This document shows, one piece after another, positions 1 through 64,000 of a stretch of DNA of 64,000 nt; position 1 is the stretch's first letter; each line of letters starts with the position of its first letter. This DNA comes from Rhodanobacter sp. LX-99 (lineage in GTDB: Bacteria; Pseudomonadota; Gammaproteobacteria; Xanthomonadales; Rhodanobacteraceae): the NCBI RefSeq assembly GCF_018599185.1, contig NZ_JAHFVL010000002.1:62001-126000 (forward strand), read 5' to 3'. The notes beneath the pieces are model-generated. The model saw nothing but the letters and a program-made list of their open reading frames with translations. It had not been told where the DNA came from and did not search any database. Both the position numbers and the translations under genes were made by a program.

Positions 1-2
1 AG

Positions 3-158
3 AAACAGATGGACCCCATGCTGAAGATCGCCACCAAGAACATCAGCAGTTCGCGGCTGCAACTGGAGGGGCTGGGCAGCGACAAGGGAACGCACACCAA
101 GAAGGGCTTCTTCGCGGGAATCAAGAGCAAGGCGATGAAGCAGATCGGGCTGAGCTGA
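3..158 (+). CDS. 3' end of an unidentified gene (partial)
   Basis: The frame is open from the left edge and ends with TGA at 156-158, giving 51 residues of a lysine-rich, basic C-terminus ending KQIGLS. The gene starts outside the window. I do not recognise the family. It lies 86 bases upstream of a PAAR gene and on the same strand, so it is probably part of the same T6SS accessory cluster, but this rests on position only. Confidence 0.45.
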   Translation, partial: KQMDPMLKIATKNISSSRLQLEGLGSDKGTHTKKGFFAGIKSKAMKQIGLS

Positions 159-244
159 GGTAATCCCACGTCGCGCCTGGCCGCACACCGTCGAACGAAC
201 CATCGAGCCGTTGTCTCAGGCTCATCCACAGCAGGAGATCCCAT

Positions 245-532
245 ATGCCCCCGGCAGCGAGAATCACCGATATGCATGTCTGCCCGATGGTGACGGGCGT
301 GGTGCCGCACGTGGGTGGTCCGATCCTGCCGCCGGGCGCCGTTACGGTGCTGATCGGCGGTTTGCCGGCGGCGCGGGTCGGCGACATGGCAACCTGCGTG
401 GGGCCGCCCGATGTCATCGCGATGGGCTCGTTCAAGGTGCTCATCAACAAGATGCCTGCGGCGCGCATGGGCGATTTGACGGCGCATGGCGGAAGCATCG
501 TGCTGGGTTGTCCCACGGTACTGATCAGCTGA
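245..532 (+). CDS. PAAR-motif T6SS spike-tip protein
   Basis: This 95-residue protein is a stand-alone PAAR protein, which sharpens the tip of the VgrG spike of a type VI secretion system and can carry effectors. The whole protein is PAAR-like: PPAARITDMHVCP near the N-terminus, a glycine/proline-rich stretch, then two further copies of the signature (LPAARVGDM near residue 40 and MPAARMGDL near residue 72) and a final GCPTVLIS. It has no N- or C-terminal extension, so it probably acts as a bare tip rather than carrying its own toxin. A purine-rich AGGAGA lies 7-12 bases before the ATG at 245. vgrG lies 1.7 kb downstream on the same strand. The family call is secure; the cargo is unknown. Confidence 0.9.
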   Translation: MPPAARITDMHVCPMVTGVVPHVGGPILPPGAVTVLIGGLPAARVGDMATCVGPPDVIAMGSFKVLINKMPAARMGDLTAHGGSIVLGCPTVLIS

Positions 533-654
533 GTGACGGCATGCGCGCCAGCGATGGCGTGGGGAAGACTTCGCGCGACACTGATCCCGACGGCAAGGAG
601 GACGGTGATGAGGGCAACTGGAAGGCCGATCATGAATGACCCGCGGATGCCGGG

Positions 655-2034
655 ATGAGGCGGGCGTCGGCCAGCCGGGCGGGGCGCAAGCGGCATGCGG
701 CGGATGTCGATCATGGCGTGGTCGCCATGCTGCGCCAGGCGGTCGAGGTGCATCGGATCGGGCAACTGGATGCCGCGGAGGCGTTCTACCGCAGGGCGCT
801 GCAGATGCAGGCCGGGCAGCCCGACGCGCTGCATTTTCTCGGCGTGCTGTGCCACCAGCGCGGGCGCAGCGACGAAGGCATCCGGCTGATCCGGATGGCC
901 TTGCGGGCCGCCCCGCTGCATGCCGACGCGCACAACAATCTCGGCAACATCCACAAGGAAACCGGCAAACTCGCCGAGGCCGAGGCCTGCTATCGCCAGG
1001 CGCTGGCATGCAATGGGCAGCATCACGATGCGTTGGGCAACCTGGCGCTGGTGCTGGAGGCGCAGCAGCGCTTCCAGGAAGCATTCCAGGCCTATGCCGA
1101 GCTGCTTGAACGGGCGCCACAACTCAGCCTCGCGCATTACCTGATGGGCATGTACCTGCGCAGGCATGTGAACGAAATCGAGGATCTGGAGCACGCCGTG
1201 GCCTGTTTCAGGAACGCGGTCCGCTGCGACGGCGGCAATGTGCGTGCTCTCGATGCGCTCGGTGTCACCCTTTACATGCTTGGCCGGCAGGAGGAGGCGA
1301 TCGGGGCTTACCGTGACTGGCTCGGCCGCGAGCCGGACAATCCCGTGCCGCGGCACATGCTCGCCGCTTGCGGCGGCGAAGCGGCGCCGCCACGGGCGGA
1401 CGATGCTTATGTGCGCGAGGTGTTCGACCGGTTCGCCGAAAGCTTCGACGAGCAGTTGCTGAAGAACCTGGACTATCGCGCGCCGCAGGTCCTGGTCGAC
1501 GCATTGACTGGCGTTCTTGGGGTGGCCGAGGGCGCGCTGGACGTGCTCGACGCCGGTTGCGGCACCGGCCTGTGCGGTCCGTTGATCAGGCCGCATGCGC
1601 GTCGGCTGGATGGCGTGGACCTGTCCGGCGGCATGCTCGAAAAGGCCCGCCTGCGCGGCGGTTACGACGAGCTCGTGGCAGCCGAGCTGACCGCGTATCT
1701 GCAGGATCATCCGGAAACCTGGGACGTCGTGTTGTCCGCCGATACGCTGGTCTACTTCGGCGACCTGGCGGAGGTGCTTGCGGCGACCCACGCGGCACTG
1801 CGGGCTGGCGGTCGGGTGGCCTTCACGCTGGAGGCGATGGATGCCGACGAGGATCGTTCCGAACTGTCTTCCAGTGGCCGCTATCGGCATGCGCGTCGCT
1901 ATGTCGAGCGCGTGCTGGATGCGGCCGGTTTCGTGGAGGTGAACATTGCCGCGTCCGCACTGCGCAAGGAAGTGGGCAAGCCGGTGGCCGGCTGGGTGGT
2001 GCTGGCGCGCAAGAGCCTGCCCGGGTGCGGATAG
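655..2034 (+). CDS. TPR-repeat SAM-dependent methyltransferase
   Basis: The 459-residue protein has two parts. Residues about 20-250 are tetratricopeptide repeats (for example HNNLGNIHKETGKLAEAEAC and LGVTLYMLGRQEEAIGAY), a protein-binding scaffold. Residues about 270-450 are a class I methyltransferase: motif I is LDAGCGTGLCG, followed by an acidic loop in LDGVDLSGGML and the motif-IV-like stretch DVVLSADTLVYFGDL. The ATG at 655 is the first in-frame start after a stop. There is no signal peptide, so it should be cytoplasmic. It sits between the PAAR and vgrG genes, where adaptors and effectors usually lie. It could modify a secreted or tip protein, but TPR-methyltransferases also exist outside T6SS. 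The domain call is secure; the substrate is unknown. Confidence 0.8.
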   Translation: MRRASASRAGRKRHAADVDHGVVAMLRQAVEVHRIGQLDAAEAFYRRALQMQAGQPDALHFLGVLCHQRGRSDEGIRLIRMALRAAPLHADAHNNLGNIHKETGKLAEAEACYRQALACNGQHHDALGNLALVLEAQQRFQEAFQAYAELLERAPQLSLAHYLMGMYLRRHVNEIEDLEHAVACFRNAVRCDGGNVRALDALGVTLYMLGRQEEAIGAYRDWLGREPDNPVPRHMLAACGGEAAPPRADDAYVREVFDRFAESFDEQLLKNLDYRAPQVLVDALTGVLGVAEGALDVLDAGCGTGLCGPLIRPHARRLDGVDLSGGMLEKARLRGGYDELVAAELTAYLQDHPETWDVVLSADTLVYFGDLAEVLAATHAALRAGGRVAFTLEAMDADEDRSELSSSGRYRHARRYVERVLDAAGFVEVNIAASALRKEVGKPVAGWVVLARKSLPGCG

Positions 2035-2239
2035 GCATGGAGGTGCGCCGGAGCCCGGGCCGTGCGGTGCGACGGGAGCGCCGGGGCCATGGCAGTGATG
2101 GGCTTGCCGGTATTGCGGCAGGGGGCGCTGCCATGGCAGCAGGTACTGCGCTTCGAAGGACCTCCCGCGCAAGGCGCGAATATGATAAACAGACGGGATT
2201 GCATGAGCGCTTTCGCGGGCTCGCTGGGGGAGATCGGAT

Positions 2240-4252
2240 ATGACGCATCGGATGACACTGAAGTCAGACCTCGGTGACAAACTGCTGCCTGCGAGCCTGT
2301 CGGGCAGCGAGCAGTTGGGGAAGCTTTTTTCCTACCAGTTGAAGCTGCTCAGCAAGGACAGCGAAGTCAAGCTTCTTCCCCTGCTCGGCAGTTCGATGAC
2401 GGTGGCGTTCGAGTCGGACGGCTACAAGCGCCACTTCAACGGCATGGTTTCGGAAATTTCCCAGACCGGGTTCGAGAGCTACAAGGAAGAGCGTTACGCC
2501 GAGTACGCGGTGACGCTGGTGCCCAAGGCATGGCTGCTGCTGCACAAGGTGGATTGCCGCATCTACCTCAAGATGTCGGTGCCCGACATCGTCAAGACCG
2601 TGCTGTCCGAAATCGGCTATGGCGACGTCAAGCTGAGCCTCAGCGGAAACTACTCGCCGCGCGAATACTGCGTGCAGTACCGCGAGGATTACTTCAACTT
2701 CATCAGCCGCCTGATGGAGCAGGAAGGCATCTATTATTTCTTCCAGCACACCGACGGCGTGCACACCATGGTGCTGGCGGATTCGCTGGGCGCGCATGCC
2801 ACCACCGGGGGGTATGAGGAACTGCCGTACCGGCCGCAATCGGCGGACAGCCGCGCGGCGCTGGAAGTCGCGATCACCGATTTCTCGTCGGCTCGCTCGG
2901 TGCAGACGACCAAGTATTCGCTGACCGACTACGACCCGCTGAAGCCGAAGACCTCGCTGCTGGGGACCGAGGCGATCAGCAATGCCGACGACAACCATCC
3001 GGTGCCCGGCCTCGAGTCGTTCGATTTTCCCGGCGACCACGAGACCGGCGATGCCGGCAAGCACTACGCGCAGGTTCGCCTCGAGGCGATCAACGTGCCC
3101 CAGTCGCAGGGCTCGGGTTCGACCAACGCCCCCGGCCTGCTGACCGGCGCGTTGTTCAAGCTGACGAAATTCCCGCGCGCCGAACTGAACCAGGAGTACC
3201 TGGTCACCGGCTCGACCGTGCACATCGAGAATGCCGCGCGCACCTCCGGGCAGCAGGGCGGCGAGTTGTTCTTCTGCAACTTTTCGGTGATCCGGAGCCG
3301 GCAGCCGTTCCGCACCCTGCCGACCGCCGTGAAGCCGATGATCGTGGGCCTGCAGACGGCCGTGGTGGCGGGCAGCGACAAGGCAGAAGACATCGCGGTG
3401 GACAAGTACGGGCGCATCCAGGTGACGTTCCACTGGAACAAGCCGGACAAGAAGAACGCGCACATTTCCTGCCCGGTCAGGGTGGCCTCGTCATGGGCCG
3501 GCAAGAACTGGGGCGCGGTGCACATCCCCAGGGTCGGCCAGGAAGTGGTGGTCAGCTTTCTGGAGGGCGACCCGGACCGGCCGCTGGTCATCGGCAGCGT
3601 CTACAACGCCGACAACATGCCGCCGTACGCGCTGCCCGACAACAAGACCCAGAGCGGCATCAAGAGCCGCAGCCACGAGGGCGGCGCCGCGGCGGATTTC
3701 AACGAGATCCGCTTCGAGGACAAGAAGGGCAGCGAGGAGCTGTTCCTGCACGCGCAGAAGGACATGCGCGAGGAAGTGGAGAACGACCACTTCGTGCAGA
3801 TCGATCACGACGAGACGATCACGGTCAAGAACGACCAGACCGAGGAGGTCAAGCACGACCGCAAGACCAAGGTCGGCAACGACGACAAGCTCGACGTCAC
3901 CCAGAACGGCACGACCACGATCGGGCAGAAATTCAAGCTCAGCGCCGGCACCGAGATCGAACTGGTCACCGGCGCCTCCAGCATCGTCATGAAAAGCGAC
4001 GGAACGATCGAGATCAAGGGCGTCAACATCAAGGTTACCGGCAGCATGGGCGTGAAAGTCGAGGGCCAGGTCGAAGTCGGCATCAAGGCCGGCGCCACGA
4101 TGGATATTGGTGCGGGGGCCTCGCTGAAGATGCATTCCGATGCCATGCTCGAGGTGGCGGGCGGCGCCATGGCGACCGTGAAGGGGCCCATGCTGACGCT
4201 CAAGGGCGACGGCATGGCGCAGTTGTCCGGCGGCCTGATCATGATTGGCTAA
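2240..4252 (+). CDS. vgrG: Type VI secretion spike protein VgrG/TssI
   Basis: The 670-residue protein is a VgrG, the trimeric spike on the Hcp tube. The N-terminal phage gp27-like part covers roughly residues 1-370 (EYCVQYREDYFNFISRLMEQ is typical). A gp5/OB-fold part follows (DKYGRIQVTFHW, RVASSWAGKNWGAVHIPRVG, SFLEGDPDRPLVIGSVYNA). The C-terminus is a DUF2345-type beta-helical extension of short repeats ending LSGGLIMIG. Its length is that of a plain VgrG with no added toxin domain. The ATG at 2240 has a GGGGGAGA ribosome-binding site about 7 bases upstream. A TATGAT box near 2180 could be part of a promoter, but its -35 is poor. The next gene starts 15 bases after the stop. Confidence 0.96.
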   Translation: MTHRMTLKSDLGDKLLPASLSGSEQLGKLFSYQLKLLSKDSEVKLLPLLGSSMTVAFESDGYKRHFNGMVSEISQTGFESYKEERYAEYAVTLVPKAWLLLHKVDCRIYLKMSVPDIVKTVLSEIGYGDVKLSLSGNYSPREYCVQYREDYFNFISRLMEQEGIYYFFQHTDGVHTMVLADSLGAHATTGGYEELPYRPQSADSRAALEVAITDFSSARSVQTTKYSLTDYDPLKPKTSLLGTEAISNADDNHPVPGLESFDFPGDHETGDAGKHYAQVRLEAINVPQSQGSGSTNAPGLLTGALFKLTKFPRAELNQEYLVTGSTVHIENAARTSGQQGGELFFCNFSVIRSRQPFRTLPTAVKPMIVGLQTAVVAGSDKAEDIAVDKYGRIQVTFHWNKPDKKNAHISCPVRVASSWAGKNWGAVHIPRVGQEVVVSFLEGDPDRPLVIGSVYNADNMPPYALPDNKTQSGIKSRSHEGGAAADFNEIRFEDKKGSEELFLHAQKDMREEVENDHFVQIDHDETITVKNDQTEEVKHDRKTKVGNDDKLDVTQNGTTTIGQKFKLSAGTEIELVTGASSIVMKSDGTIEIKGVNIKVTGSMGVKVEGQVEVGIKAGATMDIGAGASLKMHSDAMLEVAGGAMATVKGPMLTLKGDGMAQLSGGLIMIG

Positions 4253-4267
4253 CGGGAGGGGACGCAG

Positions 4268-4816
4268 ATGTCAGGAATCGTGCAGGCGTCGATCCAGATG
4301 GAATTGTCCGAGCAGGCCAATGCCTTGCTGCGGTCGGAGATGACGGCGCCGGTTGCCGTTCGGGCCCTGGTCGATGCCGGCCAGGTGCAGGACGCCTTGA
4401 AGCTGATCGCCCGGATGTTGCCAAAGCGCTACGCCGTGGCATGGCTGTGCCAGTGCGCGCGCGACCAGGCGCTGAACCCCGAAGACAGGGCCGGTGCCTC
4501 GCTGGCGGAAAAATGGGTGCGCGAGCCGAACGAAAGCAATCGACGCGCAGCGTTCGAGTTCGCCAATGCCGGCGGCTACAAGTCGACCGGAGCGTGGCTG
4601 GCCGCCGCCGCCGGATGGTCCGGTGGCAGCATGGCGCCGGCCTCGCAGGAAACCCCGGTGCCGCCACCGGACCACTTGACTGCATGTGCGGTGGTGGCCG
4701 GGATCAACATGCTGGCCGCACTGGTGGCGGAGAAGTTCGAGGCCCGCCGCGTCGGATTCATCGAGCCGGCGATGACCCTGCTCAATGCGGGAGGTGCCGC
4801 TGCGGGCGGGGCCTGA
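4268..4816 (+). CDS. DUF6931-like T6SS-associated protein
   Basis: The 182-residue protein has no signal peptide and is mostly alpha-helical. The N-terminal half reads SEQANALLRSEMTAPVAVRALVDAGQVQDALKLI in overlapping stretches and contains KRYAVAWLCQCARD; the middle has AAFEFANAGGYKSTGAWLAAAAGWSGGSM, and a short hydrophobic helix follows (LTACAVVAGINMLAALVAEK). This organisation resembles the DUF6931 family, found beside vgrG and FHA genes in T6SS loci; the match is from memory. It follows vgrG by 15 bases with a GGGAGGGGACGC ribosome-binding site, so it is co-transcribed with it. It may be an adaptor or chaperone for the spike, but this rests on position. The biochemical role is unknown. 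Confidence 0.65.
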   Translation: MSGIVQASIQMELSEQANALLRSEMTAPVAVRALVDAGQVQDALKLIARMLPKRYAVAWLCQCARDQALNPEDRAGASLAEKWVREPNESNRRAAFEFANAGGYKSTGAWLAAAAGWSGGSMAPASQETPVPPPDHLTACAVVAGINMLAALVAEKFEARRVGFIEPAMTLLNAGGAAAGGA

Positions 4817-4843
4817 GTTCGCCTGTTCCCGGCTCCTGCCGGC

Positions 4844-4915
4844 TTGCCCGTTGCGCGGATGGGCGATACGATTGTGAACGGCAGTTTGATCGCGCCCGAC
4901 TGGCTCATCAGCCAA
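4844..4915 (+). pseudogene. Decayed PAAR-like fragment
   Basis: Downstream of the DUF6931-like gene, and in its frame beyond the stop codon, the DNA reads LPVARMGDTIVNGSLIAPDW. This matches the last PAAR block of the intact gene at 245-532 (MPAARMGDLTAHGGSIV) in spacing and key residues (P-x-A-R-M-G-D, then G-S-x-I). The rest of the 389-base gap to the FHA gene at 5206 shows no PAAR features and no convincing gene; the open frame that continues to 5227 is of poor quality and overlaps the FHA gene. I read it as the remnant of a second PAAR gene. Confidence 0.4.
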
Positions 4916-5205
4916 TCTGTCGCGAGGTTCCGTTGCCCCGGGATGGGTGAGACCTGCGCAGCGCCAAGCGCGGCAGTCATCGGCGACAGGGGTTCCGGAT
5001 CACGGATGCAGGAAGGAGTGGGATGCTCCGTCGCGGATGGGGGAGTCATCTGCACGTTCGACCAACTCCAGGGCAATGCACGCCGCTCGCGAACGATCAG
5101 CGAGGCTGGCTTTCCGCATACCCGGATACTGATTCATTGGAACGAGCGCGGGCGATCCATTCATCGCTGTCCTGATTGGCTGACAGTTGCAGGGGAAATA
5201 CAAGC

Positions 5206-6558
5206 GTGCCGACGTCGCAGACTCTGATCCTTGCCGTTGCTGGTCGTCAGGCTGCCCAATTCGGCAGCCGCAGCAGCAGGACGTTCGAGGCCGCAGGCGG
5301 CAGCATCGGCCGTTCCGAGGATTGCGATTGGGTACTCAGCGCCTCCGGCGTCTCGCGTGTCCACGCGATGATCCGTTACCTCAACGGCATGTATTTCATC
5401 GAGGACCGCAGCACCAACGGCATGCTGCTGAACGACGCGCCGCTGATCAAGGGCGATCCCTCCGCGCTGAAAGACGGCGACCGGCTGCTGATCGATACCT
5501 TCGAGGTGGAGGTGCGCCTGCAGGATGCCGCGGGTGCGCTGGCCGCCCCGGACCCGCAGCCCACGGCTGCGTCGGCCGCAGCGGTGCTCGATCCGCTGGA
5601 CTTCGGCCTGCTGGATCCCGCGCCGCGCGCGCCCGCCTACCCGCCGCCGACAGCGGGGATTCCGCTCGACGCGGAGCTGATTCCCGGCGCGATCGGCACG
5701 GCTTCCGCCGATGAGCTCGATCCGCTGAGCTTTCTCGGTCCGACCGACGCGTCGTCCGGTCTGCTGTCCGGCGCGACCACCGGCAACGCCAGCTCAGGCT
5801 GGAACCATTCGGCCAGCACGGAAGATTTCTTCCGCCCGCCCATGACGACCGGGCAGCGCCAGGCCAGCGTGAATGCGCTGCCGGAAAACTGGGACCTGAC
5901 GATGGGCGATTTCTCGTCGCCGCCCAGTCCGCCGCCGCCCGCACCAGCGGCCCCGCCACCGGCTGCCGCCGCCGTGCATCCGCCGCATGCGCCGCCGGTG
6001 GCCTCGCTCGCCGAGACGACCGGCCCGACGGCGTTGCCGGCGGATGTGGACCAGATCTTCCGGGTGGTGGTCGATGGCGTGATGGACGTGCTGCGCGCGC
6101 GCGCCGAGATCAAGAACACGTTCCGCCTGCCGGTCACGATCATCCAGCGTTCCGAGAACAACCCGCTGAAATTCGCGCCGAATCCGGATGAGGCGCTGCA
6201 GAAGATCATGGCGCCGCCGAACGGCGCCTTCATGTCGGGCACGGCCGCGTTCGAGGATGCCTTCGACGATATCCGCTGCCACCAGATGGCGATGCTCGCC
6301 GGCGTGCGTGCCGCGTTCGAATCGCTTTTGGTGCATTTCAATCCGGATCGTTTCGAGCAGGAAACCGATGGCTCGAAGCGTTCGGCGTTTGCCGGCAAGG
6401 GCAAGTACTGGGACAAGTACCGCGAGCATTTCGACGGGCTGTCGCGGGATCCGGACGAATGCTTCCGCCGGTTGTTCGGCGACGAATTCGCACGGGCCTA
6501 CGAGGAACAGTTGTCACGCCTGAAATCGGCGCGGAGAATGCAGCAGTCACATCGCTAG
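5206..6558 (+). CDS. tagH: T6SS FHA-domain protein TagH/Fha
   Basis: The 450-residue protein begins with a forkhead-associated domain (residues about 5-100) with the phosphothreonine-binding residues in place: GGSIGRSEDCDW, SGVSRVHAMI and DRSTNGMLLND. A low-complexity proline/alanine linker follows (residues about 105-270). The last 170 residues are the T6SS-specific FHA C-terminal domain (FRVVVDGVMDVLRARAEIKN, AFEDAFDDIRCHQMAMLAG, LVHFNPDRFEQ). FHA proteins of this kind dock onto phosphorylated T6SS parts and turn on assembly. I chose the GTG at 5206 because AGGGGAAA lies 7 bases upstream and the FHA fold starts there; an earlier TTG at 5176 would add only unrelated residues. It heads the tssK-tssL-tssM run, with the kinase and phosphatase genes downstream. 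Confidence 0.9.
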   Translation: MPTSQTLILAVAGRQAAQFGSRSSRTFEAAGGSIGRSEDCDWVLSASGVSRVHAMIRYLNGMYFIEDRSTNGMLLNDAPLIKGDPSALKDGDRLLIDTFEVEVRLQDAAGALAAPDPQPTAASAAAVLDPLDFGLLDPAPRAPAYPPPTAGIPLDAELIPGAIGTASADELDPLSFLGPTDASSGLLSGATTGNASSGWNHSASTEDFFRPPMTTGQRQASVNALPENWDLTMGDFSSPPSPPPPAPAAPPPAAAAVHPPHAPPVASLAETTGPTALPADVDQIFRVVVDGVMDVLRARAEIKNTFRLPVTIIQRSENNPLKFAPNPDEALQKIMAPPNGAFMSGTAAFEDAFDDIRCHQMAMLAGVRAAFESLLVHFNPDRFEQETDGSKRSAFAGKGKYWDKYREHFDGLSRDPDECFRRLFGDEFARAYEEQLSRLKSARRMQQSHR

Positions 6559-6683
6559 GCGCGCGGGGGCGCCGCAGCCGCGGGCTGGGGAACGGATCCA
6601 GGGGGTGTGTCGAAGGCCATGCCGTCGACACCGGAATACCCGGCAGCGCTGCCGGGGAAATCTCACAGGGGCAGGCGCGACGC

Positions 6684-8021
6684 ATGACGGATAACAACAA
6701 AGTCGTCTGGAGCGAGGGACTTTTCCTTCGGCCCCAGCACCTGCAGCAGCAGGAGCGTTACCTCGAGCGTTTCGTGGAACTGCGCGCCGGCAGCCTGCGG
6801 CCCTACACCTGGGGCTTTTCCGAGCTGGAGCTGGAAGCCGACCTCTTGGCGATCGGCAAGCTGGGCATCAAACGCGCGCGCGGCGTGTTCCCCGACGGCA
6901 CGCCGTTCGCGATGCCGGGCGATGATCCGTTGCCGCTGGCGCTGGAGGTCGATGGCAACTGGCGCGACCAGACCGTCTTCCTGACCCTGCCGTTGCGCTC
7001 GCCGGCACAGCCGGACAGTGGCCGGCCCGAAGCACCGGCCGAGAAACTGTTCCGCTTCCGCGTGCGCGAAACCGAGGTGCGGGACGCGTCCGGCAGCGTC
7101 GACGGGTTGACCGCGCTGGAAGTGGGCGGCCTCAACAGCCGCCTGCTGCCGCAGTCGCAGCCGCTGGAGGGACTGGCGCAGATCCCGCTGGCGCGGATCG
7201 TCGAGTGCCGTTCCGACCGGCGCGTGATCCTCGAAGACGCCTTCATGCCGACGGCGCTCAGTTGCCATGCCGTACCGCGGCTGACGACCTTCCTCACCGA
7301 ACTGCTCGGCCTGCTGCACCAGCGTGGCGAAGCGCTGGCCAGCCGGGTGGCGGTGACCGACCGCGGCGGCGCCGCCGAGATCGCCGACTTCCTGTTGCTG
7401 CAGGTGGTGAACCGCTACCAGCCGCTGATCGCGCATCTGGCCGCGGCGCCGATCCTGCACCCGGAAGACTTCTACCGGGTGCTGACGGAGATGGCCGGCG
7501 AGCTGTCCACGTTCACCGCGCCCGGCAAGCGGCCGCCGGCGTTCCCGCCGTACCGGCACGAGGCGTTGTACGAAAGCTTCGAACCGCTGATCGTCGCGCT
7601 GCGCGGCAGCCTCAGCGCGGTGATGGAGCAGACCGCCATCCCGATCCCGCTGCAGCAGCGCAAGTTCGGCGTGTGGGTCGCGGTGGTGCCGGACCTCAGC
7701 CTGATCGACACCGCCGCGTTCGTGCTCGCGGCCAAGGCCGACCTGAAGTCCGAGGACCTGCGCCGGCAGTTGCCCGCGCAATCGAAGATCGGCCCGGTCG
7801 AGAAGATCCGCGACCTGGTGAACCTGCAGCTGCCCGGCATTCCGGTGTCGCCGATGCCGGTGGCGCCGCGGCAGATTCCGTACAACTCCGGCTATCTGTA
7901 TTTCGAGTTCGACAAGAATTCGCCGATGTGGCGGGCCTTGAAGACGTCGGGCGGCATTGCCTTCCATTTCGGTGGCGAGTTCGCCGGTCTCGACCTGCAA
8001 CTGTGGGCGATCAGAGGTTGA
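6684..8021 (+). CDS. tssK: T6SS baseplate protein TssK
   Basis: The 445-residue TssK links the T6SS baseplate to the membrane complex as a trimer. The start is diagnostic (NNKVVWSEGLFLRPQHLQQQ), as are the core blocks ECRSDRRVILEDAFMPTALS, LLLQVVNRYQPLIAHL and HPEDFYRVLTEMAGELSTF, and the C-terminal KIRDLVNLQLPGIPVSPMPV. Length is normal. The ATG at 6684 gives the canonical N-terminus; in-frame starts farther upstream would run into non-homologous sequence. The 125 bases between the FHA gene and this start hold no tssJ lipoprotein gene, which often lies here. tssL begins 4 bases after the stop, so translation is probably coupled. Confidence 0.95.
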   Translation: MTDNNKVVWSEGLFLRPQHLQQQERYLERFVELRAGSLRPYTWGFSELELEADLLAIGKLGIKRARGVFPDGTPFAMPGDDPLPLALEVDGNWRDQTVFLTLPLRSPAQPDSGRPEAPAEKLFRFRVRETEVRDASGSVDGLTALEVGGLNSRLLPQSQPLEGLAQIPLARIVECRSDRRVILEDAFMPTALSCHAVPRLTTFLTELLGLLHQRGEALASRVAVTDRGGAAEIADFLLLQVVNRYQPLIAHLAAAPILHPEDFYRVLTEMAGELSTFTAPGKRPPAFPPYRHEALYESFEPLIVALRGSLSAVMEQTAIPIPLQQRKFGVWVAVVPDLSLIDTAAFVLAAKADLKSEDLRRQLPAQSKIGPVEKIRDLVNLQLPGIPVSPMPVAPRQIPYNSGYLYFEFDKNSPMWRALKTSGGIAFHFGGEFAGLDLQLWAIRG

Positions 8022-8025
8022 GCGC

Positions 8026-9390
8026 ATGAGCAGCAACGGCCCCCATGACGACGATCCCCTGCGCGATGCCACGGTAGTCCGTCCGCGCGGAGCGCCGACG
8101 CCTCCCGCACCGGCACCGGTTCCGGCGACCCCGGCGCCTGCCGCATGGCCGGGCGCGGCGCCGGCGAGAGGGCCTGCGCCGCGTGCCGACGCGGCACCGC
8201 CGGCGGCGATCAGCGATTTCCTCGGTGGCGGACTGAACGCGCTGGTGCAGGCGGCGAGCCCGCTGCTGCTGCTGGCGGTGCAGCTGCGCAACAGCGTGTC
8301 GCAGCCGGATGCCACCCACTTGCGCGAGCAGGTGATTGCGCAGGTGCGCCAGTTCGAGAGCAACGCGCAGGCCGCCGGCGTTGCCGCGCAGACGATCACC
8401 GCGGCGCGCTACGTGCTGTGCTCGACGCTCGACGAATCGGTGATGAACACGCCGTGGGGTCAGCACAGCGGCTGGGCGGCGAAGACCCTGCTGGTGGTCT
8501 TCCACGGCGAGTCGTACGGCGGCGAGAAATTCTTCATCATCCTCGACCGGTTGTGCGCGGATTTTTCGCGGCACATCGACCTGATCGAACTGATGTACAT
8601 CTGCCTCACGCTCGGCTTCGGCGGTCGCTACCAGATCGAGGCCGACGGCCGCGCCAAGCTGGCCGACATCCAGGAAGAACTGTACCGGCGCATCAAGTCG
8701 CAGCGGCCGCCCGCGGCGGAAGAGCTGGCGCCGCACTGGAAGGGCCTCGAAGACCGGCGCAACCCGCTGGTGCGCTACGTGCCGCTGTGGGTGATCGTGG
8801 CCGCCGGCGCCTGCCTGCTGCTCGGTGCCTTCCTGTACTTCTATACGCGGCTGAACGAGTTGTCGTCGCCGGTCAGCGCGCAGGTCGCGCAGATCGGCCT
8901 GCGCGGCGCGGTGCCGCCAGGCGAAGGGCCGAAGCCCGCGCCGGCCATCGCGCGCAAGAGCCTGAAGCAGTTGCTGGCGCCGCAGGAACAGGCCGGTGCG
9001 CTGACCGTCGACGAGAAGCCGGACGGCTCCGCGCTGGTGCGGCTCAACGCGGCCGCGATGTTCGCCTCGGGCGGCACCGAGGTCGCTGCCAGGCAGATTC
9101 CGATGCTGCATGCGATCACCGCGGCGCTGAACCAGGTGCCGGGGCGGGTGATCGTGGTCGGCCACACCGACGACCAGCCGGTGCATTCGTTGCGCTTCAA
9201 GGACAACTACGCGCTGTCGGCGGAACGCGCGCGCTCGGTGCTGCAGATTCTCGGCGACGGCATCGACAACGCCGGGCGGCTGGAATCCAGCGGCGCCGGC
9301 TCGTCGCAGCCGATCGCGTTGCCGGCCGATCTTCCGGTCAATCGCGCGCGCAACCGCCGCGTCGAAATCCTTTACAGCCCGGAGGACTGA
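8026..9390 (+). CDS. tssL: T6SS membrane protein TssL (IcmH/DotU) with OmpA domain
   Basis: The 454-residue inner-membrane protein starts with a disordered Pro/Ala-rich tail holding a DATVVRP motif around Thr16. The DotU/IcmH cytoplasmic domain follows (residues about 65-235: SPLLLLAVQLRN, RYVLCSTLDESVMNTPWG, MYICLTLGFGGRYQIE). A single membrane segment lies at residues about 250-270 (YVPLWVIVAAGACLLLGAFL), and a periplasmic OmpA-like peptidoglycan-binding domain comes last (VIVVGHTDDQPV, NYALSAERARSVLQIL, NRARNRRVEILY). In Agrobacterium the PpkA kinase phosphorylates a Thr in the equivalent tail so that FHA can bind TssL (established knowledge). The same residues here suggest the same control. 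It lies 4 bases after tssK and 5 before tssM. Confidence 0.96.
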   Translation: MSSNGPHDDDPLRDATVVRPRGAPTPPAPAPVPATPAPAAWPGAAPARGPAPRADAAPPAAISDFLGGGLNALVQAASPLLLLAVQLRNSVSQPDATHLREQVIAQVRQFESNAQAAGVAAQTITAARYVLCSTLDESVMNTPWGQHSGWAAKTLLVVFHGESYGGEKFFIILDRLCADFSRHIDLIELMYICLTLGFGGRYQIEADGRAKLADIQEELYRRIKSQRPPAAEELAPHWKGLEDRRNPLVRYVPLWVIVAAGACLLLGAFLYFYTRLNELSSPVSAQVAQIGLRGAVPPGEGPKPAPAIARKSLKQLLAPQEQAGALTVDEKPDGSALVRLNAAAMFASGGTEVAARQIPMLHAITAALNQVPGRVIVVGHTDDQPVHSLRFKDNYALSAERARSVLQILGDGIDNAGRLESSGAGSSQPIALPADLPVNRARNRRVEILYSPED

Positions 9391-9395
9391 ACATC

Positions 9396-12300
9396 GTGGG
9401 CAAGCTTCTTGCGCTGTTCAAATCCCGCCTGTTCATCACCCTCGTCGGCCTGTTGCTGCTGTCGCTGCTGATCTGGTTCGGCGGTCCCTATCTCGGCTTC
9501 GGCGAATCGCAACCGCTGGCCAGCCCGATCGTGCGATTGCTGGTGATCATCGTGATCGTGGTGATCTGGGCGGTATGGCTGCAGGTCCAGCAGATGCGCG
9601 TGCGCGGCAAGGCCAGGCAGATGGCCAGCGACCTGAGCGATCAGGGCGCACCGACCGGCGGCGGCGAGCGCGACGAACGTTCCGCCAACGAGCGCGCGCA
9701 ACTGCAGGGCCGTTTCCAGGAAGCGGTCGAGACGCTGCGCAAGAACCGCAGCGGCGGCACCAACCTGTACGCGTTGCCGTGGTACGTGGTGATCGGGCCG
9801 CCGGGTTCCGGCAAGAGCACGCTGCTGCAGAACTCGGGCCTCAATTTCCCGCTGTCGAACAAGTTCGGCAAGGAAGCGATCCGCGGCGTCGGCGGCACCC
9901 GCAACTGCGACTGGTGGTTCACCGACGAGGCCGTGTTCCTCGACACCGCCGGCCGCTACACCACGCAGGATTCCGACCGCGGCGCCGATGCCTCGGCCTG
10001 GGAGGAATTCCTCAACCTGCTGCGCAAGTACCGCAAGCGCCGCCCGATCAACGGCGTGATCGTGGCGATGAGCCTGTCGGACCTGCTGACGCTGGACGCC
10101 AACGGCCGCCAGCAGCACATCCTGGCGGTTCGCCAGCGTCTGGACGAGCTGGCCAAGCACCTGCGCATCGGCGTGCCGGCCTACCTGGTGTTCACCAAGT
10201 GCGACCTGGTTGCCGGCTTCACCGAGTTCTTCGACGACCTCAACCCGGAATTGCGCAGCCAGGTCTGGGGCATGTCGTTCCCGGTCGGCAAGACCATGGA
10301 CGGCACCGCCGCGAAGCAGTTCCTCGACGAATTCAACCTGCTGCTGGACCGGCTCAACACGCGCATCCTCGACCGCCTGCACGGCGAGCGCGACCGTACC
10401 CGGCGTGCGGCGATCCTGTCGTTCCCGCAGCAGCTCGGCGCCTTGCGCGAGATCACCCGGCAGTTCGTCGAAGGCGTGTTCACCGGCCACCAGTACGGCT
10501 CGCCGCTGCTGTTGCGCGGCGCCTATTTCACCTCGGGCACGCAGGAAGGCACGCCGATCGATCGCATGATGGGCGCGGTGGCGCGCACGTTCGGCCTGGA
10601 TGCGTCGCGCCTGCATGTGCCCGGCGCGCAGAGCCGCACGTTCTTCGTCGAGCGCCTGCTCAAGGACGTGCTGTTCAAGGAGTCGGGTTTCGCCGGTACC
10701 GATCCGAAGCTGGAGCGCCAGAAAATCCTGCTGCAGGCGGCGTCCTACGTCGGCGTGCTGCTGGTGTGTGCGTTGCTGGTCTTCGGGCTTGCCAGCAGCT
10801 ACCGGCGCAACGGCGGTTACCTGACCCAGGTGCAGGCCGCGCTGCAGAAATACCCGGCGCAGAGCGACCTGTCGCTGGCGCCGAACCAGCAGGCGTACTT
10901 CGCGATGGTGCTGGAGCGGCTGGAGTCGCTGTCCGGCGCGGTGGATGTCGCCGACCAGCACAAGGGCGACGTGCCGCTGTCGATGCGCTTCGGCCTGTAT
11001 CAGGGCAACGCGGTCGGCGACGAGGTGCGCGACGCGTACTTCCGCGAACTCAACGGCCTGCTGCTGCCGGGCGTGGCGTCGCAGTTCCGCGCGGGTCTGG
11101 CGGCGAACGCCGCGGACCCGCAGATGCTGTACTACTACCTCAAGGGCTACCTGATGCTGGGCGAGCCCAGGCATCTCGACCACGACCAGATCGTGGCCCT
11201 GGCCGGCATCGAGTGGCGCCGCCTGTTCCCCGGCGATCCGGTCCTGCAGAAGGCGCTGACCAAGCACTTCGACGCCCTGGTCGGGCATGAGGGGCGCCTG
11301 CGCGCGCTGAGCCTGGACAACAACCTGGTGGAGCAGGCGCGAAATACGCTGCGTACCGCGGATCTGCCGACCCTGATCTACGGCAACATCAAGCTGACCG
11401 CGGACAACGGCGCCTACCTGCCGTTGCGGCTGGACAAGGAACTGGGCCTGCTCGGCAACGTGTACCGGCGCAAGAGCGGTGCAGCGCTGTCCGATCCGCT
11501 GCCGGCCCTGTTCACCCAGCCGGTATTCAAGGACGAAGTCGACAAGGGCATCGAGCAGGCGGTGACGCAGTTCGCCGCGGACGACTGGGTGTTCGGCGCC
11601 AGCAAGATCGACTCGCTGCAGAAGGCGCGTCTGGCGCAGCAGGTGCTGGCGCTGTACGAGCAGGATTACATCAAGGCCTGGGACGGCATCCTGGCCGACC
11701 TGGAACTGCAGCCGATCGGCAACATCCAGGATGCCAGCACGATCGCGGCCAAGCTGGCCGGGCCCAATTCGCCGATGAAGCTGTTGCTGAAGGTGGTGCG
11801 CGACAACACCAACGACCTGATGCGCGCGCCGCCCGCCGATGCCGCGGACAAGGCCGAGGACGTGGCCAGGCAGCTGGCGCAGAAGAAGGCCACGCAGACC
11901 GCGCTGGCCCGCGCGCTGGCCCAGGCCGGCGCCGGCGCCGGTGCGTCGGGTGCGGATGCGGCGGCCGAGAAGCCGGGGCAGGCGATCAGCGACCACTTCG
12001 AGCAGATCAACAAGCTCAGCGAGGGCGGCCCGGGCGCGGCGCCGATCGACCAGACCTTGCGGGTGCTCGACGATCTCAGCAAGACCCTGCTGACCATGGG
12101 CGATTTCAGTTCCGCCGCGGGGCAGCCGAATCCGCAACTGCTGATGGCGCAGCAGGCGGCCACGCAGTTGCCGGCGCCGGCCTCCGGCTGGTTCGCCGCG
12201 CTGACCGGCAAGAGCCAGGCGCTGGTGGCCAGCGGCACCAAGGGGGCGCTGGACGATCAGTACCAGCAGGCGGTCGCGAAGGATTGCGCCGACTTCACCC

Positions 12301-12929
12301 GCGGCCGCTACCCGTTCTCGCCGTCCAGCAACAACGACATCCCGCTGCAGAACTTCGGCGAGATGTTCGGCTACGGCGGCCGCTTCGACAGCTTTTACAA
12401 CCAGACGGTCGGCAAGCTGATCGATGCCAGCGGCCGCAACTGGCAATGGAAGACCGGGCCCGGCGCGGTCAGCGGCTCGGCCGGCATGCTGGCGCAGCTG
12501 CAGGGTGCCGACCGGATCAAGCAGATGTTCTTCCGCAGCGGCAACATGCCCGAGGTCGATTTCACCTTGCTCACGCCGGTGCTCGACGCCGGCATCGGCA
12601 AGCTGGTGATCGAAGTCGACGGCCAGAAGTATGAGTACCAGCCGGGTGGCGCGACCAACGTCAGCATGAAATGGCCGGGGCCGAACCCGGGGCGCGTCTC
12701 GATCTCCGCCTACGATCCGGCCGGCACGCTGCTGACGACATTCGACTACCGCGGCGACTGGGCGTTCTTCCGCGCGCTGCAGGCGGCGAACCTGCAGAAG
12801 CAGTCCGACCTGCGCTTCGTGGCCAGTTTCAACTTCGGCGGCCACGTGGCGAAGGTGACGATCCAGGCCAATAACCTGAAGAACCCGTTCCTGAGCAACG
12901 CCTTGTCCAGTTTCCGGTGCGGGGGATAA
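9396..12929 (+). CDS. tssM: T6SS membrane complex protein TssM (IcmF)
   Basis: The 1177-residue IcmF-family protein has two N-terminal membrane segments (LFITLVGLLLLSLLIWF and IVRLLVIIVIVVIWAVW), a cytoplasmic NTPase domain with an intact Walker A motif (GPPGSGKST, residues about 134-142) and a Walker B-like VFLDTAGRY, and a G-protein-like FTKCD. A third membrane segment lies near residue 455 (YVGVLLVCALLVFGLASSY) and a long periplasmic part follows, ending in the conserved IcmF C-terminus (PGRVSISAYDPAG, GDWAFFRALQAA). Length is normal for the family. The start is GTG at 9396, 5 bases after tssL; the frame is also open far upstream inside tssL, but that extension has no IcmF features. The intact Walker A suggests a nucleotide-dependent TssM. 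Confidence 0.96.
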   Translation: MGKLLALFKSRLFITLVGLLLLSLLIWFGGPYLGFGESQPLASPIVRLLVIIVIVVIWAVWLQVQQMRVRGKARQMASDLSDQGAPTGGGERDERSANERAQLQGRFQEAVETLRKNRSGGTNLYALPWYVVIGPPGSGKSTLLQNSGLNFPLSNKFGKEAIRGVGGTRNCDWWFTDEAVFLDTAGRYTTQDSDRGADASAWEEFLNLLRKYRKRRPINGVIVAMSLSDLLTLDANGRQQHILAVRQRLDELAKHLRIGVPAYLVFTKCDLVAGFTEFFDDLNPELRSQVWGMSFPVGKTMDGTAAKQFLDEFNLLLDRLNTRILDRLHGERDRTRRAAILSFPQQLGALREITRQFVEGVFTGHQYGSPLLLRGAYFTSGTQEGTPIDRMMGAVARTFGLDASRLHVPGAQSRTFFVERLLKDVLFKESGFAGTDPKLERQKILLQAASYVGVLLVCALLVFGLASSYRRNGGYLTQVQAALQKYPAQSDLSLAPNQQAYFAMVLERLESLSGAVDVADQHKGDVPLSMRFGLYQGNAVGDEVRDAYFRELNGLLLPGVASQFRAGLAANAADPQMLYYYLKGYLMLGEPRHLDHDQIVALAGIEWRRLFPGDPVLQKALTKHFDALVGHEGRLRALSLDNNLVEQARNTLRTADLPTLIYGNIKLTADNGAYLPLRLDKELGLLGNVYRRKSGAALSDPLPALFTQPVFKDEVDKGIEQAVTQFAADDWVFGASKIDSLQKARLAQQVLALYEQDYIKAWDGILADLELQPIGNIQDASTIAAKLAGPNSPMKLLLKVVRDNTNDLMRAPPADAADKAEDVARQLAQKKATQTALARALAQAGAGAGASGADAAAEKPGQAISDHFEQINKLSEGGPGAAPIDQTLRVLDDLSKTLLTMGDFSSAAGQPNPQLLMAQQAATQLPAPASGWFAALTGKSQALVASGTKGALDDQYQQAVAKDCADFTRGRYPFSPSSNNDIPLQNFGEMFGYGGRFDSFYNQTVGKLIDASGRNWQWKTGPGAVSGSAGMLAQLQGADRIKQMFFRSGNMPEVDFTLLTPVLDAGIGKLVIEVDGQKYEYQPGGATNVSMKWPGPNPGRVSISAYDPAGTLLTTFDYRGDWAFFRALQAANLQKQSDLRFVASFNFGGHVAKVTIQANNLKNPFLSNALSSFRCGG

Positions 12930-12933
12930 ACGC

Positions 12934-14550
12934 ATGCCGAATCCCGCCGCCGGCTTTTTCGGAAAGCTGCCCAGTGCCGGGGATTTCGTGCAACGACGCT
13001 TGCCGCCGAGTTTCGTCGACGCGTGGGATCGCCATTTCGAGAACGCGGTAGCGGAGAGCCGGAGCGTACTGGGGGGCGGCTGGCATGAGGCCTATCACGC
13101 CAGTCCGGTGTGGCGCTTCCTGCTCGCCTCGGGGGCCTGCGGTGAATCGGCCTGGGCCGGGATCATGGGGCCAGGCGTGGACCGGGTCGGCCGCTGCTTT
13201 CCGATGGTCATCGCCGCTCCCATCGGCGCCGATGTCGCGTCCTGCACCCGTGCACTGACCGAGGGCGGCGACTGGTTCGATGCCGCCGAGCAGGTGCATG
13301 GCACCTCCCAGGTCGACGCCGCGATCAGCGTGGACCTGTTCGACGAGCAGGTTGCCGCGCTGGCTGGCCCGCTCGACGTGTCGCAGCCGCCGGTGCCGGA
13401 ATTTCTGCGCGGCATCGACTGGAATGCGGCGAGCCACTGGCGCCTGCCGCTGCCGACCGGCGCCGCTGCCGCTTCGTTCCTTGGTGGCTTGTGGACGCAC
13501 CTGGCTGCCGCGCCGGGCCGCTGGTGCCTGTGGTGGACGGCCGGTGGCGAACGGGTGCCGGCGAGCGTGCTGGTCACCAACGGCTTGCCGCAACCGACGG
13601 CGTATGCGGGATTTCTCGACGCCAGCCGCAGTGTCGCGCCGTGGCAGTCGCTGGGGATGTTCGAAGGCGCCACGCCGCGCCGGCATGCGATGCCGGAAGC
13701 GGCCACCAGCCTGATCGACGTGGCCGCATCGCCATCGCCATCGTCATCGTCATCGGTGTCTGCGCCATCTGCGGCATGGCTGCCGGACGACCTCGAACTG
13801 CTGTCCGACCTTGGCGTGGTATCGGCGGCGTCGACGCTGGCGGCGCCGGTCGTGCACGTCGCCGTGGGCGTGGTGGCGGAGGCGCCTGCTGCCGGCGTGG
13901 CGGTGTTGCACCGGCCGGATGGTGCGTTGACCCTGGTGGCGGCCGAGGCGGGCCATCCCGACCGGCGGCAGCAGGCGGTCGCCGCCGTGTCCGCGATTGC
14001 CCATGACCTGTCCGGCGCCGAACTGGCTGCCGGCATGCAGGTGCTGCGCGCGCAGATCATGGCGCTGAATCCGCGACTGCGGCAGGCCAGCGAGGACCTG
14101 ATCGACCCGGTGCTGGAGGATTGCGCGGTGATCGCCGCACACGTTGCCGTCGGCCAGGTCGGCCTGCTGCGGATCGGCACGGCGGCGGCCTGGCATTGGC
14201 GACGGGGGCGGCTGCAGCCATTTTTCGCCAACAGCAGCACGCCGCCAGCCGTCAGTGCGGGCGGCGATGACGATTTCGACGACCTGCTGTTCAGCCGGGT
14301 AGCGCTGAGCGCACCCGGACTCGGCGCCACGGCGCAGCCGACTTGCGGCGAGGTTCTGTGCGCCGTCGAAGCCGGCGACCGCCTGCTGCTGATGGCCACC
14401 CAACCACTGCTGCAGCTTTCGCCCGACATCCTTGCCCGCAGCCTTGCGATGCCGTCCTGCGGCGACGCGCGCCTGCACATTGCCACCGCTGCAGGCCTCG
14501 GCACGGATGCGGCCCGGTGGCCGTTGGCGATCATCGAGATTGACGCATGA
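12934..14550 (+). CDS. tagF: TagF domain fused to a degenerate PP2C-like domain
   Basis: The 538-residue protein begins with a TagF domain (residues about 5-220: GFFGKLPSAGDFVQRRLPP, WRFLLASGACGESAWAGIM, DRVGRCFPM), a known post-translational repressor of T6SS. A Ser-rich linker (SPSPSSSSSV) follows near residue 265. The C-terminal 200 residues line up with the PP2C phosphatase encoded next door, but the metal-binding residues are missing. Where PppA has GDSRAYCFEEGRLRQIT this protein has GTAAAWHWRRGRLQPFF, and where PppA has LCSDGINKEM it has LMATQPLLQL. It is therefore probably a catalytically dead binding domain. TagF-PppA fusions with an active phosphatase exist in Agrobacterium; a fusion to a pseudophosphatase beside an intact PppA differs. 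The stop overlaps the pppA start by 4 bases. Confidence 0.82.
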   Translation: MPNPAAGFFGKLPSAGDFVQRRLPPSFVDAWDRHFENAVAESRSVLGGGWHEAYHASPVWRFLLASGACGESAWAGIMGPGVDRVGRCFPMVIAAPIGADVASCTRALTEGGDWFDAAEQVHGTSQVDAAISVDLFDEQVAALAGPLDVSQPPVPEFLRGIDWNAASHWRLPLPTGAAAASFLGGLWTHLAAAPGRWCLWWTAGGERVPASVLVTNGLPQPTAYAGFLDASRSVAPWQSLGMFEGATPRRHAMPEAATSLIDVAASPSPSSSSSVSAPSAAWLPDDLELLSDLGVVSAASTLAAPVVHVAVGVVAEAPAAGVAVLHRPDGALTLVAAEAGHPDRRQQAVAAVSAIAHDLSGAELAAGMQVLRAQIMALNPRLRQASEDLIDPVLEDCAVIAAHVAVGQVGLLRIGTAAAWHWRRGRLQPFFANSSTPPAVSAGGDDDFDDLLFSRVALSAPGLGATAQPTCGEVLCAVEAGDRLLLMATQPLLQLSPDILARSLAMPSCGDARLHIATAAGLGTDAARWPLAIIEIDA

Positions 14551-15266
14551 CGACTCGATACGTTTCGGCCGGACGCACGGTGACCGGGAAGGTGCGCAAG
14601 CACAACGAGGATGCCATCCTGGTGCGCGACGAGGTCGGTCTGTGGGTCGTCGCCGATGGCCTGGGTGGCCACTCGGCCGGCGACTATGCCAGCACGATGA
14701 TCGTCGAGCGCCTGGGTGCCTTGCCCCGGCCGGGCAGCGCCTTCGACTTCATCGAGACGATCGAGGACACCCTGGTCCAGATCAACACCGATTTGCTGCA
14801 GACCGCCGCTACGCGCGGCGTCGACCTGATCGGCTCGACCGTGGTGGTGCTGGTATCCGACGCTGATTTCATGCTGTGCGGCTGGGTTGGCGACAGCCGA
14901 GCCTATTGCTTCGAGGAAGGCCGGCTGCGCCAGATCACGCGCGACCACGTGCATGGCGGCGATGATGACGTCACCCACTTCGGCGCCACGCCGGCACCGC
15001 CGCAAGCCGGCTCCGGCGTGCTCACGCGCGCGGTCGGCGCCGAAGAGAGTCTGTTCGTTGACTGGGTCGTCGCCGGCAACCGGCCTGGCATGGCCTTCGT
15101 GCTTTGTTCCGATGGCATCAACAAGGAAATGTCGGATGCCGAACTCGACGACGAGTGTCGCCGCAACCCGCAGCCGCAGGATCTCGTTGCCAGCCTGTTC
15201 GACCTGGCGATGAGCCGCGCCGGACGGGACAACATTTCTGCCGTCGTCGTGCGTATCCAAGACTGA
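14547..15266 (+). CDS. pppA: T6SS PP2C-family serine/threonine phosphatase PppA
   Basis: The 239-residue enzyme is a bacterial PP2C/PPM phosphatase that reverses PpkA phosphorylation and switches the T6SS off. All signature motifs are present: VRKHNEDA near residue 16, WVVADGLGGHSAGD near 33, GSTVVVLV near 97, GWVGDSRAY near 110, LCSDGINKEM near 190 and the terminal GRDNISAVVV. The aspartates that bind the two metal ions are intact. Length is typical of T6SS PppA. The ATG overlaps the tagF stop (ATGA), and its own TGA overlaps the ppkA start, so the three regulatory genes are translationally coupled. Confidence 0.95.
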   Translation: MTTRYVSAGRTVTGKVRKHNEDAILVRDEVGLWVVADGLGGHSAGDYASTMIVERLGALPRPGSAFDFIETIEDTLVQINTDLLQTAATRGVDLIGSTVVVLVSDADFMLCGWVGDSRAYCFEEGRLRQITRDHVHGGDDDVTHFGATPAPPQAGSGVLTRAVGAEESLFVDWVVAGNRPGMAFVLCSDGINKEMSDAELDDECRRNPQPQDLVASLFDLAMSRAGRDNISAVVVRIQD

Positions 15267-18200
15267 TGAAAAATCCCCCAAGCATGAATTCCATAGCCGA
15301 ACTGGTCTCCGCCTACCAGGCCGACAAACTCAAGCTCCCCGCCGTATTCGATGCGCTGGGCGCGCGCGGTGCACTGGCGGAGGCCGGGTACCAGGCCGAA
15401 CGCGAGTGGCTCGAACAGCAGCGCGACGCAGGCGCGCTCGATCCGCTGATCGCCAAGGCGCTGCTGGCCAAGCTGGCCGCAGTGCAGGCGCCGCTGGTAC
15501 CGGCGGCACCCGACGACGACGTCACCATGGTCAAGCCGGCCACCCAGCGGCCGGCCGTGCCACCGGCTCCAGCGGCAGGCAACGGCGGCGACGAGGCCAC
15601 CCGGGTGCAGCCGACCTCGCGCCCGGGCGCGCCGCCGGATGCCGACGTGGACGATGCCACCGTGGTCAAGCCGACGTCGCGACCCGTGCGGCCACCCGTC
15701 ACGGACGAGGCCACGATCGTCAAGCCCGCCTCGGGCACGCCGCGGCGGCCGGTCGAAGGGCATACCGCCGGCGCCACCGGCACGCAGGGCACCCAGCAGG
15801 GCAGGACCGGCACCAGTTCCAGCATGAACAGTTCCAGCTGGAACCACATCGCCGACGCGGAAGCCGGCGATTTCGTCACGGTCGGCTCGCTGCTCAAGGG
15901 CCGCTTCCATCTCGAGCGGGAGATCGGTCGCGGCGGCATGGGCGTGGTGTTCAAGGCGCGCGACGAACGCAAGGTCGAGGCGCGCGACCGCGATCCCTAC
16001 GTCGCGGTGAAGGTGCTGAACGACGAATTCCGTCGTCACCCCGATTCGCTGATCTCGCTGCAGCGCGAGTCGCGCCGCTCGCAGCAGCTGGCACACGACA
16101 ACATCGTGCGCGTCTACGATTTCGACAAGGACCGCACCATCGTCTTCATGACGATGGAATACGTCGACGGCTCCGATCTCAAGCAGCTGATCCGCGAGCG
16201 CGCCTATAACGGCCTGCCGCTGGCGCAAGCGCGGCCGCTGATCGAGGGCATGGCGCGTGCGCTCAGCCGGGCGCATGCCGCCGGCGTGGTGCATTCCGAC
16301 TTCAAGCCGGCGAACGTCATGGTTACCCGCGACGGCATACCGAAGGTGTTCGACTTCGGCATCGCCCGCGCCGGCAAGCACATGGGCGACGCCGTCGGCG
16401 AACAGACCATGTTCGACGCCGGCACGCTGGGTGCGCTGACCCCGGCCTACGCCAGCCTGGAGATGATCCGGGGCGAAGACCCGGTGCCCAGCGACGACGT
16501 CTATGCGCTGGGCTGCGTGGCGTTCGAGCTGCTGACCGGCAAGCACCCGTACGACAAGGCCAGCGCCGAAGTGGCGATGAAGGAAGGCCGCAAGCCGCCG
16601 CTGGTGAAGGGCCTGACCAAACAGCAGTACAAGGCGTTGTGCGCCAGCGTCGCCTTCACCAAGGGTCAGCGCCTGAAGAGCGCAAACGACCTGGTCGAGG
16701 GTTTGCGCGAGGTCGGCCTGCGCGAACGGGCCATGCCGTACTTCATGTATGGGGTGCCGGCGGCCCTGGCGATCGCCGGCGGCGTCTGGGCGTGGACCAA
16801 TTACCAGCACAGCCACCACGTGGCCGAAGTGATCGCGCGGTTCACGCCGACGCGGCCGGATCACTACGCCAACGAGAACCAGGCGCTGCAGGCGCTGGAT
16901 ACGCTGGGCGACGACGAGCGCAAACGCATCATCGTCGACCAGGGCGAGCTGATCCAGAACTACCTGCTGAGCCGGATCGATGCCTACTGGAACCCCGCCA
17001 GGGACCGCTACGACTACGCGGGGGCGCAACGGGTATTCAAGCTGCGCGACGATCTGAAGCTGTACTCGCCGGCGCTGGACATCAAGCGCAGCAGCGTGGA
17101 TGACCAGAAGAACGACCTGCTCAATTCGCTGGATACCCAGCTCACCCGGCAGATCGACGCGAACGCCATTTTCGAGAACCAGCCGGACAACGTCGTTCCC
17201 ACGCTGGCGCACATCCGCGCGATCGATCCGAACAGCAGCCTGCTGAAGAACGCCGAGCTGGAGCTCAAGTACGACACGGCCATCGGCAAGTCGCTGGAAG
17301 CCGGACGCGTCGACGAAGCGACCGGCGAACTCAAGTTGGCCAGCAGCCTGTTCCCGGATTCCGCCCGCCTGAAGCAGCGCGGCGCGCAGCTGGACGAAAT
17401 GGGCAAGGCACTGGCGGCGCAACGGCTGCAGGAACAGCAGGCGCAGCAGCTGCAGCAACAGCGCGAGCAGAGCCTGCAAGTCCTGGCCGGCCTGCTCGAC
17501 AAGGCGAGCAACGCCGATGACTGGCGCACGAAGGTGGCCACGGCATACCACGACACGGCGGGCCTGCTCGGCGACGATCCGCGGCTGGCGGCGCAGGCCA
17601 CCCGCTTGAAGCAGGCGCTGGCGGCGCAGGCGGCGGAAAAACAGGGTGCGGGCGATCTGACTGGCGCGATCGGCATCGCCGGTTTCGGCATCGACCTGTT
17701 TCCCGGCGACTCGGCCCTCTCGGCCACGCGCCAGAGTTTGCTGGAGCAGCAGAACCAGCTGGCGCAGAAGGCAGCCACCGAGGCGCAGCGCAATGCGCTG
17801 GCCAAGGGGCGGGTCACCGACCTGCTGGCCCATCCGCTCGGCACCGTGGTCTGGCTGCAGGACGTCAAGAGCGCGTTGAACAACGCGCGCAGCCAGATCG
17901 GCGCCGATTCTCCGGACTATGCCGCGGTGCGCGGCCAGGTCGACGCCGGCCTCATCAAGCTGGCGCGCGAGCGGATCGCCGCCGGCGATCTCGATGCCGC
18001 CGAACGCATCGGCCAGGCCGGCCAGCAACTCGATCCGGCCGAAGCCGGTCATGCGAAAGTCCTGGCCGACGTGACCAGCGCGCGCAATGCCGTCCGGCAG
18101 AAGAATTTGCAGCAGCAGGCGCAGGCCCTCGCCGATGCGCGCACGACGCTGGCCGGGTTGGGCGCAAAACCGACGCTGACGCCCGACTGGCAACATTCGG

Positions 18201-19705
18201 TGGCGGCGGCGATGGACACGCTGCGCGCCGACACGTCGCCCGAGACCAGGCGTGTGGTCGACGCGCTGGGTGCCGCCATCGCGAACGAGGCGGCCCGGCT
18301 CGCCGACCCGCAGCATCTGCCGCAAGCCAGGCTCGCGGTGGATTTCGGCCTCAAGTACGTGCCGAAGTCGACGCAGCTGATTGCGCAGGCTGCCGCCCTC
18401 GATGCACTTCAGCAGGAGCTGCAGGCCAAGGCGGCGCAGGAGAGCGCCGATGCCGAAGTGAAGTCGCGCATCGAATCGATGAAGAGCGCGGTGGCCGCCG
18501 GCGACGTCGGCAAGGCCAGCCAGTCGCTGGCGCGGATCAGGACGTTGCAGCCCGACAACCCGTTCCTCAAGACCGAGGGGCCGAAACTGCTGGCCGACGC
18601 CTACCTGGGTCAGGCCGAGGATTCGTTCGAGAAAGGCCGTTACCAGCGGGCGGCGGACGTGCTTGGGCAGGGCCTCGGCACGCTTGGCGGCAATCCGGAA
18701 CTGCGCGCGGCGAAGGCGCGCTACGACGTGGTCGCCGCGATCATGGCCGCAGGCAAGCAGCCGCTGGCCAGCGCGGATTATGCGCAGCTGAAGAAGCAGC
18801 TCGACGGCATCCGCAGGACCGACGCCACGGAGCTTGGCAAGCTGGAAGCGAGCATGAAGATGCGTGGTCAGCTGAGCGCCAAGTCGCTGGCCGAACAGCT
18901 CGACAGACTCAAGCCCACCAGCGCCGCGCCAGCCGTCGAGGCGCCGTCGACCGCGCCTGTCGCCGAGACGCCGGCGGCTGTTCCGGGCCGGCTGCCGACG
19001 ACCACCGGCCGGCCGGGTGCAGCACCAGCCGCCAAGCCGCCAGCCGTTGCCGAGGCGGCGACACCCTCCGGGGCCGATTCGTGCTCCAGGCCTGGACTGG
19101 CCGGGAAGGGCAAGTTCTGTTCCGACAGCATCAGCGGTGCGCGTGGACCGTTGCTGGTCGTCGTGCCCGGCATCGGCGGCGGCAAGGCGTATGCCATGTC
19201 GCGCGCAGAGATATCCATCAACGAGTTCAATCAGTTCTGCCGGGCCACCGGCAAGTGCGCCGCCATGACGGTCGCGGACCAGGACCTCGGCAATGCGCCG
19301 GTGAGCAACATCAGCCTCGACCAGGCCCGCGCCTACGCGCGATGGCTCAGCGACCTCAGTGGCGGATTCACCTATCGCCTGCCCACCGACGCGGAGTGGG
19401 TGCATGCGGCGAAGGGTGGCGGTGGCTGGAAGCAGGCCGAGGACAGCAATTGCGTCCTGCCTTCGGCCGGGGGCGGCGACGGCAGCGGCGCACCGGTGTC
19501 GGCGCGGGGCCGCTCGCGCAACCCATGGGGCCTGGTCAACATGACCGGCAACGTATGGGAGTGGGTCGTCAGCGGCGGCAGCGTGATGGTGCGCGGGGGC
19601 AGCTACAGCAGCTACTGGTCGGACTGCAGCGTCGACACCAGCCGCGCCGACGGTGGTTCGCCGCAGCGGGACGTGGGTTTCCGGGTGCTCAGGGAGCTGA
19701 AATGA
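15266..19705 (+). CDS. ppkA: T6SS serine/threonine kinase PpkA with C-terminal FGE-sulfatase domain
   Basis: The 1479-residue membrane kinase starts T6SS assembly by phosphorylation. Residues 80-160 carry four copies of a D-x-(A/V)-T-x-V-(K/Q)-P motif (Thr87, 112, 132, 150). The kinase domain spans about 208-480: glycine loop GRGGMG at 221-226, catalytic K249 in VAVKV, catalytic loop HSDFKPAN (F replaces the usual L) and FDFGIAR. A membrane segment follows near residue 495 (MYGVPAALAIAGGVWAWT). The periplasmic part is about 750 residues of Ala/Gln-rich helical, TPR-like repeats. The last 200 residues are a formylglycine-generating-enzyme-like domain (MSRAEISINEFNQFC, YRLPTDAEWVHAAK, NPWGLVNMTGNVWEWV, VGFRVLRE), which in PpkA homologues probably senses a periplasmic signal. 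The start overlaps the pppA stop. The kinase is shorter at the C-terminus but longer in the middle than the Pseudomonas protein. Confidence 0.93.
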   Translation: MKNPPSMNSIAELVSAYQADKLKLPAVFDALGARGALAEAGYQAEREWLEQQRDAGALDPLIAKALLAKLAAVQAPLVPAAPDDDVTMVKPATQRPAVPPAPAAGNGGDEATRVQPTSRPGAPPDADVDDATVVKPTSRPVRPPVTDEATIVKPASGTPRRPVEGHTAGATGTQGTQQGRTGTSSSMNSSSWNHIADAEAGDFVTVGSLLKGRFHLEREIGRGGMGVVFKARDERKVEARDRDPYVAVKVLNDEFRRHPDSLISLQRESRRSQQLAHDNIVRVYDFDKDRTIVFMTMEYVDGSDLKQLIRERAYNGLPLAQARPLIEGMARALSRAHAAGVVHSDFKPANVMVTRDGIPKVFDFGIARAGKHMGDAVGEQTMFDAGTLGALTPAYASLEMIRGEDPVPSDDVYALGCVAFELLTGKHPYDKASAEVAMKEGRKPPLVKGLTKQQYKALCASVAFTKGQRLKSANDLVEGLREVGLRERAMPYFMYGVPAALAIAGGVWAWTNYQHSHHVAEVIARFTPTRPDHYANENQALQALDTLGDDERKRIIVDQGELIQNYLLSRIDAYWNPARDRYDYAGAQRVFKLRDDLKLYSPALDIKRSSVDDQKNDLLNSLDTQLTRQIDANAIFENQPDNVVPTLAHIRAIDPNSSLLKNAELELKYDTAIGKSLEAGRVDEATGELKLASSLFPDSARLKQRGAQLDEMGKALAAQRLQEQQAQQLQQQREQSLQVLAGLLDKASNADDWRTKVATAYHDTAGLLGDDPRLAAQATRLKQALAAQAAEKQGAGDLTGAIGIAGFGIDLFPGDSALSATRQSLLEQQNQLAQKAATEAQRNALAKGRVTDLLAHPLGTVVWLQDVKSALNNARSQIGADSPDYAAVRGQVDAGLIKLARERIAAGDLDAAERIGQAGQQLDPAEAGHAKVLADVTSARNAVRQKNLQQQAQALADARTTLAGLGAKPTLTPDWQHSVAAAMDTLRADTSPETRRVVDALGAAIANEAARLADPQHLPQARLAVDFGLKYVPKSTQLIAQAAALDALQQELQAKAAQESADAEVKSRIESMKSAVAAGDVGKASQSLARIRTLQPDNPFLKTEGPKLLADAYLGQAEDSFEKGRYQRAADVLGQGLGTLGGNPELRAAKARYDVVAAIMAAGKQPLASADYAQLKKQLDGIRRTDATELGKLEASMKMRGQLSAKSLAEQLDRLKPTSAAPAVEAPSTAPVAETPAAVPGRLPTTTGRPGAAPAAKPPAVAEAATPSGADSCSRPGLAGKGKFCSDSISGARGPLLVVVPGIGGGKAYAMSRAEISINEFNQFCRATGKCAAMTVADQDLGNAPVSNISLDQARAYARWLSDLSGGFTYRLPTDAEWVHAAKGGGGWKQAEDSNCVLPSAGGGDGSGAPVSARGRSRNPWGLVNMTGNVWEWVVSGGSVMVRGGSYSSYWSDCSVDTSRADGGSPQRDVGFRVLRELK

Positions 19706-20058
19706 CCGAGCGGGAACGTGCCATCAATCGGGATCTGCATGTCCTGGACGAAGCGCATCGGCTGGGCCGGCTCTCGCGCGCCGAATACCGCGCCCGGCGC
19801 CGCCGCGTACTGCAGTCGCTGCACGACAGCAACGGCGTCGTCACCGCGCGCAAGACCCTGATGCCGTCGGCCACCACGACGTCGCGTACGCGTCGCGTCC
19901 AGGCCACGCCGTCCGGCGATACTTCGGTTGATGCCGGACATGCATTGACAACGTTGCTGTCGATGCGGCCGGCGATTGCCTGGAAACCCCTGCTCGCACT
20001 TCTGGCCGGTGCGGCGCTGCTGATATTGGTGGCGTGCTGGCTGTTTCTCGGGAGTTGA
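19702..20058 (+). CDS. Small tail-anchored membrane protein of the T6SS operon
   Basis: The 118-residue protein overlaps the ppkA stop by 4 bases (ATGA) and is the last gene of the T6SS run. Residues 1-42 form a charged helix (NRDLHVLDEAHRLGRLSRAE, then YRARRRRVLQSL) resembling the short SHOCT-type oligomerisation motif. A Thr/Ser-rich stretch follows (MPSATTTSRTRR), and one membrane segment lies at the C-terminus (LLALLAGAALLILVACWLFL). I do not recognise the family. Coupled translation suggests it works with PpkA, perhaps as a membrane partner or a substrate, given its Thr-rich cytoplasmic linker; this is inference. Confidence 0.7.
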   Translation: MTERERAINRDLHVLDEAHRLGRLSRAEYRARRRRVLQSLHDSNGVVTARKTLMPSATTTSRTRRVQATPSGDTSVDAGHALTTLLSMRPAIAWKPLLALLAGAALLILVACWLFLGS

Positions 20059-20523
20059 AACTACCTGTCATTGCAGTCGCCGCATAAAGTCGATCCTGTC
20101 CATGGCAGGCATGGGGTTGCCTGCCGCGCATGCGCGCTTGCGCATGATTGCGTGCGATGAGGAATGGGGGCTGTGCAAGAGGCGGCGATTCGCGGCGAGC
20201 GAAGGATGGGTCGCGGTGGAAAGCCGGTTGTGGAGCCGCTTCCGGAGCCGCCACGCGGCATTGGTCGGACGAGTGGCAAACGTAAAAAAACGGTTTGGCC
20301 GGAAGGCTATGGGCAGGCGTTTGCATATCCGGTTTGCAAGCTTTTTTGCCACCGCAACGGCGCTTCCTTCGAACGCGTAAAGGTGTATCCTGATGGAAGT
20401 AACACGAGCCAGCAGGCAGCAATTGCCTGATTGCCGGGGGCTTGGAATTTCGCAGTTGGCGTGACCTCGATGTCTCGGGGCGCGCCGTCAATGGATCGAT
20501 GATGCGACCAGGGGGAATGTATC
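20059..20523 (+). promoter_or_regulatory. 465-base intergenic region before the two-partner secretion operon
   Basis: No gene is convincing here. An inverted repeat GGCAGGC/GCCTGCC at 20104-20125 (8-base loop) could end the T6SS transcript, but no T-tract follows. Base composition turns locally AT-rich from about 20278 to 20400. A weak sigma-70-like pair, TTCCTT near 20371 and TATCCT near 20393 with a 16-base spacer, could serve the tpsB promoter. GGGGGAA at 20511-20517 is the likely ribosome-binding site for the GTG at 20524. Confidence 0.3.
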
Positions 20524-22296
20524 GTGCGAACTGTTTGCCTCGCGGCAGCGTTGGCGTTGGCGTTGACTGGCGGAACTGCCGGGGCGCAAGACGCCGGCGC
20601 TGTTTCGCCTGATCAGGCTTCCCGCAACGAAGTGCCCGTCGGGAATTCTCCGACATCATCACCGGAAACCGCCGCCAGGCCGCCGCAGCAGGCACCCGAC
20701 AATGTCGTGCCGCCGGTGAGGGAGCGCGATGCCGCTCCCGTGCAGAAGATTGCGGTGCGCGGCTTCCGCGTTACCGGCGTTGCGGATCATGCGGACCTCG
20801 GCGTAACGCCGGCAAGCGTCCAGGCGCTGGCCGATGCGCAGTACCGGGAACTGGCCGGCAAGGCCGGCAATCCGGTGCAGCTGAGCTTCGAGGAGATGCA
20901 GGGCGTTGCCGACAAGATCGTCGAGCGCTATCGGACGGCCGGCTTCATCGTCTCCAACGCGTTTCTTCCGGCACAGACCGTCGGCGCCGACCAGATCGTC
21001 GAGATCCGGGTGCTGGAAGGCAAGATCGGCAAGATCATCGTCAAGGGCACGAAACGCTACCGCCCCGGCGTGATCTCGGCATCGGCGGAAAAGCTGCGCG
21101 GCAAGCCGCTGCTGAAGAGCGACGTCGACACCGCGCTGCTGTATGCGCGCGACCTGCCGGGCGTCACGGTGGCATCGACGTTCCAGCCGGGCGAGAACAC
21201 CGGCGACACCGACCTGGTGATGATCGCCAACGAGGCGAAACGGCCGTACAAGTTCACGCTTGGCGCCAACAACTACGGTACCGAACTCACCGGCCGCTAC
21301 CGTGCGCAGGCCGGCCTCGAGTGGGCCAGCCCGCTCGGTATCGGCGACGCCTTCAACCTCAATGTGGACTACGCGCTGGACCCGAGCGACAACGTTTATG
21401 GCGCGGTGTCCTATCGTGCGCCGGCGCCGCGTGTGCCGGGCCTGAGCGCCGTGATCGGCGCCTCGCGCAACGAACTGCAGATCAACTCCGGCTCGTTCGC
21501 CGCGCTCGACGTCAAGGGCCCCAGCTCGCTTTACTACGGTGGCATGGACTGGAAGTTCATCAACCGGGACGACCTGCAGGCCCTGAGTACGCTGCATTTC
21601 ATCCGGGAGGAATCCCGGCTCGACAGCATCGGCGTCAATCTGTCGGACGAAAAGTTCAGCCTGGCCGAACTGACCTACGGGATGCTCCATACCGATCGCC
21701 GTTTCCATGGCGTCGATATCCTCCAGGTCGGCCTGCGCAAGTCGATCCACGACGACTCCCGGGAACCGGACCTGGTCAGTCCGCAGCATTCGAGAAGTTT
21801 CCTGGTCGCCAAGCTCTCGTACACGCGAATGCAGTTCCTGACCAAGTCGCAGCGGCTCAACTTCAAGCTCGTCGGCCAGTACAGCAACGACGCGCTGGTC
21901 CCGCTCGAGCAGTTCGCGCTGGGCGGCCCGGACAGCACCCGAGCCTATCCGATCGCCGACGCCCTGCGCGATCGCGGCTATTACACGTCGCTCGAATATC
22001 ACGTCGATGCGCCGGGCTTCGGCGACAAGGTGTCGCCGTTCTACGGCCGCCCCTGGCGCGAGTTGCTCGAATTCCAGGTTTTCGTCGACTACGCCAAGGG
22101 CTATTCGGCGGGCGCCAACAAGTTCATCGAGCCGGAGTCGGCCACGCTCAGCGGCGTGGGCGCCGGCCTGATTTTCAGGCTGCCGCGATTCAGCCATTTC
22201 GAGTTCCATCTCAATGGCGCCGTACCCCTGGGTTCGCAGGATGCGTCCGATCACAAGGGCTATCACATCTACTCCCGCTTCAGCTTCACGTTCTGA
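20524..22296 (+). CDS. Two-partner secretion outer-membrane transporter TpsB (FhaC/ShlB family)
   Basis: The 590-residue protein has a signal peptide (LAAALALALTGGTAGAQ), a proline-rich segment (residues about 20-70), POTRA domains (residues about 75-240: VQKIAVRGFRVTG, YRTAGFIVSNAFLPAQT, VEIRVLEGKIGKIIVKG) and a 16-strand beta-barrel. The barrel contains the family signature LGGPDSTRAYP, in place of the usual GGxxSVRGY, followed by ALRDRGYYTSLEY. It ends in SFTF with a terminal phenylalanine, as outer-membrane barrels do. It should export the giant protein encoded immediately downstream. The start is GTG at 20524 with GGGGGAA before it. The spacing to tpsA is only 3 bases. Confidence 0.93.
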   Translation: MRTVCLAAALALALTGGTAGAQDAGAVSPDQASRNEVPVGNSPTSSPETAARPPQQAPDNVVPPVRERDAAPVQKIAVRGFRVTGVADHADLGVTPASVQALADAQYRELAGKAGNPVQLSFEEMQGVADKIVERYRTAGFIVSNAFLPAQTVGADQIVEIRVLEGKIGKIIVKGTKRYRPGVISASAEKLRGKPLLKSDVDTALLYARDLPGVTVASTFQPGENTGDTDLVMIANEAKRPYKFTLGANNYGTELTGRYRAQAGLEWASPLGIGDAFNLNVDYALDPSDNVYGAVSYRAPAPRVPGLSAVIGASRNELQINSGSFAALDVKGPSSLYYGGMDWKFINRDDLQALSTLHFIREESRLDSIGVNLSDEKFSLAELTYGMLHTDRRFHGVDILQVGLRKSIHDDSREPDLVSPQHSRSFLVAKLSYTRMQFLTKSQRLNFKLVGQYSNDALVPLEQFALGGPDSTRAYPIADALRDRGYYTSLEYHVDAPGFGDKVSPFYGRPWRELLEFQVFVDYAKGYSAGANKFIEPESATLSGVGAGLIFRLPRFSHFEFHLNGAVPLGSQDASDHKGYHIYSRFSFTF

Positions 22297-22299
22297 CGG

Positions 22300-25200
22300 A
22301 TGACGACCATGAGCAAGAGCACCCACCAGCGTGAGTCGCGCACCGACATGTGCGCGCGTTCGATCCCTGCGTCGGGCAAGGCCTTGCCCTTGCGCAGGAC
22401 CTGGCCGATCAGCCTGTGCGTCGGGTTGGCCGTCGGGTCGATCGTCTTCAGCGGCGATGCGCTGGCCGGTGGTCCCACTGGCGGCGTGGTCGTCGGCGGC
22501 ACGGGTTCGATCACCCAGAGCGGGAACAGCACGATCATCAACCAGGCATCGCAGAAGCTGGCGCTGAACTGGCAGACCTTCAACGTGGGCGCCAACGAAT
22601 CGGTGCTGTTCAACCAGCCGGGCCGCTCGGCGGTGGCCCTGAACCGCATCCTCGACCAGAACCCCAGCCAGATCTTCGGCCGCATCAGTTCGAACGGCCA
22701 GATCTTCCTGATCAACACCCACGGCATCATCTTCGGTGCCACCGCGCAGATGAACGTGGGCGGCCTGCTGGCCAGCACGCTCGACCTCACGCCGAACGAC
22801 TTCCTCGCCGGACACTACAACCTCAACGCGACCGGAGCCGGTGCCGGCATCGTCAACCACGGCCTGATCCAGGCCGCCAGCGGCGGTTCGGTCGCCCTGG
22901 TCGGCGGCAGCGTGCTCAACGACGGGCTGATCTTCGCCAACTACGGCAAGATCAACCTCGACGGCGCCGATCATGCCGTGCTCGACTTCGACGGCAACGG
23001 CCTGATCAACATCCAGATCACCGGCGAACTGAAGCAGCGCCTGGACCAGCGCGAAGCGGCGGTCACCAACAAGGGCACCCTGCGCGCCGAAGACGGCACC
23101 GTGGTGCTGCAGGCCTCGGCAACGAAAGACCTGTTCACCAGCCTGGTCAACAACACGGGCGTCATCGACGCCAGCGGCATCAGCACCGACGGCGGCGTGG
23201 TGCGTCTGGTCGGCAACGGCGGAAACGTCGAGAGCAGCGGCAGCATCAGCGTGTCCGGCGTGCATGGCGGCAGCGCGCAATTGCTGTCCGACGCCAACGT
23301 TGGCGTGACGGGACGCATCGACGCCTCGGGCGAGCAGGGGGGCGGCACCATCCGCGTGGGCGGCGGGTACCAGGGAGGCGAGGGGCTGACCACGGCCAAC
23401 GTCACCTACCTCGGCCCGGATGCCGTGCTCGATGCCGATGCCACCGGATACGGCAACGGCGGCTCGGTCGTGCTCTGGGGCAACCAGGGCAACAACTTCC
23501 TCGGCGCCATTACCGCCCGTGGCGGTGCGCTGGGCGGCAACGGCGGACTGGTGGAGACCTCGTCCCACTATGGACTGAACGCACAGGGCAGCGTCGATGC
23601 CTCGTCGCCGCGCGGGCGCGCAGGCACCTGGCTGATCGATCCCTACAACATCACCATCCAGACCGGTGCAGGCACGCTCTCCTCGCCGTTCAGTGCCTCG
23701 GCGGACTCCACGATCAAGGCAGGCGATCTCAACACGGCGCTCAACGGCACCAACGTCACGGTGTTCACCGGCTCCTCCGGGACCAGCAACGGCGACATCA
23801 CCGTCAACGCGGCCATCAAGCCGAGTGTCGGCGACAACGTGCTTTACCTGAAAGCTGCCGGCGGCATCTACGTCAATGCGGACATCAGCGCGGCTGACGC
23901 ATCGCATAAGCTCGACCTGTACCTGTGGTCGAACTACGGCGGCACCGCGGCAGGAACCAGTTACGTGAGCAACGCATCGTGCGCGGCCCTCGTGAGTTGC
24001 GTGGTGACGGTTGGCAACACCGCCAACGCCGCGATCGCCACCAATGGCGGCCTGGTCGACGTCGAAACCGGCATTGGCGGCGGCGCCTTCACCTTGGGTG
24101 TCGGCAGCAAGACCGGATCGATCAACACCGGCACCGGTGCGTTGACGGTGCACGCCACCGGCATCAGCGAGGCCGTAGGCTCCAACACCATTACGGCGGG
24201 GGCGGCCACTCTGGATGCGGGCGCCGGGGCGATCGCGCTTGGCAACGCCGGAAACAATTTCTCGGGGGCGGTGGGCCTGAGCAACAGCGGCGCCAACGCC
24301 GTCGTGCTGAACAACGGCACGAACGCGCTGAATCTGGCTGCCTCGACGCTGGGCAGCGGCGCGTTGACCATCTCGGCAACGGGCATCTCGCAGAGTGGAG
24401 CGATCACTCAGGCCGCGTCGGCGGCAGGCGCGACGTTCAACGCCGGAGCGGGGGCGATTTCACTCGGCGATTCCGGCAACGATTTCACGGGCCCGGTCAG
24501 CCTCAACAACAGCGGTGCCAACGCTGTCACGCTGAACAACGGCACCCACGCACTGGATCTCGCCACTTCGACGCTGGGCAGCGGCACCTTGACCGTTTCG
24601 GCAGCAGGCATTTCACAGAGTAGTGGAACGATTACTCAGGCCGCGTCGGCGGGAGCCGCGACGTTCAATGCCGGCACGAATGCGATCACGCTGGCCAATG
24701 CCGGCAATGCCTTTACCGGTGCGGTGAACCTGGCCGGCAGCAATGTGAGCCTGGTGAACAACGCGGCGACCACCCTGGGCACGACGACGGCTACCGGCAC
24801 CCTGGACGTGGGCAGCAACGGCGCCCTGAGCCAGAGCGGTGCATTGACGGTGACGGGCGCGGCCACGTTCACTCAGAACAGCACCACGGCGGGGGCCACC
24901 CGGGACATCAACCTGGGCAGCCAGAACAACAGTTTCCAGGGTGCGGTGACCTTTGCCACGGGTGTCGGCGCGGGAATCAACAACCTGTCGCTGAAGAACA
25001 CCTTCGCGACCCCCGGCACCCTGGCGCTGCCGGCGAACGTGGCCGGCATCCTGACGTTGAATTACACCAACGCCGCCTTGACGGTACCGCTGGCAGGCGT
25101 AGTGGCCGGCGGGCTGGATTTGACGGCCGGCAGCGGCATCACGATCAACGGCAACGTCAGCACCAGCGGTGCGCAGGCCTACCATAGCGCGGTGACGCTG

Positions 25201-28200
25201 GGCGCCGACGCGATTCTCGCGAGCAGCGCTAGCGGCAACATCGGCTTCGACTCGACCATCGATGGCGCGCATGCGCTGACGGTGAACACTGGTGGCGCCA
25301 CTAGTTTTGGCGGCGCGGTTGGCGGCACGACGGCGCTGACCAGCCTGACCACGGACGCTGGCGGCAGCACCATGCTGGGCGGCAGTGTCACCACCAGCGG
25401 TGCGCAAACCTACAATGACGCGCTGACCCTGGGTGGTGATGCCACATTGACCAGCAGCGGTGCCGGCGCCATCAACCTGGGCAGCACGGTCGACGGCGCA
25501 CACGCCCTTGCCGTGAATACCAGCGGGGCCACCACCTTCGGTGGTTTGGTCGGCGGCACGACGGTGCTGACCAGCCTGACCACGGACGCGGGCGGCGGCA
25601 CCACGCTCAACGGCAATGTGAGTACCACCGGGGCGCAAACCTACGGCGACGCGATGACGTTGGGCGCCAATGCCACGCTGACCGGAACGACGGTCAGCCT
25701 GGCGGCCGTGACGGGGACCGGAAACAACCTGACGGTGACCGGCAATGCGGTGCTGGCCGGCGTGATGTCGGGCGTGAACACACTGCAGGTCAGCGGCACG
25801 ACGAACCTCAATACCGCCAGCGTGAGCACCAGCGGCGGCCAGACCTACAGCGGCGCGGTGACGCTGGGCGTCGGCACGACCCTGGCGAGCAGCGGCAGTG
25901 GCGCCATCGGCTTCGGCTCCACGGTGAACGGCGCGCATGCGCTGACGGTAAACACCAGCGGCACCACCAGCTTCGGTGGTGCGGTCGGCGGCACGACGGC
26001 GCTGACCAGCCTGGCCACGGACGCGGGCGGCGGCACCACGCTCAACGGCAATGTGAGCACCACCGGCGCGCAAACCTACAACGATGCGATAGCGCTTGGT
26101 GCCAACGCCACACTTGCAACCGCCAGCGGCGCGGTGTCCTTCGGCAGCACGGTGGATAACGCCACGGCGACCAAACGGGCCCTCACCGTCAATGCCGGCA
26201 TAGGCGCGGTAACGTTCACTGGTGCGCTTGGCAATGGCGCCAACGGTGCCTTGACCAGTCTGGTATCAAATAGCGGGACCTTCAATGCCAATGCATTGAA
26301 CATTGGCAGTGGCGGACTTGCGGTGACCACCACGGCGGGTGGCATTGCGCAAGGTGGCGCCTTCACGGTGGCCGGCGCATCGAGTTTCAACGCGGGCAGC
26401 GGCGCGATCACGCTGACCAACATCGGCAACGATTTCACCGGCGCGGTGAGCCTGAGCAACAGCGGTGCGAATAACGTCGCGGTCAGCGATGCGAACGCGC
26501 TGGTGCTGGGAACGTCGACGATCGGCAGCGGAGCGCTGGCGCTGACGGCGACCGGGATCAGCCAGACCGGCGCCATCGTGCAGGCCGCCGGTGGCGGTGC
26601 GGTGACGCTCGATGCCGGTGCGGGCGACCTGACCCTGACGAATGCGGGCAACGACTTCACCGGGCCGGTCACGGCCAGCGGCCAGGCGGTAGGGATCACC
26701 GACGCCACGGCGCTGGACATGATCGGGTTCACGAGCGCGCCGAACAAGGACGTGTCGCTGATCGCCGGCGGCCAGCTCACGCTGGCGCCGACGATCACCG
26801 CCATCGGCACCGGTAGCGGGAATCTCACGCTGTCCTCGGGTGCGACCCTGACGACCCAGGGCAACCTCAGCGGCAACAACGTCTCGCTGACCGGCGCGAG
26901 CGGGTTGACGTTGAACAACGACATCACCGCCACGGGCACCTTGACCCTGGCGAGCAGCACGGGCGGCATTTCACAGGCAGCCGGCAACATTCTTGCCGGC
27001 AGCACCAGCAACCTTTCTGGGGGCACCGGTGCGGTAAGCCTGACTTCGGCCGGCAACGACTTCACCGGCACGGTGACGGCCAGCGGCGGTGGCATCACGC
27101 TGGCCGACGCGAATGCCTTGACGGCGGCGTTGGCGACAGGCGGCAACGTTGTTCTCACGGCGGGCGGCAATCTCGCGGTCAGCGGATCGAGCAACAACCT
27201 GACCACGAATGCCGCGGCGACCAGTTTTGGTGCGACGACGGTGGGCGGCAACCTGTCGACGACGGCCGCGGGCGCCATCGGTCAGACCGGCGCTCTCAGC
27301 GTGACAGGGACCAGCAGTTTTGCCGCAGGCGCCAACGCGATCACGCTGGCCAATGCGGGCAACAACTTCACCGGTGCGGTGGGCCTGAGCAACAGCGGCG
27401 CGAACAACGTGTCGATCCGGGACGCCAACGGGCTGCTCCTGGGCAACGTCACTGTCGGGACGGGGACGCTGGGCGTGCAGGCGGTGGGCATCACGCAGGC
27501 GGCGGGCACGGCCATCGTGCAGTCGGCGGCGGCCGGTGCGGCGAACTTCAACGGCGGTGGTGGCGTCCTCACGCTGGCGAACACCGGCAACGACTTCACC
27601 GGCGCGGTGAATTTGACCGGCGGCGCCACGCAGATCACCGACGCAAACGCGCTGGTCCTGGGCACGCTTTCGACCGGCAACCTGACGGCAACCAGCACAG
27701 GGGCGTTGAACCTGGGCAGCGGCACGGTCGCCGGCAACCTGGCGGCGACCAGCAACAACGGCGCGATCAGCCAAGCCGGTGCGCTGGCCGTGACCGGCAG
27801 CAGCACGATCAACGCGGGCAGCGGCGCAATCACGCTGACCGATGCGGGCAACGATTTCACCGGTGCGGTGAGCCTGAGCAACAGCGGTGCGAATAACGTC
27901 GCGGTCAGCGATGCGAACGCGCTGGTGCTGGGAACGTCGACGATCGGCAGCGGAGCGCTGGCGCTGACGGCGACCGGGATCAGCCAGACCGGCGCCATCG
28001 TGCAGGCCGCCGGTGGCGGTGCGGTGACGCTCGATGCCGGTGCGGGCGACCTGGCCCTGACGAATGCGGGCAACGACTTCACCGGGCCGGTCACGGCCAG
28101 CGGCCAGGCGGTAGGGATCACCGACGCCACGGCGCTGGACATGGTCGGGTTCACGAGCGCGCCGAACAAGGACGTGTCGCTGATCGCCGGCGGCCAGCTC

Positions 28201-31200
28201 ACGCTGGCGCCGACGATCACCGCCATCGGCACCGGTAGCGGGAATCTCACGCTGTCCTCGGGTGCGACCTTGACGACCCAGGGCAACCTCAGCGGCAACA
28301 ACGTCTCGCTGACCGGCGCGAGCGGGCTGACGTTGAACAACGACATCACCGCCACGGGCACCTTGACCCTGGCGAGCAGCACGGGCGGCATTTCGCAGGC
28401 AGCCGGCAACATTCTTGCCGGCAGCACCAGCAGCATTGCTGGCGGCACCGGTGCGGTAAGCCTGACTTCGGCCGGCAACGACTTCACCGGCACGGTGACG
28501 GCCAGCGGCGGTGGCATCACGCTGGCCGACGCGAATGCCTTGACGGCGGTGTTGACGACGGGCGGCAACGCCATCCTCACGGCGGGCGGCAATCTCGCGG
28601 TCAGCGGATCGAGCAACAACCTGACCACGAATGCCGCGGCGACCAGTTTTGGCGCGACGACGGTGGGCGGCAACCTGTCGACGACGGCCGCGGGCGCCAT
28701 CGGTCAGACCGGCGCTCTCAGCGTGACAGGGACCAGCAGTTTTGCCGCAGGCGCCAACGCGATCACGCTGGCCAATGCGGGCAACAACTTCACCGGTGCG
28801 GTGGGCCTGAGCAACAGCGGCGCGAACAACGTGTCGATCCGGGACGCCAACGGGCTGCTCCTGGGCAACGTCACTGTCGGGACGGGGACGCTGGGCGTGC
28901 AGGCGGTGGGCATCACGCAGGCGGCGGGCACGGCCATCGTGCAGTCGGCAGCGGCCGGTGCGGCGAGCTTCAACGGCGGTGGTGGCGTCCTCACGCTGGC
29001 GAACACCGGCAACGACTTCACCGGCGCGGTGAATTTGACCGGCGGCGCCACGCAGATCACCGACGCGAACGCGCTGACCCTGGGCACGCTGGCTACGGGC
29101 GCCCTGACGGCAACCAGCACAGGGGCGTTGAACCTGGGCGGCGGCACGGTCGCCGGCAACCTGGCGGCGACCAGCAACAACGGCGCGATCAGCCAGACCG
29201 GTGCGCTGGCCGTGACCGGCAGTAGCACGATCAACGCAGGCAGCGGCGCGATCACGCTGACCGATGCGGGCAACGATTTCACCGGTGCGGTGAGCCTGAC
29301 CGGTGGTACCACGCAGATCACCGATGCGAACGCGTTGACCCTGGGCACACTGGGCACGGGTGCGCTGACGGCCATCAGCCATGGCGCGTTGAACCTGGGC
29401 AGCGGCGCGGTCGGCGGCAACCTGGCGGCGACCAGCAATAACGGTGCGATCAGCCAGGCCGGTGCGCTGGCCGTGACCGGCAGCAGCACCATCAATGCGG
29501 GCAGCAGTACGATCGCGCTGACAAACACCGGCAACGACTTTGCCGGTGCGGTGAGCCTGACCGGTGGCGCCACGCAGATCACCGACGCGAACGCGCTGAC
29601 CTTGGGCACGCTGGCTACGGGTGCGCTGACGGCGGTGAGTCATGGCGCGCTGAACCTCGGCAGCGGCACGGTTGGCGGCAACCTGGCGGCGACCAGCAAC
29701 AACGGCGCGATCAGCCAGACGGGTGCGCTGGCCGTGACCGGCAGCAGCACGATCAACGCAGGCAGCGGTGCGATCACGTTGACGAACACCGGCAACAACT
29801 TCGCCGGTGCGGTGAACCTGGCCGGTGGCACCACGCAGATCACCGATGCGAACGCACTGACCCTGGGCACATTGGGCACCGGCGCGCTGACGGCGGTCAG
29901 CCACGGCGCACTGAACCTGGGCAGCGGCACGGTCACCGGCAACCTGGCTACCACCAGCAACAATGGTGCGATTGGCCAGACCGGCGCCTTGCACGTGACC
30001 GGCAGCAGCACGATCAACGCGGGCAGCGCGGCGATGGCGTTGACCAACGCCGGTAACGACTTCGGCGGCGCGGTGACGGCCACCGGTACCGGCGTGCAGA
30101 TCACCGACGCCAACAATCTTGCCATTGCCGGGTTGGCCAGTGGCGCCAATGGCGCGGTGAGCCTGATTGCCGGCGGAGTGCTGACTCTGCCGGCCGGCGC
30201 CATCGATACCGGCGCTGCGAATCTGACCCTGGTCTCCAACGGCGGCTCGTTGACCACGCCGGGTGCATTGAGCGGCGCCAATGTGTCGCTGACCGGGCAC
30301 GGCGGCGTGACGTTGAACAGCAATGTGACTGCCGCAGGGACGCTGAACCTGGTGAGCGGCGCAGCCATCAGTCAGGGCGCAGGCATCATCACGGCCGGCA
30401 CGTTGACGGGTAGTTCGGTGGGCAACACGACGCTCAACCGGGCCAACAAGATCGGTACGCTGGGCAACTTCAGTGCGGCAAACTTCAGCCTGGTCAATGC
30501 GCAGGCATTGACGGTAAACGGCCCGCTGACGACGACCGGCAATGCAGGGGACATCGACCTGGAGACGACCGGCGGCGCGTTGGCCGTGAATGCGGACCTT
30601 GCCGGCGATACCGTTGCACTGACTTCAGCCGGCAACCTGGCGTTGTCGAAGAACCTCCAGGGCTCCACAGTGGCGCTGGTTTCCGGCGGCAGCATCAGCC
30701 AGGGCGGCGGCGTCATCACGGCGGGTACGCTGAGCGGCAGTGCCGTGGGCAGCACGACGCTGAACCGGGCGAACAAGGTGGCGGCGCTGGGCGCGTTCAG
30801 CAGCACGGGCTTCAGCTTCACCAACGGCCAGGCGTTGGCGGTGAACGGCCCGCTCAACGGCGGCGCCAGCGTGACGCTGACGACGACCGCGGGCAACCTG
30901 GCCATCAATGGCACGGTCAACGGCACCACGACGACGCTGAAGTCGGCTGGCGCCATCAGTGAAGGCGCAACGGGCAGCATTGCCGCCGGTACGCTGACCG
31001 GTCAGTCGAGCGGTGCGACCGCGCTGAACGGAGCCAACCACATTGATGCCTTGGGCAGCTTCAATGCCGCGAACTTCGCGCTGACCAACGCGCAGGCGTT
31101 GACGGTAAGCGGTCCGGTCAACGGCGGCGCCAGCACCGCGCTGACGACGACCGCGGGCAACCTGGCCGTCAATGGCACGGTCAGCGGCACCACGACGACG

Positions 31201-32688
31201 CTGAAGTCGGCCGGCGCGATCAGTGAGGGCGCGGGTGGCAACATTGTCGCCGGCACCCTGGCTGGCCAGTCGAGCGGCGCGACAGTGCTCAACGGAGCGA
31301 ACCATATCGGCGCGCTGGGCAATTTCAACGCGGCGAACTTCGCGCTGACCAACGCCCAGGCGTTGACGGTAAGCGGCCCGGTCGATGGCGGCGCCAGCAC
31401 CGCGCTGACGACGACCGCGGGCGATCTGGCGATCAACGGCGCGGTCGTCGGCACGACGACCACGCTGCATTCCGCTGCCGCCATCACGGAAGGCGCCGGC
31501 GGCAGCATCACGGCGAATCTGCTGACCGGTCATTCGATCGGCAACGCCACGCTGGATGGCAACAACCACATCGACACCCTGGGCAGCTTCACGTCCGACT
31601 TCAGCCTGACCAATGCCCAGACGCTGACGGTCGTGGGTCCGCTCGATGGCGGTCCCAGCGTGACGCTGACCACGACTGCGGGTGACCTGATCATCAATGG
31701 TGCGGTCAGCGGCACCACGACGACGTTGAAGTCGGCCGGTACGATCAGTCAGGGCGCAGCCGGCAGCATTACCGCCAGCACCCTGACTGGCCAGTCGGGT
31801 GGTGCGACCGCGCTGAACGGACCCAACCACATCGGTACGCTGGGCAGCTTCACGGCGGCAGGCTTCGCCCTGACCAATGCGCAGGCGTTGACGGTGGGCG
31901 GTCCGGTTGCCGGCGGCTCGAGCACCACGCTTGCGACGACTGCCGGCAACCTGACGATCAATGGTGCGGTGAGTGGCGCGCAGACCACGCTGAACTCGGC
32001 CGGTGCGATCAGCGAAGGCTCCGGCGGCGTGATCACCGCGGCCACGTTGAGCGGAAGTGCTGCGGGCGGAACCATGCTGGGCAGCGCCACCGGCCGCATC
32101 AGCAACATGGTCGACACCCTCGGCAACTTCTCGTCGCCGGCCGGCTTCAGCATGACCAACAACAAGACGCTGACGCTGGCGTCGGTGGCCGGCAGCGCGT
32201 TCACGGTGAATGCCGGCACCTCGGCGTTCTACTTGTCCGTGACCAACGGCGACCTGTTCCAGCTCGGCACCACGCCGGTGTACAACGGCATGGGCGTGTG
32301 GGGCTCGACGGGCCGCATGGGTACGGGTGCGGCGCCGATCTACGTGATCGGCACCGGCCTGCAGACGGTCGCCAACATCGGCATGCCGCCGGCCTATTTC
32401 TACGCCGTCGACAGCGGCGGCAACCTGCTGCCGCTGGGTGGCGGCCTGGCCGTCAACGTGCCTACCGCATCGGGCGCGGGTAGCGCGCAGAACGGCAACC
32501 ACGGCGACTCGTACGTCGACCCGAGCGTGATCACGGCGAACTACCGCTCCTATGGCATCGTGCCGTCCGGCGTGCGCTTGCCGGCCGACCAGCAGAGCGG
32601 TTGCGATCCCGACCAGCCCGATCAGCTCGACTGCGAGGGCGGCGACACCGTGGGTATGGTGCGCATGATGATGAACGTGCGCCGATGA
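22300..32688 (+). CDS. Giant two-partner secretion exoprotein TpsA (filamentous haemagglutinin type)
   Basis: The 3462-residue secreted protein has a long signal peptide cleaved after about residue 56 (GDALA). The TPS domain follows (residues about 57-330: NSTIINQASQKLALNWQTFN, LNRILDQNPSQIFGRISSNG, THGIIFGATAQMNVGGLL), which its TpsB partner recognises. The rest is a right-handed beta-helix fibre of Gly/Asn/Thr/Ala-rich repeats: short repeats to about residue 1360, a 474-residue tandem duplication, 87-residue repeats and 88-residue repeats. The C-terminus (RSYGIVPSGVRLPADQQ) carries Cys3435 and Cys3445, 17 residues from the end. It is probably a surface adhesin or aggregation factor; no toxin domain, VENN motif or immunity gene is visible, so contact-dependent inhibition is unlikely. 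ATG at 22309 is an equally good start. The stop overlaps the next start. Confidence 0.93.
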   Translation: MTTMSKSTHQRESRTDMCARSIPASGKALPLRRTWPISLCVGLAVGSIVFSGDALAGGPTGGVVVGGTGSITQSGNSTIINQASQKLALNWQTFNVGANESVLFNQPGRSAVALNRILDQNPSQIFGRISSNGQIFLINTHGIIFGATAQMNVGGLLASTLDLTPNDFLAGHYNLNATGAGAGIVNHGLIQAASGGSVALVGGSVLNDGLIFANYGKINLDGADHAVLDFDGNGLINIQITGELKQRLDQREAAVTNKGTLRAEDGTVVLQASATKDLFTSLVNNTGVIDASGISTDGGVVRLVGNGGNVESSGSISVSGVHGGSAQLLSDANVGVTGRIDASGEQGGGTIRVGGGYQGGEGLTTANVTYLGPDAVLDADATGYGNGGSVVLWGNQGNNFLGAITARGGALGGNGGLVETSSHYGLNAQGSVDASSPRGRAGTWLIDPYNITIQTGAGTLSSPFSASADSTIKAGDLNTALNGTNVTVFTGSSGTSNGDITVNAAIKPSVGDNVLYLKAAGGIYVNADISAADASHKLDLYLWSNYGGTAAGTSYVSNASCAALVSCVVTVGNTANAAIATNGGLVDVETGIGGGAFTLGVGSKTGSINTGTGALTVHATGISEAVGSNTITAGAATLDAGAGAIALGNAGNNFSGAVGLSNSGANAVVLNNGTNALNLAASTLGSGALTISATGISQSGAITQAASAAGATFNAGAGAISLGDSGNDFTGPVSLNNSGANAVTLNNGTHALDLATSTLGSGTLTVSAAGISQSSGTITQAASAGAATFNAGTNAITLANAGNAFTGAVNLAGSNVSLVNNAATTLGTTTATGTLDVGSNGALSQSGALTVTGAATFTQNSTTAGATRDINLGSQNNSFQGAVTFATGVGAGINNLSLKNTFATPGTLALPANVAGILTLNYTNAALTVPLAGVVAGGLDLTAGSGITINGNVSTSGAQAYHSAVTLGADAILASSASGNIGFDSTIDGAHALTVNTGGATSFGGAVGGTTALTSLTTDAGGSTMLGGSVTTSGAQTYNDALTLGGDATLTSSGAGAINLGSTVDGAHALAVNTSGATTFGGLVGGTTVLTSLTTDAGGGTTLNGNVSTTGAQTYGDAMTLGANATLTGTTVSLAAVTGTGNNLTVTGNAVLAGVMSGVNTLQVSGTTNLNTASVSTSGGQTYSGAVTLGVGTTLASSGSGAIGFGSTVNGAHALTVNTSGTTSFGGAVGGTTALTSLATDAGGGTTLNGNVSTTGAQTYNDAIALGANATLATASGAVSFGSTVDNATATKRALTVNAGIGAVTFTGALGNGANGALTSLVSNSGTFNANALNIGSGGLAVTTTAGGIAQGGAFTVAGASSFNAGSGAITLTNIGNDFTGAVSLSNSGANNVAVSDANALVLGTSTIGSGALALTATGISQTGAIVQAAGGGAVTLDAGAGDLTLTNAGNDFTGPVTASGQAVGITDATALDMIGFTSAPNKDVSLIAGGQLTLAPTITAIGTGSGNLTLSSGATLTTQGNLSGNNVSLTGASGLTLNNDITATGTLTLASSTGGISQAAGNILAGSTSNLSGGTGAVSLTSAGNDFTGTVTASGGGITLADANALTAALATGGNVVLTAGGNLAVSGSSNNLTTNAAATSFGATTVGGNLSTTAAGAIGQTGALSVTGTSSFAAGANAITLANAGNNFTGAVGLSNSGANNVSIRDANGLLLGNVTVGTGTLGVQAVGITQAAGTAIVQSAAAGAANFNGGGGVLTLANTGNDFTGAVNLTGGATQITDANALVLGTLSTGNLTATSTGALNLGSGTVAGNLAATSNNGAISQAGALAVTGSSTINAGSGAITLTDAGNDFTGAVSLSNSGANNVAVSDANALVLGTSTIGSGALALTATGISQTGAIVQAAGGGAVTLDAGAGDLALTNAGNDFTGPVTASGQAVGITDATALDMVGFTSAPNKDVSLIAGGQLTLAPTITAIGTGSGNLTLSSGATLTTQGNLSGNNVSLTGASGLTLNNDITATGTLTLASSTGGISQAAGNILAGSTSSIAGGTGAVSLTSAGNDFTGTVTASGGGITLADANALTAVLTTGGNAILTAGGNLAVSGSSNNLTTNAAATSFGATTVGGNLSTTAAGAIGQTGALSVTGTSSFAAGANAITLANAGNNFTGAVGLSNSGANNVSIRDANGLLLGNVTVGTGTLGVQAVGITQAAGTAIVQSAAAGAASFNGGGGVLTLANTGNDFTGAVNLTGGATQITDANALTLGTLATGALTATSTGALNLGGGTVAGNLAATSNNGAISQTGALAVTGSSTINAGSGAITLTDAGNDFTGAVSLTGGTTQITDANALTLGTLGTGALTAISHGALNLGSGAVGGNLAATSNNGAISQAGALAVTGSSTINAGSSTIALTNTGNDFAGAVSLTGGATQITDANALTLGTLATGALTAVSHGALNLGSGTVGGNLAATSNNGAISQTGALAVTGSSTINAGSGAITLTNTGNNFAGAVNLAGGTTQITDANALTLGTLGTGALTAVSHGALNLGSGTVTGNLATTSNNGAIGQTGALHVTGSSTINAGSAAMALTNAGNDFGGAVTATGTGVQITDANNLAIAGLASGANGAVSLIAGGVLTLPAGAIDTGAANLTLVSNGGSLTTPGALSGANVSLTGHGGVTLNSNVTAAGTLNLVSGAAISQGAGIITAGTLTGSSVGNTTLNRANKIGTLGNFSAANFSLVNAQALTVNGPLTTTGNAGDIDLETTGGALAVNADLAGDTVALTSAGNLALSKNLQGSTVALVSGGSISQGGGVITAGTLSGSAVGSTTLNRANKVAALGAFSSTGFSFTNGQALAVNGPLNGGASVTLTTTAGNLAINGTVNGTTTTLKSAGAISEGATGSIAAGTLTGQSSGATALNGANHIDALGSFNAANFALTNAQALTVSGPVNGGASTALTTTAGNLAVNGTVSGTTTTLKSAGAISEGAGGNIVAGTLAGQSSGATVLNGANHIGALGNFNAANFALTNAQALTVSGPVDGGASTALTTTAGDLAINGAVVGTTTTLHSAAAITEGAGGSITANLLTGHSIGNATLDGNNHIDTLGSFTSDFSLTNAQTLTVVGPLDGGPSVTLTTTAGDLIINGAVSGTTTTLKSAGTISQGAAGSITASTLTGQSGGATALNGPNHIGTLGSFTAAGFALTNAQALTVGGPVAGGSSTTLATTAGNLTINGAVSGAQTTLNSAGAISEGSGGVITAATLSGSAAGGTMLGSATGRISNMVDTLGNFSSPAGFSMTNNKTLTLASVAGSAFTVNAGTSAFYLSVTNGDLFQLGTTPVYNGMGVWGSTGRMGTGAAPIYVIGTGLQTVANIGMPPAYFYAVDSGGNLLPLGGGLAVNVPTASGAGSAQNGNHGDSYVDPSVITANYRSYGIVPSGVRLPADQQSGCDPDQPDQLDCEGGDTVGMVRMMMNVRR
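26390..29294 (+). repeat. 1422-bp near-identical tandem duplication inside tpsA
   Basis: Matched landmarks recur exactly 1422 bases apart. For example, the stretch beginning at 26461 recurs at 27883 and that at 27301 recurs at 28723. Copy A runs about 26390-27811 and copy B about 27812-29233, with similarity continuing to about 29294. The unit is 474 codons, so the reading frame is kept. Differences are few and mostly single bases, which indicates recent duplication or ongoing gene conversion. Confidence 0.9.
29050..30100 (+). repeat. 261-bp tandem repeats inside tpsA
   Basis: The landmark ACGCAGATCACCGA occurs at 29050, 29311, 29572 and 29833, a strict period of 261 bases (87 residues). A fifth, more diverged unit follows (GVQITDANNLAI near 30090). 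Each unit encodes TQITDANALTLGTL..., a GALNLGSG block and an AVTGSSTINAGS block. The same module also occurs once inside each 1422-bp copy (first landmark at 27628). Confidence 0.9.
30390..32060 (+). repeat. 264-bp tandem repeats inside tpsA
   Basis: A third repeat family encodes blocks such as LTTTAGNLAINGTV, TLKSAGAISEGA and HIDALGSFNAANFALTNAQA. Landmarks at 30880, 31144, 31408, 31669 and 31933 are 264, 264, 261 and 264 bases apart (88 or 87 residues). Two more diverged units precede them from about 30390. Similarity drops toward both ends, as expected for an older array than the 1422-bp duplication. Confidence 0.88.
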
Positions 32689-33797
32689 GCATGCGCAGAC
32701 TCGGTGCAGGCATCCTGTTCGGGCTGCTCGCGCCAGGCCTTGCCGGCTCGGCGGCAGCGCAGATCGCCCCGCGGCTGAGCGGGACCACCGTCGTCGCCGA
32801 ACTCGAGGCGGCCCAACACGAGTTGGCTGCCCGTGCAGTCGGCTTGCCGGCTTCCAGTCTTGGCGCCACCAGTGAACGTCTTGCCGGCATGGCCGATACG
32901 CTGCGCAAGACGCTGGGCGGCGATGCCGGCAAGCCGCTCGACATCCTCGACGCCGACGCCAAGGCGAGCGCCTACCGCGCCCATGCGGTGGTGCAACGGG
33001 TCAAGGCCTTCCTCGACGCGAGCAAGGGTTGCCTGGATGCCGATGCGAATGCGATGGCCGATGCGCTGGGCAGCACGGTCGCGCAGGTTGCTGCCGTATC
33101 CGGCTCGGCCAAGCTGCCGCCGGTCATCGATGGCGTCGAAACGGCGGATCACCGGCCGTTGTTCGTGCTGCGCAACGGCGGCAAGGAGATGACCTTCGCC
33201 CTGGTCGGCGCGAACCTGCTCGATGCGCAGTGCGAGGATCCCATGGTCACCGCGACGGACGCGCAGGGCCGGCGACAGGAAGTGCAGCCCAGCGTGACCG
33301 GCGTATCGCCGAATCGCATCGAACTGAAACTGGCCGGTGACGCCCGGCTCCAGTCGGGCAGCTACGTGCTGCATGTGGTGCCGAAACACAAGGCGTTCCT
33401 GGTCGGCTGCAAGGCGCAGCCGGAGGCCGTCGCCGCGGTGCAGGTCGCGCCTTCGGCCAAGGTATCGGTGAGCTACGCGTTGACCGCCACATGCCGCGCG
33501 GGCAAGGGCGCCGATCGGGTCATGCCGCCGGTTACGGGGACGATGCCGGATTTCACCGGCAGCGGCACGGTCTCGCAGCAGGTCGACACGGCGGGCTGCA
33601 CGGACCCGGTCAGTTACGCGATCAGTGCGAAGGCGACGTTCGGCGACGGCCACGCCGTCTCGGTCGGGCCGATCAGCCAGATCGCCTCGGCCGGCATCAC
33701 CGCCGGGCTGCCGGGTGGCCTTACCCTGAGCTGGGACCCCTCGGTGCGCCAGTTGTTCGTGCGCCCCGGCGCGGCCAGCTGCAAGGGCGTGTACTGA
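32685..33797 (+). CDS. Secreted protein of unknown function, third gene of the two-partner secretion operon
   Basis: The 370-residue protein has a signal peptide (LGAGILFGLLAPGLAGSAAAQ) and no later membrane segment, so it should be periplasmic or exported. The N-terminal third is helical (AAQHELAARAVG, YRAHAVVQRVKAFLDASKGC). The rest looks like small beta domains (FALVGANLLDAQCEDP, SGSYVLHVVPKHKAFLVGCK) with six or seven cysteines. I do not recognise the family. The ATG overlaps the tpsA stop (ATGA), so it is translationally coupled to the exoprotein. A role in folding, anchoring or presenting TpsA is the simplest inference. It is not a glycosyltransferase like HMW1C. Confidence 0.8.
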   Translation: MSMRRLGAGILFGLLAPGLAGSAAAQIAPRLSGTTVVAELEAAQHELAARAVGLPASSLGATSERLAGMADTLRKTLGGDAGKPLDILDADAKASAYRAHAVVQRVKAFLDASKGCLDADANAMADALGSTVAQVAAVSGSAKLPPVIDGVETADHRPLFVLRNGGKEMTFALVGANLLDAQCEDPMVTATDAQGRRQEVQPSVTGVSPNRIELKLAGDARLQSGSYVLHVVPKHKAFLVGCKAQPEAVAAVQVAPSAKVSVSYALTATCRAGKGADRVMPPVTGTMPDFTGSGTVSQQVDTAGCTDPVSYAISAKATFGDGHAVSVGPISQIASAGITAGLPGGLTLSWDPSVRQLFVRPGAASCKGVY

Positions 33798-33803
33798 GAG
33801 TCA

Positions 33804-33822
33804 CCCGGGTCATCGGCCCGGG
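33804..33822. terminator. Hairpin between convergent genes
   Basis: CCCGGG, a 7-base loop and CCCGGG form a short GC-rich stem in the 39-base gap between the third TPS gene (plus) and tssA (minus). The position fits a bidirectional terminator. There is no T-tract, so it may only be a weak or Rho-assisted signal. Confidence 0.35.
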
Positions 33823-33836
33823 GATGGCGCAGGGGC

Positions 33837-34871
33837 TTATTCGTCGGGTGTCCCGGAAACCACGCGCAGTTCTGAAATGCCGCCGGGTGCGAGGTCCTTC
33901 AGCAGGTCCATGAAATCCATGCCGACCAATCGTTGCGCGCGCCGCAGCAGCAGCGGTACCGGGCTCGATGGTTCGTTGCGGGTGTAGTAGTCGCACAGCT
34001 CGTCGATGCGGCGCATCACGTCCTGCGGGCCGGCAATCGCACCGTTGGAGGCACGCACACCGCCGCCTCCGCCGCTACCTTCTTCACCGGCCTCGCCGTC
34101 TTCGGCGGAGCCTTCCGCCGGCAGGCGGCGCGCGAGCTGCGGTTCCAGGAACTTCTTCAGTTCGTAGATTTCGCCGAGCAGGTTCTTGAAATCCGGCCCG
34201 GCCGTGCCGACTCGGTCGTTGAAAATGCCGTCGATCGCCTTGGCGTTTTCCAGCGACTGGCTGATGGCGGCGGTCACGGCCACCAGTTCGTCCTCGGCGC
34301 AATCCATGCAACAGGCTTCGATTTCGGTCATGCTCGCCTGCGGCTCGCCTTCCGTGGCGGTGACTTTCAGCGTGCCATTGGCGATGCGCAGGTCGCGCAA
34401 ATCGAATCGGCCCAGGCGCGGCGATTGCACGAAAGGCGTCGTGCGGAAATACCCCAATACTCCCTGCAGGTCGCCAAGCGGAACCACCGAGTTGACGCGC
34501 ATGGTCGGGTCGTTGTCGTCTTCGGCATCCAGTTGCGGATGCACGTTGTCCCAGAAGTGTTCAAGCAGGCCGCGAATCAGGCTGAGGCCCGCGTTCCACC
34601 CGGGCATGCCGGACGTGCGCGTCCAGGCCGTGGTGAGGTGGACGGCGGCACGCAGGTCCTTGGAGCGGCCCAGCACGGCCCGGGCCAGTTCGGCGACCTT
34701 GTCCCAGTCGGGTTCCTCGGCCGCCTTGACGCTGTCGCCAATGGCGCGTTCGGCTTTCGGCGCGGCGGCGCGTTCGAGTGCGAGAAACTCGGCGTCGTAT
34801 TCCAGATCGTCGCCTGCCGGAGATTCATCTCCGATCGGTGCCAACAAAGACTCAAGATTATATTGCGCCAT
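33837..34871 (-). CDS. tssA: T6SS baseplate/cap protein TssA (ImpA family)
   Basis: The 344-residue TssA helps build the baseplate and polymerise the tail. The ImpA N-terminal domain is clear (LLAPIGDESPAGDDLEYDAE, VHLTTAWTRTSGMPGWNAGL, LEHFWDNVHPQLDAEDDNDP). A Gly-rich linker follows (EEGSGGGGGVR), then the short C-terminal domain (DYYTRNEPSSPVPLLLRRAQ). The ATG at 34871 gives the family N-terminus; an upstream in-frame extension lacks similarity. The gene is on the minus strand, convergent with the TPS operon, and at least 13 kb from the other tss genes. No tssB or tssC lies upstream, so it is a single-gene unit here. Confidence 0.92.
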   Translation of the reverse strand: MAQYNLESLLAPIGDESPAGDDLEYDAEFLALERAAAPKAERAIGDSVKAAEEPDWDKVAELARAVLGRSKDLRAAVHLTTAWTRTSGMPGWNAGLSLIRGLLEHFWDNVHPQLDAEDDNDPTMRVNSVVPLGDLQGVLGYFRTTPFVQSPRLGRFDLRDLRIANGTLKVTATEGEPQASMTEIEACCMDCAEDELVAVTAAISQSLENAKAIDGIFNDRVGTAGPDFKNLLGEIYELKKFLEPQLARRLPAEGSAEDGEAGEEGSGGGGGVRASNGAIAGPQDVMRRIDELCDYYTRNEPSSPVPLLLRRAQRLVGMDFMDLLKDLAPGGISELRVVSGTPDE

Positions 34872-34904
34872 GGTCTTGCACCGCCTTCCAGGTGGGATTC
34901 TTCC

Positions 34905-34933
34905 ATTATCACAAATTATTCGCGCAAAACCAG
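34905..34933 (-). promoter_or_regulatory. Candidate tssA promoter
   Basis: Reading the minus strand, CTGGTT (34933-34928), a 17-base AT-rich spacer and an extended -10 TGTGATAAT ending at 34905 lie about 35 bases upstream of the tssA ATG. The region is the most AT-rich part of the 219-base gap to the next gene. The -35 is weak but the -10 is extended, a common compensation. Confidence 0.45.
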
Positions 34934-35090
34934 TCGCCGGATCCATTTTTAATCGGCATGGTACGACCGCCACGGCACCGGCCGTGGATATGCTCGTGCG
35001 ATGAAATGCGCCGAATTTCGGCAGGCCGAGATAATCGGCTGCGGCGAAGCCCGGTCGTGGCCGCGTTCGGTGGGCGGCGCGTCCCGGTGA

Positions 35091-35438
35091 TTATCCGGTT
35101 CGGCGCTGGCGCGACCGCTTCCAGCGGACCCAGCGCCGCTCTACCCAGAGCAGCGCCCGCCGCATCGGGCGGCGCAGGAAGGGCAGGTCCTGCGCCAGCA
35201 GCAACAGGCCCAGCGGCAGCATCCACATGCCCAGCAGGGGCAGGATGCTGAAAATCCCTCCCGCGATGAGGAGGAGTCCCACGGGAATGCGCACCCAGCG
35301 CGACGAAGGTTCCCGCAGCCATCGGATGCTTCGGCTGACCCGTTTCGGCAGTTCCCGCTCGAAGCGGTCGAGCTGGCGGTTCAGCCTGTCCTCGTCTTTG
35401 TCGATCATGCCTTTCCAGTCAAGCGCACCCGTGAACAT
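35091..35438 (-). CDS. Small membrane protein, function unknown
   Basis: The 115-residue protein has a charged N-terminal half (KDEDRLNRQLDRFERELPKR), two closely spaced membrane segments (IPVGLLLIAGGIFSIL and MLPLGLLLLAQDL) and a very basic, Trp-rich C-terminus (LLWVERRWVRWKRSRQRR). I chose the ATG at 35438 because AGGA lies 6 bases upstream; a further ATG at 35456 is possible. No function can be assigned. It is 51 bases downstream of the next minus-strand gene and may be co-transcribed with it. Confidence 0.7.
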   Translation of the reverse strand: MFTGALDWKGMIDKDEDRLNRQLDRFERELPKRVSRSIRWLREPSSRWVRIPVGLLLIAGGIFSILPLLGMWMLPLGLLLLAQDLPFLRRPMRRALLWVERRWVRWKRSRQRRTG

Positions 35439-35488
35439 GCGCCATCCTATCGGCAAACCGGGCCAGGCGCGCCCGCGGGCAGGCGGTC

Positions 35489-35767
35489 CTATTCATCTTC
35501 CGAAGCGGGCGATATGTAGTCCGGATCTTCCGAGTCGCGCGCGTGGCGGATGGCATCGCGCATGCGCAGGTCCAGGTGGTCGAAGTCCAGGATGACCTTT
35601 TCGGAATGGACGGCTTTCACTGCCGAAAGCGGGATCACGAAGTCGCCCGCGTTCTCGATGTAGACGAGCAACTCGGGCAGGCCGTGCCTGATCTCGCGGA
35701 CCGAGCCGATGCCTTCGGCCCCGTCGGCGACGAATACCATGAATCCTTCGCTGATCTGATCGTGCAT
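35489..35767 (-). CDS. Conserved small acidic protein, PRC-barrel-like
   Basis: The 92-residue protein (start ISEGFMVFVADGAEGIG) has several short beta strands (LPELLVYIENAGDFVIPLS, VHSEKVILDFDHLDL) and an acidic tail (DSEDPDYISPASEDE). The strand pattern resembles PRC-barrel-like proteins. I recall close relatives as uncharacterised proteins in Xanthomonadales. There is no signal peptide or membrane segment. The ATG at 35767 has GGGAGA 7 bases upstream. It is divergent from dapD. Function unknown. Confidence 0.7.
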   Translation of the reverse strand: MHDQISEGFMVFVADGAEGIGSVREIRHGLPELLVYIENAGDFVIPLSAVKAVHSEKVILDFDHLDLRMRDAIRHARDSEDPDYISPASEDE

Positions 35768-36145
35768 GATGCGATCTCCCTGCGACAACTGGGCGGGTTG
35801 GGGCTTCGCGTTGCGGCGGTGCGAACCGCGGACGGTGCTGCGACCAGCCTTCGCAATGCGGGCTGCGGCGAATGATGAACACACCCGCCGTTTCGAAGCG
35901 GTGAAAATGCACAGGGCCGCGCAGCGCCCGGCGGTAACCGTGCCCTGGCACCGAAGGATGCCGAAACGGTGGTCCCAAAGCGGACCATTTCCGGCGCCGG
36001 GACAGGGTGTGGAAGAATGGACATGCGTCCGGTTTCCCCCGACGCGTGCCGTACGCGGATGAACCCGGTCGCGGCAACCATGACTGCAGCGTGTACTCTT
36101 TGCGGCCAGCCCCGGTCGACCGACTGCCACCAGCGAATGAATCCC
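35768..36145. promoter_or_regulatory. 378-base divergent region between the PRC-like gene and dapD
   Basis: No gene is supported in this gap, although several GC-driven frames are open. It should hold the divergent promoters of the minus-strand small-protein gene and of dapD. I see no strong -35/-10 pair. TGTACT at about 36091, some 50 bases before the dapD start, is a possible -10 element. Confidence 0.25.
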
Positions 36146-36973
36146 ATGCAAGCCATCGAAACCCTGATCGACGACGCCTTCGAACGCCGCAACGCGCTGA
36201 CCCAGGCCGAGATCGAAACCCATCTGCGGCCCGCCATCGGCCAGGTGCTCGATCTGCTGGAATCCGGCGAGCGCCGTGTTGCCGAGCCGGATGGCCGTGG
36301 CGGCTGGAAAGTGAACCAGTGGATCAAGAAGGCGGTGCTGCTGTACTTCCGCATCAACGACAACCGCGTGGTCGACGGCGGCCCGGCGCAGGCGTTCGAC
36401 AAGGTGCCGCTGCGCTTCGCCCACGGCAACGATGCCGAACTGCAGCAACTCGGCGCGCGCGTGGTGCCCGGCGCACTGGTGCGACGGGGCGCGCACATCG
36501 CGAAGGATGCGGTGCTGATGCCCAGCTACGTCAACATCGGTGCATACGTCGGTGCCGGCAGCATGATCGACACCTGGGCCACGGTGGGTTCCTGCGCGCA
36601 GATCGGCGCGGGCGTGCACCTGTCCGGCGGCGTCGGCATCGGCGGCGTGCTGGAACCGCTGCAGGCCAACCCCACCATCATCGAGGACGACTGCTTCATC
36701 GGCGCACGCTCCGAAGTGGTCGAGGGCGTGGTGGTGGAAAAAGGCAGCGTGATCGGCATGGGCGTGTTCCTCGGCCAGTCCACCCGCATCTACAACCGCG
36801 CCACCGGCGAAACCAGCTACGGCCGCGTGCCGGCCGGCAGCGTGGTGGTGGCCGGCAGCCTGCCGGCAAGGGACGGCAGCCACAGCCTGTATGCGGCGGT
36901 CATCGTCAAGCAGGTCGACGCGAAGACCCGCAGCAAGACCAGCATCAACGAACTGCTCAGGAGCGGCGAATGA
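36146..36973 (+). CDS. dapD: 2,3,4,5-tetrahydropyridine-2,6-dicarboxylate N-succinyltransferase
   Basis: This 275-residue cytoplasmic trimer succinylates tetrahydrodipicolinate with succinyl-CoA in the succinylase branch of lysine and diaminopimelate synthesis. The sequence closely follows the Escherichia coli protein: [35 protein letters not shown], the left-handed beta-helix hexapeptides around [20 protein letters not shown], and [20 protein letters not shown]. It ends [16 protein letters not shown] chose the ATG at 36146 because it aligns with the E. coli start; an in-frame ATG at 36137 adds three residues. The stop overlaps the arsC-like gene, and dapE lies 2 kb downstream. Confidence 0.97.
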
Positions 36974-37326
36974 AACCTGTCCTATACGGACTGTCGACTT
37001 GCGACACCTGCCGCAAGGCGCGCAACTGGCTCGCCCGCTTCGAGGTGGCGCACGACTTCGTCGACTACCGCGCGAACCCGGTCCCTGCGACCACGCTGAA
37101 GAACTGGGCGGCGCAGCTCGGCGGCTGGGAAAAGCTGGTCAACAAGTCGTCCACCACCTGGCGCAACCTGCTGCTGCAACGCAAGAACCCGGGCAGCGAT
37201 CCGGAGTGGACGCTGCTGCTGAAGGAATATCCCGCGCTGATCCGCCGCCCGGTGGTGGTGCAGCCCGATGGCACGGTGAGCGTGGGTTTCACCGACAACG
37301 GCTTCAAGAAACTGTTCGGGCGCTGA
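36970..37326 (+). CDS. ArsC/Spx-like protein (YffB type)
   Basis: The 118-residue thioredoxin-fold protein belongs to the ArsC/Spx superfamily. Its N-terminal motif [15 protein letters not shown] contains a CxxC, and the C-terminus has the conserved RRPVVV followed by [12 protein letters not shown]. This pattern is that of the YffB/ArsC-like group, usually next to dapE, for which glutathione-dependent reductase activity has been proposed; true arsenate reductase activity is not established. The start overlaps the dapD stop (ATGA), so translation is coupled. The next gene begins one base after its stop. Confidence 0.9.
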
Positions 37327-37327
37327 G

Positions 37328-37825
37328 ATGCCGGTGCGTCTTTCCAAGATCCTGCTGGTGGCGACGATCGCGTTGTGGATGGCGCTGGTCGCGTTCGGCA
37401 ACATCGCCGACTACGGCAGCAACCTGGTCTTCGTGCAGCACGTGCTGGCGATGGACTCGATCTTTCCCGACGCCAGCATCCATTACCGCGCGATCCATGC
37501 GCCGCTGCTGCAGCACGCCGCCTACGTGCTGATCATCGCCGCCGAAACCCTGGCCGCGGTGCTGTGCGGCGCCGGCGCCTGGCGCATGTGGCGCGCACGT
37601 CGCGCGCCTGCGGCGACGTTCCGTCGCGCCGGGCAGTTCGCCGTGGCCGGCCTGACGGTCGGTGTGCTGCTGTGGCTGGGCGGCTTCATGGCGGTCGGCG
37701 GCGAATGGTTCGGCATGTGGATGTCCACGCAGTGGAACGGCCTGGCCAGCGCCTTCCGCTTCGTGGTGGTGCTGCTGGCCGCGCTGGTCTACCTGGGCCA
37801 GCGCGACGGCGAACTCGATGATTGA
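37328..37825 (+). CDS. DUF2165 family integral membrane protein
   Basis: The 165-residue protein has four predicted membrane segments (KILLVATIALWMALVAFG, YVLIIAAETLAAVLCGAGAW, AVAGLTVGVLLWLGGFMAVG, AFRFVVVLLAALVYLG). The first loop carries the DUF2165 signature (NIADYGSNLVFVQHVLAMDS). The function is unknown. It lies one base after the arsC-like gene and overlaps the next gene by 8 bases, so it is part of the dapD operon. Confidence 0.85.
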   Translation: MPVRLSKILLVATIALWMALVAFGNIADYGSNLVFVQHVLAMDSIFPDASIHYRAIHAPLLQHAAYVLIIAAETLAAVLCGAGAWRMWRARRAPAATFRRAGQFAVAGLTVGVLLWLGGFMAVGGEWFGMWMSTQWNGLASAFRFVVVLLAALVYLGQRDGELDD

Positions 37826-38903
37826 CGACAAGAGCACCGGGGTCGGCCATCACCGGGCGCGACGGTTCCGCGGCAACCTGCGCATCGAACGCGACAACGC
37901 GGCGCTCTACGCGCGGCTGGCCGGGCTGGCCACCGATGCGCGGCTGGGCCATGTCTACCGGCGCATCGCCGCGGGCGAACAGGCCAACGCGGAGTTCTGG
38001 GAGGCGCGCCTGCGCGAGCTGGGCGAAGCCGTGCCGCCGCCGCGGATCGGTCTGCGCGTGCGTGCGCTGAGCTGGTTCGCGCGGCGCTTCGGCACCGAGT
38101 TCGTGATGCCGACGGTGGTGCGCCTGGAACACGCCGACCACGGCGCCACGCCGGTCGACCGCAGCAACCATCGCGATCATTTCATTCCGCTGCGGGAGAT
38201 CGGCTCGCGCGGTCACCGCCATCGCACGCAGAGCGGCAACACGTTGCGTGCGGCCGTGCTGGGCGCCAACGACGGGCTGGTTTCCAACGTCAGCCTGGTG
38301 ATGGGCATGGCCGGTGCCGCATCGGGCGACCGTGCGGTGTTGCTGGCGGGCCTGGCTGGACTGGTCGCGGGCGCCTGTTCGATGGCGCTCGGCGAGTGGT
38401 TGTCGGTGAACAGTTCGCGCGAGTTCTATCAGGCACAGATCACCGAACGTGCCGAGCGGCTCGCGGTGTCGCCGGAGGATGGTCTAGAGCACATCGCCGG
38501 CATTTATCGCGACAAGGGGCTGGAACCGGCCGCGGCCGAGCACCTGGCCGGGCACGTCGTCGAGACGCCGCGTGCGGCGCTGGACATGCTGGTGCGCGAG
38601 GATCTTGGCGTCGACCCGGGCGAACTGGGCGGCTCGGCCTGGGGCGCGGCGATCTCGTCGTTCTGCCTGTTCGCCTGCGGCGCATTGTTTCCGGTGGCGC
38701 CGTACTTCTTTCTCGGCGGCCGTGCCGCCTTGCTGGCCAGCGTGTGTGCCACTGCCGTCGGCCTAGCCTTGATCGGCATCGGCACCTCGCTGTTCACCGG
38801 GCGCAGCATGCTGTTCTCGATCGCGCGCCAGTTCGGCATCACCACCGCGGCGGCCAGCATCACCTACGGCGTGGGCCACCTGCTGGGTGTCGTGCTGACA
38901 TAG
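37818..38903 (+). CDS. VIT1/CCC1-family iron transporter with N-terminal ferritin-like domain
   Basis: The 361-residue protein has a ferritin/rubrerythrin-like N-terminal helical domain (residues about 12-95: [39 protein letters not shown]) with Glu residues that could bind iron. The C-terminal VIT1/CCC1 transporter domain follows ([68 protein letters not shown]). This architecture resembles MbfA/erythrin-VIT proteins, which export iron or manganese to relieve metal and peroxide stress. The ATG at 37818 overlaps the DUF2165 stop. Its place inside a lysine operon is unexpected, and I see no Fur or Irr site. Substrate is inferred. Confidence 0.88.
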
Positions 38904-38949
38904 CGTTGGTATGCTGCGCCATCGCCCAACGTTGCGCCGCGTGAGTGCC

Positions 38950-40098
38950 ATGTCCGAAGTTTTCGATCTCGCCTGTGACCTGGTTCGCCGCCGCTCGGTG
39001 ACGCCGGAAGACGCCGGTTGCCTGCCGCTGATCGGCGAACGGCTGATGCGTGCGGGCTTTCGTATCGAGCATCTGCGCTACGGCGAGGTGGACAACCTGT
39101 GGGCCACGCACGGCACGGGTGGCCCCACGCTGATCTTCCTCGGCCACACCGACGTGGTGCCGAGCGGCCCGGAAGCGGCATGGCAGAGTCCGCCGTTCGA
39201 ACCGACTGTTCGCGATGGCCGCCTATACGGCCGCGGCGTCGCCGACATGAAAGGTTCGGTGGCGGCGATGGTGGTGGCGCTGGAGGAGTTCGTGGCGGCT
39301 CACCCCGGCCATCGCGGCCGGGTCGGCTTGCTGCTGACCGGCGACGAGGAAGGCCCGGTCAACCTCGACGGCGTGCGCAGGGTGGTGGAACGCTTCCGTG
39401 CCACCGGCGAGCGGATCGACTGGTGCGTGGTCGGCGAACCGTCGGCGAAGGAAAGGCTGGGCGACCTGATCCGCGTGGGTCGGCGCGGCTCGCTGTCGGC
39501 CATGCTCGACGTGCATGGCGTGCAGGGCCACGTGGCGTATCCGGAGAAAGCGCTGAATCCGATCCACGCGTTCGCGCCTGCGCTGGCGGAACTTGTCGCC
39601 ACGCGCTGGGACGAGGGCAACGGCGATTTCCCGCCCACCTCGTTCCAGGTGTCCAACCTCAACGCCGGCACCGGCGCCAACAACGTCATCCCCGGCGAGC
39701 TCACTGCATGGATCAACTTCCGCTACTGCACCGCCAGCCGTGCCGAAGACCTGCGCGCGCGCACCGAGGCGATCCTGCAGCGGCACGGTCTGGACTACGC
39801 GCTTGACTGGAACCTCTCCGGCGAGCCGTTCCTCACCCCGCCCGGCGGCGTGTTGCGCGAGACGGTGGTGGCGGTGTGCCGCGAGCTGTACGGCATCGAT
39901 CCCGAGCAAAGCACCGGCGGCGGCACCTCCGACGGCCGCTTCATCGCGCCGATGGGCACCGAGGTGGTCGAGGTCGGCCCGGTCAACGCGACCATCCACA
40001 AGGTCGATGAATGTGTGGCGCTGGAGGAACTGGAGCAGTTGCCGGCGTTGTACGAGACCATCTGCGAACGGCTGCTTGGCCGGAATGATCGCGGGTAG
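38950..40098 (+). CDS. dapE: Succinyl-diaminopimelate desuccinylase
   Basis: The 382-residue M20 metallopeptidase removes succinate from N-succinyl-LL-diaminopimelate, two steps after DapD, to make diaminopimelate for peptidoglycan and lysine. Its metal ligands and catalytic residues sit in [40 protein letters not shown] and the final [21 protein letters not shown] is diagnostic of DapE. Length is normal. The ATG at 38950 gives the family N-terminus; a GTG nine bases earlier is possible. It follows the iron transporter by 46 bases. Confidence 0.97.
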
Positions 40099-40159
40099 TG
40101 GTGCCGGGTGTTACCGCCCGGTACCGGATGGGCTGGTTCAAGGTCGATCTGCTGCAGGG

Positions 40160-40278
40160 TCGTCATTCCCGCGATAGCGGGAATCCAGTGACTTCAGGGT
40201 TCGTGAGTGGTGCGGAAATCGCAGGATGACCAGCTTCGCTGTTGTAAAGCACCTCCTGCTTTCGCGGAAATGACGGGA
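40160..40278. repeat. Palindromic repeat element (dRS3-like/BIME-like)
   Basis: CGTCATTCCCGC-GATA-GCGGGAAT at 40161-40184 contains a perfect 8-base palindrome, the ATTCCC...GGGAAT pattern of small dispersed repeats found in many Proteobacteria and Neisseria. Two related half-units lie downstream in inverted orientation: GCGGAAATCGCAGGATGAC at about 40212 and CTTTCGCGGAAATGACGGG at 40258-40276. The remainder of the 351-base gap between dapE and the penicillin acylase gene has no gene that I can support. Confidence 0.65.
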
Positions 40279-40449
40279 TATCTCCAGGCGGGCGGAACTT
40301 TGCCCGGCAGCGTAGTTCGCGAAGCCCAGTCTGGGGGCTGATCTTAGTTGCTCCGCCGAATCCTCTCGAAAAGTTCGTGTGCGGCATGGAGGGCTGCACA
40401 AGGTTACTTTGCCCTGAATGTTCGCATGTTGTGGTCGCCACGATTCGCT

Positions 40450-42861
40450 TCAGTGCTCGGGTTGCAACACCAGCGTGTGCCGCGTCGCGCCCGGCAGCAG
40501 CGGCGTCGGACGTCCCTCGACCCAGTCCTCGTGCCCCGCGCCGAAGTACGGCGACAGCGGGTGGTCGCTCTGGCCGCCGGGCATGTTGAGGATGCCGTGG
40601 GCTTCGTGGCCGGGCGACACGTCCAGGTGTTCGGAGGCGCCGAAGCCGGGCGAGGCGACGTGCGGCATGTTGTTGTCGCCGGGGATGGGCTGGTCGGGCA
40701 TGTCGATGAAACGGCCCAGCCAGGATGGCAGCGCGGCGGACAGCGGGTGTTTGATCACGGCGCGGTTGCGTTCGCCCCAGCTGCGTGCGGCGAGGCCGCC
40801 GGGTTGCCGGCCGAGCTCGGTCACCACATGCCTGGCGGCATCGGTGAGCAGGGCGTGCCAGTCCGGATATTTAGGGTCGAGCAGATACGCGGGCTGGGCA
40901 CGGACCAGTGCCCACACGGCCGCCTCGGCGCTGTTCTCGCCGGGCCAGCTGAAGTCCGGGTAGCGTTGTTGAACCTGCGCCGCGAACGGCGCCAATACGG
41001 CTGCGCCGACCTGGTCGCGGAACGCGCGCACCAGCCGGTAGTCGACGCTGTCGACGGCGGCGCGCTCCTGCCAGGGCGCGGTGAGCTGGCGCAGCTGCTG
41101 CAGTGATGGATCGGTGCTGTCCGCCAGGGTGTCCTGCAGCAGGCGTTGCCAGTGGGTGAGGAACACCGCGCGATCGTCCAGCTGGATGTCGAGCAGGCTG
41201 CCGGGCGTGAAGCTGGCGCGGGCGCGCAGGTCGTCGCGGATCTGCTGCGCGCGCGCGCCGAGGTCGTGGCCACCGTTGCCGAGCAGGGCCAGCGCGTCGC
41301 CGTCGACGGTGCGGTTGTTTGCTGTCCACAGCCGGCCATCGGCGGGATTCTCGATGCGCGGATAGCGTGCCGGCGCGGCCCAGCCCTGCCAGCCGCTGCC
41401 GGGTTTCGACCAGTCCGACGGCAGCAGCGGGTCGATGCCGGTACGCAGCGGGATGCTGTTGCCGGCGATGGTCCAGCCGATGTGCCCGGCGCTGTCGGCG
41501 ACCAGCAGGTTCTGCGGCGGTATGCCGAGACGGGGCGCCAGGTCCAGCGCGCCGGCCACGTCGGTAGTTTGTTCCAGTTGCATCAGTTCGACGTTGTAGC
41601 CGTGTGCGCGGCCGCCGATCCACGCCAGCGCCAGTGGCGTGCCGTCGGCGTCCTGGCCCATGATCGGGCCCCAGCGGGTGTCTTCGACCTTGAGGATGGC
41701 ATCCGGCCGGCCCTTGATCCGGATGTGTTCGTCGTGGCTTTCGATGCTGGCCCAGCCGTCCGGTGTCTTGTAGCGCGTGGGGTCGGCGGGATCGCGCAGC
41801 ACGCGCACCCAGTCCTGCCAGTCGCCGTAGCTGTTGGTGAAGCCCCAGGCGATCTGGCCGTTGGAGCCGACGATGATCGCCGGCGTGCCGGGCAGGCTGA
41901 CGCCGTTGACGTCGCGCTGGCCGTGCGGTGCGCTGGCGTCGGGATAGCGCAGGCGGGTGCGGAACCAGATGTTCGGCACGCGCAGGCCCAGGTGCATGTC
42001 GTTCGCCAGCAGCGCCGCGCCGCTGCCTGTGGTGAGCGCGCCAGCCACCGCGAAGCTGTTGCTGCCGGGGCGCGGTGCATCGAGCGCCGGCGCCAGCGCG
42101 GCGGCCAGCGCCGGCGAGTGGGGCGACGGCGCGAGCTGGCGCAGGTCGAACACGCCGGCCGGCGGAATCACCGGCGGCCGCGACAGCCGGCCGGTCAGCG
42201 GGGCCTCCCAGTCGGGATCGGGCGCCAGCAGGAAATCCACCAGCGATCCGGGCAGCACCGCGCGCATCTGCGCGAGGCGCAGTTCGCGTTCGTTGCGGCC
42301 GTCGCCGTTGAGGTCCAGGTACATCGAGGCGATCACCAACGCACTGTCTTCGGATCGCCAGGGCTGCGGCTGGCTCCCCAGCAGCAGGTACTCCCATGGC
42401 CGCACGCGCAGGTCGGCAAGGCCGGCGTTGACGCCATCGCGGTAGCGGTCGAGTTCGCGCTTCTCCGCTGGCGGCAGTTGCGCGTAGGCGGCCTCGGCCA
42501 CGGTGCGCAGGCGATGGCGGCGATGGTTGAGGTCGACCTTCAGCGCCGCCGGCCCGACCAGCGCGGACAATTCGCCGGCGCTCGCGCGGCGCATCAGGTC
42601 CATCGCGAAGAAGCGTTCCTGAGCATGCACGTAGCCGAGCGCGTAGCTGATGTCGGTGCGGTTTCTTCCCTCGATGGTGACCGTGCCCAGCGCGTCGCGG
42701 CTGACGCTGACCGCGGCGCTGAGGACTGCGGCCGTGCGCGTGCCGTCGAGCCCGGCGCGGCTGCCGGCCAGCAGCCACCACAGCGCGAGGAAAGCCATCG
42801 GCAACAGCGCCAGCAGGGCCAGCAGCAGGGTGCGCAGGACACGCCAGCGGCGGGTCGTCAT
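40450..42861 (-). CDS. Penicillin acylase family (Ntn-hydrolase) protein
   Basis: The 803-residue precursor belongs to the penicillin/acyl-homoserine-lactone acylase family. It has an N-terminal membrane or signal segment (LRTLLLALLALLPMAFLALW). The alpha-chain motif is SYALGYVHAQERFFAMDLMR. The self-cleavage site is PGSNSFAVAG, with the N-terminal nucleophile Ser269 after the Asn-Ser junction. Beta-chain blocks follow (LLANDMHLGLRVPNIWFRTR, WGFTNSYGDWQDW, WTANNRTVDGD). It should be processed in the periplasm and cleave an amide-linked acyl group; the substrate cannot be told from sequence (acyl-homoserine lactones or beta-lactams are possible). The ATG overlaps the stop of the upstream phosphodiester glycosidase gene by 4 bases, so the two are coupled. 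Confidence 0.92.
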   Translation of the reverse strand: MTTRRWRVLRTLLLALLALLPMAFLALWWLLAGSRAGLDGTRTAAVLSAAVSVSRDALGTVTIEGRNRTDISYALGYVHAQERFFAMDLMRRASAGELSALVGPAALKVDLNHRRHRLRTVAEAAYAQLPPAEKRELDRYRDGVNAGLADLRVRPWEYLLLGSQPQPWRSEDSALVIASMYLDLNGDGRNERELRLAQMRAVLPGSLVDFLLAPDPDWEAPLTGRLSRPPVIPPAGVFDLRQLAPSPHSPALAAALAPALDAPRPGSNSFAVAGALTTGSGAALLANDMHLGLRVPNIWFRTRLRYPDASAPHGQRDVNGVSLPGTPAIIVGSNGQIAWGFTNSYGDWQDWVRVLRDPADPTRYKTPDGWASIESHDEHIRIKGRPDAILKVEDTRWGPIMGQDADGTPLALAWIGGRAHGYNVELMQLEQTTDVAGALDLAPRLGIPPQNLLVADSAGHIGWTIAGNSIPLRTGIDPLLPSDWSKPGSGWQGWAAPARYPRIENPADGRLWTANNRTVDGDALALLGNGGHDLGARAQQIRDDLRARASFTPGSLLDIQLDDRAVFLTHWQRLLQDTLADSTDPSLQQLRQLTAPWQERAAVDSVDYRLVRAFRDQVGAAVLAPFAAQVQQRYPDFSWPGENSAEAAVWALVRAQPAYLLDPKYPDWHALLTDAARHVVTELGRQPGGLAARSWGERNRAVIKHPLSAALPSWLGRFIDMPDQPIPGDNNMPHVASPGFGASEHLDVSPGHEAHGILNMPGGQSDHPLSPYFGAGHEDWVEGRPTPLLPGATRHTLVLQPEH

Positions 42862-43688
42862 GGCTTGGCGAATACCGCGAAGATGCCGGCGTATGGCTTG
42901 ACCATGAAGGCCGGCGCGCCGGCGTAGCCTTCGCCGTCGACGTACAGCTGCGAAATGCTGCCGTCCAGGTACAGTGCGTCGCGGCAACCCAGCTTGTCGC
43001 GGAACAGCCGTCCAAACGTGTGGAAGTTCACCGGCGCCTCGCTCACCGCGAACACCACCTCGGTCGGGGTTTTCGCGCAGACGCCGCTGCGCCATTTCAG
43101 GCTGGACGAGTCATCGATGAACTGTTCGTTGAGCTTGCCGTCGATCAGCAGCATCGGCCCGGACTGGGTGGCCCACTGCGCGCTCGCCCCTTCGGCCTTG
43201 AACGCCGCGCTGGTGCGCACCGCGGCATGCCCGTCCGGATACACCGCGAACACGCCGTTAGGCAGCAGCGAGAAATTGCCCGAGGCGGGATTGCCGTGCG
43301 CCAGGTTCAGCGGCACCACGGTCTTGCCGTTTTCCACGTACAGGCCGAGCGGCGCGAACTTGTGGTCGTAGATGCCCGCGTTGGCGGCAAACAGCAGCCG
43401 CTGGCCGCGCTGTTCGCCCCACTGGCGCAGCGTCTCGATACTGCCGAACGGCTGGCCGCTGGCGGGTTCGCGCCAGTGCAGGGTCAATCGTTCGCGTTTC
43501 AGGTTCACATGCACGACACGGTAGTTCTGTCCCTCGAACGCCAGTTCGCGGCTGTCCAGCGCGCGTGCGGTCGGCGCGCAGCCGGGCATGCCGACGAGCA
43601 GCAGCAAGGGCAGCAGCACGTGCTGCAGCACGCGGCATAGCCGTTGTGCGGGAAAGGGGTGGGGTGGCGGCGAAACGGATGGGCGCAT
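42858..43688 (-). CDS. Phosphodiester glycosidase (NAGPA) domain protein
   Basis: The 276-residue exported protein has a hydrophobic signal segment (VLLPLLLLVGMPGCAP), perhaps a lipoprotein signal, though the lipobox is imperfect. The NAGPA/DUF2233 domain contains NAGIYDHKFAPLGLYVENGK, FSLLPNGVFAVY, WATQSGPMLLIDGKLN and the C-terminal ALYLDGSISQLYVDG. Members cleave phosphodiester-linked sugars. The start is ATG at 43688. The stop overlaps the start of the penicillin acylase gene, so the pair forms one unit. A common envelope substrate is possible but not shown. Confidence 0.85.
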   Translation of the reverse strand: MRPSVSPPPHPFPAQRLCRVLQHVLLPLLLLVGMPGCAPTARALDSRELAFEGQNYRVVHVNLKRERLTLHWREPASGQPFGSIETLRQWGEQRGQRLLFAANAGIYDHKFAPLGLYVENGKTVVPLNLAHGNPASGNFSLLPNGVFAVYPDGHAAVRTSAAFKAEGASAQWATQSGPMLLIDGKLNEQFIDDSSSLKWRSGVCAKTPTEVVFAVSEAPVNFHTFGRLFRDKLGCRDALYLDGSISQLYVDGEGYAGAPAFMVKPYAGIFAVFAKP

Positions 43689-43789
43689 CCGTCGATGGTC
43701 GCCGCCCTGCCGCGCGGGTGCAAGTCCGTCGCCAAGCCTGCGCCGGATACCGGCTGCCGCTAAACTTGGGTTTTCCGCGGTATCCGCCC

Positions 43790-44278
43790 ATGCCCTATAC
43801 CCCGATAGTGGCGACTCTCGGTTACGTGTTGTCGCCCGACCGCAGCGAAGTGCTGATGATCCACCGCAACGCCCGCCCCGATGACCTGCACCTGGGCAAG
43901 TACAACGGCCTGGGCGGCAAGATGGAGCCGGGCGAGGACATTGCCGCCTGCATGCAGCGCGAGATCCGCGAAGAGGCCGGCATCGAGTGCGAGTCGATGC
44001 AGTTGCGCGGCACGTTGAACTGGCCCGGTTTCGGCAAGCACGGAGAGGACTGGCTCGGTTTCATCTTCGTGGTCGACCGCTACAGCGGTACGCCATTCAT
44101 GACCAATCACGAAGGTACGCTGGAGTGGGTGGCGCTGGAACGCCTGCTGACCCTGCCGATGTGGGAGGGCGACCGCCACTTCCTGCCGCTGGTGTTCGAC
44201 GCCGACCCGCGCCCGTTCCATGGCGTGATGCCGTACAAGGGCGGCCGCATGCAGTCGTGGTCGTACACGCGATTGTGA
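43790..44278 (+). CDS. Nudix hydrolase (8-oxo-dGTP diphosphatase type)
   Basis: The 162-residue cytoplasmic enzyme carries a complete Nudix box, from GGKMEPGEDI through REIREEAGIE, within YNGLGGKMEPGED, so the metal-binding glutamates are intact. The start (YTPIVATLGYVLSPDRSEVL) and the tail (GVMPYKGGRMQSWSY) resemble the MTH1/YtkD-like 8-oxo-purine nucleotide diphosphatases that clean the nucleotide pool. Substrate preference is inferred. The ATG at 43790 is the first that gives the family N-terminus. It is divergent from the phosphodiester glycosidase gene and convergent with lplA. Confidence 0.9.
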   Translation: MPYTPIVATLGYVLSPDRSEVLMIHRNARPDDLHLGKYNGLGGKMEPGEDIAACMQREIREEAGIECESMQLRGTLNWPGFGKHGEDWLGFIFVVDRYSGTPFMTNHEGTLEWVALERLLTLPMWEGDRHFLPLVFDADPRPFHGVMPYKGGRMQSWSYTRL

Positions 44279-44290
44279 GTGATGGCGCCA

Positions 44291-44320
44291 GGATCACCCG
44301 CATCGTTGCCACGGTGATCC
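44291..44320. terminator. Inverted repeat between the Nudix gene and lplA
   Basis: GGATCACC at 44291-44298 and GGTGATCC at 44313-44320 form a perfect 8-base stem with a 14-base loop, 13 bases after the Nudix stop and before the convergent lplA stop. No T-tract follows. A terminator role is plausible from position only. Confidence 0.35.
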
Positions 44321-44365
44321 GCGGCGAAGCCGGCTGCGACAGCGAAGCGACCGGGCCGGGTGCGC

Positions 44366-45142
44366 TTACGCCACGTCGCCGATCCAGGCCGGGCTGCTGA
44401 ACTTCGTTTGCCCGAGTGCTTCGGCCTGGACCAGTTCGTCGGCGCGCAGGCTGCCGTCGCTGAGGCCGTGCAGGCGGCGGAAGGTGGCGATCATGCGTTC
44501 GATCACCGCCTCGCGCGGCAGGCCGGTCTGGCTGCGCAGCGGATCGACCCGCTTGGCCGCGCTGACGGTGCCCTTGTCGGACAGTTTCTCGCGGCCGATG
44601 CGCAGCACGTCCAGCATCTTCGCCGCGTCGATGTCGTAGGCCATGGTGACGTGATGCAGCACCGCGCCGCCGCGGTGCACCTGGGCGGCGCCGGCGATCT
44701 TGCCGCCTTCGGAGGTGATGTCGTTGAGCGGCTGGTACCACGCCTTGATGCCCAGCTCGCCGAGCGCTTCGAGCACCCACGCGTCGAAGAAGGCATAGGC
44801 TTCCTGGAACGACAGCCCCTTGACCAGCGACTGCGGCGCGTAGATCGAATAGGTGATCGTGTTGCCCGGCTCGATGAACATCGCGCCGCCGCCGCTGACC
44901 CGGCGGACCACCTCGATGCCGTGGCGCCGGGCCGCCTCGCCGTCCACTTCGTTGCGCAGCGACTGGAAGCGGCCGATCACCACCGCCGGCGATGCCCACT
45001 CCCAGATGCGCAGGGTCGGCGCGCGGCGGCCGGCGCCGACCTCGTGGGTCAGCACGTCGTCCAGTGCCATGTGCAGGGTGGGCGATTGCGGCGCGGCGTG
45101 GATCAGCTGCCAGTCGTGGTCGCGCCAGTCGGTGCGCATCAT
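44366..45142 (-). CDS. lplA: Lipoate-protein ligase, catalytic subunit (LplA-like)
   Basis: The 258-residue protein is the catalytic half of a lipoate-protein ligase, which attaches scavenged lipoate to lipoyl domains of 2-oxoacid dehydrogenases and GcvH. Key motifs are present: the adenylate-binding RRVSGGGAMFIEPGNTITYS, the lysine motif SEGGKIAGAAQVHRGGAVLH, and the opening LHMALDDVLTHE. It lacks the C-terminal accessory domain of the E. coli enzyme; that domain is encoded by the upstream gene, whose stop overlaps this start. ATG codons at 45142 and 45139 are both possible. The arrangement matches the two-protein LplA-LplB enzyme of Thermoplasma. Confidence 0.88.
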   Translation of the reverse strand: MMRTDWRDHDWQLIHAAPQSPTLHMALDDVLTHEVGAGRRAPTLRIWEWASPAVVIGRFQSLRNEVDGEAARRHGIEVVRRVSGGGAMFIEPGNTITYSIYAPQSLVKGLSFQEAYAFFDAWVLEALGELGIKAWYQPLNDITSEGGKIAGAAQVHRGGAVLHHVTMAYDIDAAKMLDVLRIGREKLSDKGTVSAAKRVDPLRSQTGLPREAVIERMIATFRRLHGLSDGSLRADELVQAEALGQTKFSSPAWIGDVA

Positions 45143-45429
45143 GCGGCGGATTCCCTGTGCAAGGCGCGGCGCACGGCTACCGCGATGGCTTCCGGCGAAA
45201 GACCATACATCATCACGTCGGCGGCGAGCGCGTCGCGCACGACGGCGGCGAGCGCGGCTTCGTCGGCGTGTTCCGATTGGCCCTCCAGCGCGCGGTTGAT
45301 CGTGTCCAGCGCGCTGTCCGGCTCCAGGAAGAAATCGCCACTCAGCCGCACGTCGGCAAGACGGCCATCGCGCACGGCCAGGTCGATCACCACCAGCTTG
45401 CCGCCGGGCATCTTGTATTCGCCGTGCAT
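45139..45429 (-). CDS. Lipoate-protein ligase accessory subunit (LplB-like)
   Basis: The 96-residue protein matches the separate C-terminal domain of lipoate ligases: it opens GEYKMPGGKLVVIDLAVRDG and continues RLSGDFFLEPDSALDTINRA, then a helical tail. In bipartite ligases this small subunit is required for lipoyl-adenylate formation (established for Thermoplasma LplB). It lies directly upstream of lplA with overlapping stop and start, so the two should be made in equal amounts. The ATG at 45429 gives the family start. The bipartite form is unusual in gammaproteobacteria, as far as I recall. Confidence 0.82.
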   Translation of the reverse strand: MHGEYKMPGGKLVVIDLAVRDGRLADVRLSGDFFLEPDSALDTINRALEGQSEHADEAALAAVVRDALAADVMMYGLSPEAIAVAVRRALHRESAA

Positions 45430-45746
45430 GCACGCGTCCCGAATGTCCTCGAATCTGCGTAAGTGTGCCTCGTGGCGCCCGCCATGCCAAAGGCGGCGAC
45501 ATCACGCCGCCGCTTTTGGCGGGGCTCAGCGCATCTCCGGCGTCAATAATGCCCTGGCGATCGATTCCCACGGCACATGTTTGCAGTTCTGGCTTTGCGT
45601 GGGCAGCATGTCAGGGGGGGCGATGCTTATGGCGCAGCGATCCGGTCCGCATGGCGATCACGATCGTGCCGTGATGGCCATGCATCGCTCACGGCTCCTT
45701 CTTGAATTTCTAGGTCGTGGAAAATCAGTGGGGCGGATGACTTGCG
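45430..45746. other. Gene-free stretch with an inverted repeat
   Basis: No gene is supported in these 317 bases. An imperfect inverted repeat at 45486-45520 pairs GCCAAAGGCGGCG with CGCCGCCGCTTTTGGC; it could end transcription coming from the right or be a stable mRNA hairpin upstream of lplB. The rest appears to be decayed sequence next to the methyltransferase relic. Confidence 0.35.
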
Positions 45747-45903
45747 TCAGCGCTTCACGAACCGATAGGCGAAGCGATCGGTCTCGCCCTTGATCGACGG
45801 GGCCGCTCCAGTATCCATCGCCTGGAAACACGTCGATCACGGTAGAGCCCGCATCGACACGTGCGAACCTCAACAACTCGGATTGTTTGGAGTGCCGGTA
45901 CAT
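45747..45903 (-). pseudogene. Methyltransferase relic with an internal deletion
   Basis: Reading the minus strand from ATG at 45903, the product begins RHSKQSELLRFARVDAGSTV and IDVFPGDGYWSG, the N-terminal part and motif I of a secreted-type class I methyltransferase. Soon afterwards, in another frame, the DNA reads SIKGETDRFAYRFVKR and stops at 45747-45749; this looks like the C-terminus of the same family. The roughly 150-200 residues expected between them are missing. I read this as a gene that lost its centre by deletion. Confidence 0.55.
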
Positions 45904-45967
45904 GGTGGCCTCCGAAGTGGCACGACTTCTGAAAAGCTCGTGGTGGATGCCGGCCAGGCCTGGCGCG

Positions 45968-46702
45968 TCAGATTTGCGCCAGGCCACCGTCGACGGCGAC
46001 CTCGCTGGCGGTCATGAAGCTGCTGTCCGCCGACGCGAGAAACGCGGCGACCGCCCCGATCTCCGACGGATCGGCCATGCGCCGGAGTGGATTCATCGAG
46101 GCGAAGGCCTTCATGCCCTCCTCGCCCACCGCGGCCTTCGCCAGTTCGGTCGCCGTCGGACCGGGCGACAGTACGTTGACGCGGATGCCGGTGCCTTTCA
46201 GGTCCTCCGCCCAGGTCTTCGCGAGGTTGCGCACGGCTGCCTTGCTCGCGCTGTAGGCGCCGAACGCCGGGGCACCCGTGGTACCGGCGCTCGATCCGGT
46301 CAGGATGATCGAACCGCCCGTGCCCATCAGCGGCAGTGCTTTCTGCACCGTGAAAATCGTGCCTTTCACGTTGGTGTCGAACGTTTCGTCGATGTGTTCG
46401 GCGGTGATCTCGCCGAGCGCAAGCAGGCTTCCCGTCCCGGCATTGGCGAAGACGATGTCGAGGGTGCCGCGCTCGGCCTTCACTGCCGCGTAGAGGCGGT
46501 CGAGATCGGCCTCGTCGGACACCGAGCCCTGCACCGCGCGGGCGTTGGGCCCGAGATCAGCCACGGCGGCGTCGAGCGCTTCCTGCCGGCGGCCGAAGAT
46601 GAAGACGAACGCGCCTTCCTCGATGAAACGCTCCGCCGCGGCGCGGCCGATGCCGGTGGCGCCACCGGTGATCACGGCGGTCTTTCCATTCAGTCTGGTC
46701 AT
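45968..46702 (-). CDS. SDR-family NAD(P)-dependent oxidoreductase
   Basis: The 244-residue classical short-chain dehydrogenase has the cofactor motif TGGATGIG near residue 11, NAG near residue 85 (IVFANAGTGSL), the catalytic Ser in LTGSSAGTTG and the Tyr-Lys pair in GAYSASKAAV. The C-terminal FMTASEVAVDGGLAQI is typical. The Arg in IFGRRQEAL after strand 2 suggests NADP(H). The ATG at 46702 gives the normal start; an upstream ATG would add an unrelated extension. It lies 37 bases downstream of the NADP-binding reductase gene and is probably co-transcribed with it under the divergent LysR regulator. The substrate is unknown. Confidence 0.93.
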   Translation of the reverse strand: MTRLNGKTAVITGGATGIGRAAAERFIEEGAFVFIFGRRQEALDAAVADLGPNARAVQGSVSDEADLDRLYAAVKAERGTLDIVFANAGTGSLLALGEITAEHIDETFDTNVKGTIFTVQKALPLMGTGGSIILTGSSAGTTGAPAFGAYSASKAAVRNLAKTWAEDLKGTGIRVNVLSPGPTATELAKAAVGEEGMKAFASMNPLRRMADPSEIGAVAAFLASADSSFMTASEVAVDGGLAQI

Positions 46703-46739
46703 GTCTTTGATCCTTGGTCGGGATGGCACAAATAGGTGA

Positions 46740-47348
46740 TTACGATGCGGCGCCGGCGGTCGCCGGTCGCTCGGGTTCGTTCTTGAACAGGTCCTGGAAG
46801 ATCAGCGGCGCCCAGCTCTTGTCGAACACCTGTACCAGCGCGCCGCCTTCTGCGAGCTTCCCGAGATTGACGGGTGCGAAACCCAGTTGCTCGGACAGGT
46901 CCGCCACCTGCGCTGCGGCGGCCTGGTCGTCACTCGACAGGAACACGACGCGGCGGCTGCCGTTGACGTTCGGATCGGCGGCCAGCGTCCTCGCGGGCAG
47001 ATGGTTGAAGCCCTTCACGAAGCGGGCGCCGGGGAATGCCTTGGCGACGTCGGCGGTCGACAGGCCCTCGAAACCGTTCATTGCGTCCACCACCGTCTTG
47101 CCCTGCCAGCTCGGCAGCATCTTGGCGACCTCGCGATGCCCCTCGAAGAGAACGGCCAGGAAAATCACGTCAGCCTTGAGCGCTTCCTGCAGCGTCCGGG
47201 GAACGACCGTGGATCCGATCGCCTGCGCCTGCGGCAGCAGGGTTTCGGGCGCCCGCCGGCTGGCGACGGAGACTTCGATGTCGTTGCGGGCGAAAGCGCG
47301 GGCGAGGGCCTGGCCGATGGCGCCGAAACCGATGATGGCGTAGCTCAT
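46740..47348 (-). CDS. NADP-dependent reductase of the F420:NADP oxidoreductase-like family
   Basis: The 202-residue protein is a single Rossmann domain starting SYAIIGFGAIGQALARAFAR, with a further conserved block VDAMNGFEGLSTADVAKAFP and FVKGFNHLPARTL. It matches the family annotated as NAD(P)-binding or F420-dependent NADP oxidoreductase; because Xanthomonadales lack F420 as far as I know, the electron partner is probably another flavin or quinone compound. The ATG at 47348 has AAGGA 8 bases upstream. It is divergent from a LysR regulator 135 bases away and is followed by an SDR gene. Confidence 0.87.
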   Translation of the reverse strand: MSYAIIGFGAIGQALARAFARNDIEVSVASRRAPETLLPQAQAIGSTVVPRTLQEALKADVIFLAVLFEGHREVAKMLPSWQGKTVVDAMNGFEGLSTADVAKAFPGARFVKGFNHLPARTLAADPNVNGSRRVVFLSSDDQAAAAQVADLSEQLGFAPVNLGKLAEGGALVQVFDKSWAPLIFQDLFKNEPERPATAGAAS

Positions 47349-47483
47349 GGAGATGATCCTTTTCAGTACGGGGATGGAGTGGGCTGGCCTGTTCGGGCCG
47401 GTTGCCCCATCAATCTGGGTCGCTTGACGTATCAACACAATTGACGAAACATCGCTTAATACGATCTATTTTCTGGATGATTC
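47349..47483. promoter_or_regulatory. Divergent promoter region of the LysR regulon
   Basis: The 135-base gap between the divergent reductase and LysR genes is locally AT-rich from 47420 to 47480. For the plus strand, TTGACG (47441-47446), an 18-base spacer and TCTATT (47465-47470) resemble a sigma-70 promoter, but would leave a very short leader. A second TTGACG lies at 47424. LysR proteins usually bind T-N11-A boxes in such gaps and activate the divergent gene; I cannot fix the exact operator. Confidence 0.4.
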
Positions 47484-48374
47484 GTGCTCGACAACGTCAC
47501 CATCAACCAGCTGCGCGCGTTCGTTGCGGTGTGCGATCAGGGGAGCTTCTCGGGCGCGGCGCGGAAACTCGCACGCGCGCAGTCGGCCATCAGCCACGCG
47601 ATCAAGGCGCTGGAAAGCGCGTTCGACGTCGAGCTGTTCGAGCGCAACACGCGCAGGGCGCAGCTCACCGCGGCGGGGCGCAGCCTGCTGCCGGATGCGC
47701 GTGCGGTCATCTCACGCACCGAGGAAATGAAGAACCGCGCCGGTGCGATCTCCAAGGTGGGGGTGCCGCAGGTGTCGGTGGCGGTGGATGCCTACTTTCC
47801 ACGCACCCACCTGATCGACTGCTTGCGGACGCTGCAGCAGGAGTTCCCGACCGCCGCGATCAACCTGCGCATCACCACCATGCAGGGCGGCGAGCAGCTG
47901 GTGCTCGAAAAGCTGTGCGCCCTGGCCGTCACGATCCAGAACGTGCCGGAGGTGAACCCGGACGCCATCGAACGCCATTGGTTGCGCGAGGAGGAAATGG
48001 TGACGGTATGCGCGCCTTCCCATGCGCTCGCCTCGGCACCCAAACCCGTCCCCGTGGACGAGTTCGGTCGACACACCCAGATCGTCGTCACCGACAACCA
48101 GCCCGGCGCGGAAAAGACCCAGCAGGGCGTTGCCGGCAAGCGCCAGTGGCTGGTCAACGACCTCGGCGCCAAACGCGACCTGCTCAAGGCCGGCCTCGGC
48201 TGGGGACACTTGCCGAGGCACCTCGTCAGCGACGATCTGGCCAGCGGAGGGCTCGTCGAACTCGAGCGTCGCGCATGGCACATGGGGACGCTCGCGTTCA
48301 TGGTCTCGCAGCGCCGGGGACACGACCTTTCAGCATGCGAGTCGCGGCTGGTCGCGCTGCTTGGGGGACCTTAG
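47484..48374 (+). CDS. LysR-family transcriptional regulator
   Basis: The 296-residue regulator has the N-terminal winged helix-turn-helix (residues 1-62: INQLRAFVAVCDQGSFSGAA, ARAQSAISHAIKALESAFDV, LFERNTRRAQLTAAG) and a substrate-binding co-inducer domain (VSVAVDAYFPRTHLIDCLRT, REEEMVTVCAPSHAL, LLKAGLGWGHLPRHLV). The start is GTG at 47484. It is divergently placed from the reductase-SDR pair, which it probably controls. The inducer is unknown. Confidence 0.92.
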   Translation: MLDNVTINQLRAFVAVCDQGSFSGAARKLARAQSAISHAIKALESAFDVELFERNTRRAQLTAAGRSLLPDARAVISRTEEMKNRAGAISKVGVPQVSVAVDAYFPRTHLIDCLRTLQQEFPTAAINLRITTMQGGEQLVLEKLCALAVTIQNVPEVNPDAIERHWLREEEMVTVCAPSHALASAPKPVPVDEFGRHTQIVVTDNQPGAEKTQQGVAGKRQWLVNDLGAKRDLLKAGLGWGHLPRHLVSDDLASGGLVELERRAWHMGTLAFMVSQRRGHDLSACESRLVALLGGP

Positions 48375-48471
48375 CTTCATGCGGTCGCAGAGGCGCGCAT
48401 GCGTTGCCGCTCATGGCCGCCCGCCGCCTGAAGCAGACAGTCAACGCTGGAGTTGAGCAGGCGACTCGGCG

Positions 48472-48640
48472 GTTCTGTCAGACACCATTGCGATCAACGA
48501 CGCGCAAGCACGACCTGGCCGTGGCCCGCACGACTTCTCCGGGATTTTCGGCGCGGTACTGGAAAACGCCGTGCGTTATGCGCGCCGCCAGGTTCGCGTC
48601 TGCGCCATGGCCGGCCCCGAGTCCGAGTGGACGCGGTTCC
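48472..48640 (+). pseudogene. Histidine-kinase fragment (N-box relic)
   Basis: In one plus-strand frame the DNA downstream of lysR reads HDFSGIFGAVLENAVRYARR and then QVRVCAMAGPE. This follows the N-box of two-component sensor kinases (D-x5-L-x-N-A-x-(K/R)-Y/W-A), as in PhoQ-like proteins. No intact H-box, G-boxes or start lie around it. The adjoining secreted-protein gene on the minus strand starts to overlap at 48640. The rest of the 270-base gap is featureless. Confidence 0.4.
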
Positions 48641-48644
48641 TGCT

Positions 48645-49073
48645 TCAGTGGCCGCGGCGGCCGTTGAAATGGCCGGTGCCGCCACCAATCGAAATGCTGA
48701 CGCCGCCGCTGGGATGGTCGCAGCTGCCGAAGGCCTTGCTGAGGTTGACCGTGCCGGTCTGGTAGTTGCCGCTGAAATGGTTGCCGCCGACCACGCCCAT
48801 GCCGACGCTGCCGTGCATCTGCGGCTGGTTGTAGCTGTAGTCGTCGCAGTCGGGGCGTTCGCTGCTGGCGACCTCGGTGTTGCCCATGCGCCCGCTGGTG
48901 TCGCCGTAGTAGGTGCCGGGCGCGTCGCGCGCGGGTGTCGCAGCGGTGGAGCTCGCGGCCGGCAAGTTGCCGGGTGGCAGTTTCAGGTTCAGCGGTTTTG
49001 CCGGTGTCTGCGCCCACGCCGTGGTGGCCAGCAGGCCGGCGGCGAGGACGAGGAAGTGCCGTTGGATGTTCAT
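48645..49073 (-). CDS. Secreted protein, function unknown
   Basis: The 142-residue protein has a clear signal peptide (FLVLAAGLLATTAWAQ). The mature part is low-complexity: Pro/Ala-rich at first (NLKLPPGNLPAASSTAATPA), then Gly/Ser/Asn-rich with one Cys pair (PDCDDYSY and GSCDHPSGG) and a histidine-containing tail (GGGTGHFNGRRGH). I do not recognise a family. The ATG at 49073 has GGAG upstream; a longer in-frame start would lose the signal peptide. It is 103 bases downstream of parC on the same strand but probably has its own promoter. Confidence 0.65.
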   Translation of the reverse strand: MNIQRHFLVLAAGLLATTAWAQTPAKPLNLKLPPGNLPAASSTAATPARDAPGTYYGDTSGRMGNTEVASSERPDCDDYSYNQPQMHGSVGMGVVGGNHFSGNYQTGTVNLSKAFGSCDHPSGGVSISIGGGTGHFNGRRGH

Positions 49074-49176
49074 GCGCGCTCCGGGTTGGTACACGCTCAA
49101 CGCGCGATGCCGCGTCGGCGTGTACATCCCTTTTGGAAAGAACGCGGCGCGGGAAGTTCCTTGGTCCCGCGGACGG

Positions 49177-51414
49177 TCACGCGCTGGTCTCGATCCGCTC
49201 GACCCGGCGCAGGCCGCGCGGCAGCAGGCCGCCGCGGGTGGCACGGTTGCCGCCGTATTCGACCAGGTCGGCCCAGCGCAGGGTCAGCTTGCGCTGGCCG
49301 GCGTACAGGGTGACCTCGCCCTTGCCTTCGCTGACCACGGCCACGCCGGCCACGCGCTCACCTTCCGCAAGATGCTTCTTCGGGATCTCGATCAGCTTGT
49401 TGCCCTTGCCCTTGTCCAGCTCCGGTAGCTCGGCCACCGAGAACATCAGCAGGTGGCCTTCGGTGCTGACCACCACGATGCGGTCGCGTGCCGGGTCGGC
49501 GCTGACCTGCGGCGCCAGCACCTTGGCCTTGTCGCTGAGGCTGATGATCTGCTTGCCGGCCTTGTTGCGGCCGGTGAGCGATTCGAAGCGGGTGACGAAG
49601 CCGTAGCCGAAGTCGGTGGCGAGGATCAACCGGGTGTCGTTGTCGCCGGCGATCACCGCGTCGAAGCTGGCGCCCGCGGTCGGGCTGAAGCGGCCGGTCA
49701 GCGGCTCGCCGTTGCCGCGCGCCGAGGGCAGGGTGTGCGCCAGCGTGGAGTAGGCGCGGCCGGTGGAGTCGATGAACGCGACCTGCTGCGTCGTGCGGGC
49801 CTTCACCGCGGCGAGCAGGCCGTCGCCCTCGCGGTAGTTCAGCGCCTCGGCGTCGATGTCGTGGCCCTTGGCGGCGCGCGCCCAGCCCTTCTGCGAGAGC
49901 ACCACGGTGACCGGCTCGCTGGCCACCAGCGCGCTCTCGTCCAGCGCATGCGCCACCTCGCGTTCGACCAGCGGCGAGCGGCGGGCGTCGCCGAATTTCT
50001 CGGCATCGGCGCGCAGTTCGTCCTTGATCAGGCCCTTCAGCTTGGCCGGCGATTTCAGCAGCACGTTGATGCGCGCGCGCTCCTCTTCGAGCTGGTCGCG
50101 TTCGGCATTGATCTTCATCTCCTCCAGCCGTGCCAGCTGGCGCAACCGGGTTTCGAGGATGTAGTCGGTCTGCTCCTCGCTGAGCCTGAAGCGCGCCATC
50201 AGCACGGGCTTGGGCTCGTCCTCGCTGCGCACGATGCGGATGACTTCGTCGAGGTTGAGATAGGCGGTGTGCAGGCCTTCGAGCAGGTGCAGGCGGCGGT
50301 CGACCTTGGCCAGGCGATGCTCCAGGCGCCGGGTGACCGTGCTGGTGCGGAAGCTCAGCCACTCCGTGAGGATGCGCTTGAGATCCTTCACCTGCGGCCG
50401 GCCGTCCAGGCCGATCATGTTGAGGTTGACGCGGAAGCTCTTCTCCATGTCCGTGGTGGCGAACAGGTGCTGCATGGTCTCGTCGGCGTCGACGCGGTTC
50501 GAGCGCGGCACGATGACTAGGCGGATCGGGTTCTCGTGGTCGGATTCGTCGCGCAGGTCCTCGATCATCGGCAGCTTCTTCGCGCGCATCTGCGCGGCGA
50601 TCTGTTCGAGGATCTTCGACGGGCTGACCTGGTGCGGCAGCGCGGTGATCACGATGTTGCCTTCCTCGCGCCGGTACACCGCGCGGGCACGCACCGAACC
50701 GCCGCCGGTCCGGTAGATCGCCAGCAAGTCGGCACGCGGGGTGATGATCTCCGCCTCGGTCGGGTAGTCCGGTCCCAGCACGTGCTCGCACAGCTGGGCG
50801 ACCGTGGCATCGGGTTCATCCAGCAGACGGATGCACGCGGTGGCCAGCTCGCGCAGGTTGTGCGGCGGGATGTCGGTGGCCATGCCCACGGCGATGCCCA
50901 TCGAGCCGTTCAGCAGCACGTGCGGCACGCGAGCCGGCAGCCAGCTCGGCTCCTCCAGCGTGCCGTCGAAGTTCGGCACCCAGTCCACCGTGCCCTGGGC
51001 CAACTCGCCGAGCAGCGCCTCGGCGATCGGGCTGAGCTTGGATTCGGTGTAGCGCATCGCCGCGAAGCTCTTCGGGTCGTCCGGCGAGCCGAAGTTGCCC
51101 TGGCCGTCGACCAGCGGGTAGCGGTACGAGAACGGCTGCGCCATCAGCACCATCGCCTCGTAGCACGACGAGTCGCCGTGCGGATGGAACTTGCCGATCA
51201 CGTCGCCGATGGTGCGCGCGGATTTCTTCGGCTTCGCGGTGGCGGCCAGGCCCAGCTCGCTCATCGCGTAGATGATGCGCCGCTGCACCGGCTTCAGTCC
51301 GTCGCCCACGAACGGCAGCGCGCGGTCCAGCACCACGTACATCGAATAGTCGAGATAGGCCCGCTCGGCGTATTCCTTCAGCGGGATCTGTTCGTAATTG
51401 GCTTGCAGGTTCAT
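49177..51414 (-). CDS. parC: DNA topoisomerase IV subunit A
   Basis: The 745-residue ParC, with ParE, decatenates daughter chromosomes. The start is typical ([20 protein letters not shown]). The quinolone-resistance region reads [19 protein letters not shown]; the residues equivalent to E. coli Ser80 and Glu84 are Ser and Glu, so the usual resistance substitutions are absent. The catalytic tyrosine lies in AAMRYTES. A coiled-coil gate region follows ([20 protein letters not shown]), and the C-terminal beta-pinwheel is of ParC type with no GyrA box, which separates it from GyrA. Length fits ParC. parE is not in the window. Confidence 0.97.
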
Positions 51415-51513
51415 GCGGTTGCATCAGGGAAGTGGCGCGCGGCGCGCGGGATAACCGGTCGATGGTGCCAGAAAGCGGCGGGCTCTTGTAGGCGCGGTTT
51501 CGGCCGCGATCTG

Positions 51514-51984
51514 CTAAGGCACGCCGGCCGGCAGCGGCGGCGCGCGCAGCGGTACCGGGGTGGACTGCACGATCGAGGTGGTGGTCTGGCCGTGGCGCAG
51601 GAAGCGGTCGAGGATCAGGTCCAGGTGTTCCAGCGCGTCAAGGTGCACCTTGATGATGAAGCAGTCCTCGCCGGTGACGCGGTGGCACTCGACCACCTGC
51701 GGGATCTTCTGCGCGAGCTCGGCGATCTTCGGCAGTTGCCCGGGCACCGGGCGCACGCGCACGTAGGCAGTGACCGGCCAGCCCAGCGCCCTGGGGTCGA
51801 GGTCGAGCCGGTAGCCGCGGATCACTCCGGTTTCCTCCAGCCGGTTCAGGCGTTCCTTCACTGCCGGTGCCGACATGCCGACGCGGCTGGCGAGCCGGGT
51901 GACGGGCTGGCGTGGATCTTCCTGCAGTGCCTGCAGCAGGGCGATATTGCGGGGATCGGACAGCAAATTGGAAATCTGAGGCAT
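51514..51984 (-). CDS. Lrp/AsnC-family transcriptional regulator
   Basis: The 156-residue regulator has an N-terminal helix-turn-helix (LLQALQEDPRQPVTRLASRV, SAPAVKERLNRLEETGVIRG) and a C-terminal RAM/AsnC ligand-binding domain (AYVRVRPVPGQLPKIAELAQ, VVECHRVTGEDCFIIKVHLD). It is a single-domain regulator of normal length. The gene is divergent from an EamA exporter 93 bases away, which it probably regulates in response to an amino acid. That pairing is common for amino-acid exporters. Confidence 0.93.
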   Translation of the reverse strand: MPQISNLLSDPRNIALLQALQEDPRQPVTRLASRVGMSAPAVKERLNRLEETGVIRGYRLDLDPRALGWPVTAYVRVRPVPGQLPKIAELAQKIPQVVECHRVTGEDCFIIKVHLDALEHLDLILDRFLRHGQTTTSIVQSTPVPLRAPPLPAGVP

Positions 51985-52077
51985 GAGACGTCACCGGCTT
52001 TCAAGTAAGGAAATATGGATCGCTGATTCCTTCGTTTCGGAATGGATCATGCGCCGATCATTTGCAAAAGTGGCTGC

Positions 52078-52974
52078 ATGAAGAATGAATCCGATTCCAC
52101 CACGATCGAACCGCCGTCGCCGCCCCTCGCGGCCGGCGAACGCGTGCCGCCCTCGCTGTATTTCGTGGTCGGCGCGATCTTCCATTACCTGGGGCCCGCG
52201 TTCGCGGTGCTGCTGTTCGCCCACGTCGCGCCACTCGGCGTGGCCTGGCTGCGGATCGCCAGCGCGGCGCTGATCTTCGCGCTGTGGCGACGGCCCTGGC
52301 ACTATTTCGCGCAGCAGAACGCCGCGGTGCGCTGGAACATCGTGGCGCTGGGCGCGGTGCTTGGCGGCATGAACGTCTGCTTCTACCTGGCGATCGACCG
52401 GCTGCCGCTGGCCACGGTGGGCGCGATCGAGTTCCTCGGCCCGATCGCGCTGGCCTGGGCCGGCCTGCACAGCCGCCGCAACGGGGTGGCGCTCGCGATG
52501 GCGGCGGCCGGCGTGATCATGCTGACCCACGTGCGTTTCGCCGGCACGGCCATCGGCTTCGCCTTCGCGTTCGCGAACTGCGCGCTGTTCATGCTGTATA
52601 TCGTGCTCGGCCATCGCATCGCCAGGGACGGTGGCGGCAACGGCATCGACCGGCTGGCCGCGGCGATGCTGGTGGCGCTGCTGGTCGTGATGCCGCTGGG
52701 CTGGCGCGAGGCGGCGGTGGCCTTCACCCATCCCGGCCTGCTGGCCGCCGGCATCGGCGTGGGCGTGTCGTCGTCGGTGATCCCGTACGTGTGCGACCAG
52801 CTGGCGATGGCGCGGCTGCCGCGCGCCACGTTCGCGCTGATGCTGGCACTGCTGCCGGCCACCGCCTGCGCGATCGGCATCGTGGTGCTGCACCAGTTGC
52901 CGGGCCCGGCCGAGCTGGCCGGCATCGCCCTGGTCATCGCGGGCATCAACCTGCACCGGGCGGCGCCGCGCTGA
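52078..52974 (+). CDS. EamA-family exporter, RhtA-like
   Basis: The 298-residue inner-membrane transporter has ten predicted membrane segments in two EamA halves. LFAHVAPLGVAWLRIASAAL and YLAIDRLPLATVGAIEFLGP are close to threonine/homoserine exporter RhtA, as is IPYVCDQLAMARLPRATFAL in the second half. It is therefore probably an amino-acid exporter. The ATG at 52078 is preferred over earlier in-frame starts because it gives a short charged N-terminus. Divergent placement from an Lrp regulator supports an amino-acid role. The substrate is inferred. Confidence 0.88.
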   Translation: MKNESDSTTIEPPSPPLAAGERVPPSLYFVVGAIFHYLGPAFAVLLFAHVAPLGVAWLRIASAALIFALWRRPWHYFAQQNAAVRWNIVALGAVLGGMNVCFYLAIDRLPLATVGAIEFLGPIALAWAGLHSRRNGVALAMAAAGVIMLTHVRFAGTAIGFAFAFANCALFMLYIVLGHRIARDGGGNGIDRLAAAMLVALLVVMPLGWREAAVAFTHPGLLAAGIGVGVSSSVIPYVCDQLAMARLPRATFALMLALLPATACAIGIVVLHQLPGPAELAGIALVIAGINLHRAAPR

Positions 52975-53011
52975 ACCTGCATCGACATCCGAACACTGAA
53001 GGAGAACCGCC

Positions 53012-53998
53012 ATGGATTACATCAATCTCGGCAAATCCGGCCTCAAGGTCTCGCGGATCTGCCTGGGCTGCATGAGCTATTCGGTAACGCCCACCGACGA
53101 GAGGCCATGGACGCTGGACGAAGAGCACGGCCGGCCGTTCATCCGGCGAGCGCTCGAGCTGGGCATCAACTATTTCGACACGGCGAACATGTATTCGCGC
53201 GGCGGCAGCGAGCTGGTGCTGGGGCGCGCGCTGCGCGATTTCGCGCGGCGCGAGGAGGTGGTGATCGCCACCAAGGTGTTCTATCCGATGCGTGGCGACG
53301 CGAACGGCGGCGGCCTGTCGCGCAAGGCGATCATGACCGAGATCGACGCCAGCCTGCGGCGGCTCGGCACCGACTACGTCGACCTCTACCAGATCCACCG
53401 CTGGGACGCGGCCACGCCGATCGAGGAGACGCTGGAGGCGCTGCACGATGTGGTGAAGGCGGGCAAGGCCCGTTACATCGGTGCCTCGTCGATGATGGCG
53501 TGGCAGTTCGCCAAGGCGCTGTACACCGCCGACCTGCATGGCTGGACGCGTTTCGTGTCGATGCAGCCGCACTACAACCTGCTGTACCGCGAGGAGGAGC
53601 GCGAGATGCTGGCGCTGTGCGCGGACCAGGGCATCGGCGTGGTGCCGTGGAGCCCGCTGGCGCGCGGCCGGTTGGCGCGGGCGTGGGAGGACGAGCCGAG
53701 CACCGTGCGCGGTGGCTCCGATCCGTGGGGCGACGGCGTGTATGCCGCGAGCAAGGCGGCGGACAAGGCCGTGGTGGATCGCGTCGGCGAGGTCGCCGCG
53801 CGGCTCGGCGTGCCGCGCGCGCAGGTGGCGCTGGCGTGGCTGCTGCGCCAGCCGGTGGTTACCGCGCCGATCGTGGGCGCGACCAGGCCGCGTCATCTGG
53901 AAGAGGCGGTGGCGGCGCTGTCGGTCAGCTTGCCGCCGGCGGAAATCGCCGCGCTCGAGGCGCCGTACGCACCGCACGCCGTCGCCGGCATCGACTGA
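53012..53998 (+). CDS. Aldo/keto reductase
   Basis: The 328-residue NADPH-dependent aldo/keto reductase of the YajO/Tas-like group has the catalytic tetrad in place: Asp and Tyr in YFDTANMYSRGGSE, Lys in VVIATKVFYP, and His in YQIHRWD. Cofactor contacts lie in PWSPLARGRLAR and PIVGATRPRHLEEAVAALS. The start ATG at 53012 is preceded by AAGGAGAA, a strong ribosome-binding site. It lies 37 bases after the exporter gene. Its TGA shares the palindrome TGATCA with the stop of the convergent TraB-like gene, so the two genes touch with no spacer. The substrate is unknown. Confidence 0.95.
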   Translation: MDYINLGKSGLKVSRICLGCMSYSVTPTDERPWTLDEEHGRPFIRRALELGINYFDTANMYSRGGSELVLGRALRDFARREEVVIATKVFYPMRGDANGGGLSRKAIMTEIDASLRRLGTDYVDLYQIHRWDAATPIEETLEALHDVVKAGKARYIGASSMMAWQFAKALYTADLHGWTRFVSMQPHYNLLYREEEREMLALCADQGIGVVPWSPLARGRLARAWEDEPSTVRGGSDPWGDGVYAASKAADKAVVDRVGEVAARLGVPRAQVALAWLLRQPVVTAPIVGATRPRHLEEAVAALSVSLPPAEIAALEAPYAPHAVAGID

Positions 53999-54874
53999 TC
54001 AGGGCAGGCGCTCGACCGGGACGCCCAGCAACTCCAGTCGCGCCTGCACGCTGTCCGGCCCGGCCAGGTGCGCGGCGCCCACGGCGATGAAGACGGTGCC
54101 CGGTTGCTGCAGCATCGCGGCGATCTTCGTCGCCCAGGCCTGGTTGCGCTGCACCAGCAGCCGTTGGTAGAGCTTCGGCTCGCGCTGGCGCATGTCGTCG
54201 TTGCCGATGCGGGCGATGCTGTCCACGTCGCCGGCCTTCCAGGCGTCGATCAGCTCGGTGAGCTGGAATGCGCCCTTGTCCGCGTCGCGCATGGTCGAGC
54301 GCAGCAGGGCCAGCTCGATCGCGCGCGGCATGTCGGCGAGAAAGCGGATCTGCTGTTCGGCGGTCTCCAATCCCAGCACCTGCTTGCCGGCAGCGCTCAT
54401 CTGCCCCTTCAACTGCTTGTCCACGCCATGTTCCGGGTCGAGCCCGGCCTTCAGCAGCGGCGTCACCGCCAGCGTCAGCGCGGCCAGCCACGGACGCATC
54501 ACGTTCAGCGTCTGCATGCCGCCGGGCACGCCGACCTTGTTCGCCAGCAGGCCCAGCCGATGCGCCTCCGACTGGCTGAGCTGGCTGGACAACGGATGCG
54601 TCGCATCCATCCCGTAGCGCAGCACTAGCGCCGCCATGTTCGCCGGGTCGTCGTCGGTCAGCTCGATGTACAGCGTCCGGCTGTCCGCCATCGCCCGGTC
54701 CAGCTCGGGGGAATGCCAGCTGGCGTCGCTCGGCATCAGGTGCACCGTGCCGAACAGGTAGATCGTGGTGTCGGCGTCCTTCACCACCCACAAGGCGGGT
54801 TTCGCCAGCGCCGGGGCGCAGACGAGCAGCAGGGCGAGGCAGGCGAGCAGGCGCAGGGTGATCGAAGGCTTCAT
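53999..54874 (-). CDS. TraB/GumN family protein
   Basis: The 291-residue exported protein has a signal peptide (LLACLALLLVCAPALAKPA) and a TraB/GumN (TIKI-like) domain. Motifs include the GX2H-type IYLFGTVHLMPSDASWHSPE, the glutamate in VLGLETAEQQIRFL, and the second histidine in FIAVGAAHLAGPDSV. Members are putative metal-dependent proteases related to the pheromone-shutdown protein TraB and to GumN of Xanthomonas. The ATG at 54874 gives the signal peptide; the frame remains open upstream through a minisatellite, which is not convincing as protein. Confidence 0.88.
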   Translation of the reverse strand: MKPSITLRLLACLALLLVCAPALAKPALWVVKDADTTIYLFGTVHLMPSDASWHSPELDRAMADSRTLYIELTDDDPANMAALVLRYGMDATHPLSSQLSQSEAHRLGLLANKVGVPGGMQTLNVMRPWLAALTLAVTPLLKAGLDPEHGVDKQLKGQMSAAGKQVLGLETAEQQIRFLADMPRAIELALLRSTMRDADKGAFQLTELIDAWKAGDVDSIARIGNDDMRQREPKLYQRLLVQRNQAWATKIAAMLQQPGTVFIAVGAAHLAGPDSVQARLELLGVPVERLP

Positions 54875-54947
54875 GCCGCGAGTGTCGCGGCAGGTCGTGG
54901 CCAGTTCAATCCCGGCGAGATGGCAATGGCGTGGGCCGTTGGTCTGT

Positions 54948-55225
54948 GGAACCGCGATGTCGGGGTGGCGCAGGTGCCGACCGACCCCGGGAACCTCGCC
55001 ATCGGGGCCCGGCCGGTCCCCGCCGACCTCGGCAACCTCGGCGCCGGGGTTGCGCACCTCCCCGCCGACACCCGGAATCTCGGCGTCGGAGTTGTGTGCG
55101 TCCCCGTTGACATTTGGAACCTCGGCGTCGAGGTTGCGCACGTCCCCGCCGATATCCGGAGTCTCGGCATCGGGGTTCGGCACGTCCCGGCCGGGCTTCG
55201 CCACCCCGACGCCGGGCTTCGCTAC
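54948..55225. repeat. 42-bp minisatellite, about six and a half copies
   Basis: The sequence GGAACCTCGGCGTCGGGGTT and its variants recur at 54948, 54990, 55032, 55074, 55116 and 55158, an exact 42-base period, with a decayed partial copy from 55200. Units are 70-90% alike. Because 42 is divisible by three, the array is open on both strands: the plus strand reads GVAHVPADIRNLGV-like 14-mers and the minus strand GDVRNLDAEVPNVN-like 14-mers. Neither has a convincing start or context. It fills most of the 373-base gap upstream of the TraB-like gene. Confidence 0.9.
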
Positions 55226-55247
55226 CTCCTTGCCGGGTGCATCGAGG

Positions 55248-55493
55248 TCAGTCGCCCGAACGCCAGCGTGGCGGTTCGCCCTTCAGCCAGCACACGGCCG
55301 TCAGGCCGAGGGTAAGCAACACCAGGCTGATCGCGAACATGACGGGGTCGGCCGCTGGCCATAGGAAACGAAAGACCAGCGCAACGCATCCCGCGTAGAT
55401 GGCCAGGCAAACCCAGCCCTGCCACCGAACCGGCAGGCCCCAACCCCAGCCATAGCGCTTGGCCGGAAACCAATACTTGTTCTGGCTATCCAT
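55248..55493 (-). CDS. Small two-segment membrane protein
   Basis: The 81-residue protein starts DSQNKYWFPAKRYGWGWGLP and has two membrane segments (GWVCLAIYAGCVALVFRFLW and PVMFAISLVLLTLGLTAVCW) with a short basic tail (KGEPPRWRSGD). I cannot assign a function. The ATG at 55493 has AAGGAA upstream. It lies in a row of small minus-strand genes with the MAPEG and YCII genes. Confidence 0.75.
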   Translation of the reverse strand: MDSQNKYWFPAKRYGWGWGLPVRWQGWVCLAIYAGCVALVFRFLWPAADPVMFAISLVLLTLGLTAVCWLKGEPPRWRSGD

Positions 55494-55535
55494 TTCGGTT
55501 CCTTGTGGTGAGTGCGTGGTGCCTGCGTCTGCGGT

Positions 55536-55562
55536 CGATTGATTTCTTCCGTCCCCATATCT
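55536..55562. repeat. 27-bp dispersed repeat, copy 1
   Basis: The bases beginning CGATTGATTTCTTCCGTCCC match those at 56481-56507 in 24 of 27 positions. On the minus strand it reads GGGGACGGAAGAAATCAATCG. The copy lies between the 81-residue membrane-protein gene and the MAPEG gene. Such short GGG-ACGGA-GAAAT sequences resemble dispersed elements in other Xanthomonadales, but I recall this only loosely. Confidence 0.6.
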
Positions 55563-55563
55563 C

Positions 55564-55971
55564 TTACAGGCCAAGCAGCTTCCAGACCCAATAGACGCCG
55601 ATGCCCATTTGCACGGCGAAGGCGGTGAAGCGGGCGTTGACGGCGATGACGCTGGTCGAAGCCAGATGGATGCCGGACTGGACGATTCTGGCGCCCAGCA
55701 ACCAGGGCGCCAGCGCGTCCGTGACTTCCGCCCGGCCCGTCGCGATGGCGACCAGCAGCAGGCCGCCGAAGACCGGCAGGCTCTCGATACAGTTCGCATG
55801 TGCGCGGGCGAGCCGCTGCATGAACGGCGAGATATTCGAGTTGTCGGGCTTGAACTCGTTCGAGCGCACGCGGCCGGTGACGACGAGGTAGCTGCGCAGC
55901 ACCTCCATGACGACCAGCAGGAGCAGCGTCCAGGCAAGGAACAGGGTGAGTACCAGGGCTGAGATGGTCAT
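55564..55971 (-). CDS. MAPEG-family membrane protein
   Basis: The 135-residue protein has four predicted membrane segments and the MAPEG pattern (membrane-associated proteins in eicosanoid and glutathione metabolism): LVVTGRVRSNEFKPD, then FMQRLARAHANCIESLPVFG with the Arg/Asn/Glu cluster, then LGARIVQSGIHLAS. Bacterial members are often glutathione-related, but a substrate cannot be given. The start at 55971 is the ATG with the natural membrane start. Its stop is one base from the 27-bp repeat. Confidence 0.88.
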   Translation of the reverse strand: MTISALVLTLFLAWTLLLLVVMEVLRSYLVVTGRVRSNEFKPDNSNISPFMQRLARAHANCIESLPVFGGLLLVAIATGRAEVTDALAPWLLGARIVQSGIHLASTSVIAVNARFTAFAVQMGIGVYWVWKLLGL

Positions 55972-56022
55972 GGCGCGGCCTGCGATTCTGGTGGCGTGGC
56001 GTGGAGGGATGGCGGCGGCCGG

Positions 56023-56409
56023 CTAGGTCGGGGTCTCGCTGGCCGGGGCATAGGCGCTGGCGCGCGTCAGGTCGAGCGGCCGCACCTCGCAGACCAGGCC
56101 GTAGGCCAGGCACGGGTTTTCCGCCGCGATGCGCGCCGCTTCCTCCAGGCTGTGCGCGCGGATGAACCAGTAACCGCCGACCACTTCCTTGGCCTCGGCA
56201 AACGGGCCGTCCGTGGCCGCCTGCCGCGACACCACCTTGCCCTCGCGGGCGAGCCGGTGTCCGGGCCCGATCCGGCCTTCGCCCACCAGCCGGTCGTACC
56301 ACGCGTAGAACCGGTCGATCACGGTCTGGATCTGCTCCGGCGAGGCGTCCTTGTCCCATTGGCCACGGGAGAGCAGGAGGTAGTCAGAGGGTGAGGTTGG
56401 CTGGCTCAT
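56023..56409 (-). CDS. YCII-related (DGPF) protein
   Basis: The 128-residue cytoplasmic protein has a ferredoxin-like YCII/DGPF fold. It carries the signature ATDGPFAEAKEVVGGYWFIR and the upstream YLLLSRGQWDKDASPEQIQT. These proteins are often encoded next to ECF sigma factors, but none is seen here. No catalytic role is established. It is 51 bases upstream of the MAPEG gene on the same strand. Confidence 0.9.
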   Translation of the reverse strand: MSQPTSPSDYLLLSRGQWDKDASPEQIQTVIDRFYAWYDRLVGEGRIGPGHRLAREGKVVSRQAATDGPFAEAKEVVGGYWFIRAHSLEEAARIAAENPCLAYGLVCEVRPLDLTRASAYAPASETPT

Positions 56410-56480
56410 GGATGGCTTCCATTGGCTGGGCAGGGAAGGAGGCGTCGGAGCACGGGCGATGGCGGTTGATGGATACGGGG

Positions 56481-56507
56481 CGATTGATTTCCTCCGTACC
56501 CTTATTT
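56481..56507. repeat. 27-bp dispersed repeat, copy 2
   Basis: The bases beginning CGATTGATTTCCTCCGTACC match 55536-55562 with three mismatches in the same orientation. The copy overlaps the last six bases of the OsmC-like gene. The two copies flank the MAPEG and YCII genes. Confidence 0.6.
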
Positions 56508-56918
56508 GCTCGCGGGCGTATCCGCAACCAGGGTCACTGGCACCCCCGAGCGGACGGTATTGTGCACCTCGGCCACGGCATCGGTGTGCCGAAGCAGCTG
56601 TGCGATGGCGGACGGAGCAGTTGGGGATGTCACCTTGGCCCGATACCGGATATCGCTGGCCGCCAAGCCAACGCCAGGGAAGTCGGCCGTGGCTTCGACC
56701 TCGACCGCGGCCAAGCTGATACCCAGGCGAGACGCCTCTCGGTAAAGGTCATTGCAATAGCAAGTGGCCAAGGCAAGCAGCAGGAACTCGCCGCCATTGA
56801 CGCCGGAACCCTGGCCGGAACTTTTGGGTGGAATGGCCAGGCTTTGACTGGCGCTGCCGGTGCGGACCGAGACGACGAACCCCGTTCCAGAGTTCCTGAC
56901 GATCGCCGAGATCTCCAC
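56502..56918 (-). CDS. OsmC-family peroxiredoxin-like protein
   Basis: The 138-residue protein has the OsmC fold. The second-helix cysteine motif is FLLLALATCYCNDLYREASR, with a Cys at the usual place; an N-terminal IPPKSSGQGSGVNGGEFL precedes it. OsmC proteins reduce organic hydroperoxides with paired cysteines, but the second conserved cysteine is not obvious here, so activity is uncertain. The start is GTG at 56918 with GGAGG 6 bases upstream, and the gene lies just beyond the last attC site. It is probably chromosomal flank rather than a cassette, because no attC follows it. Confidence 0.85.
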   Translation of the reverse strand: MEISAIVRNSGTGFVVSVRTGSASQSLAIPPKSSGQGSGVNGGEFLLLALATCYCNDLYREASRLGISLAAVEVEATADFPGVGLAASDIRYRAKVTSPTAPSAIAQLLRHTDAVAEVHNTVRSGVPVTLVADTPASK

Positions 56919-56946
56919 TGTCAGCCTCCGAGAATGCCCGTTGCGG

Positions 56947-57003
56947 GCGTGACGCTGGGGTTAAGCGGCGGCGAAGCCGTCCGCCTTGAACGAGATGTTA
57001 GAC
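56947..57003 (-). other. Integron attC site, terminal, with degenerate core
   Basis: The 57 bases match the two good attC sites in this cluster along almost their whole length: TTAAGCGGCGGCGAAGCCGT, then CCGCCTTGAACGA. On the minus strand the first core is GTCTAAC, and the second reads GTCACGC instead of GTTAGGC. The pattern matches the aadA1-type attC in the same orientation. Loss of the second core site would block recombination at this edge. Confidence 0.85.
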
Positions 57004-57004
57004 G

Positions 57005-57409
57005 TCATGGCACTTCGACTGGGCACACAGCTGGGCTTGCAACATATATTTTTGAGTTAACACGCATGACGTCGGCCCGGTACGCTTGGATGTTGTCGAC
57101 AACCCCAGCCTCGACAACGGTGAGCAAATTGGTCTCTTTGCAAAGCTCCAACTCTACGTAAGAACCGCTTGGACCGCTGCTGCCTGCAAAAGTGACAAAG
57201 ACCAGATGCCGATCGTGAGCAGCTATGGCAGATGAGACCAGCCCATGGGCAGCGTCCGTGTAGCCACTTTCATCCGGATGTTGCCGATTGAAAGCGCTCA
57301 GGTACGCACGAGAGAGATCAATTGCCAAGCGCTGATCGTAGTGAAACACATCAGCTGCGGAAGTACTGAAGCTGAGGAAAATCGCAAGGGCTGCAAGAAG
57401 GTTCTTCAT
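57005..57409 (-). CDS. Cassette gene: secreted protein of unknown function
   Basis: The 134-residue product has a signal peptide (NLLAALAIFLSFSTSAADVF) and a small mature domain with one Cys in ELELCKETN and another in SPAVCPVEV, which could pair. I do not recognise a family. Its stop is one base from the attC at 56947-57003 and its start is 3 bases after the next attC, so it fills an integron cassette. Its ribosome-binding site would be the TTAGGC of the attC core. Codon use is plainer and more AT-rich than in the surrounding genes. Confidence 0.75.
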   Translation of the reverse strand: MKNLLAALAIFLSFSTSAADVFHYDQRLAIDLSRAYLSAFNRQHPDESGYTDAAHGLVSSAIAAHDRHLVFVTFAGSSGPSGSYVELELCKETNLLTVVEAGVVDNIQAYRADVMRVNSKIYVASPAVCPVEVP

Positions 57410-57412
57410 GAT

Positions 57413-57469
57413 GCCTAACGCTAGAGTTAAGCGGCGGCGTAGCCGTCCACCTTAAACGGGTGGTTAGGG
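57413..57469 (-). other. Integron attC site
   Basis: This 57-base site has both core sites, GCCTAAC (57413-57419) and GTTAGGG (57463-57469), with the paired inner arms TTAAGCGGCGGCG and ACCTTAAAC. On the minus strand it reads CCCTAAC...GCGTTAGGC, so it belongs downstream of the gene to its right. It is nearly the same length and sequence as the site at 58171-58227. Confidence 0.9.
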
Positions 57470-57510
57470 CAGCTCGCGAATGCAATTTCGGCTTGAACGC
57501 ATCGTTAGGC
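57470..57510 (-). other. Half attC site or gene-less mini-cassette
   Basis: GTTAGGC at 57504-57510, preceded by GGCTTGAACGCATC, forms the outer arm of another attC; the matching inner half is missing and sequence runs directly into the complete attC at 57413-57469. This is what remains when a cassette gene and half its attC are deleted. It sits two bases after the stop codon of the next gene. Confidence 0.6.
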
Positions 57511-57511
57511 C

Positions 57512-58165
57512 TCACCTTACGAGAGCCAATAGCTCGTTTGGAATAGTGCTCATTACAACACCAACTGCAAGCCATGCTGCGCCGAGAGCAGCGAGGTGCA
57601 GCCCATCGGTAGAGGCAGCCTCAATCTTCAAATGTAGCTGCCGATCACCCTCAACTCTGCTATCTCTTTCGTTCCTAAGGTTTTGCTCAGATGCGCGTAC
57701 ATGCGCATCAAACTCAGATTCGGCCTGATCAACACGACTGCGGAGGCCGGCCAAATTCTGCTCCGCGGCTGCAAGGCGCGACTCTATTGTCGGTTCGGAT
57801 CCTGGCCCCCTCCAAGCATAGCCCTTAGCGGAACTGGTTAGCCACAAGCTACTGGAGCAAGAAGCGGAGGCCACGTGGGGCCTTAACCCCGGTATCGATT
57901 TGAACCAAGTCCGAACCAGTTGTAGAAAGCTTGGCTTGCCAAACATACGGCGGGTATCCCGAATTCCGACAGCTGCTGCGCTGATTCCAAGCAGCTGCAG
58001 TACAAGCCCGCTGATTCGTACACTCGGCTCCGTTTGGACGTACAAGAGTGAGGCCAAAAGCGCTAGGGCAATGACCGAAGCGGTGAATATGACTAAGCGT
58101 GCGCGCATCAACCACGCTAGTGCACGAGAAGGCCAGCGCATAATGAGTGTAATGAAGTCTTCCAT
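57512..58165 (-). CDS. Cassette gene: membrane protein with coiled coil
   Basis: The 217-residue protein has two N-terminal membrane segments (LVIFTASVIALALLASLLYV and SGLVLQLLGISAAAVGI), a central charged coiled coil (ESRLAAAEQNLAGLRSRVDQ) and a last membrane segment (LHLAALGAAWLAVGVVMSTI). No family is recognised. The start lies 5 bases from the attC core, using TTAGGCCTCAC as a leader. The product is the largest of the three cassette genes, and its role is unknown. Confidence 0.75.
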   Translation of the reverse strand: MEDFITLIMRWPSRALAWLMRARLVIFTASVIALALLASLLYVQTEPSVRISGLVLQLLGISAAAVGIRDTRRMFGKPSFLQLVRTWFKSIPGLRPHVASASCSSSLWLTSSAKGYAWRGPGSEPTIESRLAAAEQNLAGLRSRVDQAESEFDAHVRASEQNLRNERDSRVEGDRQLHLKIEAASTDGLHLAALGAAWLAVGVVMSTIPNELLALVR

Positions 58166-58170
58166 GTGAG

Positions 58171-58227
58171 GCCTAACGCTGGAGTTAAGCGGCGGCGAAG
58201 CCGTCCGCCTTGAACGATCTGTTAGGC
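58171..58227 (-). other. Integron attC site
   Basis: This is the best attC of the cluster: GCCTAAC (58171-58177) and GTTAGGC (58221-58227), with inner arms GGAGTTAAGCGGCGGCG and CCGTCCGCCTTGAACGAT. The two halves fold into the usual imperfect hairpin. Read on the minus strand it follows the gene at 58238-58615. The sequence resembles the aadA1 attC. Confidence 0.93.
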
Positions 58228-58237
58228 AGGCGCACGC

Positions 58238-58615
58238 TCAATGCGAAGCCACGATTTGCACTAGCAGTATCTTTAGTAAGAAGAAAACTACGCCGCCAGC
58301 GACGAGCGGAAGAACGATTGACATAAACATGTTGCCAATGCGAGTGCTGAACGGATCTTCGATGTATCGCCACGCCAAATTGGAACACAGAACACCGGTG
58401 TAAATACTAAGCGCTAGGCCAAGGCCGATCCACACCACTCTTGCAGCCATGAAGTGGAATTTAACATCCGCGTACTGAAAGACCGCGATGACAGCGAGCC
58501 ACTCTGCATACTGAAACAGGACGGGGACGCCGTGCATTACCTTGCGCGTAAAGTCGGGTGCCTGAACCACAGTCCCGTTCTTTGTTACTTTGTCGAGCTC
58601 CCCCGGGTTCGCCAT
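58238..58615 (-). CDS. Cassette gene: three-segment membrane protein
   Basis: The 125-residue protein has about three membrane segments (FQYAEWLAVIAVFQYADVKF, VVWIGLGLALSIYTGVLC, MFMSIVLPLVAGGVVFFLLK). I do not recognise a family. It lies between the attC at 58171-58227 and a core GCCTAAC at 58626-58632. Its ATG (at 58615) is 10 bases after that core. It is the first cassette in the array on the minus strand. Confidence 0.75.
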   Translation of the reverse strand: MANPGELDKVTKNGTVVQAPDFTRKVMHGVPVLFQYAEWLAVIAVFQYADVKFHFMAARVVWIGLGLALSIYTGVLCSNLAWRYIEDPFSTRIGNMFMSIVLPLVAGGVVFFLLKILLVQIVASH

Positions 58616-58625
58616 CGCTTTAAAG

Positions 58626-58632
58626 GCCTAAC
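58626..58632 (-). other. Cassette-array boundary (attC core fragment)
   Basis: GCCTAAC followed by GCTATGTAG has the core site but no attC inner arms. It marks the upstream edge of the array. The 157 bases between it and the hydrolase gene stop at 58790 contain no integrase gene and no convincing attI. Confidence 0.6.
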
Positions 58633-58789
58633 GCTATGTAGATTTCAAAGTGCAGTGTAATCCTGCAACCTATCCCTGTCCGGTGCGCTTGGTGATGAGG
58701 GGCTGACTACGTTGAATCAATGGGTTGAGCTGCCTCAGGCAGCCTAATCCCGCAGTCTAACCCTGCGATGTTGAGCATCGGCGTTCGCC

Positions 58790-59815
58790 TCATTCGGCCT
58801 CTACTTTCCGCAGGAAGCCGGTCAGCCCTACAAAGTAGGTCTGCTGGTCGTCATACATCGCCATGTGGCTCCCCTTCGGGCACAGCAGGAACTGCCCGTG
58901 CGGCAGCTTCTTCGCCATGCCAGCCATGTACTTCGGGTCCATCGTGTCGTGCTGCGCGCCGATCACCAGGGTGGGGACGGTGATGCGGTGCAGGTCCTTG
59001 CTGCGGTCCCAGTTCAGCAGGCGGCCGCTGGCGCCCAGTTCGCTGGGGCCCTGCATCAAGGTGTAGATCTGCTGGTTGATGTGGCCGAACGAGCGGGTCA
59101 CCGGCTCGGGCCATTGCGCCGAGGGCATGCGCAGTACGTGCTGCTCGTAGTGCATCGGGGTGAGGATGGCCATGTAGCGCGGGTCGTCGGTGCGGTGTTC
59201 GGCTTCGAGCTTCTGCACTTCGGCGAGCTGTTCCTGATCCATCGCCGGCATCAGCACCTTGTGCGCGTAGTCGTTGTAGGCGGGGATCGAGTCGACCATG
59301 TTGGAGATCACCAGGCACTTCAGGTGCTGCTGGTATTTCAGCGCGTATTCGATGGCGAGCACGCCGCCCCAGGAGTGGCCGAGCAGGCAGAAGTTGCCCT
59401 TGTCCAGGTGCAGCGCCTGGCGCACCTGTTCCACTTCGTCGACGTAGCGGTCGATGGTCCACAGCGACTTATCTTTCGGTTGATCGCTGTAGGCCGAACC
59501 GAGCTGGTCGTAGTAGTAGTACTCGATGCCGGCGCCCGGGAAGTAGCTGTCGAACGCTTCGAAGTATTCGTGGGTGGCGCCGGGGCCGCCGTGCAGCAGC
59601 AACACTTTCAGCTTCGGGTTGTTGCCCACGCGCTTGGTCCAGACGCGGAACGTGCCCCGGGGCGTGGCGATCGGGATCATCTTCACGCCGCCGGCGAGCA
59701 CGTCGTCGCGGCCGCTGTTGTCGAAGTAGCCGGCGCCTGGTGCGGTGCGGGCGGGCGCGGTGACTGCTGCCAGCAAGAGCAGGCCGGCCAGGAAAATGGT
59801 GATGCGCGGTTTCAT
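58790..59815 (-). CDS. Exported proline iminopeptidase-family alpha/beta hydrolase
   Basis: The 341-residue protein has a signal peptide (TIFLAGLLLLAAVTAPARTA). The alpha/beta hydrolase core has the oxyanion motif LLLHGGPGATHEY, the nucleophile elbow LLGHSWGGVLAIE, the acid in VIGAQHDTMDPKYM and the catalytic His in CPKGSHMAMYDDQQ. HGGPG places it with proline iminopeptidases, which remove N-terminal proline from peptides, but many relatives act on other amides. The signal peptide puts it in the periplasm, whereas classic members are cytoplasmic. The start is ATG at 59815. Confidence 0.93.
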   Translation of the reverse strand: MKPRITIFLAGLLLLAAVTAPARTAPGAGYFDNSGRDDVLAGGVKMIPIATPRGTFRVWTKRVGNNPKLKVLLLHGGPGATHEYFEAFDSYFPGAGIEYYYYDQLGSAYSDQPKDKSLWTIDRYVDEVEQVRQALHLDKGNFCLLGHSWGGVLAIEYALKYQQHLKCLVISNMVDSIPAYNDYAHKVLMPAMDQEQLAEVQKLEAEHRTDDPRYMAILTPMHYEQHVLRMPSAQWPEPVTRSFGHINQQIYTLMQGPSELGASGRLLNWDRSKDLHRITVPTLVIGAQHDTMDPKYMAGMAKKLPHGQFLLCPKGSHMAMYDDQQTYFVGLTGFLRKVEAE

Positions 59816-59944
59816 CGGGGCTCCCCTCGTGCGATGGCCCTCCGCACTATGCGGCGTGGCGGCCGCACGGGCAACTGCATCGCCGGTCGCTGCCGGCGGC
59901 CGACGGGCCCGTTGCCAGCCGTTCGGCGGTGAGCCCCAAAGCGC

Positions 59945-60340
59945 CTACAGGCCGGGGGCAAGTATCGCGAGGCTGCCGAGCGGAGCCTTTTCCTTGAAGC
60001 TGCAGATCACCACCGCGGTAGGCTTGCCGTGCGCCATCACCAGCGGCACGCGCAGGGTGACGGAATCCTTGTCGTCGGCGGCTACTTGCGCGGCATCGTG
60101 CGACTGCCAGGCGCCGTATTGCTGGATAAGCCCCTCGCGGGTCTGCTGCAGGTCGTCGGGCGTGCTCATCATGCGCAGGAACGCCGACATGTCGCGGGTG
60201 GTGGCGGCGTAGTCGCCTTGCTGCAGCGCCTCGAGCATGGCGACGGTCTTGCTTTTGCAGGCATCCGCCGCCGGCGATTGTGCCTGCGCGACGGTGATGC
60301 CGATGGTGGCGAGGAGAAAGCTGCTGATCAGTGCGCGCAT
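59945..60340 (-). CDS. Secreted small protein, DUF3887-like
   Basis: The 131-residue protein has a signal peptide (ISSFLLATIGITVAQAQSPA). The mature part (LEALQQGDYAATTRDMSAFL, DSVTLRVPLVMAHGKPTAVV) resembles DUF3887-type small secreted domains that follow an NTF2-like pattern. The match is weak. It lies 41 bases downstream of a secreted-protein gene on the same strand, so the two may be co-transcribed. The function is unknown. Confidence 0.7.
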   Translation of the reverse strand: MRALISSFLLATIGITVAQAQSPAADACKSKTVAMLEALQQGDYAATTRDMSAFLRMMSTPDDLQQTREGLIQQYGAWQSHDAAQVAADDKDSVTLRVPLVMAHGKPTAVVICSFKEKAPLGSLAILAPGL

Positions 60341-60381
60341 GTTCTTGGCTCTGCTGGGTTGGTGATGGGCGGCAAGCACGC

Positions 60382-61320
60382 TCAGGCCTTGTCGGGGGTG
60401 AACGTCCAGCGGATCGTCATGGTGGCGGGGATGCCGCCTGCCGTGACCTTGCGTGTCCGCTGGCCGCTCTGCGGCCCCTTGCCTGACCAGTGCAGTTCGT
60501 CCAGCTCGATGTCGCGGATGGTGACCTGCTTCGTCGAGGCCTTGCCGTCGGCGTCCTTCGCCTGTTCGTCGACGCTCAGGCCCGGCAGGTCGAGCTTGAG
60601 GATCCGGGTGTCGCCGTTCCATTCGGCGCGGACGTTGGGCAGGTCGTCGATGGAACCGGTCGTGCAGTCGTCGTGCCCTTGGCCGCGGCGCTGCTCCGAG
60701 CCGGTGACGTAGTCGGAGTAGCCCTCGCCCACGTCCAGCGACCGGTAGCGCGAGGAGCCCTGCGTGACGGCATGCAGCGAGCAGCGGGGCTTCATCGGAT
60801 CCAGCGCCCAGTGGCCGAGATCGTGGCGGGTGAGCTTGGGCGCCATCCTGTCCTTGGCGGTCCGGGCCATCTCGCGCTGGGCCGGCGACATGCTGGCGCC
60901 GGCTTTCATCATGGCTGCCGTCATGCAGTCCTCGTCGTCGCCGCAGGTGGCCATCGCCTGCTGGATGGCCGGCATCATGGCCTGCCGGAGGGGTTCGCCC
61001 TGCTTGATGATCTCCTGCGCGTTGTCCACGCTCGACCCGTAGCCCTGCTCACCCTTCAGGTGAAAGCTGCCGTCCAGGCGCTGGTGCACCGTCGCGTCGG
61101 CATAGGTGCCCGCCTTGGCGTTTTCCTTGTGCGTGTGGCCGGTGATCTCGATGCTGTAGACCAGCGTGGCGTAGTTGTCCTTGACCTCGTAGGGGCTGAC
61201 ATCGCCCGCCGTGCCCGGGGGCGACATGGCCAAGCCGATGGCCGCGGCGAGGCCGGCGACGAGGAAACGGCCGTGCCACCGCGGAGCGACTGTGCGAAGA
61301 GGGGTGTGCTGCTGAGTCAT
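60382..61320 (-). CDS. Secreted protein of unknown function
   Basis: The 312-residue protein has a signal-like segment (RFLVAGLAAAIGLAMSPPGT). The rest is mostly beta: ATLVYSIEITGHTHKENAKA, TVHQRLDGSFHLKGEQG, SRYRSLDVGEGYSDY, ILKLDLPGLSV, PATMTIRWTFTPDKA. The middle region has several cysteines (TCGDDEDCMTA). I cannot place it in a family. The downstream gene is closely spaced. Between this gene and the CadC-like regulator lie 166 bases, which contain a strong hairpin at 61346-61373. Confidence 0.7.
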   Translation of the reverse strand: MTQQHTPLRTVAPRWHGRFLVAGLAAAIGLAMSPPGTAGDVSPYEVKDNYATLVYSIEITGHTHKENAKAGTYADATVHQRLDGSFHLKGEQGYGSSVDNAQEIIKQGEPLRQAMMPAIQQAMATCGDDEDCMTAAMMKAGASMSPAQREMARTAKDRMAPKLTRHDLGHWALDPMKPRCSLHAVTQGSSRYRSLDVGEGYSDYVTGSEQRRGQGHDDCTTGSIDDLPNVRAEWNGDTRILKLDLPGLSVDEQAKDADGKASTKQVTIRDIELDELHWSGKGPQSGQRTRKVTAGGIPATMTIRWTFTPDKA

Positions 61321-61345
61321 ATCCGTAGGCCTGGTTGCGTCGAAG

Positions 61346-61373
61346 GGCGCGTCCGCGCTGTCGCGGACGCGCC
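61346..61373. terminator. Strong GC-rich hairpin
   Basis: GGCGCGTCCGCG, loop CTGT and CGCGGACGCGCC form a perfect 12-base stem between the CadC-like gene (minus, ending 61487) and the secreted-protein gene (minus, starting 61320). The stem is stable. The minus-strand side has no clear U-tract; the plus-strand side has TTATC. It may end transcription of the regulator gene or be a bidirectional signal. Confidence 0.6.
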
Positions 61374-61486
61374 TTATCGCAACCGAATGGCCCGGCGCAT
61401 GCTTGACGTGTCCTTTAGGGACTCGTTACGGATACTCACTTTGCAGGCTGATCAATGGCTTGAGTGGTCGGTGCGCCGGGCGGCCG

Positions 61487-63868
61487 CTAGTGCGGGAAGC
61501 TGGTCGGGTCGAAGGGAATCGTGACCAGCGCATTGAGCGACACCTGGCGCATGGCGTCGAGGCGGGCCATGGCGCGTCGGCGGTTTTTTTCGTCGCCGCG
61601 GCGCGCCGACCACGTGCCGTACAACCGCAGCGTGTCGGCCGTGACGTCGGTGTCATCGAGTTTGAAATCGCCCAGCCGGGCCTGGGCCGCCGCATCGTCG
61701 TGGCTGGCCAGCGCCAGTTGCAGCGCGAACGCGTGCACCATGTCACGGGGCGCATGCGGGTCGTGCGCCGCCGCGTCCAGTGCAGCGTGCGCACCCTGGC
61801 GATCCCCGCCGGCAGCGGCTGCCAGCGCGTGCACCAACTGCTGTTGGTAACGGATGCCAGATGGATCGACGGCGTGCCCGGCAATCTCGTCCACGCGCCG
61901 GCGGATGCCGGCCATGGCAGCAGGGTCGGCCGCTATCGCCACGAACGCCTCGATCAGCAGTTTCTCGGTGGCGTCGTCGGGGTCCTGCGCCGGGTCGAGC
62001 AGCGCGCTGGCCTTGCGGCTGTCGAGTAGTGCCGCAGCGCTGTCGCCGCCGAAATATTCGCCGCCGGCGCGCAGGTCGAGCAAGCGGGCCTGCATGTAGC
62101 GGTTGTCCTGCGCGGCGGCCAGTTGCACGCTGGCGTCGACGACCGGACTGATCTCGCGGTACACGCCGGTATCGTAGAGCAGGCTGGCCAGCAGGTTGCC
62201 GGCGGCTACCTGCAAGGTGCCATCGTGTTGCCGGCCGGCCCGGTTCCAAGTGCGGACCAGCAGCGGCAGCGCTTCCGGCGTCCGCCAGTTGGATGACAGC
62301 GCGTAGGCGAGGTTGAAGCTGGCGATGTTGCTGCCGCGCGCGTTGCCGAGCGCTTCGTCGGCGTCCAGTTCGGCGCGGGCGGCGGTGATGCCGGCGGCGG
62401 CGTCGCCTTTCGCGTTGGCGATGTACGCCATGGCGTTGTGGAGTTCTGGCTGCAGCGCGCGGATCGGTGTCTTTTCGATCAGTGCGCGCGCCTGCTCATA
62501 CTGTTGTCGCGCGAGGCCGGTGTGCGCGGTGCGTGCGTTGATCCTGGCCGCCGACAGCAGCACGCTGGCAGTGATGCGCGGATCGCCAGCGGCCCTGGCC
62601 GCGTTCAGCGCCTGCGTGGCGAGGGTCAGTGCCTGAGCATCCTGGTGCCGGTGGTCGGCCTGGCCGAGCTGGTCGTCCAGTATTCGCGCCACCATGTGGC
62701 CCCGGCCCTGGCGGCGGGCGTCCGCCAGCAGCGCAGCGTAGCCGGCGTCGGCATCGTGTTGCTGATCGGTGTCCGCCTGTGCACGGGCCAGCAGGTAGCG
62801 GGCCTGCAACAGTTCGGGTTGACCCTTGGTCACCAACACGAAGTATGGCCGCGCACCCAGCCAGTCGCCGTGCATCGCCAGATCGATGCCGCGGGCGAAG
62901 GTTTCCGCAAGGTAGGCGTCTCGCGGCCGTTCGTTGAACGGCGAGGTTGCCGGGAGATCCAACGCCAGCGCGCGGCGCAGTTGCGACACGGCGTTGACAC
63001 CGAGCGTGCCTGGGGAACTGCCGCTGAGGACGAGGTCGGAGCCGTGGCCCTGTCCGGGGTCGAGGTGCAGGGTCAGTTCGTAGATGTCGCCGGGCAGCTT
63101 GGCCAGCCTGCCCCCGACCAGGATGTCGGCGCCGGTGACATAGCGGGTGTGCTCGGCTTGGCTGCGGCCCTTGGGCGGAGTGAAGCCCCACACCCGTGCC
63201 ACCTGCAGCGGGTCGATCACGTTCAGGTCGGGACTGTCGCCCAGCAAGCCGGCGATCAGGCCGGGCAGGCCGCGCACGGTCCAGTTCAGCGCCGCATTGC
63301 CGGTCGCGTTGTCGATCGGCAGCAGTGCCATGCGCCGTGGCGGCGGCACGGGCGGAGCCCAGCCGCGCGGGACGATCCACGCGCTCAGCGCGGCGATCAG
63401 GGCCAGGGCCGCGCCCGCACCGAGCCACCAGCGGCGGCGTGGTGCGGGCGTGGGCGCGGGTGGCGCCGCGTTGCCCGGTATCGGGATTCCAGCGGGAGCC
63501 GTGGAAGTTTCGGCGGCCGTTGATGGCGCGCCGCCGTCGGCCATGCCGATCGCCGCCACCCACTGCAAACCGCGGCCGTACACGGTGCGGATCACCGCCT
63601 GGCGTTCGCCGTCGTCGTCGAGCGCCCGCCGCGCCTTGTACAGCAGCTGGCTGAGCGCGGCGTCGGTGATCGGCCGGTTGCCCCACAGCGAGGTGATCAC
63701 TTCCTGCTTGCCGAGTGCGCGCTCGCGGTTCTCGACCAGCAGCAGGATCAGGTCGAAAACCTTGGCCTCGATGTCGACCCGCTGCCCGTCGCGCAGCAGT
63801 CGCCGCGTGGCGGGCGAAATGGTGTGCGCCCCGCACCGGTAGTCGCCGGCGTGTCCGTCTTTCTGCAT
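61487..63868 (-). CDS. CadC-like membrane-bound transcriptional regulator with TPR domain
   Basis: The 793-residue protein has an N-terminal OmpR/PhoB-type winged helix (residues about 10-105: VDIEAKVFDLILLLVENRER, SLWGNRPITDAALSQLLYKA, VIRTVYGRGLQWV) that binds DNA from the membrane. A membrane segment lies near residue 150 (WWLGAGAALALIAALSAWIV). The long periplasmic part starts with a beta domain (MALLPIDNATGNAALNWTVR) and continues as helical TPR-like repeats (YLLARAQADTDQQHDADAGY, ALTLATQALNAARAAGDPRI). It resembles CadC/ToxR-type sensors. The ATG at 63868 has GGAGGGA 2-8 bases upstream; a farther ATG at 63898 is less likely. Its signal and targets are unknown. Confidence 0.85.
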   Translation of the reverse strand: MQKDGHAGDYRCGAHTISPATRRLLRDGQRVDIEAKVFDLILLLVENRERALGKQEVITSLWGNRPITDAALSQLLYKARRALDDDGERQAVIRTVYGRGLQWVAAIGMADGGAPSTAAETSTAPAGIPIPGNAAPPAPTPAPRRRWWLGAGAALALIAALSAWIVPRGWAPPVPPPRRMALLPIDNATGNAALNWTVRGLPGLIAGLLGDSPDLNVIDPLQVARVWGFTPPKGRSQAEHTRYVTGADILVGGRLAKLPGDIYELTLHLDPGQGHGSDLVLSGSSPGTLGVNAVSQLRRALALDLPATSPFNERPRDAYLAETFARGIDLAMHGDWLGARPYFVLVTKGQPELLQARYLLARAQADTDQQHDADAGYAALLADARRQGRGHMVARILDDQLGQADHRHQDAQALTLATQALNAARAAGDPRITASVLLSAARINARTAHTGLARQQYEQARALIEKTPIRALQPELHNAMAYIANAKGDAAAGITAARAELDADEALGNARGSNIASFNLAYALSSNWRTPEALPLLVRTWNRAGRQHDGTLQVAAGNLLASLLYDTGVYREISPVVDASVQLAAAQDNRYMQARLLDLRAGGEYFGGDSAAALLDSRKASALLDPAQDPDDATEKLLIEAFVAIAADPAAMAGIRRRVDEIAGHAVDPSGIRYQQQLVHALAAAAGGDRQGAHAALDAAAHDPHAPRDMVHAFALQLALASHDDAAAQARLGDFKLDDTDVTADTLRLYGTWSARRGDEKNRRRAMARLDAMRQVSLNALVTIPFDPTSFPH

Positions 63869-64000
63869 CTTCCCTCCGCCCGATCCCCTCGCCGCCACTG
63901 CGGCGCTCCGTGCTTCCCTGCCGCAAGCCCTGGAATATCTAGCACGAACGCGGCGCGGATGGTCAAGCCGCGGCAGCGGTTTCAGCGCGGCACGCGGTAG

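Follow-up and report, generated by a model that had tools for sequence, protein, structure and literature searches.

The window, a 64,000-nucleotide stretch (G000:C2:62001-126000) from a draft genome totalling 3.83 Mb in six contigs, carries on its minus strand an array of three gene cassettes, each ending in an attC site: 58227-58171 for the first cassette, 57469-57413 for the second and 57003-56947 for the third, where the terminal site has a degenerate last core (GTCACGC). All three sites proposed in the initial annotation were recovered by an independent profile built only from 12 attC sites of the genome's intI-linked array (E=2.2e-19, 5.6e-16 and 9.3e-17, respectively), the next-best match of this profile in the window having E=0.09. 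Since a further model, R1, contains the attC sites of the window and is no independent test, the 12-site profile alone serves as such. On folding, the three strands moderately outperformed dinucleotide shuffles (z from -1.6 to -2.8). The half site that had been described at 57510-57485, after the second cassette gene on the same strand, fared less well, as it is matched only weakly by the profile (E=0.18) and folds no better than shuffles (z from +0.2 to +0.6); its assignment as a remnant of attC is suggestive only. The boundary core GTTAGGC is present at 58632-58626, and the three predicted genes (125, 217 and 134 amino acids) do lie on the strand of the attC sites. No intI gene was found in the window, and the genome-wide search returned one intI above the family cut-off, located on another contig. 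With at least two clustered attC sites and no intI nearby, the array is by definition a CALIN, as proposed initially; the term is said to go back to Cury et al. 2016. The arrangement of a complete integron, in which intI lies beside attI and is divergent from the array, was not found here. The array has a G+C content of 54.3%, as against 67.1% for the window, and Rfam models gave zero matches in the window at gathering thresholds. Beyond the terminal attC site lies an OsmC-like gene (56502-56918, minus strand; OsmC domain above cut-off), which falls outside the stretch aligning with the downstream flank of four relatives; it could be a one-time cassette or the product of an independent insertion.

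The first cassette contains gene 3 (58238-58615, minus strand; 125 amino acids), whose product has hydrophobic stretches and belongs to no family; 10 proteins were among the matches listed for it, none of them functionally named. Gene 2, in the second cassette (57512-58165, minus strand; 217 amino acids), encodes a predicted helical protein, which, judging from its structure model (helical, pLDDT 69.7, pTM 0.37), is probably membrane-anchored with a long helix; no function could be derived from the model. This gene was found in only one of 45 Rhodanobacter genomes (E<=1e-20), and the 74 related proteins among the matches listed include a few named as coming from Luteimonas, Zoogloeaceae or Modicisalibacter. 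Gene 1, in the third and last cassette (57005-57409, minus strand; 134 amino acids), has a signal-peptide-like N-terminus and 33 proteins among the matches listed; its structure model (pLDDT 66, best PDB match at E=0.083) likewise suggested no function. The initial statement that the three products belong to no recognised family was borne out by Pfam, NCBIfam and PADLOC, none of which gave a match above cut-off. For the three cassette proteins, Pfam yielded sub-cut-off matches only (the best being DUF998 for gene 2, E=0.0056), NCBIfam nothing at E<=0.01 and PADLOC nothing at E<=10. The suggested defence role of the cassette products found no support.

According to the initial annotation, no attI-like site exists beyond the array. 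This was wrong, as a predicted type A attI, with four direct repeats and a crossover core and with no adjoining intI, occupies positions 58763-58628 (minus strand), directly before the first cassette. A hidden Markov model of four intI-linked attI sites from other Rhodanobacter genomes has its sole match in the 64-kb window at 58762-58632 of the minus strand (E=4.5e-22), and this match spans 131 bp and ends at the start of the first cassette. In a whole-genome search with the sequence-only model R2, made from the same four sites, the window site was found at E=9.2e-17, and the type B and type C attI profiles failed to match the window at E<=1. The putative repeats, all on the minus strand, are GGGTTAGACTGC (58752-58763, a block conserved across type A sites), GGGATTAGGCTGC (58739-58751), GGGATAGGTTGC (58665-58676) and AGGATTACACTGC (58652-58664), followed by the core (58626-58649), which may be written TTTGAAATCTACATAGCG|TTAGGC, contains GTTAGGC and has its predicted crossover between G58632 and T58631. 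In such sites the conserved blocks are the core and the GATTAGGCTGC-like repeats, arranged as two pairs, with spacers that are poorly conserved. Cassettes join attI at G|TT of the core and in the same orientation; behind the attI of another genome, G021, cassette homology begins precisely at the crossover point. On its sequence and on this junction, the identification of the window site as attI holds. Among 37 type A-like sites, three show none of the four repeats when two mismatches are permitted, and random stretches from the same loci averaged 0.08. Pairwise BLAST comparisons revealed no sharp left end for type A sites.

The attI site lies at the 3' end of a host gene for a proline-iminopeptidase-family hydrolase (58790-59815, minus strand; TIGR01250 at 324 bits, cut-off 168), which marks the locus and occurs in 10 of 45 genomes of the genus (E<=1e-60). 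Six relatives from the same genus have similar sequence over about 150 bases behind the hydrolase gene, up to a core such as TTTGAAATCTACTTAGCGTTAG, and differ in the DNA beyond it. When loci were clustered on their upstream similarity by single linkage, eight genomes, representing as many species, were found to share the upstream region of the window site; seven of them carry the hydrolase gene itself, and G025 was placed by flanking similarity. None of the eight has an intI match at this locus. Seven are readable downstream, where the first open frames differ, no two of them have 250 bases in common at 75% until the shared chromosomal flank is reached, and attC sites follow in five (L074 and L150 show none). 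On the reading preferred below, this one dock would have received different cassettes from species to species. The GTT of the core has been lost in three of the eight genomes (L074, L150 and L152), which indicates that some of these docks are decaying. Two genomes, G021 and G028, have the hydrolase gene followed by other genes, without a type A attI of the window kind, and a further genome of the genus carries it on a short contig (L033, G011:C400).

Sites of this sort are widespread in the genus. Searching 45 Rhodanobacter genomes with a core pattern and permitting one mismatch, we obtained 83 matches in 31 genomes, against five for the reversed pattern. One of the 83 (G015:C92) lies inside a coding frame and appears to be a chance match. 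For 21 core sites there is a match to intI at 120-207 bp upstream; the other 62 lack one (E<=1e-5, with 1277-1500 upstream bases read). One of the 21 linked sites, L138 (G019:C25), is a type C attI beside fragments of intI only, and is an integron caught in decay. The attI types A, B and C are set by the 130 bases upstream of the core, and each of them stands beside intI in some genome; five of the 83 sites are left untyped by this rule, including the intI-linked site of the genome studied here, which is nevertheless matched by the type B profile. Of the 48 typed orphan sites whose downstream sequence exceeds 1.4 kb, 43 are followed by attC in the same orientation; upstream or reversed, no attC scoring over 15 bits was seen at any of the 83. 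Model R2 gave 64 matches in 33 of the 45 genomes at E<=0.001, six of them adjoining intI; four of these six are the training set.

The survey was also run in the opposite direction, from attC clusters to attI. For this we used eight of the 45 genomes, chosen for few contigs (one to six), with the attC sites of the genome studied here plus the best 150 of 261 matches for the other seven; clusters were cut at 6 kb, a distance of our own choice. The attC sites so listed form 34 clusters, eight near intI and 26 away from it. An attI at the 5' end, within 4 kb and in the right orientation, heads 18 of the 26 listed clusters away from intI, where 0.07 would be expected. The proportion is 12 of 14 for those with at least two listed attC sites and six of 12 for those with a single one. 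Most CALINs in these eight genomes can be accounted for by a docking site that sequence searches are able to locate, and the array in the window is docked at an orphan attI that is one of dozens in the genus.

Similar sites were seen in other genera of the family, in a sample of 20 (16 orphan and four intI-linked) from seven genomes of three genera, which had been chosen for several core matches, with G047, G065, G125 and others left aside. Every one of the 16 orphan sites has attC downstream and is matched at E<=0.01 by one or more of the Rhodanobacter attI profiles, the match being weak for one of them, L211 (E=0.0036). Among 20 named stretches bearing this attI core, 17 belong to Rhodanobacter, two to Lysobacter and one to Luteimonas. 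Across the order, a core pattern occurs in 24 of the 299 genomes sampled, own genus included, the reversed control giving two matches; in the family-wide pattern search, the 59 matches stand against 15 for the reversed pattern, indicating much chance background.

The only intI above the cut-off in the genome under study, at C1:1989263-1989847, scores 266 bits with the cut-off at 265. The C-terminal part of the reading resumes 10 bases on in another frame, and about 50 model positions are missing between the two parts. Given this loss and the frame change (C1:1989263-1990058; L001, L002), the genome's intI is to be regarded as broken. It is divergent from an array of 18 attC sites (C1:1980918-1988578), which are of the same type as those of the window. 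Inspection by eye of this main array revealed two near-identical copies of a cassette that measures about 200 bases and has no evident gene (L007, 11983-12180 and 14540-14737). Two isolated single attC sites lie on the same contig, at C1:634312 and C1:903363, and R2 matches in this genome are, besides the window site, C1:904173, C3:190818 and a partial one at C1:265456. The site at C1:904173 (L197, G000:C1:900000-907000, about 3364-4319) is a second orphan type A attI, heading a large cassette with the single attC site C1:903363. The one at C3:190818 (L135, G000:C3:189440-194961) is a decayed type A attI with the core GGCGCCAA, after which no attC was found; possibly, it is an empty or dead dock. 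The attC site at C1:634312 (L196, 4313-4369) follows a large gene and has no attI profile match within 8 kb, and may possibly reflect an off-target insertion or a lost dock.

Some cassettes are present at more than one dock. G021 carries, as the first cassette behind an orphan type B attI, a copy with 89% identity to the last cassette of the window (57418-56946); G009 has another, equally close to the window cassette, behind an orphan attI of type C, and these two copies are 98% identical to each other. In G021 the homology starts immediately after the attI G, whereas in G009 the preceding attC site is alike too and masks the left end of the homology with the window copy. To the right, the resemblance of the three copies dwindles beyond the last core. 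Between the window and G021, gene 1 differs with dN of 0.065 and dS of 0.30, and is under purifying selection; between G021 and G009, dN (0.020) exceeds dS (0.010), with few changes. Cassettes are also common to intI-linked and orphan arrays, within G027 (430 bp, 96.7%) as well as in G022 (405 bp, 85%) and G009 (361 bp, 88%). With the proposal of the initial annotation that the cassettes came from one chromosomal integron, the attC sites agree in that their type is that of the genome's own chromosomal integron; for the cassettes themselves such a common source is no more than a suggestion. The last cassette is common to orphan arrays of two other species, gene 2 was not found in the other 44 Rhodanobacter genomes at E<=1e-20, and in the comparison with the main array, the two single attC sites and the C3 site of the same genome, nothing but attC matched the window array.

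The best reading of these findings, which we hold to be probable, is that the array was built on an orphan attI dock loaded by IntI, whose action in trans we infer. According to this scheme, a type A attI at the 3' end of the hydrolase gene, with no integrase gene beside it, would be served by IntI made elsewhere in the cell, perhaps, in this lineage, from the integron now found on C1. Such an integrase would recombine circular cassettes into the window attI between G58632 and T58631, which presumes that IntI of another clade is able to use a type A site and that docks may keep receiving cassettes after local intI loss. As intI is broken in this strain, the window array is probably frozen. In favour of loading in trans are the four-site attI profile, with its single match in 64 kb ending at the cassette junction; the R2 and core surveys, where most sites stand without intI and with attC downstream; the eight genomes sharing the locus, none with intI and with varied DNA after the site; the finding of the last cassette behind type B and type C attI in two other species; the sharing of cassettes by linked and orphan arrays of one genome; the excess of attI-headed clusters among those listed over chance expectation; and the orphan sites elsewhere in the family, all of them with attC downstream. 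On the other hand, the genome's own IntI is not only broken but also belongs to a clade linked to type B attI, whereas the window site is of type A, and only six of the 33 genomes with R2 matches have one beside intI. Against the same reading also stand the three of eight cores at the locus that have no GTT, two of them with no attC, the failure to find a sigma-70-like candidate for the cassette promoter Pc around the window attI (no match at 58300-59000, with 0.3 expected in shuffles, for a search covering the sigma-70-like type only), and the eight of the 26 listed clusters away from intI, including six of the 12 singles, for which no attI was found.

A last observation against trans loading, that a stub of the intI start lies upstream of 15 of the 62 orphan sites in the genus (tblastn, E<=0.05), leads to its main rival, the loss of a neighbouring intI. 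The window array would then be what is left of a once complete type A integron from which this gene disappeared, with its cassettes inserted in cis and nothing added in trans since. Such a history would agree with the stubs, seen also at two of the 16 orphan sites in other genera, with the presence of type A attI beside intI in six Rhodanobacter genomes and in G120, of another genus, and with the four other genomes which have, near the same flank as the intI locus of our genome, an attI but no intI (this flank contains a 3080-amino-acid open frame, which resembles a cyclic glucan synthase). Indeed, the stubs, together with the attI sites lacking intI at the locus of the main integron, make it very likely that local intI loss created many docks, and likely that many docks of types B and C arose in this way. 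However, the stubs found in the genus belong to sites of type B, type C or no assigned type, and type A orphan sites show none at E<=0.05. Moreover, not one of the eight genomes has intI at the window locus, and the core of the window attI lies 140 bp from the hydrolase stop codon, while at the four linked type A sites the intI match is 203-205 bp away from the core. To account for the differences among seven species after the site, intI would also have to have been lost in parallel, or else only once and early, after numerous changes had already taken place. We consider such a relic rather unlikely for the window array, though well worth keeping in mind.

Transfer of attI and cassettes from the main integron by a rearrangement appears very improbable. 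Both arrays have attC sites of the same type, but the main attI matches the type B profile (E=1.1e-57) and the window site only that of type A, nothing except attC matches between the two arrays, and the site occupies the same locus in seven other genomes. Least probable of all is an off-target insertion by IntI at an unrelated, attG-like genomic site, for, although intI does exist elsewhere in the genome and single attC sites with no attI found, such as C1:634312, occur, the target in the window matches intI-linked attI over 131 bp (E=4.5e-22) and the attI stands at the same place in seven relatives. The attG hypothesis was abandoned once a conserved site had come to light in the relatives. 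An attG target is neither attI nor attC, and the target in the window matches attI.

Returning to the reading preferred here, that of a dock loaded in trans, we may extend it tentatively, at a little below an even chance, to a distributed integron of Rhodanobacteraceae, in which one integrase would serve several attI docks at fixed loci, with turnover of cassettes. The type A dock measures about 140 bp and showed no stub of intI; it might even have been dispersed as a unit of its own, independently of intI. If IntI works in trans at docks, the integron would be a system of several loci rather than one, and, should the distributed arrangement prove true, new cassettes could be placed in several contexts at once. 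Standard integron annotation seeks intI and attC, and files such arrays as CALINs, leaving their siting unexplained. Findable docks make the origin of CALINs testable and insertion hotspots predictable from sequence.

Among known processes, insertion at attG sites (reportedly Loot et al. 2024, as cited in PMC12444791 and PMC12901181) is said to place cassettes outside the integron, and the case described here differs in that the target is an attI-type site with repeats, at fixed loci. A CALIN is defined as a cluster of attC sites without an integron integrase (PMC8618304, PMC9024848, in the parts available to us), and the window array, with three attC sites and no intI nearby, resembles one. 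It departs from the three origins proposed for CALINs in the part of PMC8618304 available to us, namely off-target insertion, intI loss and rearrangement, in being headed by a recognisable attI; none of the three speaks of an attI that was kept and used again. As attI is, according to the accessible part of PMC9024848, not detected outside class 1, the docks of Rhodanobacter would be invisible to that tool. A search of the open-access literature, covering titles and the openings of abstracts, with subscription journals mostly outside it, gave among the matches listed no description of orphan attI docks. A close parallel is offered by the chromosomal integrons of Xanthomonas, which, as far as the accessible text of PMC12444791 goes, often have a broken intI and have CALINs at a few loci whose positions are shared between species; there, CALINs occur at seven loci, and their conserved positions were read as support for ancestral activity. 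In the portion of that report available to us no attI is mentioned for these loci, whereas the locus in the window is marked by one. Another likeness is to the delta-attI gene cassettes of mobile integrons (PMC12901181, as far as accessible), where attI sequence is likewise found away from intI. In that case, pieces of attI lie within unusual resistance cassettes, while the window attI heads a chromosomal array.
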